Below, in pieces: positions 1-64,000 of a stretch of DNA of 64,000 nucleotides; the stretch's first letter is position 1, and the number at the start of each line of letters is the position of its first letter. The DNA is from Paracyclopina nana. Taxonomy: Eukaryota; Arthropoda; Copepoda; Cyclopoida; Cyclopettidae. Under the pieces are notes generated by a model. The model had not been told where the DNA came from. It saw only the letters and a program-made list of their open reading frames with translations, and searched no databases. The stretch is taken from NCBI GenBank assembly GCA_019096065.1, contig JAGUCH010000003.1, positions 4,154,001 to 4,218,000 of the forward strand, given 5' to 3'. A program made the position numbers and the translations under genes.

Positions 1-324
1 GAAGCTCTTAATTCAGAAAATTCGTCAATCGACTTGGGCAATGAAAAAGCAAAAAAAAGTCGCGAAATGGCTCGTAAAATCAAAATGGATTGACCTTAAA
101 AATAAAAGAGTGGCCTTTGTTCGCGCGCACCCCTTGTTGCCTGCTTTGGACGCGTGCTCGTCGCGCGTCAATCGGCGGGCCTGTACACGAATGCTGGATT
201 CAGGACGAGTTCGACCAAGGAAGCCTCCAACAAGCTGAACAGCAGCACAACAGCAGCGTCGCTACCTAAAATCCATCTAAATCATTTTTTGGTCGAGTTT
301 AATACAATCGGTGTCAGCCTTGAC
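1..324. other. 5' flank and UTR of the MBD gene
   Basis: No separate gene is supported. The open frame continues upstream of the ATG at 325 to about 154 without a stop, but has no ATG of its own. The stretch 110-180 is rich in CpG and is a plausible promoter or transcription start region. Confidence 0.4.
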
Positions 325-3300
325 ATGTCGGACTACCGCGACACGGTGCGCGAAATGATGCGCGACCTCAAGGCCAACAAAGGCTCCGTGGCCGCTGTCA
401 TTTCCAACGAGCAGGTACCTTCTTCTACAGAGGTTGCCGCTCCCGCCGTGGTTGAAGTGCCCAACGAGGAGGACCTACTTGACGACATCCTGGATCTGCA
501 AGAAGGCGCTCCTGTTCCAATTGGCGAGAACGAGGCTGAAGACTTGCTCAAGTCTTCAGATTCTGAAACTGGTAAATTGTATCGCCCCTTATTAATCCAA
601 AGCCCATTCTTCATGACATATTTTGGGTTCTAGATTCTAGCCCTAAGAAGAGGGAGGCACCCAAGCCAGCTTGCAAAAGGGGCAAAAATAATCTCAAGAG
701 AACGCATTCATCCACAAAAGAAGAGATTGAACCTCCTCCAGCGTTGCCCAAATCGGACAAGGAAGAGGAAAGCAAGCTAGAAATCTCCAAAACTACTGAC
801 CCCAATGAAAAATCTGATGTGGAAGAGCCAGAGGCTGACAAAGAGGATTCTTCGGACGGAGGCTCCAGCATCGAAATGCTGGGCGAGTCGAGCAAAAAGT
901 CCAACGACGAGAATGAAGACAATGATGAAGCTTCAAACAGCAGCTCTAGTAAAAAGAAAGACGCAGCCTCTTCTCCTCCTCAGCAACGAACGCGTCGCAA
1001 GCGCCCAGCTAAAAAAGAGCCTGAGGTTGTGGAACTTTCATCCAATGACGAGAATGAGTCCGACGAGCATGACCAAGATGAGGACTCTGAAGATGACGAG
1101 GTTGGAGACCCAAATAAGGCTCCGGGTGAAGGATCCTCTCGCTCAATTCACTCAGACTATTTGCAGCCATTTTTGTTTGGCTGGAGACGCGAAGTGGTCT
1201 ATCGCGCCCGAACAAGGCATGAGTCAGCCTCGCAGTGTGACATTTACTACCATCCTCCGCAAGATGGCCGATACAGGACGAGAGAGGCTAAGCGCAAGAG
1301 AAGGTCAAAAGCGGATCAAGAACGATATTTCGAGGATTTCCCCGATGAGAATCTTTCCATCAAGAATTTTAACTACGTTAGGCGGCCCCTTGGCCTCGAA
1401 AACGCGGCCTACGAAATCGTCCGCAAGTCCAAGCAACGAAACAATGGTAAATTATTATGTGGCGTACTAAAAAATTGGTTATTAATATCCATTACTTTTC
1501 TGGTAGATGATAACGATAACGGTAAAAAGTCGATGAAAGAAGTGGAAGAATCTGCTGGGCTGTTGGAAGAATCGGACGATGAGGACGAGGAGATCAAATT
1601 AATTTGTGGATTTGATCCAGACATGCCGATTAGCCTGCAGGCATTCAGTCACATCAGTGGCATGCAAAGTCAGTACAAGAAAAGGAGGAAGCTGAGAGAC
1701 CCAGAAACGTGCTGTACACCGCCTATGGTTGAAGACAGCCTTTGGACTGATCTCGATGACGACCCTTTTGGCGTCTTCACTGACCTCGGGGGCCGGTCCA
1801 GTCCTGTGACACCGCCTCCTCTTCGTTCAGTCAAATTGACCTACTCAAAGACGGCTGAAAAGATTGCTAAAGCTTTTCAAGAAGTACGTGACGAGGCTAT
1901 CAAAATCGAGTGCACCAAGGAAATTGAGTTAGTTGAGGATCTGGCCTCGCACGACGCGGCCATTATGAAATACAAGCACGTGAAGGCCTCTTCAACGATT
2001 GATCCTTCGTGGTACCCAATGAGACACAGGAACCACCAGCAGTATGCTTCGAACAAGAATCAACGAGGTCAGCAAAGGTTGGCTTCATCCCTTATTATGA
2101 AACCTGCCATTGACAGGCCATGCACACCGAAGTGCCCGAATTCAGTGGGCATTTTGCCCTCGATGCAGTGTGTCTCCTGCAAGGCCATGTACCATGCAAA
2201 ATGCCAAGGCATCATTTCCCCTAATTTGAGGGTGTTCCGGTGCAAACGGTGCTTGTCCAGGCTCCAACAGCAAGCCAATCTTCAAGCTCAAAGTGTGAAC
2301 CATGTGAGGACAAACGTCAATGAGAGTAACAGTGTAAAAATGAGGCTGCCCATGATGCCCAAGAATGGGAAAAGGCCAATGGTGGAACTCGTGCTGAGGA
2401 CTCCCGAAGGCCGCTATCAGCCCATTAAGTTTCGAAATAACTCTCAAATCACAGAGACCATTCCGCGGACTTTATTCCATCGGGCCAATATGGCTAAGAA
2501 GACTCTGTACGTCAAGTCTAACCAATTGCCAAGGTTAAATGGCAAGCCTGTTTTCCTCGCCATTAACCCAGTCAACATGCAGCCCAAATTGCCAGGAGTC
2601 ACCATCACACCAGCAAATACACAACAACAGCCTGCTATGAGGCCGCAGCAGAGACCACAGCAGCCTCTTTCTGACCAGGTGTCGATTTTGGTTAAGCCTC
2701 AAAAGGCCGCGGCCACGGCCAAACCAGTCCTACTCAATGTACCTCGCAAAGTGGCCCTGAAGGTTAAAGTGGGTACAACTTTGTCCTTTTCGGCCTCGAA
2801 TGATCAAAAGTACATCGTGATGGACTCAAAAATCCACCCTGCTGTGGGCAGTGGTGGTGGTCGGTCGCGGGTTCAGTCTCATCCTCAACAGCCTGCAGCC
2901 AAACAGCCTAGGCTGGCCTTGCCTCCTTCTCTTTCTGTGATACCCAACAACGCTAGAGGATCCAATATTGCAAGGCCAAACAATGTCAGCCGGACGTTGG
3001 CCAACCTCATGAACAACAAGCAAACTGGGCTCACTGTTACTCGTGGCCCGGTTGGCCGGTCAACCTCAGCTACCACTCCAGTTGCCAAACGAGTGTTTCC
3101 AGCTGGTTCAAGCGTCCTGGCCTCTGGAGAAGTGTAAGTGTTTTTATTATATGATAAGATATTCGTTTGATTAATCTTGATGTTTTGCTGCAGAATAAGC
3201 AGCTCACCCATGGCAGCCGCGACGCCTTGTACTCCGTATTGCCCTGGTGCTTCTGGGGTATTTCCTGACCTCGAATGCACCCATTGTCAGTCACTGTTTC

Positions 3301-3494
3301 ATTCCAAGTGCGTTGGCATTCATCATTCAGTCCTTGAGCGAGTCCGAAGCAAGTTCAGATGCAGAGTAAGAACAATTTGGTCGTTCATTTGAGATAGTTT
3401 GGCAATAATTATTTAATTGCAGATTTGTACGCCTGTGGGAATCAAGCCCGGGGGACCCCGATCAAGCTCAGTCACTGTCATTGACTTGGACTAA
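325..3494 (+). CDS. MBD and two-zinc-finger nuclear protein, possibly MBD5/6 (six-banded)-like
   Basis: Five exons: 325-571, 634-1446, 1507-3133, 3194-3365, 3423-3494; phases are compatible and give about 976 residues. The N-terminus is acidic and low-complexity (to about residue 250). Residues about 258-335 look like a methyl-CpG-binding domain: GWRREVVYRAR, then CDIYYHPPQDGRYR, then a LSIKNFNYVRRPLG strand. Two similar Cys/His fingers follow, one near residue 558 (CTPKCPNSVG..MQCVSCKAMYHAKC) and one at about 906-953 (CTPYCPGASG..LECTHCQSLFHSKC). The protein ends in SVTVIDLD, which resembles a SUMO-interacting motif. MBD5/6-type proteins act with the PR-DUB chromatin complex; assignment to that family is inference. 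The ATG at 325 is the first in this frame. The intron at 1447-1506 is 60 bp and in frame, so it could be retained. An AATAAA lies at 3658-3663. Confidence 0.8.
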
Positions 3495-3828
3495 CGCATA
3501 TCAAAAATTTGCCACTTTGTGCCTAACTAACGAATGTCCTTCTATATCTATTTTCTGTCAAGCTGTTAAAAATCTTGAGCTTTTTTGAGGGATGCTGACA
3601 AATGATCAAGTCGACGGATCTGAAATATTTCTGTGCATTTTTCATATTTCGCATGTGAATAAATGCAATGTATCGCCGAACACAAGGCCCATAAGTCCGA
3701 ATTATCACTGTAAAAGCTTTAATTCTTGAGCAAGTCAAAATGACAGGATTAAGAAATGATAGAATAACGAAAATCCAAGCAAGCATTAATCGATATATTC
3801 TGGGCCTCAAATCAGAAGCTGCATGTAA

Positions 3829-4952
3829 TCATTTCAAGTAATTAGAAATGATGCTGCTGAAAAATTCCTCTGTAAATTGCAAGTGATCACCAGGAGAGGA
3901 CAATAAGTCCAGCTTTCCCTGCGCATCCAAAGTTTTAAGACCAATCCAATCTTCCGTATAGAGTTGTGTTTCGTTGTATTGTAGCATTTCTTGAGCTTGA
4001 CCCAACTTGTAAAATCCGAACCATTCGGTTCCACGAGGAACTACTGTGGAGTCTTCATCGAATTTGATCAGCACTAGTTTCTCGAGCAAAAGCAAATTTT
4101 CTTTGTATCTATCAAAGCAACATAAGAAAAAGCATAAAAAAAGTCACCCAATGTTGCTTACGTAGGGTTTTGCTGATCTTTGTCATTATTGATGTCAGCA
4201 ATGAATTGACTTTTGGCTCGATATTCTGCATTGTCCAACGGATCATGCCAATATTGAGCTTGCACCAATTTGCCCTGAATCCAAGATTTGTAAGCTCCAT
4301 AATTTAGAAGCCTTCGTACGTAATCACATATTATGTGATTGCCAGCACACTTTGGCAGGCCTGTTTTTATAATCAAAAATAAGCCATACATCAAAACTGT
4401 AAAGTGGAGATTTACCATAAATGCCTTGATGTTGCCCACCAAAAGAAATTAGTTTTTTCATTCCTTGAGGACATTTTTGGGCCACGGCCCTCAAAAACTG
4501 CCCACCTTGACTGAAACCAAGGGCGTTATACCTAAAACCTCTAGATATTTCATTTGAGACTTTCAAATATGCATGAAGGCTGACCCGTCTTGTAATAGAG
4601 GGTCATTTTTGATCCGATCGCAAGCAATAGCAACTTGATGGTTGACATCCATGAAAAACCCATTGAGAGTGTCTTCATTCGCAGAATTGCCAATCATCAA
4701 GCTGTGCACATGCACATTCAGGTTTTCCTCAAGAACTTTTTTGATGGCACCCATGCTAAAATCATGACAGCAATTGTCACCCATACCATGCCAGATGACA
4801 ATCGGAAGAGCAGTGGAATTCTCATTTTCTGTCAAATCAGAGGGCCATAAAAACTCGGTTGTTTTCCTTAAATTCACTAGATTTGAATACGAGGAAGTGA
4901 TCAAGGCACAAAATATGACCAAGACAGATAAATCGCGCTTTGCTCCCTTCAT
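3829..4952 (-). CDS. PPT1: palmitoyl-protein thioesterase 1
   Basis: Four exons on the minus strand: 4952-4585, 4531-4416, 4360-4162, 4108-3829; 320 residues against about 306 in vertebrates. A hydrophobic signal peptide ([16 protein letters not shown]) starts the protein. Family motifs run in order: [13 protein letters not shown] (oxyanion region), [14 protein letters not shown] (nucleophile Ser in GFSQGG), [25 protein letters not shown] (catalytic Asp) and SSPGDHLQF (catalytic His). All three triad residues are present. The enzyme removes fatty acyl groups from S-acylated proteins in the lysosome. It is divergent from the Mpv17-like gene with 390 bp between start codons, and convergent with the MBD gene. 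Confidence 0.95.
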
Positions 4953-5342
4953 TGTCTGGAGATGTCACAAAGAGAACTGGAACGGCAGACATTCTACTCT
5001 TTAAAATAAATATTTTCCGCGAAATGACGTTCTTCACATAAACAAATCTGAACGACTATTTTACAGGCAAAAATAAAAAAACAGGCCTCAATAAGTTTCT
5101 GTTTTCTACATTCTAAATCGCATTAACGGATGAATTAAGTATTATGTAAATATGAAATATAATTTCAAGTTAATTTAATCTGTTACTGTTGATGCTCTCA
5201 TAATTCACTTCAGAAAATTAAGGGGATCGGCTCTAATCGCACCAAGAATGCTGATCACGTGACGTAAATAAAAACATATCTCGATCGTTAAGGACATTTT
5301 TTAAAAGAATAGTCACTTTATTGTCAAAATAATAGAGCAATC
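4953..5342. promoter_or_regulatory. bidirectional promoter PPT1 / Mpv17-like
   Basis: This 390-bp gap separates two divergent start codons, so it must hold both promoters. It contains ATCACGTGAC at 5254-5263, which is nine of ten bases of the CLEAR element GTCACGTGAC bound by TFEB/MITF-type factors, overlapped by TGACGTAA at 5260-5267. The site is about 80 bp from the Mpv17-like ATG and about 300 bp from the PPT1 ATG. Function is inference. Confidence 0.55.
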
Positions 5343-6207
5343 ATGTCACGAATGTGGAACAGTTATCTTAGGATACTCAACAAATATCCTATGCGTGTGC
5401 AAATCGTACAAACAGGTAGAACCCTCTAAAGGCTGCATTTACCACAATTGAATCTTCGCTTTTTAGGTGCCCTAATGGCCACTGGAGATTTTTTGTCTCA
5501 AGTAGCTCTTGAAAAAAGGAGCGTAAACGCAATCGACTGGCAGAGAGTAGCAAGATTTGGACTGATTGGATCATTATATGTGGTAATTTCATTTATCATA
5601 TCCGAATTTGGTAAGCTCAGTTAATGATTACAAAGATGAGTTCGTTATTGATTGAAAATTGCGAATTCACAGTCTGTTAGGAGGATTGTGAGCTCTTTAG
5701 CGAAAACCTTATATGTCAAGGGTCTCTGAATCAGCCTGCATATTTAAAAGTTACGAAGCTGAAATTGATTTATTGCACATCACTTTTTCAGGGACCATCG
5801 ATACGTGTATGGTATTTGGCGATGGAAAGGATAATAGGATCAAGTGTCACAATCGTGGCCACATTATCTAAAGTTGCTCTAGACCAGTTAACATTCTCCC
5901 CCATATTTTCCGCCTCGATCCTGTCGTTAGTTGGAACACTACAAGGGCTCGATTTTGAAGGAGTGAAAAAGAAGCTTGACAATGAGTGGTTAGACATCCT
6001 TCTCAACGGATGGAAGGTAATGGAGCTTTTTTATTATTTTCTGTTACAAGCCTCCACTATTGCTTTTCTTACCAGATTTGGCCTGCTGCTCAATTGATCA
6101 ATTTTTATTTTGTGCCATTTCTCATAAGACCTTTGGTGGTTGCGTGTGTCGCATTATTTTGGAACACTTATTTGGCCTGGAAAGCCAACAAATCAATTGA
6201 CAAATAA
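5343..6207 (+). CDS. Mpv17/PMP22-family membrane protein
   Basis: Four exons: 5343-5415, 5467-5582, 5792-6016, 6076-6207; 181 residues, close to MPV17 (176). Recognisable family segments are NKYPMRVQIVQTGALMATGD at the N-terminus, then W..RVARFGLIGSLY, GPSIRVWY, DQLTFSPIF, LLNGWKIWPAAQLINFYFVP and a C-terminal WNTYLAWKANK. Four membrane segments are expected. Family members sit in the mitochondrial inner membrane or the peroxisome. The sequence does not decide between MPV17, MPV17L2 and PXMP2 types. An AATAAA (6203-6208) overlaps the stop codon, and the next gene ends only about 10 bp away on the other strand. Confidence 0.9.
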
Positions 6208-6217
6208 AACTAGGAGC

Positions 6218-7148
6218 TTAATCGTCATCGTCATCCACATAGTTGTCCCCATCGTCATTGCCCTCCTCCTCCTCTTCGTCATCTGGTCCTCCCTCTTCGT
6301 CATCATCGTCGTCGTCCTCCTCACCTTCCCCTTGATCATGATGATTTCCCTCCGGTACATCGTCGTCATCATCATCATCATAGTTCCTATGAAAAAGGAT
6401 ACAAAAAAATAAAAGGCATATATTATGACAGTCATGCTGATGATGAACACATAAGCCAGAGTTGCTTGAAAGTTACCTAGCCATTTTTTCAATTTCTTCA
6501 ATGTCAAGCGTGGAGGAAACTTCATCATCGTCATCTTTTTCAGCCTCTCTTATGACAGGAAAACCATCTAATTTTTTGAGGTACAAAAGTCTCTTGATCA
6601 CTTCATCTGTGTACTTTCCTGTTAATGACGCGTCTTCCTCCAGAGGATTTCCAACGAATACTAAATCTTCAAGGACTGGCAACTCAGCCAAATGCTCGAA
6701 TTCCCTCCACTCCCTAACGTAATTGTGAGACATGTACAAGACTTTAAGCCTTTGCAAACTTCTGATTGGTTTCAGTCTGTCAATTTGGTTGTAAGAAATC
6801 CACAATTGCTCCAAAGTCTCTGCAGCTCCTTCTATTCCCTTTGAATAACTTGACGCATAATTTCTAATGCTTTATGTAGGATATTTTGATGAGTACTTGC
6901 AAATTTTTTATGATGTTCCTTCCCAAGGAGAGAATTTTGAGGCACTTGAAGGCTTGCAGATTTGTTATATTGGATAAGTAGTTGGTGGATAAAGAGAACT
7001 TTTCACAGTTTATGAGCAAATGAAAAGGCCCTTCCATCTTTTCTATGGGTGGATATACCCCTATGAGTTTTATTTCCTTGGCCTCTCCTGCTTTTCTGCC
7101 TGTGGCCTCCTCCCATTTTTTCAAAGCCTGCTTTATTGTTGTCGGCAT
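6218..7148 (-). CDS. DNAL1: axonemal dynein light chain 1 (leucine-rich repeat)
   Basis: Three minus-strand exons: 7148-6897, 6838-6477, 6386-6218; 260 residues. The first about 200 residues follow DNAL1 closely: [92 protein letters not shown] and [10 protein letters not shown]. These are consecutive leucine-rich repeats. The protein binds the outer-arm dynein heavy chain in cilia and sperm flagella. Unlike the usual 190-residue protein, it carries a last exon coding an almost purely Asp/Glu/Gly/Asn tail of about 55 residues. Its stop codon lies about 10 bp from the stop of the Mpv17-like gene, so the two 3' ends must overlap. Confidence 0.93.
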
Positions 7149-8093
7149 AATCACATAAAATGTAATGATTAATCTGAAAACATTATTGATAAAACAAGAA
7201 AGCCCAGCTAAAGTATTCTTTCTGGCGCGTTAGGTACTTTCTCAAGCTGCCTGCTTAACTTCAGAGTTTTCTGAGCCTTTTGTGTTCAAAATAGCTATTT
7301 ATTTGTACATAAGTTTGACATGTACAATTACTAATGTTTATGAAAGGACCTAAGGAGTTGATGCATTTTGAATGAAGCGTATCTAATGCAGGATTTCCTT
7401 TCAGATCTTCACTGCAGGAAGCTGAAAATTGCCTCTCACTTGCACTAATTGAAAGGCTCTTGAATCTTGATTTCAAGAGCCAGTTGTTGGCCCTTAGGTT
7501 ACTTAATATTTAACGAGTGCGTATAAGGTTTTTTTAGAGGATTTGTGCGTAGTTTTTATGGCCATAGAAATCTTTCGCTTTATTTTAAAGACACCGCCAA
7601 TTGAAGAAACTCTCACTTTAATATTTTGTTTTACATGAGTAGTTCACTTAGTTTTTTTGGGCACAAAGTGCGCACATAGCTCAAATTTACGCGCATATGC
7701 GCAATTTTTTAAAGAAACTGTATGCAACATTTTCTGCGATGATCTTTAACTTATAACAGATAAATGTGAAATGCCGAAGAAATGTAACACATGTGTAGCA
7801 GCCATCGTTTTCTTCAAATTGTTGTAAAATGGCCAATATTGGCTATTAAATTTGGTGAGGCCAAAATTCCATTTTTTTCTTGTATGACCACTTTTTACAA
7901 TTTTAGTGTAAGAGTTTATGATTGTTTTTAAGATTGAGATTCTTACAGTGACTTTTAAAATGTCACATTATGCTTTATTAAACACTTAATCTTAAAAGCC
8001 TTTTTACGAGATTTGAAAATGCTCTCTGCTCTCTTTATGTTGTGAATTGCTCATAAGTGGAACCTAGGTGGAAGAAAGGTCAGTCATAAAAAA
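7149..8093. other. intergenic, no gene seen
   Basis: AT-rich, with many short T runs. It must contain the DNAL1 promoter (left) and the promoter of the 8094 gene (right). An ORF at 7261-7476 on the minus strand has no recognisable content and is not called. Confidence 0.4.
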
Positions 8094-8993
8094 ATGACGA
8101 TGATGGAAACTCTGCTCTTCTCGACTTGTGTCCTTATTGGTTTAAGCCTTTTAAAGTTCATTGTGAGCTATCTGAAAAGTAAGCCTCTTGGTCAAGAAAC
8201 AATCCTGGATGGACTATATGCGCAGCTTTTTGAGTATTTGGCAGCAATTGGAACGTCAATCCTAATAGGTAGCAAAAAAAATGCTGAAATTTCTTTAAAT
8301 TTAGTTCCTCAATATTTGCAAATTACAGCTGGCATCGGACGTGATTGGGATTTGATTCCGCTGATTTTCACAAAAGCACTTGGGTGGGCCATTTACTCCT
8401 TGATTCTGATTTTCGCCATTCATATCCTGATTTGCGCCATATTCAGGCTTATTTTGGTCGTGTCGCAAGATTTAATTAATGTTACCTTAGATGGGGTCAT
8501 TCTCCTGATGACACGGTCTTTGGTCCTCATTTTTGCCGTTCTTATTGACTTTATTTTGTACGCCAACAATTTTGAGCCGGATGAAGTTAACCGAGTTCAG
8601 GGCAAAATGGAGGAAATTCCACCAGTGTGGCAGCACAAGTTGCGATCTTTCATGCTTTTACTAGCGTTTTGTGGCCAAGTGGCGTCGAGAATTATCATTT
8701 ATTTTAGGTATCAAAGGTCCAAAGTGAGGCACCAAGTTAGTAATGAAGTGTTCTCATCTTGGACTTTGTTCCTGCTCTCCGCGATTTTCATCTCAGCTGG
8801 AGTGAAGAAGACCCTTTATGGGTTCAAATCCGGATACTTACTCCTCATTGGAATCATGAATGTGATCCCTTTACAAGTGATCCTGAGCAACCAGGCAATG
8901 AATCGCAAGTTTTGGAGGCTCTTCAAGATCAACCAAACCTCAAACAAAGTGAGCCCTGAGCCACGAAAACATGTTATTGTAGTAATTGAATAG
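8094..8993 (+). CDS. single-exon polytopic membrane protein, unknown family
   Basis: An intronless ORF of 299 residues with an ATG preceded by a run of A. At least six or seven hydrophobic stretches are visible, for example LLFSTCVLIGLSLLKFIVSYL near residue 5, then ALGWAIYSLILIFAIHILIC, LVLIFAVLIDFILY, SFMLLLAFCGQVASRIIIYF, SWTLFLLSAIFISAGV and SGYLLLIGIMNVIPLQVILS, followed by a basic cytoplasm-like tail. The topology fits a chemoreceptor or another 7-TM protein, but I recognise no family signature. No introns, unlike most neighbours. It lies between DNAL1 and the 3' end of the IP3 3-kinase. Confidence 0.6.
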   Translation: MTMMETLLFSTCVLIGLSLLKFIVSYLKSKPLGQETILDGLYAQLFEYLAAIGTSILIGSKKNAEISLNLVPQYLQITAGIGRDWDLIPLIFTKALGWAIYSLILIFAIHILICAIFRLILVVSQDLINVTLDGVILLMTRSLVLIFAVLIDFILYANNFEPDEVNRVQGKMEEIPPVWQHKLRSFMLLLAFCGQVASRIIIYFRYQRSKVRHQVSNEVFSSWTLFLLSAIFISAGVKKTLYGFKSGYLLLIGIMNVIPLQVILSNQAMNRKFWRLFKINQTSNKVSPEPRKHVIVVIE

Positions 8994-9235
8994 CTTGAAT
9001 ATACCCCTGAAAGGATTTTATTTTTTCACTTCTCTTGACGGCTGTTTTTGTCCACTGGTCATATTTTTCCTTATATGTAAAATAGTCTGCTAGTTGAGTA
9101 GGTGAAAATAATTCCTTTTGCGAAAGCTAATTAAGTTTTTGTGCTTGGAATCAAACACGTTGTTATATTCTCTGGTAGTTGGCACAACAAGAATAGATAA
9201 TGATAAAAAATGCTGAGATTGATCTTCTGCTTCTT

Positions 9236-12200
9236 CTAAGTCTGGTGGCAAATTCGAGCCAACTCCGCAAAAATGGAGATGAGATTTTCCATGCCAATGA
9301 GGTAACCATCTTCGTGGTTGCCAACCACCCAAGGGGTTTTGTGATCAATAATCGTGCCACTTGGTAGTGGAATCGTTTTGCCAAAGTCAATCAGCCAAAT
9401 GCAGGCCTTATTTGAATCGTGTACAAATAGCAGCGAGCTCCCTATCAACTGTAAGAAACCACCTCATTAAAAACCTTTGCGTAAATTTCGTCGTCAACTA
9501 TTTAACCTCGTGCGTTTTGAAGAAATTCGAGGTGCTCAGGGCCTTTTTGATGGCTTGCAGCCTTTCTAAATACTGTTTCTGCAAAATCAATATTGGCAGC
9601 ATTGAATTCAGTTCATTTTACGAAAAGTATGAGTTCAATTTACTGCAGTGGACGATGAAGAGGAGATAAAGTCCCGGAAAGCTTCGATGACCTGCTCTCT
9701 GGTTTTGGTCGTTTTGTAGTCCTTTGACGAGGTTCCATCGCTCTTTTTCACTCCTTCCACACGAAAACCTAACGTTGCCGTCGATGAAATTGTCTCCCTC
9801 CATACCATATACCTAAAGAATTGGAGTTTTATGAAGCTATAATCAAGCTCTGAGTTAGTGCGGACATGCCTAGGTTTTGTGACGCCTTTCAGTCGTCGTT
9901 CCTCTTCAGTTGGAGCTGATGGGTCCACTGCAATCATCTTTTCAAACATGTCTTTCCGCAGCTTGGGCTTCTCCTTGGCCTTGGCCAGCTCTTCTTCCAG
10001 ATACGTCCGGACTCCGATTTTGCAGTCCATGATCGAGGGTTTGACAAAGGATGAGAGGCAGTCTTGCAGTTGAATGAATTCTGTGAAACAATGAGAGAAT
10101 TTGAGTTTGTACTCAATTACTTAATCATGCTAATTTTGCAAAAAAGAACATGTACTAAGCACTTACAAAAGGCCATCAACAAATGCGGCACAGCTTTGCT
10201 CAAAGGTTAAAAAACGCTAAAACAAGCTTTAAAATTGTGGGTAACTTTTGCATGTAGCCGAGTCAGATTTGCTTATTTAATGCAATGAGGTCAAGCTGCA
10301 GAAGATCATTGCTTAAAATAATTTGCGTAAATTGACGTACTCTCGTCTTTGTCCAAGATAAGCGTTCCTTGATACTCCGGGACAAAAGGGGCCAAAGAGT
10401 CCTCGGTCCGGATTTTGTCATAGCACTGCTCCTCTTGAGGGCACAACTTCTTGAGCACTGTGCCCTGATTTCGACCCGCTTGGAAGTTTCCCGAATGGCC
10501 CGCCAATTGAACCCACTGGTATTTGCGATTTTTGAACGTCTGAATGAAGGGCGTCCACTGGACCATATTTCGAACCTTTCTCCACCCTGAAGGCTGAAAT
10601 GGTAAAAAAATAAGACAATGGCATCGTGAAATGTCCGGGCTGATTTAGCATCATCCATTTGACAGCTCCTCTTGTAATGTCAGTCAGTCAGTCGTAAAAT
10701 ATTAGTGGCCCATTCAATTGTCTACTGGAGAAATAATTTGTGGTCCACGAACCCATACCCACTCTAATCTATTTTTAGAGCTCACTTGACCTTCGGCCTC
10801 ATCTTTTAAAGTTCAAGCTTGAAATAAATGGAAAATTAGCATCGTGTTTCTGCCAAATGTCAAACGTTTTTCAGAATACGCATCATGGTTGATTGAATTC
10901 AAGTGTGCTCCTTTTTCTAATGCGTCAAAGCTGTCAAATCCTTCGATGACGTCATCAGATACTATATTTACACTTATATGGCTATCAATAAAATTCACTC
11001 TACAGTATCATCTACATTTCGGATTCTATTTTTGTTGTGCCTTAAATTGAAAAGCCACTCAAATCATCTTTTTCGGCCGTATTTCGCAAGATCTTTCGTG
11101 ACTTCATCCCATAAATCATGAGCAAAAATCGAGTGGGTGCCCATTGTATATACACTGAGCATGCTCGCGCGCGCAAGCTCGCCCCATATTTAACAATAAA
11201 AAAGGGTGTAGTAGTAGTAAGTACGTTATGCTAAAAGCTTACTTAAAAGCCTCGTATCTTAGCGTATCTCACAAAGCCTGGATGAATTATTACTGCTGTC
11301 ATAACACAGATTAGAGCAACTTGGATGTTTACAATTATATTTTTGGAGCTATTAAGAATGTTCATGGTGAGAGACGAACAAAAATTACCCTGTTTCCGTT
11401 AAAATATTATGTAAAAACCTTCTTTGAATAAGGTTACCTATCCAGAATGTATGTAAGTTAGATGAGTAAACTTTGTCTTATATAGCTCTAATGAATAATT
11501 CAAAAATCGATTAAGCCTGAATGAATCATTGCTGTCGCAATCACAGTTGAATGCTCACCCTCTTGAAATTCGGCTTTTTGGCTTCACAATTGGGGCTAGA
11601 TGCAGCCGAGCTGTGTCTTGCCACACCATCGTCAACAGAGAGGAATTTTCTCCTCCTCACGGCGTTCAGTGCCAAATTGGTGGCCACGTTTTCCTTTAAA
11701 ACAACAGGATCTTCCGAGGAACTTTCCCATTCCGAGCTCAGGTCGTCTGAGCTCGGTTCACCGTACTCAGTGGTTGGCCTGAGCATGGTCAACGACTCCT
11801 TGTATTGTTCGTAGCCTTTGGCCAGACCGGTGAGGCCACTGAAGTTGTTGCTGGGCGAGCTGCCCATCAGCGGAGAGGATCCTCTGGAGATCTTCCTCAC
11901 GGCTGACTCCAAGCTTTTCGTCACATCCTCCTCTTCCTCCACGTAATTGGACTTGAAAATCGGCACTGGCAACGACGACGAGGAGGAGTTGTTGTTGTTG
12001 CTGGTTGGCAGCGAGTGCTTTTTGGTGGTGCTCCGGGCCATCATCACATTTGGGCTCCTTTGAGGCCTTGGGGTTGATGGGGGACTGCTGCAGGTTCTGC
12101 TCTCATATCCAGGATGGGACAGCTTCTTCTTGATTTGAGCCATGATTTGCTGGTACTGGTCCTTGGAGATGCTCCTCGATTCTGGCTGCATTTGGCTCTT

Positions 12201-15200
12201 GTGAGCTTGATCCAGGCTCTGCTGAGCCATGACTGAAGCGGCTGCTGCAGTTGAATTTGAGGACACTACTGCTGCTGATGCGGCTGCTGATGACACATTT
12301 GGGATTTTTTCCATGATGATGCTTTTTCACATGTGGACTCGCGTGACGTCACGTTTAGTAAGTTGTTCACGACTGAAGCCCCTTTTGGGCTGGGTCCCTT
12401 TTCCCCCCTCGTGACTCTGATCTCTATTTTCCAAGGCAAATCTCGCAGGATAACAGCAGCAGACTACAATATACACATTGTATGCGCCGCGTCTTAGGCA
12501 TATTTTAAGCCTCCACTCAACGACGCACTCGATCGCGTCGCAGATGCAGCGAAACTTGATTTACCATATTTGCAGAGAGTGTAACTTTTAATAAGAGAGC
12601 TATAAAAGTCGTACTACCTTTTTTTCAACTCTCATGCGGAAAACTATTTTTGGAAATGTTACGTGAAATGTTTTTGTGAAAAAGTATTTTAGCCGCAATT
12701 TTCTCATTAATGTAAACCATCTTAATTCACCGTTTCTGACTTTGTCAAAAACTCATAGTTTATCTAGCTTTGAATAGCAAAAACTATTTTAGGAAATGTG
12801 TTTTGGCAATGAATTGATGCATAAATGGAAAAGTTATGGAGTCATTCTTATCGAAACCCCGGCAATTATCGAATTTCAATTTTTTTAGCACTAGGATTTT
12901 AATTTGCAATTGAGTAGATTCCAATTCGCGCCCTCGATCGCGCACGTACTCGTACGCAATATCTCTTCTCGCTGCTCAGGAGATTTGGACGCTATTAAAT
13001 GTTCCGCTGATAAATCGAGTGGTGCACAAATTATTCTATTGCCAAATTGCAGCTATCAATCTCCATACGCCAGTATATTACAAAAAGCCAGCTGTCATCG
13101 GCTGACATAAAAATCAAGTATTGTTTCTCACCAGAATGACGAGATTTCTGACTATTAATGGCCACCTTTTCCTTCTTGGATCTGCGTCAATTCTTGCACT
13201 ATTCATGCCAATGCCAATAAAAAACGATATGTTGATATAGCAGATTTCAGCTGCGAACTGAATTGAGTTGATGAACTTTTTGGGGAGGAGGAGGATGATG
13301 ATGATCAAAATCCAATAATCATCATTATTAGATGAGACGCCCCAATATACTATATTTTTTTCAGCTCGTCAAAAAATATGATGGACGCGATACTCTATCA
13401 TTTTCGGTGTGTGCGACGCTTTATCTTTCTTGGCGAGCATAAGATGCGCGTTAATCACATTGCACTTCCTTGCCGCCACACTGGGCCGGACTGCTCAAAA
13501 AACGCACCAAAGTCCCGCTTGTGTAACGCAGTTTGCACAACTTAAAAATCCATTATCGATGCAATTTGAAAAGCAAATAGAATCCAAAAGGCCAATTTTG
13601 ATAAGAGTGTTTTTTCTTGCAGGAGGTTGAAAAAACTCGACATACCTCGTTAGATGTCTCGTTTAACTGCTCTTCTTCGTCGAGGACGCAAAAGGACTCG
13701 TTGAGGTTATTGTTGTTGTTGTTGTTACTGCAGTACAGAGAGGCAAAGAGGTCAAACGTTCTAAGCCTCGAGTTGAGCATGTCATAGCTCTCAGCTGATC
13801 CTCTGCGCACGTGGCTGCTATTAGCGCTATTGTTATGCGTGAGATTAGCGCAAATGCTCGCAGTTGAATGCCTTCTGCGGAAATGAAGGCTGCTAGCGTT
13901 GCTCACGGGCCTTTTCGCCTCCCTCACTGTCATAGCTCGCATCAGTAGTTGCGCACCTTTCCCATACTTCACTCGCGAACACGTGTTCGTTCAAAGCGGC
14001 GGCTATTTTTGGCAATCTCCGCCTCAGATGGCTTTTACTCCACCACTATTTCAAGCTCCTTCATCGAGCCATGATTCATTGTGACTAGATAAAGAAAAAT
14101 TCCTTCTTCGCCTTATCTGCGCAGATAGCGAGACAATTGCGCCTCATTTCAACCGGTTAGTTTTGCGGGAGTTTTGTCGCACGGTCGAGGTTGCGCGACC
14201 GCCGGTGCGTTACCTTGCGGAAGAATTTCGAGTCCTGATCATCGCCGTCGGCTTCGTCCGGGATTTTCTTCTGCTTTTGAATGCGTAAATTGAGCAGGGC
14301 CACTTCCGCCAGAATGTCCGTGATCCCAAGGAGGCAATCGTCGCATTGGCACCTTTGGGACGACGACAACGACGACGAAGTTGCCTATTAGGTAGAAAAG
14401 CATGACTTTTGTTGGGATAAGCGCCATCTGGCGGGGACTTTTTTGCCTGGTGGTCGCTCTGCGTGCTTCGGGCCGAGCAAGTCGAGTCCATCGAGGCCGT
14501 GGAGGCTGTCCGCATGAATTTCGCCGCCCTCGCCATTTTTTGCGCCAAAATGGCCTCCATTAAGCTCTTGGGGTTTTGCTCGCCCACGCCCTGATCGCTT
14601 GGCAAATCTGCAACCTCTCTTTTCTTGAGCTGGGCAATTTGCAACTTTGTAAATTTGACTTACGTGAATTTTCGCTACTCATGACGATGCTAATTGTGTC
14701 ACTAGCGCTTAGATAATGCGGCCAGCGTAGTGGCTGATAAAAACGGTGGCGAACTCAATAAACACAATAGGAATATGCAGCTTTAGCTATATAGCACGTA
14801 TGCACACAGTGGGAATTGGAGCAATCTTAATTTTCACTCAATGTTGATGTAACACGAGCCGAGCTCAATCGACTGAGCTAAACTTGGAAGAAGAAGTCGT
14901 CTCCTCGGTGTATTTAGCTAGAAGCGCGCTAAGTTTGCTACACTCTGCACACACTTCGTGCGTAGGAAAAATCACGAAAAAGGAACCTCCACAATTCCGC
15001 TCTAATCTTTGCTGATTGAGGCTAAAAAGTGTATTAATTTTTAAGGGAAAATTGTGCAGAATGCATTTTTTAACGAGCTCAAAATCAATTTTTAACAATT
15101 TTCACAATAGAAATGATGCATTGCTGCAATTAATGGTTCCACGTTCAATTTTAGTTTTTTTTAAATTGGGACAGATTTAATGATGGTCGTGACGCAAACG

Positions 15201-18200
15201 GTTCCAATTTCAAGTCGTAAAATGACGGATTTCAAATTGATTGATTTCTTCCAATTCAATGACGGCAAATGCTGCTGTAACAGAGCAGTAGTGATTAGCT
15301 TGTCATCACGATCTTTGCGCGGGGCGCGCAAAACCCAAATTTGATATTTAGGCCGCATTTGCGGTTTCCGCACACGGGAATTCAGAGCAGCAGGCCTACG
15401 AGAATACTGAATTGGGTTTTGAAATATCTGGTCACGCCATTTGAGAGAGACAATAAATGCGGAAATACAACTACACAAGAGTTGTCAGTCTTCATGTAGA
15501 AACGAAATAAGAGAGAAGATTTTCAAAAGTGACATGTGACCATTTTTTTCCCTCCTTGATCAAACAATAGCTTTTTATTGTGAGCAAATATTCATCACAG
15601 GGAAATCCTGCAGCCACAAAAACCGAGATTTATTTGCTGCATTCAGCAAACAAAAGTTTATATTTATGACGCACATTTCCAATTTCCACCGCTTGGCTTT
15701 TGATGGCGCTGCTCAAGAATTGACCACAATACAATTGTTATGGGCGCACACATTAAAAAAATGTAGCCTAATCATGAGTTATTATCATTACTACGAGATA
15801 GAGAGAAATGAAGTTCTATGTTCCCTTACAATTAACGAAGCAATCATGTTACGTGGGGATTTGGAGAAACTGTTGCTTATCACACTTATGCAAGGAATGC
15901 TTGGCGATGATGCAGTTTCCTGTACTGCATCAGAACAATATAAATTGAACAATAATGGATTTGAATCTTTATATTATCAGCTTAGTATTAAAATTGGTCA
16001 GTTGCCAAAAATGCTCTTAAGATTTATATCGGTGGTTGATTGACAAGCCAGATTCGGGTGCTACCAGGGATATAGCAATACATTTTGATGATGTATCATT
16101 AAAAATAATCCACAGTGACAGTATGATGGATCGGCACTGAGATTTTAACGCCACTTAAGGCCCTATTTTTCGTAGCTCGCTCCCTGCCGCTCTCTCACAC
16201 ACACACACACACATCCACATAGCAGTCCAAAATCTGCATTTTGAAAAATGAGAGAAATTATCTTGGCTAAGCCCAATTTGTTTCTTGTCAGACTAACAGA
16301 GTAGAAGAAATTGCGATATTCTTTGAAAAAAGATAAATACTCTCACTACGTCACTGAGTCATTGCATGATCTCTTTGAACTTTACTAACTTTAGATGGTA
16401 AATATGCAACTAATTTACTTTTTGTGGCTTTTCAATTACCGTCATAAATCACAGTGGACCCATACATAATAAATAAAAATCCTAAGCACAGCGGGGGCGC
16501 AAGGTCGCGCAAAAAACTCATGCTCATTTTTCCAATTATCTCTTCAAACCATCAATATGGTACTCAATAATAGTCTGTCTGCAGGTTTTTGTGACAAATG
16601 ACTTGTCACCTTTTTTGTTCAAGTGGTTTTTTGGAGTGGACCCCCCATCAATAAAAATTGAAACTGGGAACGTTTTTACGCCACTTTTACCGCTGAGTGC
16701 ACTTTTTGCAATTCAAGCAGTTATTGTGGTGGTTGTTGTTGTTGCAATCTTAGAAGGTCGGTCAAATATCACAAAAAACTGTCCTTCGTCATCTTTCAAT
16801 CTTACTTTATGAACATAGTGGCCCATAAAGTTGAGGTGAGGCAGAAAAAAAAATTCTGGAAAATATGCCAGAAATAGGCAAAAGTAATCTAGGGCGATGC
16901 CGGTAGATGGCGCTGATAAGCTTAAATAATCTCCCTAATCTTTAAAGCCACTTTCGGCATAATTGTTACGGCAATTTTCCAGGGAAAAAAGCCATTTTCC
17001 ATTTATATTTTGCCAATGCATATATGGTTGCTCATTACAGGTTTTTTTCAACTACGTTTACCCCACGGTGCTAGAGTTGTAGAGCATAATCATGGCTGTA
17101 GAAATTGGTTTTTTCCATGCTCACATCTGGCCAAAAAGTGTCACTTATTATTCGTTTTCGTGGCCACATTTTGAGATTTTCTCTAGCTCAGGGTATTGTT
17201 CTTTTTCTAGAGTTGAATTGCGAACAGATGACCTTATATACTTACTGATCTGATTGCATGAAATTAATCTTAAAAACAGTCCAGTCATGGCCTAGATATT
17301 CTTTTTAAGGCTTAAAGATCGAAGATATTAAAAATTACTTTTAGCTATTAACTTTGTCATAAATTACCCATATTTGATTTGCCATTGTTTCCTAGTAATT
17401 TGTGAGCTGTTTGCCCATAAGTTACGCATGTTAGATTTTTTTCATGAAATATTTGACAAATTTCCGCGAAAAAATGTAGGAATTTTTTCCTCTTATTTGT
17501 CGCCTGGAATACCTCTAAAAAATGCCTGAGCTTATCTTTTGGCCTTAAACACAGCTCTAATATTGGTCAAGTGACAATTGTTACGCTGATTCATGAATGT
17601 TAATCTCCGATTTCTTTGTGAATCCAAGCTTCATGGCTTAAAGGCATGAGGGACAATAAATGACATTTACATTTTTTTTGACTCACCGAAATCCTGGCCA
17701 TGAAATCTGATTCCTGGTTGTTATTATCCTCCAAGTCACTCAAGTCATGATCTTCACCCAGACTAGAATTGGTATACGACCACGAATCCGGATCTGCATT
17801 TTGGATGCGGATCAAATTGTTGGAACTTTTCAGACTCCTCCTCAAAGAATTCACTGATTTTTGCACTTTGAAACGCTCCACATCTTCCAAAGTCACATAG
17901 TCCACCTCATTTGTGTACCCACTTTGATTTTAAGAATTCACATGTGACCAGAATTGCCTAGTCTTTTTTCATTTGTTTACATTTGCAAATTCCAGAAAAA
18001 CTCTAGCCAGAACTCGAGTACAATTGACAGCCAAAATAGTTCATAAAGGGCCAATTTGAATTATAAAGGATCCAGAACAATTCTGATCACCCGTCTTCAG
18101 CAGAAATAGACTCGTCAATGCTCAGCGAGGAGAAATCACTGATTGTCACTCTTGGCAAAGTTTTGGTAAATAATGAGCCTCTTTTTCTCAGCAGACTGCT

Positions 18201-21200
18201 CCTCAAAACTTCAGAATTTAACAGGGGGTCCTGGATAAGGCCGTTGGGAGCTGAACAAGACCTGGAGAAGGAGATTTTCCTCCTCGTCAAAACTGGGTCT
18301 TGGTCATGATTCATCTTTGGAGATTGCCCAAAGCCATCATCATCCTTTCTGGATGTGGCTCCTTGGGCTTCTGAGGCAGAGCTTTGATTAGATTCATCCT
18401 CTGCAACAAAATCATAATTCCCAATTTTATTAGACTGAATCAGCAAATCTTGAAACACATTGATTATAGCATTTCAAAGTTCAGTTGATTCAACTGTTTT
18501 CCCCTGGCTGAACATGCCTACAAATTTGTTACTAATTTTGGGATTTTTCCCATTGAGTTTGGCCCAATGTCCCTCTACTTTCAGCGCTCTTAAGCATATA
18601 TGCTATAAGTATACATAATATATTTACTAGAGCCATAGATTAATCAATATTTCTCATCTAAGGTCAGTTCTTGAGTCTGCTGATTACAAAACTGCCATTT
18701 CTACATGTGTCAAAAGTGGAGGAGATCTCATTCCTGTACAAAAGTTGAGATACTTTAGTCGAGAGCAGGTCAATTCTTTTTCAGGATCCTCTTTTGGAGT
18801 GTTCAGAGTTAATGCTATAAAATCAGGCAACTTAAAAGTACATACAAAATGCAACAAAAATGGCTGATTTATTTATCTTAGATGATCAATGGCTTGAGTA
18901 TGTTGGAGGACAATTTAGGCCAGTTTCCTTCTCAAACTTTCCAAATTTTAACTATTCTATTGGATCAATAGGAGACTCTTTGATATTTCACCCATCGTTC
19001 CCTCAAAACTTATTCAATTTACCCTACGACATGACTGCTCTTGAAAATAGTTTCAGTTTATTTCCCCTATGTTACAAGCCAAGATCAGACACTGAGAGAT
19101 GTGAGGTGTTTTCTAATGGCTGTTGTGACAATGGAGATTGCAATCTTGGACAATGTTCATGTTATCCTGGATGGTCGAGCTCTCACAGTTGCTGCTGTAG
19201 AGACCAAAGTCTGTAACATGACTTTTGTTCTTTGATGTCTATACATTTTTAGTTTTGAAGGTCTCAATTTGGCTTTGGAGGAAAAGCAAGGAGGAATGAA
19301 ACTGGCCAACAAATTGGTGCAAGTGTTTTTGCAATCTAAGAAGGAGATCATTTTGGCAACAGACTTCCAAGGCAAACTGAAATTGGATGGATGCAGCCCA
19401 CAGTTTTTCAAAAGTTCAATAGACTCAGGCTTTGTCCAAATTCAAGGATATTGCAAGACTCCATTTGTTGGCAAATTTTTATTTGAAGGCTTGGAAACTA
19501 GAGTTCAAATGGAGAAAACAGCTGACATCAAGCTGACAATCTTAAATGGATTAACCTTAACTCCTGTTATTGGAGTAACCTTATCAATCAATGGGCAAAT
19601 TTTTGAGACCAACATTAATGGTGAAGTCAGAACACAAAAATGTGTATCTGACTCAATAGCCATTAAAATTGAAGCGCCCAAAGAATACTGCTTCATTGAG
19701 TTGATCAAATTCATTGCTGCAGAAGGAACAAATGCCAGAACCTTTCATCTCAAGCCAAAAAAAGGTGCTAGAAATGGTTTAAAGAGTGTGTCTCATAAAA
19801 AAATTGAATTTGTAAAATAATCGTGTTATGACAAACCAATGCCTTAATTTAGGTACTCTATTTTTTCAAAGATTATCAACCCAAGTACTCGCGTGCATGA
19901 ATTTTAGGCGAGCACATTTGCTTTAAGTTTTAGCAGACATTGCCACGAAATTCTGACAAGTTCTGGAATTTTTAATATCAATACACCTTCTTCTTAGCTG
20001 CATATTTGGACATGCCTCACCAATGCAAGGATAGTTAATTAAGATCAGGATTGGAGCGGCCAAAAAAGTACGAGAGTACGTTTGTTTTAAGCCGAAAGAT
20101 CTTCTAAGCAAATTAACTTCCCGAGCCAATCTACAGGATCGAACTATAAATGCTGAACTAACTCACTCAATCGGCTGAGTCCACTTTCAGCTCAAAATGT
20201 GGCTACAAAGCTAAGATTAAGAGAGCGACCTCAGAAGATCAGCGGTGAAATGTCTTATTTTGTAATCTGGAGGTTTGATTCCTGCTCATTACTTTTTTAA
20301 ATTCAATTTTTTAAGAACATTGAGAACATCAAGATATGGTCAATTCAACTGTCAGACATTGTTGTCCTAATGTCTGGTCTTTAACAGTGTTAATGTGGAG
20401 TCTCCTCATTCTACTATGGCATTGTTGCATGGCTCAAAGGCTCCCCAAAAACCTAAAATCCCAGCTCCCCTAATAACAAAAAAATTAGCTTAATGAAAAT
20501 GATTTGCAATCTTTTTGAGACACACTCTACAAACATTACAATTGTTTGACTACCCCATTTTTTAAGATGGAGACAATCTGTTAGAATGTTTGCCAGGTCC
20601 AGACTTGATCACACCTTGATCACACCTGATGATCTCCAGGGACAAACCCTGCCAGAAATAGCAAATAGAATGGCTGTTAAGGTGAGTTCTGCTCAGGAAC
20701 TTTTAGAAAATTCACTAAAATGATGTCTACAGGTTGAAGCACCTGGTGAGCCAAAAGGGATTCCTTTTAAAATAATCAAGGGGCCTGAATCCAAGAGTAC
20801 CAAAATTGGTATTGTTGGGGCTGGCCCTGCTGGGATTCATATGGCTTACTCTCTCAAAATGTTGGGCTACACTGATGTCACCATTTTAGAAAAGACAAAC
20901 AGACTTGGTGGAAAGTCTCAAATCATGAGAGTGAGAAGCACTCCTCAAAGCTTGACCACAGTGTTTTTCTCAGAAGGATTAGGCTACAACAATACCATGA
21001 TTCCTCTCTTCAGAAAGTTTGGCTTCCTGACACCTAGGTCTTACACATTTTCATCTACCTTGGAATCAATTGTGTGGACTACAAATGACAAAACAGTATT
21101 CAATTTTTAGTAAATTCAAAGAAGCTTAATTTTATGTATTTCTTAGGGCGAGACCTTTACCAGGGCTGAAGGCTCTTTGAGATGGCTTTTGAATTACTTC

Positions 21201-22945
21201 AAGTCAACAAATGTACAGGCTGTGACTCAGCTTTTCATGCAGGATATTGCCAAGTATATAAATCTTCATTGGAAATTGTTTGGAAAATATGAGTATACGG
21301 TGAATTTATGCTCAGAAATCAGTGAAGCTTTACTTGTTATCAAATGAAAGTCTATTTTTCCTAGTTGATGAGACGACCAGATGCTTCAATCTTGCAACAA
21401 CTGTCTGGGACATTTTTGGATTTTCTCAAGAGGAATGGCCTTATGAGCTTAACTGATATAGCAAGGACAATCATGTCTGTTCCTGGATATGGGTACATAT
21501 AGTACATTATCTTTCATTGCACTTGATTTTTCTAATGAGGTCCCCACAAACTATTATATGATGGTCACAGGACACTGGAAACAATACCAACAATTTCTGC
21601 TCTAATCTGGATTAGACCTGACACATTGATAGCGTTTCTTAGGGGTGATAGACTTTTCCATTTCAAGGAAAGAACTTTCACAGAGCTGTTTGAGCTTATG
21701 GCAAAGGACCAAAATCTTAATATCAAGTACAATTATGAGGTCGTTGTAAGTGATACATGAGCAACATAGCATGCTTACTTGATGGCTGATCTAAGCCAAC
21801 GATAAAAAAAGAGCCATCAATGAAGCAATCCATGAGTGCTTTCAATGTGGGTTTTATGTGGACCAGATCCATATCATAAAGTCTATGTACATATTTTAGG
21901 GGATTGAAAGGATTTACAGTAATGGATTCAAGTATGAGCTAACAAGCCAATCTGGAGCAAAGGAGCAGTTTGACTTCCTCATTTGGGCTGGCCTACCATC
22001 CACATTGGGCAGACTAACCAGACCTAAGTCCCTCGCAGGAGAACAATTGCAAAAACTACTTGATTCATCAAAACATCACACTGCCTCTGTGTCTGTAGTG
22101 GAGGTTAAAAGTCTAGTGAAAAGGGCGAAGTCTCAAGTATTTGCCAAGCAAGTCAATTCACCAACTTTTGACAACTCAGTCACCCTTGACTGGGACACAT
22201 GGGCTGCCAGCATACGGGTTACCCCAGCTGACTACTCAGCCAGAAACTTTGCTTACAATGACTCCAGCTCAGCTGCTAATCAGCTTACCTTCACAACGCT
22301 ACAATACTGCTATTGCTACCCGACCATTTATGAAACGCAACAGAAATTGATAGAACATTATGGAGGTGGCTTTGATGGGGCTAACTTGGAGATTCTGAGC
22401 ACATTTGCTTATGACTATTTTCCCCGATGGAGCGTTGATGATGTTGCAAGAGGATACCATTGGGATTTTTATGAAAATCAAGGGGTTAATAACCTATGGA
22501 TCATTGGAGGAGGGACCGTTTTTGACTCAACTGCAAATGTGGTTGGGTATAACCAGCTTTTACTCCAATCCTTGATTCAAACAACAAACTAAGAAACATT
22601 CTCTCAAATTACCCTGAGAGACTATCTTCCTGTCAGTGAAAATTATGCGCTCGATTGAGAAAAATGCAAACAAGGTTGATTTTTGCACTGAATGTAACTA
22701 AATCTCTTTGTACTTTTAAAAAGTCGAGACTTACCAAAATCACTGGTGGCTGCACTTCTGAATCCAGAGCTCGAAGCCGAGTCCAGCTCATGGTGAGCCA
22801 AGTCAGCTGACGTTCCAGGCACACTTTGGCACCTTTTCTTTTTCACACTAGTTTTGGGTGGCTCCAGAAACGACCTTTCTTCGTCCATGTTTGCCACATG
22901 TCTGCTACTGCAGCACGATAAACACCTCGGTCTTCTATTAGTCAT
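9236..22945 (-). CDS. inositol-trisphosphate 3-kinase, long isoform
   Basis: Converts Ins(1,4,5)P3 to Ins(1,3,4,5)P4, ending calcium release. Long-isoform exons: 22945-22735, 18400-18091, 17921-17687 (N-terminal, low-complexity, Ser/Asp-rich), then the shared kinase exons 10593-10341, 10080-9870, 9812-9644, 9578-9507, 9448-9236. About 557 residues. The shared part begins with the calmodulin-binding segment [13 protein letters not shown], followed by [16 protein letters not shown], the catalytic [70 protein letters not shown] and IWLIDFGKT. All are diagnostic of the family. The 9870/9812 junction looks like a GC-AG intron. The intron 18401-22734 holds two plus-strand genes. Confidence 0.93.
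10594..11558. other. IP3 3-kinase intron
   Basis: No gene seen. Contains a perfect TGACGTCA at 10947-10954. Confidence 0.4.
11559..12314 (-). CDS. alternative first coding exon of IP3 3-kinase (isoform B)
   Basis: An ATG-started open frame of 252 codons ends at an AGG|GTGAGC donor in phase 0, matching the acceptor of the shared exon at 10593. The sequence is rich in Ala, Ser, Gln and Asn with homopolymer runs. It contains [20 protein letters not shown], a possible helix. Joined to the shared exons it gives about 557 residues. A perfect CRE (TGACGTCA) lies 30 bp upstream of the ATG. Such variable N-termini usually set subcellular location in this family. Confidence 0.75.
12344..12351. promoter_or_regulatory. 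consensus cAMP response element
   Basis: Perfect palindrome TGACGTCA, 30 bp upstream of the start codon of the IP3 3-kinase exon at 12314. A second perfect copy is at 10947-10954 in the following intron. The match is seen; binding by CREB is inference. Confidence 0.5.
12352..13645. other. IP3 3-kinase upstream/intronic region
   Basis: No gene seen. It holds the promoter of the 11559-12314 exon at its left end and otherwise AT-rich sequence with only short chance ORFs. Confidence 0.35.
13646..13942 (-). CDS. alternative first coding exon of IP3 3-kinase (isoform C)
   Basis: From the in-frame ATG at 13942 ([15 protein letters not shown]) it runs 99 codons to a GAG|GTATGT donor in phase 0, again compatible with the shared acceptor at 10593. 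It includes an Asn run (13710-13733) and a short acidic end ([13 protein letters not shown]). The open frame extends a little upstream but without an ATG. The role as a first exon is inferred from phase and position. Confidence 0.55.
14214..14682 (-). CDS. alternative 5' exons of IP3 3-kinase (isoform D), junction unresolved
   Basis: A small exon 14682-14664 (MSSENS) joins in frame to an exon from 14607 ([20 protein letters not shown], then [20 protein letters not shown]). A further open segment in another frame ([20 protein letters not shown] then NLRIQKQKK) ends at an AAG|GTAACG donor at 14214 in phase 0, suited to the shared acceptor at 10593. The two open segments must be linked by an intron or a shift between about 14370 and 14430. 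I could not find a convincing donor and acceptor there. Confidence 0.45.
14683..17686. other. IP3 3-kinase intron, no gene seen
   Basis: About 3 kb of intronic sequence for the long isoform and presumably upstream promoter for the shorter ones. It has a CA microsatellite at about 16195-16213. The ORFs at 15666-16043 and 16591-16812 show no family features or plausible splice context. Confidence 0.4.
16195..16213 (+). repeat. CA dinucleotide microsatellite
   Basis: A run of alternating C and A in the IP3 3-kinase intron. Confidence 0.8.
18514..19820 (+). pseudogene. secreted C-type-lectin-like gene with a frame break
   Basis: Nested in an IP3 3-kinase intron on the opposite strand. Exon 1 (18514-18608) codes a clear signal peptide ([16 protein letters not shown]) and ends HICYK. 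A 54-bp intron leads to exon 2 at 18663, whose start [20 protein letters not shown] is typical of a C-type lectin domain. At about 18853-18860 (a run of five A) the frame shifts by one. The next frame continues with [15 protein letters not shown], a segment with [20 protein letters not shown], and splices at 19212/19253 in phase into a C-terminal region (to 19820) that I do not recognise. One A fewer would restore continuity. It could be a real null allele, a sequencing error or a missed tiny intron. Confidence 0.6.
19821..20585. other. gap between two nested genes
   Basis: Mostly non-coding. An ATG at 20393 opens a short hydrophobic segment ([15 protein letters not shown]) that looks like a signal peptide. 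It could be a first exon of the amine oxidase gene, but only through a weak GC donor near 20435. Confidence 0.35.
20586..22592 (+). CDS. FAD-dependent amine oxidase-like protein
   Basis: Nested in the IP3 3-kinase 5' intron on the opposite strand. Six exons: 20586-20681, 20733-21095, 21147-21299, 21365-21492, about 21571-21745, 21900-22592; about 535 residues from the ATG at 20586. The dinucleotide-binding motif is textbook: [18 protein letters not shown] followed by [14 protein letters not shown]. The C-terminus has [20 protein letters not shown], the usual FAD-closing region. It belongs to the broad NAD(P)/FAD amine oxidoreductase group; the substrate cannot be inferred. The true start may lie upstream: a signal-peptide-like ATG segment begins at 20393. 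Confidence 0.8.
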
Positions 22946-23738
22946 GATGCTGTTAGCTGCAGCTCAATTTCTGCCTCAATTGTCCAATTGAACTCAACAA
23001 CATGGAGGACGAGAGAAATGACTAAGGACAAATTACTGCTTCCAAGATAAGTCCTTCAGCATACTTTGAATTGAAACATTGAAGCATTTGGATTCATTAT
23101 CTGGGTCATGTTACCTGATAAGGAGCAAATCCTCAAGGGCTACTAAAGACTTTAATGTGCAGAGAGCGGCGCTGACTCAGTTATAAAAAGAGGAAGAAAG
23201 AAAATAATTTCCCAATTAAACAGAGATTAAAGGCATTCAAAATGAAGGAAGTGTGCCCTATGTGGTGACACAAAGCTGCGTAATTATTAGGATTGCTTTC
23301 CCTTGTTTTCATTTTATGGCATATGCATTGAAAACTTTGGAGAAATTCTGTAAAACTTTGGAGCATATAAATGATAGTACTTATTCCAAGAACAGGAAGT
23401 AGTAGCCAAGGAATTTTTCTCGATACGGAGTTTTGGCGCATTCTAACGCGGTGACAATACAATTTCGTGGCAAAAGTTCTATGCTGCAATTGGACTGTGA
23501 TCTTTCACCCGCAGTCTTGATTTGAGGATTTTGTAAGGCAGATAGCAGTAATTGCTCCCCAATTTTGATTGCTGTTTATTCAATGAAAATTATACATAAT
23601 AGAGAGTTGTGTAAAAGCGATGCTCATTAGTACATAGAGGCTTTCAGGCACAAAAGAGTCCACAAAAATTGAACGACAATTGTGGTCCATCTTGTAGCCC
23701 AAAAGTCCAAAGTTAAGTATTTCAACTGTGTCGTAAGT
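22946..23738. other. intergenic between IP3 3-kinase and pickpocket genes
   Basis: Promoter of the IP3 3-kinase long isoform at the left and 3' UTR of the channel gene at the right. A 102-codon minus-strand ORF (23181-23489) has a hydrophobic stretch (PWLLLPVLGISTIIYML) but no family signature. It is left uncalled. Confidence 0.35.
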
Positions 23739-26700
23739 CTAAATGAATCCAAATTTGGGCTCCAGACCTCCCACAGCTGGGAGTTGATTTCTGGGCGAAA
23801 TCTCCATCTTTTGAGACTTTGTCTCAAACTTCTGAGGAAAAGTTTCAACTATTCCAGGATTGGATAATTTCAAGCCAACATCAAACACAAATCGAATCAG
23901 CCAATAGAGCACTTCCACAAATGTGATGAGTGAGACTCCAGTAAACAAGCCCAGAGTGCCACCAATGGCTGAAATCTGGTCAAATATGCTGATTCTCATC
24001 TCCAGCGTGATTCTTCACAAAATTACAAGCATAGCTATTTAAACTATTAAAGATGATTATAATACACCATTACCTAGTTATGATGGGTGTATCAAAGAAG
24101 AAATTCATAATGGTGATGTCCTCGTTAAATCTATGCTCTGCCAACTCCAATTTGGTCTTGCCATACAAAAGCTGAGTGAGATTGTCTGTGATGACATCAG
24201 AAAAAACGTATTTGGGATCCAGGAGATAATTGCTCAGCAATCCGGACTTGTCTTTGGGATTGAAGTAAAAGTCTGGATCTGTCATGGACCTATCAGTATA
24301 TGGATGTCTTTCAACAGAGGCAAAGAAGTGGATCATTCCACAGTCCACTTTGCAGTCGCACTCTTCTCTGTCGGTCAAATCTTCAGTATAAGTCTTCAGT
24401 TTATCCTTGATGCACTTGTTGCCAGCAACATTGCACATTGAGAAGTTGGCCTGGTCAAGGAACCAAGGGGAGCAACCACACCTGTCACTAACCTTTTTCA
24501 ACTTGCACTCAAGCAAGCAGTTGTCTTGAGTGTAGTGATTTTTGAAAAAGGTCAAGTTCCTGTCAGTCGGAAAGTAGCAAGCCTGAAATGTCATTATTTT
24601 TGTTAAAATTCCCGTAACTTATCCACGTTTTACGTAATTGCAAGACATAAATGATATTCAAAATATGTAGTGAGAAGTGAAAGTACTTTTTTCTCTTTGT
24701 TCCACTTGACGAATGTTTCAGAAGCATCAATAAAGTGGATGCCATGTAATAGGAAGTTGTATTCCCCTGCAAACGTTGGATCCACGACGAATGGCACTTT
24801 ATGGGTGACGACTCCAGGGACGGTGACATACACGCTGAATCCCATGCTCCTCTCATCCAAAACTTGCTTGGCCTTAAAGGCTAGCTTGTTGTTGTCAGCC
24901 ACTATGCGTAGTCCCTTGCTTTTGCCGCAACCCTGAACTTTGGTCACTGAGAAAATGCCCTCTGATTCCATCCCTTTGGTGCCCAAATCATGGTTGTTGA
25001 ATGTATAGCAAACTCCATTCTCGTTCAAGGTTGTTTGGAAGCTATTGCAATATCTCTCATCGTATGGACCGTACAAAATGCCTGCAACGCAATTCGAGAT
25101 TTGTGCTTCAAAAACTGCTTCAATTATTTCATTTATGTTCACTCTGAAGGGATACTTCACTTTCAGCTGGTAACGTTGCATCACAGTGAAAGTGCTATCT
25201 TGAAATGGCATTTGCAAGCAAAAATACTCTAGCTAGAGGATTACCATCCAGTCGTTTTTGCTGTTACTTGACTTCATTTTTAATGTGGCGTTCATTTACT
25301 TCATTCAACACGTAGAAAAACAAAACAAGAAGTTACTGGATTCATTTTGTATGCCTCTTACTTTCTTGTGTCGGCTTTTCTATTTTTTTCTAAAATTAAA
25401 AAAAAATAACCGAAGCATGCGCTTTCTTTTTATATAAGGTCATGATGATAAAAATAATTTACTAATTTACTAAGAGGCTCTTTTGCTCTTCTTTGCTCTT
25501 CTCTTATTCAGCTTCAGCTATAAAGTTAGAGTAAAACAGTAGCGTTCATAGCCATGAGCGAGCCAGTTCTCATAACGGTCATGTTCTTGGGATTAATAGC
25601 CAAATCCTGGAGCCTTGGGTACGTTTTGCGTACGCTCAAGGTGACGCAGCATATCATCCGCATTTTAGCGTTGGGCTCAGCCATTTCGGTGGTCTTGCAG
25701 CTTATCAGCCTTGTGGGCAAATTTTGGCTGATCCTGGGCGGATCAACCAATGCATGGGAATGCTCTTTGATGCACTTGCCATTTCCGCTATCAGCCCTGA
25801 ACATCTCTATACTAACGCTCTTGGTCTCTTTTGTGAGGTTTCACATGGCCAACCGGACCCACAACAACCTGAAAATCAAGCATGACCTACTCAAATGGGC
25901 CACCTACTTGGGCTTTGCCTTCCAGAGCTTGGCAGTGCCCTTGGCCCTCTATTTGAACTACCACTTTTGGGGAGAAGTTCCAGCTGTCGTGCAAAACTGT
26001 ATGGGCGGCTTCCAAAAGGAGATTGGCACACCTGGCCAACTAGTTTTCCTATTTTGGATCGTTTTTGGCTCAATGTGCTTCATTGCAGCCTTCATATTGG
26101 ACTTGAAGCTGGCTCTGCTCATCAAAAAGAGGTCGAGAGTCCAGCCTATTCGTTTAATAGCCTGGTTAAGTAATCCCAGCCAAAAGATCAAGACCACGAT
26201 TCCACTGAGGTCCAGCTTCATATGTTTGCTGTATTTCGGCATAGTTGTGGCTGTGGGCATTTTTGTGCCCCCCTCTCAACTTGGATCGGATTGTGTTGTG
26301 ATCTTTTTGGCCGTTGCGGGCTCCTGCTACATACCATTGATTTTATGGCTGTCCATCAAGTCCAATGAAAAAGTGGCCAAATCCTGCCCACCTCGCATTT
26401 TACACGGCGTAAGCGAACAGTTATTAACTCTACTCAACTTTCTAAATACTTTGCTTAATTTGTGAATGTACGTATATAACAGTAGAGTGTACTGTTAACC
26501 ATGTGTTTTTTTGCAGCTTGATGAACCGGTCAATGATGAGAGCGGCACTTCGGCAACAAAAGCGCAAAGCTTGGTAAAACTCTGATAATGTTGGGGTTGA
26601 ATACCTTAGAAAAAAGTTTCTCACTTATTTTTACAGATAAAAGCTCGCGTTAAAATGGCACCACTTAAAGTGGAGATCTGCATCGACCCGAACAGCCTCA

Positions 26701-28464
26701 AAATATCAGTGTAGAGTCAAAAACTTTTAAAGTATGTGCTACGAAAAGAATTTAAAAATAAACATACTGCCTAAATCATTTTCTCTCGTACAACTTTCCT
26801 TTTGTTGCGATTAGTTAAAAGTGTATTTTTCTGGCATATGGAATGCTTCGTTATATTGTTATGATAATGTGTGTATGCATCCTCTTAGCGATGTTAATTT
26901 TAACTGGAAGCGTAAAAACGATTCCAAGACTCGCGCATGCAAAAGGGAAAATAATTGAGTTTTCATCGTTACAAACTGCGTTCCATTATCTCGCATGAAA
27001 AGAATGGATGTGATGGTGAAAAAAGCCGACAAATATACGTTTTAACAGATCCTTTCAAAGCTTTTGAAATGAATGATAGAGGAAAGCTTAAAAAATCTAT
27101 TTTTAAAAATCCAGCTTCCCAACTCAAGTGTACTTAGGTAGGGGAAAGTTCATTGGGGAAAAATTGATAGAAAATTACCTGAGTTTAGCCTCGTCTGCTT
27201 GTCGTAATGACAAAAGGGAAAGGCAGCTCCGGGCACATGAGCCAATTTTCCGTCAAAGTTATCAATGACGTGCGAAGACTGCAACGATTGCCTCATGATA
27301 TCCAGTAAAACGTGGTCGAATTTCAGCGTGGAAGTCGGAAAACTCTTCACCATTTCGAGGCTGCTTTCACTTTCAGTCAAAACGTCCACCAATTCAGGAA
27401 TGGGAAGATTTGACGAACTTTTAAGAGTTCCATTGTTCAACAGCGAGGAGAAGACAGACTGGAAATTTTTCAGGTATTTTTGGAAAAAATTCAATTCATC
27501 TTTGGGGGAGTTCATTTGGACCAAAAGCCACCTCAACAGACTGCCAGGTTTGGCAATGTCAGACTTGACCAAAGGCCTGGGGAAGAACTTGTCCAAATTT
27601 ACCAGAAGCTGGAAATCTTTAGCCTTTTCAGAACAATCTGGAGGCTCGTTTGTCAATTCCCCGCCATGAATGATTGGCCCATCGTCTTGTACAGTTGGGA
27701 AATTGGAAAATATTGAGGAGGAAAAGTCCTTTAGCTTGGAGACAACGCGTTGGTTGTACGTGATCTCTTCACTGTTGGTGTAGTTGGTCGTAAAATCCTC
27801 AAATTGGGGAATTTGGGGACATTTCTTACGAGTAATTTCCTCATTTCCCAGACAAAACTCAACCAAGCAATTATCTGGCTCAATCTCTTTCCTTAGCACC
27901 TTGAGAATCTCCAAAAATATGTCTTGGTAGGGTAAATCTAGTGCCCCAAGCCTGTCTTCATTATTCAGCCTTCGTTCAAAGTAGCCATGCCTGTAGAAAG
28001 AATGGAAATATCATAATTTTGCTTCTGCATCCATAGATATCATTAAGGTAGATATGAGCATTTATTAACTGCACTTGGAGAAGAATAAAAGAAGATTAGT
28101 GCAATGATTGTTGCCAACATTATATGTAAAACAGTTTTGCTTACGATATCTTTGCTTACCTTGTTTTGTCAAGAGGACAAATCACCACGGAGGGAAATGG
28201 GACAGACTCAATGGGTATTTGTGAGACTGCAGTGATTACTGGATTGGAATCCCAAGCTTTGAAGCTGTTATTTATGATCCAGACAGCTCCAGAAACGCCA
28301 GTCATAACAACCAAAATCCAGAAGATCCTTCCTTGCCAAGAGTCACTTTCTCCCCAGAAATAAGTGCCGTGAATTGTGGATGAGTCACAGAATTTCTTGA
28401 AGACCTCCTGAGCCTTACTGGCTTCGTTTTTGGAATTGCCACTTTTACTTTTTGAGTCCCACAT
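23739..28464 (-). CDS. pickpocket-type DEG/ENaC sodium channel
   Basis: Five minus-strand exons with matching phases: 28464-28160, 27990-27179, 25198-24687, 24582-24074, 24012-23739; 803 residues. Exon 1 holds the cytoplasmic N-terminus with FCDSSTIHG (the family's FC..SSIHG motif) and the first membrane span IFWILVVMTGVSGAVWII. The ectodomain has NENGVCYTFN and a cysteine-rich CYFPTDRNLTFFKNHYTQDN, then CLLECKLKKVSDRCGC. The second span GGTLGLFTGVSLITFVEVLY contains the G-x-S selectivity motif (GVS). Exon 2 codes an ectodomain block of about 270 residues, making the protein longer than most pickpockets. Intron 25199-27178 contains a plus-strand 7-TM gene. Confidence 0.92.
25554..26714 (+). 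CDS. seven-transmembrane receptor-like protein
   Basis: Three exons: 25554-26408, 26517-26573, 26637-26714; 329 residues. Seven hydrophobic segments are visible. The region between the second and third includes a Cys before the third span (NAWECSLMHLPFPLSALNIS) and SFVRFHMANR after it, reminiscent of a rhodopsin-like DRY position though not canonical. The sixth and seventh spans are followed by a short tail coded by two small exons ending in KVEICIDPNSLKISV. It lies wholly inside a pickpocket intron on the other strand. I cannot place it in a named receptor family. Confidence 0.7.
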
Positions 28465-30086
28465 GATGTCTCTTCATAGCGAGTCCCAAATGGACTGACT
28501 TGATACTAGTTCGAGCCATCAGTTTTTCAAGACTTTTCAAAATGTCAGGGTGAGAATTTTTGGAAAGAAAGAAACCGATGTATTGGTAATATTACCAATA
28601 ATATTGGTTTTACTTCTTTGCCTTGGGCTGGTGTGTTTCAGCTGTCTTACATAGGAAGAAGGGTGTTGGCATAAAGCTGTATTATTGACCACGAATTTTC
28701 CACATTCTACCTCATTCAATAATTCATAAATCCGGATCAGTGCTCATGAATCCGGATGAAGAATGCCTAAGCACAGGAAGTGAGATGAACTTTCTTCAAA
28801 GGCTTTCATGAGTCTTTTCCCTGAATGCAAGCCAAGATTGATTTTCTGTACTCCTCAATGGAAAAGATTTCACAAGGTGAAATTGAATTACTTTAGTGGG
28901 TTCAAGTGACAAAAATCAATAAAATATTCTTCAAATGCGAAAAAATGGAAAGATGGAAGCGTTCAAGAAACCCTGGATTTGATGGGTGAAAGTTTGAAGG
29001 TTTTGGCATCATCAAGATGGACATGAGAGCTCCTAAGATGATCAAACTGCAAACTTCCCAAGGGATGACGCTATTTATGTGCTTCACCTACCTTGCAGCA
29101 ACTTTCCTAAGAAATGTGCTGCATCAAAAAGACAACAGAAAGGTAGCAGCATTGTTCTTAAGCTGTCCTGCTATTTCCAGAAAGCTGTCATCTACAAAAC
29201 TGCATTGACAGAATAGCATCTTTTGTAAGTCAGCATTTCTTCCACATTAATAATAGCATATTTGGAGCACGAGCCTCACATGGATTTGTCTCTTCATGCA
29301 AGCTAGACGTATTACTTTCGTACTTAAACTTATTTCGACAAAAAAAATGAGCCTTTTCCAATTTCTGCATCAGAACTAGACACAATTCGTAAAATGTAGG
29401 CTTATCCAAAATAAGCCAGAAATAAAGGGTGTTTCAAATTGAGCTATTTTTCACGAGCTAAATTGTCTCACCTTGGGATCAAGTAAAACATCTCGTGGTC
29501 ACGAATTGTCCTGGCTTTGTCCTTTGTCCACCAAAATTGCATTGAAAAACCTATAAAGTATTGGAGAAGACCGCCCTTCCAGCTTTTTTGCAGCATGTGC
29601 CATGTCAACACTTGCAAATAGAGTAATCTCCTGGTCGATTGTTTTGATTTGGGTGCTACCAGATGCGTCAATACGAAATGGGCAAAAATGCCATGAGAGT
29701 ATGACTTTAAGCAAAAAAGCCCGTTCTCACAGTAATTTAAGTTCCCATAATTGAGTTGACGTAGGAATCTGGAAAAAGCCTGGGAGATTGATGGCCTACA
29801 GACATTTGCTGGGAAAATCTTCAAAGTCAGCTTAATTTGAAGCCTCGTTTTCAGGCATTTAGCACAACGTGCAACTTTTATGCATACATTCAAGTGGATT
29901 GATGATGATGATGAAACAACTTTTAAACCTACAACTCGTTACAACTTTTCTTTGCTTGGCATTCATCTGAAATGCCAAAAACTTTCTTCTTTTGTAAGCA
30001 GACTATTTGATGAAACTAAGGAAAGTTTAATTTCTTGAAGCTTTATAAAAGCATGCAAATAGGAAGGAGGAATTTGAAGATGGAAA
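28465..30086. other. intergenic, no gene supported
   Basis: Between the pickpocket start and the 3' end of the EF-hand gene. Open frames at 29468-29893 and 28902-29087 on the minus strand have some hydrophobic or Cys content but no splice context or family match. Confidence 0.35.
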
Positions 30087-33000
30087 TCAGAGAATGGCAC
30101 AATATTCCACACAATTGAAAGTGTCATCGTCTTTGACACTGATTGAATCCGTGGCCAGTAGTTTGACAAAATCGTCCATTTGGATCTTGCCGTCATTGTC
30201 ACTATCTAAAGTGGCAAGCATTTCGTCCAGCTCCAAATCAGCACAGCTGGATTTCATTTCCAACAAAAGGCAACGTTTCATTTGGTCAGCTGTCATCACT
30301 CCATCCGACGTATCAGCCACAATAACTCTGAAACATATATCACCATTATTCAGACTATACTATCAAAAATTAATTGCGAACATTTCACTCCAGATACAAA
30401 TATTCTTTTAGGTGCGCGCAGTTCTCTCAGTCACATTATTTCTTTTCAGTTGAGTGCCAATGGAGCCTCAGTTTTAGACTCAATTAGTCTCTGTACGTTG
30501 ATTCTCTTAGGGATCTCAGTGGTTTCTCAAATGCAAAGGAATCTTAAAGGATTCTCTTAGGAATCTCATTGGTCTCATTTTGTAATTTAATCAGTGGATC
30601 CACTGTTTAATATCAGTGGATTCTCTTATCCCAGCGAACCCTTTTTCGGAAGTGAAAGCCGGAAATAAGCCGTTTAGATTTTGTCTACTTTGACGGCTTC
30701 GAAAGCCCTTCCTTATTATTGTTGGCGTTACGCAAAAGCTAACCGGAAGCTGCGGCTTGAAAGTTATTTCCGGACAACTTTGAAAGTTGTTAAGCTACTT
30801 CCGAAAGTTGTAAGAAAGTTGTCTTTTTCAGGAAACATCTTTGGGGGCCAAACAGATTTGGAAGGCAATCCGAGGCCAAAGAATTTTGATAAAAAGCCGT
30901 TTTCAAAAGTAGTTGAAAGTTGTTCGGAGGCCAAATGGAGGATGCAGGTAGCCTGCGCCCTCGCAGCGCCCCAGCCTTTCGTCAGCGGTGTTTATTTGAA
31001 AGGCATTTGGTGACATTGTTACTTTGCATTTATTTGGCAATGTTCAATACATTTTATTAAAATACATCAAGTTGGAATGACTTTCGACTTATTATCACAC
31101 ATAAGTGTGGCCTTTATGGCCTTGACTTCAATTTTTTGGCATTGAATCACATTTCGATTGCATAACGTGGCCATAGCCTACGTTTTTAATTTCTCTACTT
31201 ATTCGGCTATTTCAGCTTGCTGCAAAACGTTAATTTGAAAAGTATCTACCGCTAGAAATTATTGTCCAAATCTCGAATTGTTATGAAAGTCATTTGAAGG
31301 CCAACTCGAGCACTAATGCTTCTTGCCAGCTGAACCGCCACCTCGCTTGCTCCAGTAATCTTGGGCACGCTTCAACTCTCGTACCTTCTCCATTTCCATA
31401 AGAAGTTTCCGGCGAACGTTCTTGATTCGCTTGGCCTTTTCCTTCTCTTCGGCAGTCATTTCGTCATCGCCAGAGCTGGGAGAATTATCCGGCTGAAAAA
31501 GGTATGGAAGGGCATGATGTTGGTGAATTTGTGAAGGCTAAGAGTTAATAGGTTCGAGGTTGAAGCAAAAGCCAACCCAATTGTGTTTCGCTAATGTGCA
31601 AAGATGCCATTTCTTTGAAGGTACAAAATTGTTTGCAGCGGAACACATATTGAATTGGCTTTCAAATATAATTTAGGCGGGCTTACTGGAGGAATGCTTT
31701 GGCCAACCGCAGAGCTTGGTCCAGGTGCTGGATCATCGTCCCCATCGTTCTCATCATCGTCCTCTTCCTCATCAGCATCATCAGTGGAAGAAGAGCTCAT
31801 GTCAGTGGCAGCGAGTTTCTTATAGGGAGAGACTCCAAACTCGTCAGCATCTTCAGAAGAGCTTTCGGCTTCACTTGGCGGCATCCTGACCTCAACCGGG
31901 TACTGCTTGATGAGCTCATCAATGCGGTCATAGTGGTCGGTGATGACCGACTTGAAAATAGTTCGCAACTAAATCGAATCGAAAGTTATTACGTTTGAAA
32001 AGAAGCAAGAGATGTGCACTTACTCCAGGAACAGCTTTGACCTCATCAAAGGTCAGCTCCCTCACATCAAGGCCTTCAACACTGGCTGCTGCAACAATGG
32101 CCTTCATGACGTCATAAGGGGTGTAAGCTTTTTGGCAGCCTTTATCGAACCGATCAAATAGCCTTTCCTCGGAAACCGTCTTGATCTTGTTGTCAACGCC
32201 TCTAGTGAAAGCCGCAACAGCCTCTGCTCGCCCTAGCAAACGCTCTTTGTAGAGGTCACGATTCTCCACGGTGACGGAGTTTGGAGTCGCATGCTAAAGT
32301 AAAGAAAGTTAATTGAATGCGAGACGAAAGTTAATTAAAGGCAAAGAAAGTACATGATTGTGGTAGTAGTAGCTTGTGTCCAAAGCTAGGAGGCGATCAA
32401 CTGCTTCTTCTGGGTCCGCCACATTATCGAAAGTCCATTCAATCATTTTGGTGCGCCAATTAGTGAACCTTGTAGTGATCACCCTCTTGATGGACTTGAA
32501 GTTTTCGACCTTCACCTCCGGACCAACCTTGGTGAGCTCACGCATGTAGGGGCCGATGTCATGGATGATCATCTTCTCCAACGATTCAGGCACATAACGC
32601 TTGTAAAATTGCACCTTGCTTGGGCTAAAATCCAAAGATGTTGCGATGCAAGATGAAAGTTGTTTACTAAGAGAAACTTACTTGTTCGGGTGCTGCCAAA
32701 TGGTGTGAGCCATCGCGGACTTAGTGAAAAGGCCATCAGTTACACCAAGAGCAATTCGGACATTGATGTTCTTGTCCTGGTTTGCGTGCAACTTCTCCTT
32801 GATGAGGTCGACAACTCTTGACTGAAAGTAGTGGGAGGCCAAAAGCACATCAAAGCCAGGTCCCATCCAGTGGCTAGGAAGAAAGCGTCCAAGGATGCCC
32901 AGAGCTCGCGACTTTCGCTCAGCAGCTTGATCTTTAGAGCCAGCAATGGCAGTTCTGATCCGAGCTTGCTCGATGCTGAAACTTGTGATGGAGTCCAGGA

Positions 33001-36000
33001 TCGTCTCTCCAGTCTTAAGGATTTTCTGTAACAGAATGGAGTTGGAACAACTTTTGATTACAAATTGTTAAAAGTTTACCGAAGTTTGACCCTTTCTGGC
33101 TTGATTTTCCTTAATGCTCTTGCATTCAGCAATCACCGTGGCCTTGATGTCTTCTTTGGCCGCATTGACAATGGGGGGCAGCATATCAGCCAAGGCAGCC
33201 CTCACAGCGGTAGCCACAGCCTCTTTGAAGGCCAATGAAGTGGCTTGCGCGGTGACAAAGTTGTCGGTCATTTTGCGGAACTTTTCATCCAGCTGCTCCT
33301 CAGTTATTACCACGCCGTTGGAGTAGAATGGCATTCCTCCCTAAAATTGCAAATGCAACGTAGACGAAAGTTGTTCCAAGTCATTAAGAAAGTTACCTCA
33401 AAATCTCCTTGGTTGACATCCAAAAGCAAGTCTTGGACCTCTCCGCCAAGCAAACCTGCCAATGGTTCCTCGGGATCAGGCCCACCAGGTTGAGGCACAA
33501 CAGGCCTAACAGCTTCCTCAGAAGGTGCAGCAGTTGCAGCAGAAGTCTTCTGCTTCTTCTTGGGCGTGAGCTCAGCAATAATTGTCAAGCTTGAGCCTGA
33601 ATCGGAATCCGAGTCATGCCTTCTTTTGGAAGAGCCTGCCTTTGGCTCCTTCTTCTTGGCTGCTGCTTCAGCCTTCTTGGCTGCAGCTTCAGCCTTTTTG
33701 GCAGCCTTTTCGGCGCTTTTGGCAGCCTTCTCCTGGGCCTTCTTGTGGGCCGCAGAAGCTCTCTCTGCGCTTCGAATCGCATCTCGAAGTGCTTTTCGAG
33801 TAATTCGAGCCTCCTGTTCTTCAGGCGTAAGGCATTTGGCTGGTGAGTCGAACGCCTCCTTTGATGGCGTCTTAAAAATGGCCGGAGACTTGGCAGGTGT
33901 CTTGGCTGGCGACTTCGTGAAGAGTGGGTTGTCCACAAGATGGCCACTTTTTCGTGGCTGGAATGGCTGAAAAGAGAAAAATTGAACAACATCCAATTGC
34001 AAACGAAAGAGCTTTTTTACCTTAGTTCGGATGGCTCCAGGACTTGGCCCTCCCTCTGAAGCAGAGCTCGACAATGGCACCTTTGCCCCACGCTTCTTTG
34101 ACTGAGTCAAAGTTGACTCCATGGACTCGTCCTCGTCAGAATCCTCTGTGCCAGTTGTTTGTGGCATTTGTGTGGGAGCAGAGCCTCGGGTGGCCGTTTT
34201 TCCCCAAAGTTGGACCAGAATGTTGCCAGTGATAGGGTCCCGTTCGTTGTAAGTGTAGCGACTCATCATTTTCTCCGGAAAATTTTGGATGAGTTGCATC
34301 TTCATTGAGCCTCGTTGAGCAAACGAGAGGCCTTTCATTCGACCATTGATGTCGTTGAGGAGGTTGTCGATCCTCGAGCGCATGAGGCCTGAAAGACGAC
34401 AAACTTGAATTAGAATCGGAACAACTTTTGAACAAATTTCAAACAACTTTCATATACATACCTTCTTCTAGGCGGCAAAAAATTGAGAGGCCTTTCCGAG
34501 GTTCTCCTTCGTCCATTAGGCAGTTCACCGTTTTGACCCGTTTATTCATGGTCAGCTTCGTAGTTGGGTCGAAACCAAAAGCGTCGGCAATGGATTGCTC
34601 ATCAGCAAACTCAAAGTCGGCGGGCAAATCCATGGCCGGCTTGTCCAGCGTGAGCCCGATGACGATGACTCGGTCATACCTGGTGGTAGGCTCATCAGGT
34701 GGAGTGCACGTCTCCTCAAACTTCTTTTTTGGCGTTGGCGCCATCCTCGTTGCTGGCTTTTGGCAGCTTCTTTTGATTTGGATGCGATCAAATTTTGAAC
34801 GTCTTTACGCTTGTAATGTTGTCTAGCGACTGGGCAGAATGGCTGGCGTGGCTTGGGGACGCGGAAAGATTCCGCCAAAGGGCTGGTGTGGCAGACAAGG
34901 CTGCCTGGGTGGCGGGCAGCTCGGAATATTTTTTTCCGTGAAATCACAAAACCTTAACAACTTTCGAGCGCAATCGGACAACTTTCAAGAAAGTTGTTTC
35001 AGATTCATGGAGAAATTAGCAATTTTCAACAAAATTTGTCGTGATCTGGCCTTTTTTAAGGTTGAAATGGATGCAAGTAATTCAGATTTAGCTATTTCTT
35101 ATGATTTCGAGGCATTTATAGCTAAAAAAGCATAATTATACGCAATTTTTCAACTGCTACTGTCAGTGTCAGCTGACGCACTGCATGGCTGCAGCTGTTG
35201 TTTGGCTCAGTTGGCCCAAGCAACGGCACCTCGAAAAGAAGCGTCGCCTAAAAATGCCCAAACTTAACCCATTTGGAAAGCTCTAGAACAAAGCCAGGCA
35301 AGCCAGATACCGGCAAAAGCGAAAAGAGGCCGTACGAAAGTTGCGAGACATGCAGATTCAATGCGAAGCGCGAGTGCGACTGCTACAAAAGTCAATGAAC
35401 TATGACGACAGTTTGTAAGCTGAAATTAGATTTGACGCTTTTCTTTTTCTAATACGCACACTTATTTCAGGCGCGATGAAGACTTTTTCGGGCAGCACTT
35501 GAATGTTTGTCCATTTGACCAAGCTGATTCAAGCACTATGGATCCAGTTCTGAACACTCTACGATCTGCCGGTGGAAATGGTGATGATGCGGATGAAGAG
35601 GATAACGACGAGTTCCATGATGCGTTAGAAAATCCTAACGAACGTGTTTTGGAAGTTGATTCAATGGCTAAAAGCGCAAAAGTCATTCGCCTCAACTTAA
35701 AACGACGATTGGAAGAAACAACTCCACATCTGGGTCCAAATGACTCGACACCAGACATCAGTGATGTGGATGAGCCTGGCGAAGGGACTTCAAGCCAAGT
35801 TTGGCCAACCTCTAAAAGGAATCACCTAGAAGTTAATCGAAATGCAGTTGAACATGCATCTGACAGTGATTTGGATGGAGAGGATCAGTTTGAAGATGTC
35901 TTTGAGGATGATGATGATGAAGAGGCTGTCAACTTTATCCGACAGTGCTTGCCTGATGATGTAGAAAGTGTCAGCTCACATGAGTCGGAAATATTTGCTG

Positions 36001-39000
36001 ATCAGGATCCTGTCTATGTTGATCCTGGGGAAATGGATCAAGTTGATCCTGGAGACCTGGATTTCGAGGCCAACTTGAATTTGGCAGGTAGCAATGAGGA
36101 CGAAGATGCCACTAACACAGTGAACTTCCAACGTGTAAGTAGTTTGGAATCAGTTTGAAATTTGTTTTGAGTTACAGCTCTTTTCCTTATTCATGTCACA
36201 GATGCCAGATGCCGATGCCGTTGGTGAAACACTTTCTGAAGACACAGATGAAGAGGAAGATATTTTCTACGATGCTGAAGAGGAAGCTGGCCAAGAGCCA
36301 ATGGAAGCCGATCCCAGAGAAGACAATGCGGTTCTCTGCCATGGTACAACTTTAAGAGATTTCAAGGAGGCATTGGCAAAGGAGAATGAGTTGGATTCGC
36401 AACGAAAAAGAAATCATGCTCTGTACGCACGATTTTTCTACTTGTGCTCAATTTTGGCTGTCACCGATAGGGCAGCAAAGGCGTTTTGGAACTTTGCTCG
36501 GTCTCTAACTGACAGGAAACTGTGTGCCTTTAAAACGATGAAGAAAAATTTTGAAAAACTCGTTCCGCCAATCAAAATGACATACGAATTTTATGACACA
36601 CTTGAAAAGAAGACTTTGCACTTTAGAGGCTCCACATTTCCACGGAAAAAGTTCCCAAGGCCTCGGTACCTGCTGATGTCAGAGTGGTCTCAAGTGAACC
36701 TGAAAGAGCTGATCAAATTCTTCAAGAGTGTGCATCCAGTTGACTTCGTATGCAAATTCAAAGGCAAAATGTATATTGATTTGTTCCTGGATGGAGTCCC
36801 ATTGGCTAAGTCATCTGATGCCCTCATGTCTGTGCTTTGTGGTCGGTTTGCACCATGCCGAATGGTATGGCCAATAGCTGTACACATCTATCGAAAAGGG
36901 AACTGTACAAGCATACTTGATTTGTGCAGCAATTTTCTAAAAGAGTGCGTGGAAGCCAATGTGATTGTAAGGCGATTCATTGGCGACAGCCCCATGAGGG
37001 CAAAGTTGAAGATGCTAAAAGGCCATAGCGGTTACTGCAGCTGTGAATTTTGCTATTGTGTAGGCAAATACCATAAAAAAGCTAAGAAGATGTCGTTCCC
37101 TCTGGACACAAGTAACTACAAAAGGCGTACGGATGCGGAATGGCGCCAGATTGCAGCTAAGATTTTAGCCAATCCTCATCTACCAGAGAAAGAAAGATTT
37201 GGTCTGACAGGTGTCTCGCCACTTTTGCAGCTCGACTACTTTGATATGGTCCGCCATTTTGTACCAGATCCGATGCACAATGTTTCGCTAGGTGTTGGCC
37301 GGCAAATGATCAAGTTACTGATGAAGACCAAGAAGGGTGAAGTCACTAATCCAGAGGGAAAAGCCATAGCAAGGAAATTCGATGCCAAATGGATTCACCA
37401 GGATCTTCCTGATGAATTTGCAAGACGCCCACGTAGTTTGAAAGCCAATCTGGTTCATCTTAAAGCCTCAGAGTTTCTCGCCATCATTTGCTGTGGTTTT
37501 ACGCACATGTATGATGCTTTATCGCTGAGCAGCCAACAATCATTGCGACGAACCTGGCTTTACTTTGCTTGGATCGTTCATGCTGCGCTTCTGCCTGACC
37601 AAATATTTAAGAAGATCATTCCTGACGACAACTTTGCTTTTCGACTCCAAAAAGAGTTTTACCGGCTTTTCCAGCAAAACTTCAAGAAAAGTGAATGTAG
37701 CTTTAATTTGCACACATTTAGCCATCTGCTAGAAATTCGAAAATTGGGCTACCTCAGTGATTTCAGTGCGATGCCATTCGAGAGCTTTTTTAGCTACCTT
37801 AAGAAGATTATAAAGCCGTATACCCTAAGCTTTGCAAAGCAAGTCCTTTTGAAGTCATTTATCTCCAACATGGGCGATCATCGCTGCAGCTACAGAGTCC
37901 GAATGCAATCCAAAGCCAAAAAGCGTGCAATTAACAATTTAGTTGTCACAGAAGATGGTCTCTTTTATTATGTGCACAGCTTCACCAAAACTCATTTCAA
38001 ATGCTCTCAGGTGATCACCAAGCCTTTTGTAACTCCAGAAGCCCCGGAACTTGATTGGAGCCAAGTTCTAGTCAAGCAAGTTGACTACCTTGATAATGAG
38101 CTCGTAGACATCCCAAGAGAAAAAATGCTTTGTAAGGCAATTGTGGCCAATGATGTGCTCATTTCGGTGCCGAACGACGTGTATTTCACCTAAGAAATAA
38201 AATTATGAACAAGTTAACAGGAAGCAATGAGGAAATATTCCACTAATAAATAGATTGAGCCATATCAAAATGCAAAGTGGGGTAGTGGTGTCTTTCAAAG
38301 CTGTTTCGAAGCTTATAGGATTAGAAAACAAAATAATTTATAATTATGGTTCAAAATAAAAACGAAACTTGTTTTGCATTCGCAAATTGAAGTTTTGTAA
38401 AAAAAAATTATCCATGACCTCGAACAAATTTTCATGAACAACTTTGAAAGTACTTTGAAAGTTGTCAAATGTCTGTTTTCAAAAGTCACTTTCATGAAAG
38501 TCACTTCGAACAAATTTCAAAGTTACTTTTGACAACTTTCAAATAACAACTTTCAAAAAAGCCAAAAAGATGTTACTGAAAGTGACTTTCACCCGTAGCC
38601 ATTTCCGAAAAAGGGTTCGCTGGGTAGTAATCTAATTGGATTCTCTAAGGAATCTCAATGGATTCTCTTAGGAATCTCGGTGGATTCTCTAAGTAATCTC
38701 AGTGGATTCTCTTAGGAATCTCGGTGGATTCTCTAAGTAATCTCAGTGGATTCTCTTAGGAATCTCAGTTGAGTCACAGGCTTGTCTCAGTGGAGCCTCA
38801 GAAAGGTCTGAATAGAGTCTCAGTTAGATCTTAAAAGAGTTTCAATATGGTCTCAGTATAGTCTCAACAAGGCCTCAGTAGAGCCTCAGTAAGGTCACAG
38901 TAGAGCCTCACAAGTCTCAGCAAAGTCTCTATAGTGTCTGAGCAGAGCATCAGTAGAATAGTTATTAGTTGTCTTAGTAGAAGTAGAGTCACAGTTGATT

Positions 39001-42000
39001 GTCGAAATAGAGTTTAGAACAATAAGATTGATTTTGTAAGGTCTCAGTACATTCTAGGTTAGGCCATAAGCAAGAAAAGAAAAGGTTCAACTTTGTAAAT
39101 TGATGAGGTTATTTTATTAAGTTGTTTTAGCTTGGTTTTAGCAAGGACAAAGAAATTCGCCCATAGTCTGAATTGAGACTTTAAGGCTAAGACAGTTGAG
39201 AATAAGCACTGCCAATATGTTATTAAAGGAAACTCACTTGAGTCGATATCAGCTGAATTTGTGATGAGTTATATGCTAATGTCAAGACTGGTAACCAAGC
39301 CAATAAACGTATATACCTAACCTTTTGAAGGACGATCTTCTTCTAAGGCTGGCTTTTCTTTTCAAATATCAGCTTTAGTAAGCAAGTACGATATTTTTTA
39401 TATTGCTACGTTGCTGCACAGTTAAGTGAACCTTCAAAAGGAATTTTGCAAAGAAAGACTGCTTATATAGAATATCTCGCAAAAAGTTGGCCTTCGCATA
39501 GCTGCTGCCAGTAATAAGTGTTATCGGTGGCCATCTAGACAAAATGGCCATGGACCTTTTTTGTGTTTTACTGGCCCACTTCACGCCATTATTTGCCCTG
39601 ATCCAGAGCTTGGCTGAATTTCGATCGCGGCTTTCCTTTTTTACATTTCTTCCATAATACATAATAAAGTAGCCAATTCAATTTTCTGGCATATCCTTTA
39701 CATTCAGAATTCCCAAGTAGAATGAAAGCAGCATGGAAAACAGGTCTTATTGGTATATCAAGAACCTATGAATGCTACTGACCGTGAAAAATATCAATAC
39801 AATTTTTTCACGGTCATAATTCTAGGTGTAATAGCTAAATAACATTTCATAAAGAATCCGATAAAAATTATCAGGTAAATGCTTGTGAAATTATCGTTAA
39901 GCTATATCAGATTTCTATCAATGAGCTAAGAAGATAATTTTGGCAAACAAGGTTGGAAAGATTCGAATGCAATTTTTTGCAGTTCTCATTGAATCCGTCT
40001 GTCCAAGCCAGCTTATTCAGCAAAAGCAGAATGTGATCAGTCTTTATTCACCTGAAAGCCTCTTTGAGCATTTTCACGCTTTCCGGTTCTCTCATTCGAG
40101 TCTTCATCACAGCGAGAAATTCATGCCACTCCACTTCTCCATTTTGGTCAGTGTCCAAATCCTCGAGGAGGTCTTTGAGGTCGGCCTCACTGAGCACATT
40201 GCCCATGGCCTTTTCCACCTCTTTTCGGCTCAGCCTCCCATCTCCATCCAGGTCTAGTTGAGCAAACGCTTCTTGAAGGCTGAAAAACATGGGAATTACC
40301 CCAGGTGGTTATAGAAGTATTGGGCATGCAATATCAGGTGAATAATTAATGACCCAACTACCATAAACACTAAATATCTTCGGGGCCGGCAGAGCAGTAA
40401 TCGATTTTCTCTTTCAGTGCAAATGTTTTCAGGTTGTTGTAATGCAGCGTTCTTGCATTACCGTAATGGCTTGTTTTTGCGGGAAAAGTACAACGCACCT
40501 TCTCACATGTCATTTCTTGAGTTTATCTTTTGCCGTTGCCAGAAAGAAAAAGTTGAGCTTTTTGAACTTTTGTGCAATTTTCCCCGTTTTGTGAGCTCGT
40601 TCTCCTCACCCATTTTAGAGGCCCATAATCCAAGCAAGGCTTGTGTTTTCATGTCTAAGCTTTTGCAATAAAACTGCTCTAGCACACTTAAGAGAGAAAT
40701 TGCTCAGGCAAACTATAAAAGTAATTACCTATATAGTACTATATAGAATATTGTTTGTGTGCTCTCACTTTGAGCTCTCATGGTCTCTTGAGAAATCTAG
40801 CAAAAATTGTGGCTCAATTGAACAGGCAGGAGCTTTCTCACAGTTCCTTTTTTTTACTAAATATACTATACTTTTGCAGCCCTTTTCATCCTTCTCAATG
40901 ATCAGATTGACATGTTATTGATGACATCTTGACCTGCCATAAATGTTTTATTTTTTCCCTGGCCTTTCTCCCAAAAATCTACCTCCTATTGTGACTGGTG
41001 AAGAAAGAAATATCTATAGCAATGGGCTCACAACAGGAAAGATTCTCATTCTGGTGAAAAATGAGGCATGACTGTGGGAGGTAAAGGAAGAAAGGCCACA
41101 AACTAGTTATCTTTGTACCTTTTAGCATTTGGTTTTTGCTTTTTGCTGACTGTTCATCTTAGTAAATCTATAGTTGCCTTGGGAGCAACTATGCACTTTT
41201 TTTAACAGCATTTGGTGATCAGCAGTAAAGCCACTTTACAAAGATATCCATTATAAAAAAGATATAACTTTCAAACTATTAAATCATATCAGACATTAAT
41301 ACACTGTAACCGTAAGCTGTTTTGCTTAAAGAAGATCAACTTTAAAAGTCTGGGATCATCCCTTTCAAAACAAAACGTGGCAGATTTCAGCAACAGACGG
41401 TAGCAGTGCTTTCTGAAAGTGATGGCTCACTGGAAAGCAAGTTCACTTAAAAGTACGTTTTTTCAAAAGGTAACAGCCACGGGTGAATTTTAAAAGTTGA
41501 TTGAAGTGCCTCTAGCATTTGAAATGCCACCAATTGTTGGAAAATCAATACACCACCTTGGGAGAAGGCTGGCAAGGCTCCAACTGGTATGGCTGCCAAA
41601 AACATCCATTCTCAGTTTCCCATTGAACTTTGCTCACCTATAGATTTCCTCCTGAGTGAAGCTGGATTCTTGGCGGAGTAATTTTGTGGTCTCTTCAATT
41701 GGATTAGAAGAAGTGGGTGCCGCAGCAGTAGTTGCTGCCTCTTCTAAAACGAGATGTGGAGGCTGCTTGAGGTCGCCATTATAGCTGACAGGTTTGACTG
41801 GAGATGGAGAATTCCTGAGGCCTGCAGAGTGCATTCCACTCTGAATGCTCAGGGAATTCTGTTTGCTTCGAGGATGAATTCGCATGTTGTAGATGGAATC
41901 AGCTATGGACATGGTGTCTTCACAAATGGTGACCTGGAAATCAAAAGACATGTACTCTTCTGGCATGACATTTGATCAGCAGCTTACTGCGAGAATTAAG

Positions 42001-45000
42001 CAATTGATAATGTGTTTTAAAAGGAGGACGCTAGATCACTTTCTTGCAAAGATCAGCCTGCAAAAGGCCAAATGCAGCAAGCATGCATAGAAAATAAACG
42101 TTGCATGCCAATCTCTACTTGAGTATTCATGATCTCCACAGATTGCTGGTATTCTAGAAATGGTTTCCAATATAAATTCCAGAATATGCACCACCAACAC
42201 TATTTGCATATATGTATAATTATGCATCAAAGTTTTAATTAGCAATCATTCTATCAAACTCGATTTTTTGCTTCCAAACCGCTCTAGATCAGACTGTTTT
42301 TCACAATGATCTCATCCCTGCATTTTGGGAAGTGAAAACGTTTCCAAAAAATTTTTGTGAAGCCCTCTTTTGGGCTTTTCATGAGCTTGGACAAGGATGT
42401 GGCTGGGTTGCCCATTTGACCCTAGCATATTCATGGAAGATTCAGAGCGCTCACCTGACGTCGAAGGCGATGAGCCCTGGATGAAGGCTGGTGGCAAAGG
42501 CCATGATTAGACCTCGGCCTCTCCTGCTGCTGCAGCTGTTGAGCCTCATTGGCAGCGTTTTCGATTTCCAAATTGGCCTCCAAGGTCTCCTCATCACCCT
42601 CTTCATTAATGGAGAGCGCCATTGGAGATTTGGAACGCGAGGCTAATTTGGAGGCTGAGGAAGACAAATGGTTGAAGCTGCTGTCGAGAAAGTAGCGGTT
42701 GCTTCCGCTACATCCGTAATGGACACCTAAGCTGGCCGGAGCGGCTGGAAGGCTGGACTGTCTTGGAAGTACGGACCGTTGGTAGTTATGCTTATTCACA
42801 GTGGGCACACTCATGCCGCCACCAAGGCGGCCATTGCTGACAAGATTTCCATTGCTGGAAAGCTAAAGCCGATCATTATTTTAATTTAGTCAGCCCTTGA
42901 AAAATGCTACATAACTTGAGCTAAACGGTGGAGTTAGCCCATGGCAATGAACTGCCAGCAACACTAAGTTTTTCATTGTCAACCACGTTTGCTGCAACAG
43001 CTAAGGTCAACCCACAATCCGATTTTCGCTATTTTTGCGTATTTTCAGGTTTTCTTTGCTGACCTACTCTATACTTTGTAGTGGACTGCAGCTGATTACT
43101 CTGTTTAAAGGTAAGTAACGCAAATGATGAGTCAATACCGGCCAGCTGTTTATAAGTTCTAACATCTCATGATAAAAAAAGACTTTTGTCATGCTCATAT
43201 TTATGGAGGAACAGGAATGGTTTTTTGTTCCTTTAGAATATTTTATAGATTTCGTCCTGAATCAGCTTGACCCAGCATCTGAGTTACTTGCCTACTCCAC
43301 AGCTTTAGCTCTGTTCTCAACCAGTTTATTCAAGGCCCGAAATAAGCCCCGAACAAGAAACAAAATTACATTGATTTCGTGGGCCCGCGAATTTTCCCAT
43401 TTTGCTCATGTCAACGCACATTTATTAAACTCTGTCCAATCTAACTGTCTAAGTAGCGAAAAATGTACCACGCAGACCTTTTTTGAAAGACCGTGTTCGA
43501 TGTTTATTTACGTTTTTGTTTACTTTTCGCTCATTTTTTTGCTGCTGCTACTGGGTAAAGGCCAAAAGTTTTTGCGGTTTATTTTTCGTATCCGCACATG
43601 GAAAGATCCTAATGTGGACTGTCATGTTATTAAACCAAACTGTAGTACATTGGTTATTCTTGGACTTCCTTATGTAGTTGGAGGGCTACATAACGCAAGG
43701 ATCAATCAATATTTTTGAATTCTAAATAAGCAACTACATAATCGCATGTCTCAAAAGACCAACAACATTAACGAATGACGTCATTATCTCAGCTTGGAAA
43801 GCTCTGGAATGCCTCTATTTTTACTCGAAAGTGCAAGGCCATCATGAATAAGAAGAAGCTTGGACACAAAGGATTCTTCAATTTGGAAAGAGGCCAAGCT
43901 ATGATTAAACTCATCAGAGCCAATGCCTATTGAATATTCAATACCTGTCAATTTCCTCCTCGTTAGTGAATCTGTCTGATTTTTCCCAGAGGATGGACGT
44001 CACGATAAAATTAAGGCTCGTTGTGCAGAAACCAAAGTAGATAAACCTGCCATTTCTCGAGCGTTTGGTACCATTAGCAAGCTAATTCTAGCTTCTCACT
44101 GGGAATGGTGCACTTTCTAATGGAGCACATAGTTAAGCTAGAGAGTAATTGGCTTGCTTTGCTGTTAAAAGTCAGCTCGTTCTTTTTCTTCGATCTGTCA
44201 AAGCTAATGCTAACAAATGGGCTCTTAAGAAAGCCCGTTTTTAATTTGCTCATAACAATACAGTACGTACATGAACCATTAGTTAGCCTATTTTGCCACA
44301 AAAAAAAAGTCAGCTTGTCCTTATTCTTTGACGCATCATGGCAAACTAATGTACACATTAATCAACTCATTTCTTATTTAGAGGAGAGCTGTGAATTTTT
44401 CTAGAACTGTTGCATGTAAAATAAGAGCTAAGCATAAATGATCCCACTTGGCAATGCATTGCAAGGCTGATTTTCTTCATCTTTCGATCTGCAGACAGGC
44501 TAATTTTGACAAAGTACTTTCTGTGATGAACACTAATGGATTACTTGCTAATGCATTGACAAATAACTGGATTTAGCTCTCAAAAAAGCCAGCTCATCCT
44601 TGTTCTTTGAACTATCATAGATTGAGTCAACAAAGGGCCTCAAGAGTAAACAAGTTTCTTTCTTGAGTGAAGATACCAAGGTTTCCTTCTCATGCTAAAT
44701 GAATGGGTTAATAACTGGACCTTTAGCTAATTGAACCCATTCCTTATTTTCGGCATGTTCTTATAGAATACACTTGGCCTTGACATTGGCCTGAAATATC
44801 ATAGCTGCAAAGACAAAGGATATATCAGTAACTTGTTTCACATTTAACATTTCTATGTGATACATGCAGTATTTTTTTAGGGAAAAACACTCCGCCAGGA
44901 AAATCTTAAGTCGGGCCATGAATTATTTTGAATGGACTAGCTGGGGTTGCAAAAAAAATGCTTTCTAATTTCGGTTCGTGCAGGCAATAGAAACCTATTT

Positions 45001-45493
45001 CTCCGGATTTCTTACAACTGGGTGAATTGAAAGTCAGAAAATTAGCTTCTATTGGCTGACAAATTTAAATGAGGGTTAAAGGGAGCAAAACCAAACGAAC
45101 CATCACATGTTGAGCTGATTGGACGCTGCTTGGCCTACTGGTTCGGTATGTTTGCCTTGCCCTTCTGGCATGCACACTTGTCATGGCCAGGGATGCAAAA
45201 GGAGCACTATTAACAAGTCCCAAAGAGCTGACCGATCCCTCTGGTGAATCCAGATCAACTGAGCTGATCAATGGGCATGGGAAAACGTTGGAAAACTGCC
45301 TTTGGGGCTTCTTGAGGGTCTTCTTTGCATTTGGGCTGAGACTGCTAAAGAATTTCGGCCTTTTCCTTGGCTGGGTTGGTGGTGGCGAGGGCGGCCCATT
45401 GTTGAGCTCACATTTCGACCCCAACACGGCCATGTTGATAATTTCGTCTGCTTTCTTGATGTCGTCGAGGCCCATCTCCGTTATGGACGACAT
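30087..45493 (-). CDS. EF-hand calcium-binding protein with long N-terminus and CaaX end
   Basis: Five minus-strand exons with matching phases: 45493-45107, 42862-42455, 41933-41638, 40279-40052, 30327-30087; 519 residues. Residues 1-360 are Ser/Pro/Gln-rich with no known domain. The C-terminal 156 residues resemble calmodulin: FTQEEIYSLQEAFAQLD, EF loop 1 DLDGDGRLSRKE (373-384), loop 2 DTDQNGEVEWHE (406-417), a degenerate loop 3 (ADTSDGVMTADQ), and loop 4 DSDNDGKIQMDD. The protein ends CAIL, a CaaX box whose final Leu predicts geranylgeranylation and hence membrane attachment. The last intron (30328-40051, 9.7 kb) contains an 8-kb transposon. I do not recognise a named orthologue. Confidence 0.82.
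30430..30628. repeat. minisatellite, left part
   Basis: Degenerate units of about 22 bp related to GGATTCTCTTAGGAATCTCA, interrupted by the transposon and continuing at 38627. Confidence 0.75.
30630..30651 (+). repeat. left terminal inverted repeat of the 8-kb transposon
   Basis: Twenty-two bases identical to the inverse of 38603-38624. Confidence 0.9.
30760..30930. repeat. left subterminal GAAAGTTGT motifs
   Basis: Exact copies start at 30782, 30803, 30814 and 30914, with further near-copies. Probable binding sites for an element-encoded protein. Confidence 0.65.
31313..34744 (-). CDS. transposon accessory protein of unknown family
   Basis: Nine minus-strand exons: 34744-34462, 34388-34021, 33966-33397, 33340-33080, 33025-32682, 32624-32354, 32263-32024 (or from 32294), 31968-31687, 31492-31313; about 932 residues. 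Most introns are only 54 to 59 bp. No known domain was recognised. Visible features are a Lys/Ala-rich helix at about 33620-33760 (EKAAKSAEKAAKKAEAAAKK), Ser/Pro-rich segments with KTPAKSP-type repeats, a central globular part (FLPSHWMGPGFDVLLASHYF) and an acidic stretch (DDADEEEDDDENDGDDD) near the end. The exon 6/7 junction is out of frame if the obvious acceptor (after 32295) is used; an AG at 32264 restores frame. It may be the element's DNA-binding partner, like TnpA of En/Spm; that is inference. Confidence 0.7.
34745..35253. promoter_or_regulatory. divergent promoter region inside the transposon
   Basis: Lies between the two element genes, read in opposite directions. It contains three exact copies of the subterminal motif (34957, 34978, 34989), so the protein that binds the ends may also control transcription. 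A TATA box was not identified. Confidence 0.45.
35254..38193 (+). CDS. Transposase_21-like DDE transposase, possible early stop
   Basis: Three exons: 35254-35414, 35471-36134, 36202-38193. If read from 35254 the 11th codon is TAG (35284), and the sequence after it (NKARQARYRQKRKEAVRKL) is a convincing basic region. The next ATG in frame is at 35350 and gives 906 residues. Exon 2 is highly acidic. The catalytic region has YIDLFLDGVPLAKSS (Asp at 36778 and 36790), FIGDSPMRAKLKMLKGHSG, a CSCEFC cluster, FVPDPMHNVSLGV (Asp 37267) and AMPFESFFSYLKK (Glu 37780). This order matches the CACTA-type transposase_21 family found in animals and plants. An AATAAA follows the stop at about 38198. Exon 3 is intact, so activity from the downstream ATG is possible. 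Confidence 0.82.
38430..38560. repeat. right subterminal GAAAGTTGT motifs
   Basis: Exact copies in either orientation at 38457, 38532 and 38546, plus close variants at 38438 and 38447. Confidence 0.65.
38603..38624 (-). repeat. right terminal inverted repeat of the 8-kb transposon
   Basis: Inverse of 30630-30651 without mismatch; similarity fades after about 25 bases. Confidence 0.9.
38627..38960. repeat. minisatellite, right part
   Basis: About six units of 22 bp alternating GGATTCTCTTAGGAATC and GGATTCTCTAAGTAATC types, grading into shorter units built on GTCTCAGTA / GCCTCAGTA. Units contain GATTC and GAATC in inverted order and could form small hairpins. Confidence 0.8.
38961..40051. other. 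EF-hand gene intron right of the transposon
   Basis: No gene or clear repeat seen. Confidence 0.4.
40280..41637. other. EF-hand gene intron
   Basis: No gene seen; short ORFs only. Confidence 0.4.
42863..45106. other. EF-hand gene first intron
   Basis: Contains a 175-codon plus-strand ORF at 43191-43718 with one strong hydrophobic segment (MFIYVFVYFSLIFLLLLLGK) but no family match, a perfect TGACGTCA at 43776-43783, and diverged direct repeats between 44168 and 44620. The ORF is not called as a gene. Confidence 0.35.
44168..44620 (+). repeat. three diverged direct repeats
   Basis: Segments starting AAAGTCAGCTCGTTCTTTTT (44168), AAAGTCAGCTTGTCCTTATT (44308) and AAAGCCAGCTCATCCTTGTT (44584) share a core followed by similar TTTGA/CTAATG sequence. 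Confidence 0.5.
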
Positions 45494-46106
45494 CCTGCAA
45501 AAAAGGGGCTATTTTAGTAACTTGCTTCTCCCTTTTTTCTTGCCAACTTTGACTTTCTTCTGCATTCTTAATGGCAGCAGAATTTCCTTCGCGAGACTTT
45601 TTATATTTCATGGCTCTGCCATGTTAGCTCAGGTTTGCTCAGAAAGCCTGGCTGAGTCATCTAATATTAAATTACGTAAGCGTGATTTTAATTTAGGAGT
45701 CAAGTGGAAAAACCAATACCTGCTGACTTTAAAAAAATCACTTTTTCGGTAAAGAATCCAGTGGAATTTGCTTCAGTGAAGGTTGAACTTGAATTAAGCT
45801 AGCTTGTTTTCAACTTGTCATGACTCTGCCTTAATGTGAAAGTGCGTAAACCAATTCAAAAGTTCTCTATGAAATCTAAGAAACTTAATTTTTTTAGAAA
45901 AAAAACGGATGTACTTAGATATGCATACCCTTGTGCATACCTTTATTTTGCGAGCATTGAAAAATTTTCCTTCCAAGTCTTTACGTACACAACATTCAGA
46001 GTTGCATATTGAATTGTGAGACCGCAAAAGTTGGCCATTTGGTGCAGTAAGTAGATCAAAAGTTAGAGGCGCGCCAGTAAAAATGCATTTATTACAGCTT
46101 ACTGTA
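45494..46106. promoter_or_regulatory. upstream region of the EF-hand gene
   Basis: About 600 bp between the EF-hand start codon and the 46.1-kb mobile element, so it should hold the promoter. No specific motif identified. Confidence 0.35.
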
Positions 46107-47233
46107 CTGTAAAAAGTCCGCGATGTGAAATGTCCAGATAAAAAAGTCCGGTTGCAAAAAGTCCAGATACTAAAAGTCCGCTCATATAAAGACCAGATAT
46201 CAAAAGTCCTTTTATGTGAAGACTGGATGTCTAAAGTCCCAATTTTTATAAAAGACCATAAATACAATAATATGAACCTTAATACAAGTAGATTAAAAAG
46301 TTTATCTATATCTTCTTGTGATTCTAATTTTAACTCTTGGATTGTGTTCTGCTCAAGGGAATATCAAATGGTACTGATGCAATCATTTGAGGGATGAGAT
46401 TCTAAAGGATCCTATTAAATCTTTAATGAAGATCTATGAAGCCTTAAGACTTGAATTTGTGGAAAGGCTGACCCCCCAAAATTTTTTTTTACTAATTATT
46501 AGTTTATTAATCCCCATTACCAGTCCATTAGGCCATTACCAGTCCATAAGGCCACTGAACTTGAACAGGGAACTGAAGATACATCGGACTTCAGCCTTGT
46601 TTTACAAAGTAGCCAATTACCAATTGAACAAAGTCAGAAAAAGCGAATAAATACAGAAGACTCTTTCATTGATAATTCAAACATTATTCAATCAAAGCAG
46701 CGTCGGTAACTTTGTTTCACAAATTAAATGCATGCATTACCCAACCAGACAAACGGCCTGTATTTTCTCAGTCGTTTATCCATTTCAAAAATTTTTTTAG
46801 GATTTTTCGAAAATTTTTATTAAAATCATATTCCTTGTAGTATTTGACTATATAATATCATATTTATTAATGATTTTTATTATTATTTTTGGAGATATGA
46901 TTTTTTAAAAATCTTTGTTTCACTCAATTTTGACCCATAAATAAACTGTTTTGTTTAAGGTTTCATTAACTTTTTTCCTTATCCTTATTGACTGTAACGT
47001 TATACTAAATGAGAAAATCATGATTTTTTAATAATATTAATGATTTTTTAAATAAGTATTTGTTGTGTATTTAATTAGTATTTTTGTATGTGACTATACC
47101 TATAATCTTGTTATATCTTAATCAGTACAGACCTTCATGTTTACCTAATAAAATTTTATAATTGATTTTAGTAGTAAAGGGATTTAACATTGATATAGAA
47201 ATTAGTATTATTTCTTAATACCTATGTTGTGAA

Positions 47234-47480
47234 CAGTCTGTATATATAATCGGTCCGAAATACCTCGTAAATCCAATTATGCAGTCTGTATTATCGCGAT
47301 CAATTCTCGAAAAGTGCACCCCATACTGTCAGTATGCTAGATCACTATGATTGCCAATACAGACTGTGCTCCGAAGCAGTGGCGCCTCTAAAGTCACATA
47401 GTGAAAAGACTGTATTTAATTGGTCCGAAATACCTTGTAAATCCAATTATGCAGTCTGTATTTTCGCAGTCAATTCTCGA
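47234..47480 (+). repeat. pair of about 75-bp direct repeats
   Basis: 47234-47310 and 47407-47480 share GGTCCGAAATACC, GTAAATCCAATTATGCAGTC and CAATTCTCGA with few differences; CAGTCTGTAT recurs at both ends of each copy. Confidence 0.7.
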
Positions 47481-47944
47481 CTGCGACTGTTTTCTTGAAA
47501 TAAACTTTGTAAATTATTCAGAGATGGCGCTGCCTACATTTCATTATATTTTGAAATTTCTCTTGTAAACAACTTTTATTCAGTTATAGAGTTTGAAAAA
47601 AAGTATTTATAGCTTTTAGCTGTAAGTACCTAAATATGCTATTCATAATGACATTCATTCTTATTTTTCATAAAACAAGTAAACTTCATAAAAAAATCAA
47701 ATGTATTGTTTGGAAAGAAGATATTGGGTTAAGTGCTTATAAATCACTTAACTTTATATGATTACCAATCATCTAGTCTGATGAATGGATAAAGTTCTCT
47801 GAAGTAGAGAATTGAGCCTTCAAATTTAAGGCACGCAAAGTTTCTAATTTTGTGCTTTAGTAAAACAGATGAAAAACAACAAAAAATGTGTTCTTTATCA
47901 GCTCAAAATGACATTTCTAGGAAATATATACATAAATATATACA

Positions 47945-48525
47945 TTTATATGATGGAAAGTAATTTTCGCATGTATAATTCAGTTTACCAATTTGTCTCA
48001 GTTCATATTACTACACATATATAAAGGCTCTGACGTTTAACTTTACCAAGTGACACACATTATAAAGTATTTTATAAGGTGTGTCGCTCCTCTGTTTGAC
48101 CAGATATTGTCCAAGAAGTAAATCCCATTGCAGAAAAAAGGAGAAAAAATGCCTTGCATGGGGATCGAACCCTGATCATTTAGATTAGGAGTCCGACGCT
48201 CTACTGACTGAGCTACCACTACAGATAGAAAAAATTGTTGTTAGAATTCCTTTTTATTCTTCTTCTAAGCTGAGCAAAGCTTAGCAGAGGAGTAGAGTCT
48301 CTATCAGAGATACCAGACAAAACTTGATCTAACACATCTTTTAGCTTCAAAAGTGCCAAATAAAAAATGCACACTTTTTAAGTGATTCATTAACACTTTC
48401 GGCTACTCTTGCACTGCTGAGGGCCTCTCAACCCAAGCCCTCAAAGTAATGGATCAAATGCTAAGTCAAGATTGCCTGGTCTGGTAACTTCATTAACATT
48501 TGAAAATTACTTTCCATCATATAAA
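47945..48525. repeat. inverted-repeat element enclosing a tRNA-like sequence
   Basis: A perfect 24-bp inverted repeat (47945-47968 and 48502-48525; core ATGATGGAAAGTAATTTTC) encloses about 530 bp including a tRNA-like segment at 48151-48225. Confidence 0.6.
48151..48225 (-). pseudogene. tRNA-like sequence (Arg CCT anticodon), tRNA pseudogene or SINE head
   Basis: On the minus strand it has a good D arm (TAGCTCAGTCAGTAGAGC), an anticodon loop CTCCTAA (CCT) and a perfect internal B-box core GGTTCGATCCC. The acceptor arms do not pair, and the anticodon and T stems have mismatches, so a working tRNA is unlikely. Confidence 0.6.
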
Positions 48526-48528
48526 ATC

Positions 48529-48718
48529 GTATATATATGTAAACAAATTATAAAACAGGCTTACAAAATGTCTGAGCTCATTTTACAAAGTAAAAATCTC
48601 GTAGCATTACTTGGCTCTCGCAAGCTCGAGCCCGCAAAGTTGCCACTCGATTTTTACTTTACAAAATTTGCTCAGCTATTTTATTAGCTTGTTTTATAAA
48701 TTGTTTACATATATAAAT
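48529..48718. mobile_element. short hairpin MITE
   Basis: About 190 bp. The arms (TATGTAAACAA..TATAAAACA..AAAGTAAAAATC) are inverted copies about 80 bp long and about 80 percent alike. Confidence 0.6.
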
Positions 48719-49334
48719 AGATATTACACAATACGAATAAAACTATAAAAGTATTTAACTGATAAAACAAAGTGTATATTAAATAAATAAAATTTAGATT
48801 GTATATTTCATCAAACATGGCAATCACAATCATATTATATATGTTCTAATTGTATTCATTTAATTAATTTGTTGCAACTGAACAATTACAGCAATTGAAC
48901 TCTATTTGCTCACTCTGCATGTATAATAACAAAGTATTTATTACATTTAATACCAAAATAATACATACGACAAAAACAGACAAAAAAAGGGGTTCTTTAT
49001 CCTATCAAAATAGCATTTCTAGGAAATTAATACTATCAAAAAGTCAAAACATGAAATTTCAAATTGAAATAACTTTTAAAGTATGTGATAAATGAAAAAT
49101 TTAATCATTCATATGGCATCACTGGGATGTGGTCTTTGCATTTTTTATGATTTTAAAATGATTGCATCTATTTTAAAAAATAAGTATTTTACAAATCATA
49201 TGTTTACTCAAAGCGTTACACTTTTCTCGGTAGAAATGCCTTAATCAACGGAATAAATACCTGTATTAAATAAGTACTAATTCGGTACTATTTTTCAGTT
49301 TGTCTGGTTGGGTAATGTTTTATCAAAGAATTAT

Positions 49335-50030
49335 GGGCATTGGTAAAGCGTTAAAACGATAAATGGATAAATCGCAAAATATTCGCACCTATGTGTGAAT
49401 TTTTGCGTTTTATTTTCATGGTCAATTTCTCGTTTTACTTTGGGGTAAAATGATAAAATGATTTTTTTTCTTATCACACTGCACTTGAAAAGCATGAGCA
49501 CCATTTTTTGGACTATTTCTTTAATCATTAAGATTGTCCACAGTGCTGCTTCTAAGGAGTAATGCAAATAAAATAGGACTAGTTTAAAGGCTTATAACTC
49601 CAGAACCAAAAATATTTCAGCTTTTTAATTTCAATAGTTGGAAAGCTAAGGGTTTGTAGTTTTACTGAGTTTGTCTTTATGTCATCTGGTTCCAGAGATA
49701 CTGAGCAAAATAACTATAAGATGCAGCTTCAATATTCTTAATAGAAAAATTCTTTAACCAAGCCTATTGTCATTTTTTAGTCTTATCACCTTGCCTATGC
49801 CCAGGGTCCTGGGCATTTATAGAGTCACAATACAGCTATGGTATAGCAAAGTGAGCCTTTAAATTGGCATACTAATTTCACTTTGTAGTGTGATAAAAAT
49901 AATTCCATTTTATCGTTTTACCCCAAAGTAAAACGAGAAATTGACCACCAAAATAAAGCGCAAAATTTCACACCTAAGCGCGAATATTTATCGTTTTCTC
50001 GATTTATCGCTTATCTCTTTACCCATGCCG
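49335..50030. mobile_element. long-inverted-repeat MITE with 9-bp target duplication
   Basis: Starts GGGCATTGGTAAAG and ends with the inverse of CGGCATGGGTAAAG. Inverted arms extend about 160 bp and include AAAACGAGAAATTGACC. It is flanked by AAGAATTAT at 49326-49334 and 50031-50039. The 9-bp duplication suits a Mutator-like element. Confidence 0.75.
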
Positions 50031-50147
50031 AAGAATTATTGATATCTGTACAAAAATAGTCTTTGTAGAGTGTACTTTTTACATCAGGACTTTTTACATT
50101 AGGACTTCATATATAAGGACTTTTGACATTGCGGACTTTTTACAGTA

Positions 50148-51973
50148 TTCCCCTTTTGCACACGATCACCATCTTTCCAAAGTAATTATACTATACGCAC
50201 ATGATTTATTCTAGCTGTTATTGCACAATATGGTGAATTAAAGTTGCCTGCCGTGCAAGCCAATTAACAGCTAATTTGGCCAATAATCAATACGAAATAG
50301 AGCCAGGTGAAAACGAGGCCCTAGCTCGTGTCCCTTTTATGAACGATCCTTTTTTATTACGGATCGAACCAGATGCAACAAGAAAAAGTTTCACTGTCAG
50401 CAGAAATTAATTGAGTTACCATGCAAGTTGCAGCACTGTTTTCCCAGAAATGTGTGCACGTTACACTTAATATTATTTCTGTTGGAAGGCCCTACTCATG
50501 TGCTTACAATAGTTGACAAGATATGTAGAATGTCTAGAAAACACTTGCTTTTTGCATGAACTATTTCCCGGACGATTTTATTGCAGTTTAGTAAGCACTT
50601 TTTATCGCTTTTGGTTGATCAGTATGCATAAAAAAGTGCATACTTATATCGAATAAATGTCATTTGCTACAATGGAGATAGATAAGCTTTTTTGATGTAT
50701 TATGCTGAGGCTTCGTAATTTCGACTGCAACATTTTTCGATAGTTCCAAAAGCCATGAGAAAGCAATTACTCGACAAAAACTTTTTTCTAAAATGTCAGC
50801 TGAGCCCTAACTACCCGCGTACACAATCTAATGAAAGTCAGCCAAAAGAGTAATAGAGCAATTTGTTATGCGCTGCATAAAGATGTAATATATACCTGGC
50901 TTTTAGCAAAACCTCCATATTGTTTACTTTCTGGTTTTCAGTAGCGAGGGACGTAAAATAAGATTAATTTCTTACCTGGTTGTATCAAAACATTTCCAAG
51001 CATGGAACACCACAATATTGATGGTAATATCGCGTACAGAGTATATGTGAACTTTCCGTGGCAAAATCGCACAGAGGACTGAGAAAGCTTTTTAGAAGAG
51101 CTCGGTTGCTCCCAAGGGACGACCTGGTTACCACACTGGGAAATAAGAGGCCGGAAAGTAATTCTGCTGCTGCCTTTTTTCTGTGCAACTTCTCCGTCTT
51201 CTTTGCCCCTTCCTTTCATGAAGAATTGATACATGGCTAATATCTTTAATTAAGGCTCTCGCTTTAATTCATGGCATATTTGAATGAAAAATAGCCTTGC
51301 ATAACAACAAAAGTATCCGCATTGCGTCGCAATATTCGCACCAAAATAGCGCACTGAATTATGAAAAACATGTGTGTATGTAAGGTACGTTATTTGCAAT
51401 TTTGGCCAACTTTTTCCAGATGGATGGGCCAAGTTTTTGGCATTTTCATTTTCCTAGCTATGCTGAAAGTTGTGAGTCATTGCCTGTTTATGGCTTGCTT
51501 TTCTCATGCTACTTTTGATGAAAAACAGAAAAGCAAACTATGTAGTGTATATTTAAAGCTAGTCTTTTTGTGTGTCAAAGGTACTTTGGCTCAGAGTCAT
51601 TTTCTAGGAAATCGTCCAGAGAAACACTTTGATTAAGCTTCAAGTATTCTTCTCAGAAACATGAGGGCTTATTCATTTAGTCAAAAGTAACCTAAAAGCT
51701 CATGGCGTGCAAATTACGAACGAAAAATGAAAAATGGCTACTGGAACAAGCTGGTTCATTACTTTGTTGTGATTTTTCTTGATTACAGCTTCCAGATGTA
51801 TTCTTAGGAAAAACGCCATTTTGGAAGCTTAAATTCAACTTTTGGCCAGTCACGAGAAAAACCATTGAATATACTTGCTATTTTTCTCCGCTTGCCTTGT
51901 TGTTGCTACAAGGAAGCAAAAAAACTCGTCTTAACAGTAATAGCGATTGTGAGCATAATATATCCATTTATTT
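50148..51973. other. intergenic, no gene seen
   Basis: About 1.8 kb between the mobile block and the 3' end of the first small secreted-protein gene. ORFs at 50938-51240 and 51361-51636 show no supporting features. Confidence 0.4.
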
Positions 51974-52898
51974 TCAGCCAAATGATTGCAGAACTGAGTT
52001 CCCACCATAGAGAAGCAAATCAAGTGAAAGCCAGCCCCAAATTCTCATAATGGCTTTCAAAGCATCTGCTGCCATGTTGTTGAATAGGTTCTGTTCATCC
52101 AGGTTCTTTTCCAGAGCTGTTTTCCAAATTTCATTGGGGATGGCATTAACAAGATTTACATTGAACAATCTCCTCACATCTCCACTTTTTGAAGCTTCTT
52201 CTTCGACGAGGCCTCTTTCTGAAAAATAGATTCGTGCAAACAAAAGCCTTTCTGCTTTAGCTCTTTGCTTATACATGAAGAAAAGTGGATTTCCCAGCCT
52301 TTTCCACCCTACCTTTTTCTCGGTTACATAACAGATTCCTGTCGATTTAGCCTATTAGCAAGGTAGGACTGCTTGGAATGTACATTCGTAGCCAAATACC
52401 CGAAATCAGCCCTTATTAAGCTGAATTGAAATCAATTCAAGGGTCCGGGTAAATAACCTCATTTCAAAAAACTGTTCGCATAACTGGTTTTTTTCCGTTG
52501 CTTCATACATTCAGTGACATGTTTATTGCTCTTACGTCAAATGCAAAAAAGCTTTATTTCTGGAACTACTTACATTTCTTCCATGACATGCCATATGTTG
52601 CAATACTAGACCTTATCTATAATGAATTAAAATCCACTGCTGATACTTCTTCAGTCAATTACTCTTTCATTAATACTAGTAAATTGATGAGAGACTCGAA
52701 GAGAATAAATTCCGGTTTTTATCATTCTAAAAATGATGCATGATTAAATAAGATATTTAGGCTACCTTGGTGATGCGAGAATCGTTTTGCTTCATAGTTC
52801 TTGTGATGGTAATTTCTGATGAAGGTGGGCTTGGAATTTGATGGTTCACATACGAGGCAAACAATGAGGACAGAGTAGTGAACATTTTTAAGCTCCAT
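51974..52898 (-). CDS. small secreted protein, unknown family (paralogue 1)
   Basis: Two minus-strand exons, 52898-52766 and 52218-51974, joined in phase; 125 residues. The N-terminus (NVHYSVLIVCLVCEPSNS) looks like a signal peptide. After a variable middle comes a conserved block: IWKTALEKNLDEQNLFNNMA, then ADALKAIMRIWGWLSLDLLL and YGGNSVLQSFG at the end. The same block occurs in the gene at 53.6-54.1 kb. The mature part has no cysteine. No known domain recognised. Confidence 0.72.
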
Positions 52899-53598
52899 CT
52901 TGAACTGACTGCAAGCATAAGATTTCAAGTATGTTTGCCAAAACTCTCATATTCTGATGTAATCACCCATTTTCTGCTGATTTCTTCTTGGTGTTCAAAC
53001 AACGAGTCATCATTGGGATTTAAATTGGTTACATTTGTATGGGCCACCCTGCACACGCACACACAAAAAATCACCATAAAGCTTGGAGATGAGTATATTT
53101 TGGTGCTGACTCTTGATAAGGTTAAATGCTTATTTTTGCCGACATGCGACCCTTTTATTCAACGTCCATAGTACGCAAAAGTTACACTACTGATAATGTG
53201 GTTAGCCTATTTAGCAAGGTTAGTTTGTGGCAGTATATCTTCATGATGCATGCGAAAAATCTCACAACAAATGCAACTTATGGAATTTATGTCACCATGA
53301 TTAGAGCTGGTAGAAATAAAATTCTTCATTTTTCAAATAAGAAGAAATCATTCACTTTTAGTTGATCAAATCGAGCAACGAATTGCGATATTTATGCACT
53401 TTGCAGCCAAGCAGAATTTTGGGTCATGGATAATGTAGTAAATACAATGAACAAATTACATCTTTTATGTCTCACGCGCTTGCGAATAAAAACTATAATT
53501 ATGTTATTTTTTTGTTTAGCCCATATGACAGGCAATATATGTTGTGTTTCCCTTTATTTCCTAAGCAAACAGTGCCTTATATTATATGTGCAATATCA
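52899..53598. other. spacer between the two paralogues
   Basis: No gene seen; presumed promoter of paralogue 1 and 3' region of paralogue 2. Confidence 0.4.
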
Positions 53599-54103
53599 TC
53601 ATAATCCCAGAGAACCAAAAAGAGCATGGCCATTGTACATGATAAGGTCAATGGCCACCCATCCAGCAGCTCGAGAAAAGGCTTTGACAAAGTCACCCAC
53701 AGCATTGTTGAACAGGTTTTGCTCGTCGTAGTTTTTCTCAAATGCAGTCTTCCAAAGAGTTGAGGGGTCAGCCTGCTTAAGCTCGAAAGTGGTGAATGGC
53801 AGCGTCCGCGTCTCCTTCCTGAGCTCGTCGTCGTCATTCGTATTCGTACTTTGAGCATTATTTGTAAAAGTTGAGTCAAATTCACCTTTGAAATGTAGCT
53901 ATAAAACACTCTACTCAATTCCTACATTAATGCACACTTTTCTTACCTGAACGGTCCTCAAAAAAGTCTTGGATGTGATATTTTTCCGGCAAATCATAGC
54001 CATCGATAAAATTGGAATCTATGCCTCTCCAGTAATTTGGTGGAAGACCGAAGGCAAACTCGCTGAAAACAAGGATAATGAGAATCGTTGTATGATGCAG
54101 CAT
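53599..54103 (-). CDS. small secreted protein, unknown family (paralogue 2)
   Basis: Two minus-strand exons, 54103-53947 and 53885-53599, joined in phase; 147 residues. A signal peptide (TTILIILVFSEFAFG) is followed by LPPNYWRGIDSNFIDGYDLP, an Asn/Asp-rich linker, and the shared block LWKTAFEKNYDEQNLFNNAV, then GDFVKAFSRAAGWVAIDLIM and YNGHALFGSLGL. About half of the block is identical to paralogue 1, and the intron position is equivalent (phase 1, before the block). In-frame ATGs exist upstream, but the one at 54103 places the hydrophobic run correctly. Confidence 0.75.
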
Positions 54104-55010
54104 AATGCAGTACATAATCGACTGAATCGACTGAACAAGGTTGACCATAACTAAACCGAAAATCACGCGCGATGCTTAACCATGCATAAATAAGGGACGA
54201 ATTTTCGTCGAGACCAAAGATGTTAGAATAGAAAACAATCGGTAGGTGGAAAGGATGCAAAATAGTTATGACATAGTTGTCATATGCTCGTACAGAAAAT
54301 ATGGGAAATTAATTCTTACTTTGCGTTTGTTCAGGACAAACAACTTGGCATCCACACTTACAAAAGGAATTATTTCGGCTTGCAGCAAGTATGATGAATG
54401 TACTTTTTCTCGGTAAATTAAATCACAGTTGGCGACTCTGGCTCATTTTCACGGTTCAAGTGCTCTCAGAAAAGATAAAAAAAACTGACACATTAATAGC
54501 ATGAATGTGAAAGCTTGTCCCGATATTTCTGCATTTCGTGAAAAAAGTTGCAAATGTAACCCTGATATTAGAGACGAGTCCCTCGCTCGATCTTGTTATA
54601 GGTTTCGCGGTTATAAAGTCAATGTTGTTCATGGCCGAGCAGAAAAAAACGTCCCATTAAAAATCAATTACTATTCCTGCCTCCGTCTGATCCACTGAAA
54701 GAGGGGCCATTTCAGCAAACGTACTTTAACTGAGAATCTAATATGGGCAAAGGAAATTCTTTTCAACAGCTTTTCAACCCAAATTGCTCATTCAGGGGCA
54801 TCGCGTTTTCTCAAAAACATATCAATTATTAACTAATTTTACTTGAAAAGGTGACGATTACACAAATCATGCTATAAAAATGCGTTTATTCAACGATTCA
54901 TTTGAAACCAGAATAAGTTTTCGTCACTGAAATAAGAAAACGCAACGTATAATATATATGGTATGCTTTTGATGCGTTGCATTATAAAATATTGCGTATT
55001 TTCAAAACGG
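54104..55010. other. intergenic, no gene seen
   Basis: Promoter of paralogue 2 at the left and PAS kinase 3' UTR at the right. Confidence 0.4.
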
Positions 55011-61903
<6,893 letters not shown>

Positions 61904-62640
61904 TTTGCGAATTTATATCACACTCCTATGATTTTGACACACCCAAAATCTGTAACTTGTTGTCGCAGTCTCTCAGATCCCGCTCAGTTTTCAAGTTCAC
62001 AGCTACCTATGAATGATTTCCATAGGTACCTACTAGTTTTCCGTAGTAGCACGAGTCCATGAGTCGAGCTCACATTTTGAGCTCGATTTATAGAGACCTA
62101 AATCATAACAATAACAATGACATAGAGTCTTCCACGCGATCTTTATGGGCAAAATTGGTGTGCAGCCGGAAAAGAAGTTATCATTACCAGAAAGTTCCAT
62201 TCAGAACTTGTTTGTCTATGGCTTGGCTTTTTCTGTCAGAAATTGTATTTTTGCATAAGATACCAAAAAATAACACTTTCCTGAGTCAGAATGAGGTACT
62301 ACTGCAAGCGGATCGTCTGGGGTACAATCTTTTTTTAATTTCGATATTTTCGCTAAATCTTTAATATTTAGCTAGGAGTTAACATCAATTAATATGACCA
62401 TTCATACCTCTTCTTGTATTTTTTGTTAACTTTGATTTTTCTTAAGAAAAACCAGAATTATGTCTGCTTTTTTAAGGGTTGTGCACCTGAAAAAAATTGC
62501 TCCATTTTGTCTACAAAAAAGTTGTCGCATCCCTTTTCAAACCAGTATTTCCCATATTTTCACACTAGATAGCGACAAAATGTTATGATTTGGGTCTCTA
62601 TTCTTTATCTGAATATCGGTCAATGACTATTATTTGTTTA

Positions 62641-62980
62641 TAGTGATGGAACAAGCTGGAACTCGGCTCGATAACTCGAAAGCAAAACTTAGCTTGAACT
62701 AAACTCTGGCTTGCGCTGCATAAGCTTCCAACTAGCAACTCGAACTCGCTCTCATGAAATTTCAGGCGAACTCCAACAATTTTCTTCAACTCGAAAAAAC
62801 TTGAATAGAAAAATTGGCATATTTATTGGGTAAATTGATGAAAAATCGAATGAGCTTGGAAATTTCTAACCAACTCGAACGAGCTCATTCTCAAAATGAG
62901 TCAACTCGAACTCGCTCGAAATTTTTTACCAGAACTCGGAACTCGATCGATCCCAAATTTTTCGGCTCGTTCCATCACTA
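62641..62980. mobile_element. MITE with TAGTGATGGAAC termini
   Basis: Begins TAGTGATGGAACAAGC and ends with the inverse of TAGTGATGGAACGAGC. The interior is full of ACTCGAAC-type repeats. The termini resemble hAT elements, but an 8-bp target duplication is not evident. Confidence 0.6.
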
Positions 62981-63544
62981 CTATATAAAATAAGCGCAAC
63001 GTTGGTAAAGCGGAGGAATTGATAAGAGCAATTGCTGAAATGCGTTGATTTGATTATTTTCGTCAATCAAGTATTTGAAGTACTTCTTCTATTGCAAAAA
63101 AAGTTAAACTGAAAGTCCAGCCTTAAAAATGCATGTGTAGGTTAAGATTTCGAAACAATATTTTACCCCAAAATGCGCACTATTTAAAATTCCCACGTTG
63201 ATACGCAAACAAAGGTTGAACCGCAGCGCTATTTTATTTTCCGGGGAAAAGTCGTTACCAGATTTGTACCAGATGTGTGCAAACGAGTAGAGATTCAAAT
63301 TCTGCTTGTTATTTAATAAAAATTGATAATTAGCTCAACGTTTTTAAATTTGAAGAAATAGAATTTTTATTACTTAGAAATATCATTCATGTTTTGCCAC
63401 ATCTGCTATTACAATGAAGGCGTTTTTTGCATGTCATTGGGTGATAAACTTGAACACTATAAATAACTTCCGACGCCATTCACCTCTTTTCTGGCCTTGG
63501 ACGCGTGTGGTTGTTTCGCTTCCATACACGTCCGTTTTCGCGTT

Positions 63545-63590
63545 TAAAAAATATAAAAAAACCAAAAAAATTAAAAAACTAACGAAAAAG
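63545..63590 (+). promoter_or_regulatory. A-rich leader of the PABP mRNA
   Basis: A stretch of A runs broken by T, CC, TT, CT and CG, about 75 bp before the start codon. PABP is known to bind an A-rich sequence in its own 5' UTR and repress its translation; this matches in place and composition. Confidence 0.6.
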
Positions 63591-63649
63591 GGTCACTAAG
63601 CTTTGCCTCCTTCCCATCTATTTATTGTTTGTTGTTGACCAATCTCTGA

Positions 63650-64000
<351 letters not shown>

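Follow-up and report, generated by a model that had tools for sequence, protein, structure and literature searches.

The locus raises two questions: whether an 8-kb stretch with inverted ends and two divergent genes belongs to a mobile family, and what the second gene does in it. A first reading made from the letters alone (the sequence-only reading) took the stretch for a near-intact transposon of a possibly distinct animal lineage. We analysed it within the window, the whole 64,000-nucleotide stretch of Paracyclopina nana DNA whose numbering is used here. Its features are as follows.

30627 to 30629: left flank TAT, one half of a likely 3-nt target duplication (TAT/TAG)
30630 to 30654, plus strand: left terminal inverted repeat, beginning CCCAGCGAACCCTTTTTCGGAA (repeat comparison)
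30655 to 31312: left subterminal region, non-coding, where 5 AAAGTTG-type repeats fall in 331 bases (0.22 on average after shuffling)
31313 to 31492, minus strand: gene 2 exon 9, containing a basic tail and the stop codon
31687 to 31968, minus strand: gene 2 exon 8, acidic
32024 to 32293, minus strand: gene 2 exon 7
32354 to 32624, minus strand: gene 2 exon 6
32682 to 33025, minus strand: gene 2 exon 5, with 8 invariant columns in 17 aligned copies
33080 to 33340, minus strand: gene 2 exon 4
33397 to 33966, minus strand: gene 2 exon 3, a basic linker containing S/T-P-x-K repeats
34021 to 34388, minus strand: gene 2 exon 2, acceptor picked at 34388 (34403 is in frame too)
34462 to 34744, minus strand: gene 2 exon 1, start codon at 34744
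34745 to 35252: intergenic region between the divergent genes, with presumed promoters
35253 to 35417 (about), plus strand: presumed transposase exon 1, with TAG at codon 11 in the window copy and open in two related copies
35472 to 36133 (ends approximate), plus strand: presumed transposase exon 2, acidic
36202 to 38193, plus strand: main exon of the transposase, in which D, D, C(2)C, H(3)H and E do not vary
38194 to 38599: right subterminal region, non-coding, where 4 AAAGTTG-type repeats, direct and inverted, fall in 331 bases (0.22 on average after shuffling)
38600 to 38624, minus strand: right terminal inverted repeat (repeat comparison)
38625 to 38627: right flank TAG, the other half of the likely target duplication

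The element and its family in the genome

The element spans positions 30630 to 38624 (7,995 bp). Its inverted repeats are 96% complementary over 25 nt, and the first 22 bases are perfect. The sequence-only reading had therefore described the 22-bp perfect ends correctly, and had set each boundary (30627 and 38627) three bases outside the true end. It had also proposed a likely TA duplication. The left flank is TAT and the right flank begins with TAG, and the insertion site is an 11/22-bp minisatellite. The 22-bp phase of this minisatellite is regained when exactly 3 bases are deleted (16 of 22 matches), while the seven other deletion lengths tried gave 5 to 8 matches of 22. The phase test favours a gain of 3 nt over a plain 2-bp TA duplication, which we rejected for this copy. 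The gain is likely a duplication of 3 bp in which one base has changed, or else a TA duplication joined by an extra T.

We searched one genome (92 Mb), to which all family counts refer, with the first 12 bases of the ends, CCCAGCGAACCC. This pattern has 63 sites (32 forward and 31 reverse) against 2 (1 forward and 1 reverse) for the reversed pattern used as a control, which argues against ends that arose by chance or as an assembly artefact. Fifty-eight of the sites form 29 pairs (22 long and 7 short), and 5 are single. Exact 2-bp target duplications flank 25 of the 29 pairs, compared with a cross-pair expectation of 10%, and 2 further pairs have exact 3-bp duplications. In a second subfamily, with ends CCCCACTAAGTG, the 2-bp duplication is exact in all 10 cases (cross-pair, 7%). 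The termini of the examined copies are CCC or CCCC. The empty site of one nested copy is present in a related element, and some copies at different sites are 100% identical right to the element end. The family has moved recently. Many copies with the same ends, with or without genes, had been named as the result to look for, and the 29 pairs supply them. We are almost certain that the stretch is a member of a mobile two-gene family.

Examination of the short pairs found no coding match to the transposase or to gene 2 in 6 of 7. These gene-less derivatives retain the family ends; one gene-less element lies at C4:7519880-7521240. Two of the six keep similarity to the window's subfamily over about 160–180 bp on the left and 120–150 bp on the right; in three, the terminal repeat alone is common with the two elements compared. 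Relatives of the element were also sought in viral contigs (44 pattern matches, 0 confirmed), prokaryote genomes (25 pattern matches, 0 confirmed) and phages (none).

The transposase and gene 2

The main transposase exon measures 1,992 bp, stop included, as first read, and two further exons likely lie upstream of it. Calling the structure near-intact was fair: in the window copy a premature TAG interrupts the presumed exon 1, whereas two related copies are open there. In an alignment of 22 transposase copies, D262, C281-x-x-C284, H504-x3-H508 and E527 are invariant, and the pattern is also kept in a copy with 32% identity. We infer that its D and E would be the catalytic residues. No match to Transposase_21 (PF02992) was found with HMMER in the 22 copies at E up to 1, or in one deeper copy at E up to 10; a search of the genome with the PF02992 profile was silent, and so were its 14 controls. 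Family libraries and PDB sequences gave only weak matches to the transposase, which we read as chance: Tricorn_C1 (8 of 22 copies, best E 0.0023), UcrQ (0.0049) and phrog_6998 (0.0071). Structure prediction of the exon with a single sequence as input had a mean pLDDT of 36.

Gene 2 runs on the minus strand from 34744 to 31313 in nine exons. Our model has 942 codons, and this length depends on the acceptor choice (947 codons in the alternative model). The sequence-only reading had counted nine exons and about 932 codons, divergently transcribed, and our analysis agrees. At the edge of the window's exons 3 and 4, two related copies use a different acceptor; their gene 2 reading frames show a frame break because the alignment was cut at this edge.

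The second protein had been described as having no recognisable domain, and none of Pfam, NCBIfam, PHROGs and the PDB sequences gave a convincing match (for PHROGs the sole query was a deep copy, L064; for NCBIfam, L064 and window exon 3). Several weak matches were read as chance. They were TolA for the Lys/Ala-rich exon 3 (0.0031, below the cut-off), and RelB_like_antitoxin (0.025), PH_35 (0.032), Vip3A_N (0.091) and the Tn916 integrase DNA-binding domain (0.52) for deep copies. Neither a DNA-binding domain nor a known mobile-element domain was recognised in the libraries searched, and our literature searches did not find a description of a partner of this type.

We then considered how the two genes are associated. 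The genome has at least 92 transposase loci. Among the matches listed, 89 of 92 such loci have gene 2 upstream in divergent orientation at a distance of no more than 6.5 kb, and 26 of 115 gene 2 loci are without transposase. The linked loci reach down to 31% identity to the window transposase. Gene 2 of the window still matches that of the copy with a 32% identical transposase (E 3e-30 over 307 residues). The sequence-only reading had asked whether the second gene is absent from other copies with these ends: it is present at nearly all transposase loci listed, and absent from the six short copies, which also lack the transposase.

The two genes diverge together (Mantel r = 0.94, 21 elements, reached by 0 of 2000 permutations), and most clades are common to both trees. 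Selection could be estimated in few cases: transposase synonymous sites are unsaturated in only 4 of 210 pairs, and gene 2 was measured on one exon (105–118 codons). For C4_3472 and C4_3997, dN/dS was 0.03 in the transposase and about 0.01 in gene 2 exon 5, where synonymous sites are near saturation. The closest of the four measurable pairs (dS 0.005) had a transposase dN/dS of 0.26, calculated from a very small number of changes. In the few measurable pairs, both genes show purifying selection.

The role of gene 2

Because gene 2 is present at nearly all transposase-bearing copies found, its protein is probably part of the transposition machinery. That it acts in transposition or its control is very probable. 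In plant En/Spm elements, the protein TnpA binds subterminal repeats. The AAAGTTG-type motif occurs 57 times in 35 ends of the family, against 7.3 in shuffles (sd 2.4, and at most 12 in any of 50); it was picked after inspection of the window's own repeats, and related ends are not independent. It is missing from 12 of the 35 ends. Elsewhere in the window element, 8 copies lie in coding exons, 5 in introns of gene 2 and 3 in the intergenic region.

We favour, with some reserve, a two-component cut-and-paste transposon of the CMCT kind (CACTA-Mirage-Chapaev-Transib), in which gene 2 would encode an end-binding helper. The CCC or CCCC termini do not speak against such membership, because the published description of termini is given for most cases only. 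It would be a nuclear DNA-binding protein comparable to TnpA. It would recognise the AAAGTTG-type subterminal repeats, bridge both element ends and bring the DDE transposase to the CCC termini, in the way that TnpA works with TnpD in plant En/Spm. Specific subterminal binding itself is a point on which we are evenly divided.

A less probable explanation is that gene 2 encodes a regulator or anti-silencing factor, whose target might be, for instance, the promoters of the element or the host's silencing by small RNAs or chromatin. It would be kept for survival in the host and be dispensable for cutting and joining. Conservation of gene 2 and its joint divergence with the transposase are consistent with this role, the basic linker, which is of low complexity and carries S/T-P-x-K repeats, would together with the acidic stretches suit a chromatin or promoter protein, and motif copies lie in gene 2 introns and between the genes. 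However, the two gene-less elements that keep the window's subterminal regions suit an end-acting factor at least equally, and no known regulator was convincingly matched in Pfam.

Rather unlikely is a very diverged homologue of TnpA, in which case the pair would be an ancient CACTA inheritance and not an independent pairing. The number of proteins and the subterminal repeats are as in plant elements (PMC8978399, available part), and the related ends CCCCACTAAGTG contain CACTA. However, family models give no convincing match to gene 2, and the En/Spm proteins are spliced from one transcription unit (PMC1636069, available part), whereas two divergent genes are found here.

A single capture of a host gene, since carried along as a passenger, would fit the want of a recognised mobile-element domain in gene 2; it is nevertheless highly improbable, since gene 2 stands divergently at 89 of 92 transposase loci among the matches listed, at identities down to 31%, and diverges in step with the transposase. 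The capture that the sequence-only reading had allowed for is thus not the case. An assembly product or chance arrangement of ends and genes with no transposon can be dismissed, given the 2-bp duplications at 25 of 29 end pairs (10% expected) and the nested insertion with its empty site.

The end-binding helper therefore remains our preferred reading. Going further, we suggest tentatively, and with rather more doubt than belief, that gene 2 may be the founder of a protein family not described before. In this reading an animal CMCT-clade transposase would have recruited the partner independently and would depend on it, and the two-gene form would have lasted over the full depth of the lineage observed, to transposases of 31% identity. 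The co-evolution of the partner with lineage-specific subterminal repeats would decide which ends a transposase moves.

Comparison with known systems

The partner protein of PIF/Harbinger carries a Myb-like domain. Transib/ProtoRAG elements have RAG1- and RAG2-like genes, that is, a CMCT-clade transposase and a separate partner gene, with ends and target duplication unlike those of the window family. Gene 2 has neither a Myb-like nor a kelch repeat match in Pfam, and a Harbinger- or ProtoRAG-like partner was rejected on this basis. The PIF/Harbinger transposase also belongs to another superfamily; movement there needs the transposase and a second element-encoded protein (PMC2836001, available part).

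In plant En/Spm, TnpA and TnpD come from one transcription unit, subterminal repeats are present, Spm/En is 8.3 kb long, the ends begin with CACTA and the target duplication is 3 bp (PMC1636069 and PMC8978399, available parts). The window family shares the two proteins, the similar length, the short target duplication and the subterminal repeat arrays (the latter subject to the window-derived motif and the 12 ends without it). It differs in its two divergent genes, in its CCCAGCGAACCC ends, although the CCCCACTAAGTG subfamily holds CACTA three bases in, and in its mostly 2-bp duplications, although 3 nt were gained at the copy in the window. The literature searched gives no answer to the question whether a partner protein is required by animal CACTA-type elements in the way that it is by plant En/Spm. 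With at least 92 transposase loci, end-identical copies and gene-less derivatives, this genome is a ready system to test that need, and the natural diversity of copies is enough to solve the partner's fold and DNA sites.

The element is close to animal TRC/EnSpm in ends and target duplication. The sequence-only reading had taken the CCCAGCG ends as a possible mark of a distinct lineage. This was not supported, because a 2006 report (PMC1636069) had already described ends starting CCC, together with 2-bp duplications, in animal TRC elements, which belong to the CACTA superfamily. According to the available part of that report, they include SmTRC1 of Schistosoma and elements of Tribolium and Aedes aegypti (the last with ends CCCAGTCAAC and 9.2 kb long). 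SmTRC1, of about 4.7 kb, has 2-bp direct repeats at the ends in 7 of 14 copies, makes its proteins by alternative splicing (one clone has two tandem reading frames) and matches Transposase_21. The CCC-starting ends, 2-bp duplication and animal hosts are common to both. However, the window transposase has no Transposase_21 match under HMMER, and we therefore call the family TRC-like, not a member of TRC. It also has a separate divergent second gene, whereas none is described for TRC in that part of the report.

The Hydra element Spongebob_HMa (EnSpm-4N1_HM), assigned to TRC, has ends CCCAGCCAACATTGAC, a 2-bp duplication and a 5.8-kb consensus; its exact transposase was not found in that study (PMC4298943, available part). 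Nine of the first 10 end bases and the 2-bp duplication are common with the window family, whereas a second gene, present here, is not described in the available part of that study. Thus, of the proposed two-component animal lineage with a new partner, the mobile two-gene family and a partner without convincing match in the libraries searched stand, and the ends were already known. The novelty, if any, may be the conserved partner gene and not the ends.

Limits and gene models of the element

The element is inserted in an 11/22/44-bp minisatellite, and its parts were placed as follows.

30630-38624, element, bounded by inverted ends
36202-38193, plus strand, transposase exon of 1,992 bp
34744 to 31313, opposite strand to the transposase, gene 2 (the partner gene), modelled with nine exons and 942 codons
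38629-38957 and about 30490-30629, host minisatellite, TCTCAGTGGATTC type

The 25-base inverted ends match at 96%, and their outermost 22 bases are perfect. The sequence-only reading had described these 22-bp ends, the 1,992-bp exon and a divergent nine-exon second gene, and its observation is confirmed with small corrections. The element is real, but the limits of 30627 and 38627 each lie 3 bases outside the true end, and gene 2 has 942 rather than about 932 codons in the present model. These 3 bases (TAT on the left, TAG on the right) are likely the target duplication: the 22-bp phase of the minisatellite is restored by excising exactly 3 bases (16/22 matches, versus 5 to 8/22 for seven other lengths). 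The proposed target duplication stands as likely, with the phase fitting a gain of 3 bases (TAT/TAG) rather than a plain TA.

The transposase likely has two more exons, as their reading frames also stay open in two related copies; in the window copy, a TAG stands at codon 11 of the presumed first exon. In gene 2, conserved N-terminal and C-terminal parts are joined by a basic linker containing S/T-P-x-K repeats, and an acidic stretch and a basic tail follow.

The mobile family and its subfamilies

We searched the genome (91.95 Mb in 10 contigs). Of seven contig ends read, four had partly degenerate TTAGG/CCTAA-type repeats, one had another simple repeat and two had none; the TTAGG type points to an arthropod. 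A search with the first 12 bases of the element, CCCAGCGAACCC, gave 63 hits, 32 on the forward strand and 31 on the reverse (2 for the reversed control); 58 of these formed 29 pairs and five were single. The sequence-only reading had named many same-ended copies as support for a mobile family. Of the pairs, 22 were long (7.9-8.8 kb, except for one of 16.5 kb with a nested second copy) and seven were short (1.3-1.6 kb, one split by a long copy). An exact 2-bp duplication flanked 25 of the 29 pairs (mismatched pairs, 10%), and two of the other four had an exact 3-bp duplication. The window element is therefore a member of a mobile family.

The two pairs with neither duplication were the window copy (left flank, 30627-30629) and a copy nested at C2:4510471, neither of which has a clean 2-bp duplication. 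The empty site of the latter is kept in a related element, and comparison with it shows a duplicated AA and two additional bases. Beside the left end, both copies may carry one or two additional T, perhaps as remnants of end processing. At C8:4369012-4385476 (L010, L015, L062, L078, L080), an element is nested in a same-ended copy, and both have CT/CT flanks.

With the window protein as query, transposase relatives were detected at no fewer than 68 places (67 scored among 237 candidates), and with a deep relative at no fewer than 67 (66 among 234). Subfamily ends were read where near-identical copies from different sites stop matching. The subfamilies with CCCCACGAACCC, CCCCACTAAGTGTT and CCCCACTTCTGC ends had transposases 56%, 44-47% and 32% identical to that of the window, respectively. 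CCCCACTAAGTGTT occurred at 113 places with at most one mismatch (control, 8), and all 10 pairs read had an exact 2-bp duplication. The plant-type CACTA stands three bases inside these ends (L031-L034), which by their sequence may link animal CCC ends to plant CACTA ends.

Some copy pairs had 100% identity across the 3.85 kb next to the element end, and others across the final 519 bases; such identity at different sites indicates that the family moved recently. The subfamily of the window itself seems older: the nearest relatives detected for it, two copies with 99.6% mutual identity, are 65% identical to the window DNA. At C2:2563415-2587234 (L027, L028, L029, L040, L041, L053), this cut-and-paste transposon forms a tandem array: three copies of about 8.3 kb lie head to tail, 99.5-99.8% identical in the transposase-side parts compared and separated by few bases (GTGGGG TTAATAT CCCCAC). 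CCCCACTAAGTG ends also bound many short pairs, about 1.34 kb long (e.g., C1:2872742-2874096), which are probably a non-autonomous family; one whose ends were read had an exact AG duplication.

Association of gene 2 with the transposase

One gene-2 exon as query gave 87 places, and a deeper query at least 101 partly overlapping matches (70 of 335 candidates scored); the merged lists held at least 92 transposase and at least 115 gene-2 loci. Gene 2 lay upstream on the opposite strand within 6.5 kb at 89 of 92 transposase loci, so it recurs in other copies, whereas its absence from them had been named by the sequence-only reading as grounds for refutation; the exceptions were C2:5702946, C2:6167119 and C4:1991502. 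An earlier count over part of the loci also looked for other orientations: none of the neighbours was on the same strand, and the four that were convergent belonged to tandem and nested arrays. For 26 of 115 gene-2 loci no transposase was among the matches listed, which is not proof of solitary genes, since only listed matches were considered and at least one such locus (C1:6444053) lies inside a full-length end pair (C1:6438553-6446456).

Between the window and a copy sharing 32% transposase identity with it, the C-terminal part of gene 2 matched at E 3e-30 and the N-terminal part alone at E 0.11; from these alignments, we judge the homology across the family depth to be real. Amino-acid-changing distances of the two genes were highly correlated over 21 elements (r = 0.94; 0/2000 permutations as high), three of the 24 transposases having no extracted gene-2 row. 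Most clades were common to both trees (e.g., the window paired with C2_4516, and one group of eight members), with disagreement in places (e.g., C2_2577) and only 5/17 inner branches well supported in the gene-2 tree.

Transposase synonymous sites were unsaturated in only four of 210 pairs, and gene 2 was measured on one exon (105-118 codons). The dN/dS values for transposase and gene 2 were 0.13 and 0.02 for C2_12182 versus C9_2350, 0.26 and 0 for C4_3472 versus C1_6730 (very few changes), and 0.03 and about 0.01 for C4_3997 versus either C4_3472 or C1_6730 (gene-2 synonymous sites near saturation).

Possible mechanism and relation to known elements

D262, C281-x-x-C284, H504-x3-H508 and E527 are invariant in the transposase, and this D/C-x-x-C/H-x3-H/E set is the CMCT pattern (PMC12730594), so that the window transposase matches the motifs of the CMCT clade. 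The duplications suggest cleavage at the CCC ends and a 2-bp stagger on joining. The related locus C2:4516222-4518213 (L008) has a stop codon in place of the presumed catalytic glutamate.

None of six gene-less elements (short copies with family ends) had a coding match to either gene, and all retained the ends. Relative to the window's subfamily, two retained 160-180 bp of common sequence on the left and 120-150 bp on the right, and one of these two had 109 bp from the intergenic region as well. In a third, about 110 bp remained at one end; the other three had only the terminal repeat in common with the two elements used for comparison. Because such elements keep the ends, some with subterminal sequence, a cis requirement probably extends past the 22 bases into the end regions. 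AAAGTTG-type repeats, a motif picked from the window and absent from 12 of 35 ends, numbered 57 in the 35 end regions versus 7.3 in shuffles. Elsewhere in the window element, the motif occurred 5 times in introns, 3 times in the intergenic region and 8 times in coding exons, compared with 32 times in 56,005 bases outside it. The simplest reading is that gene 2 would encode a DNA-binding helper acting on subterminal repeats, like TnpA of En/Spm.

HMMER gave no match to Transposase_21 in the transposase, and we therefore call the element TRC-like only. Among the literature listings and paper passages covered, none described a divergent second gene conserved in TRC/EnSpm elements of animals. In plant CACTA elements, subterminal repeats accompany two reading frames, one of which encodes a protein of unknown function (PMC8978399); En/Spm elements usually have 1-2 frames, with 4-5 in a red alga (PMC6431247). 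CACTA elements are present in Daphnia (PMC2884549), those of Capsaspora have 3-base duplications (PMC4007536), and Hydra Spongebob has CCCAGCCAAC ends (PMC4298943). Animal TRC elements are described with CCC ends and 2-bp duplications (PMC1636069), which the window element matches. The proposal of a distinct two-gene family with a new partner is thus partly supported: the ends and duplications were already described in TRC, but the family is a CACTA-like lineage of animals in which a partner gene of no recognised type is conserved.
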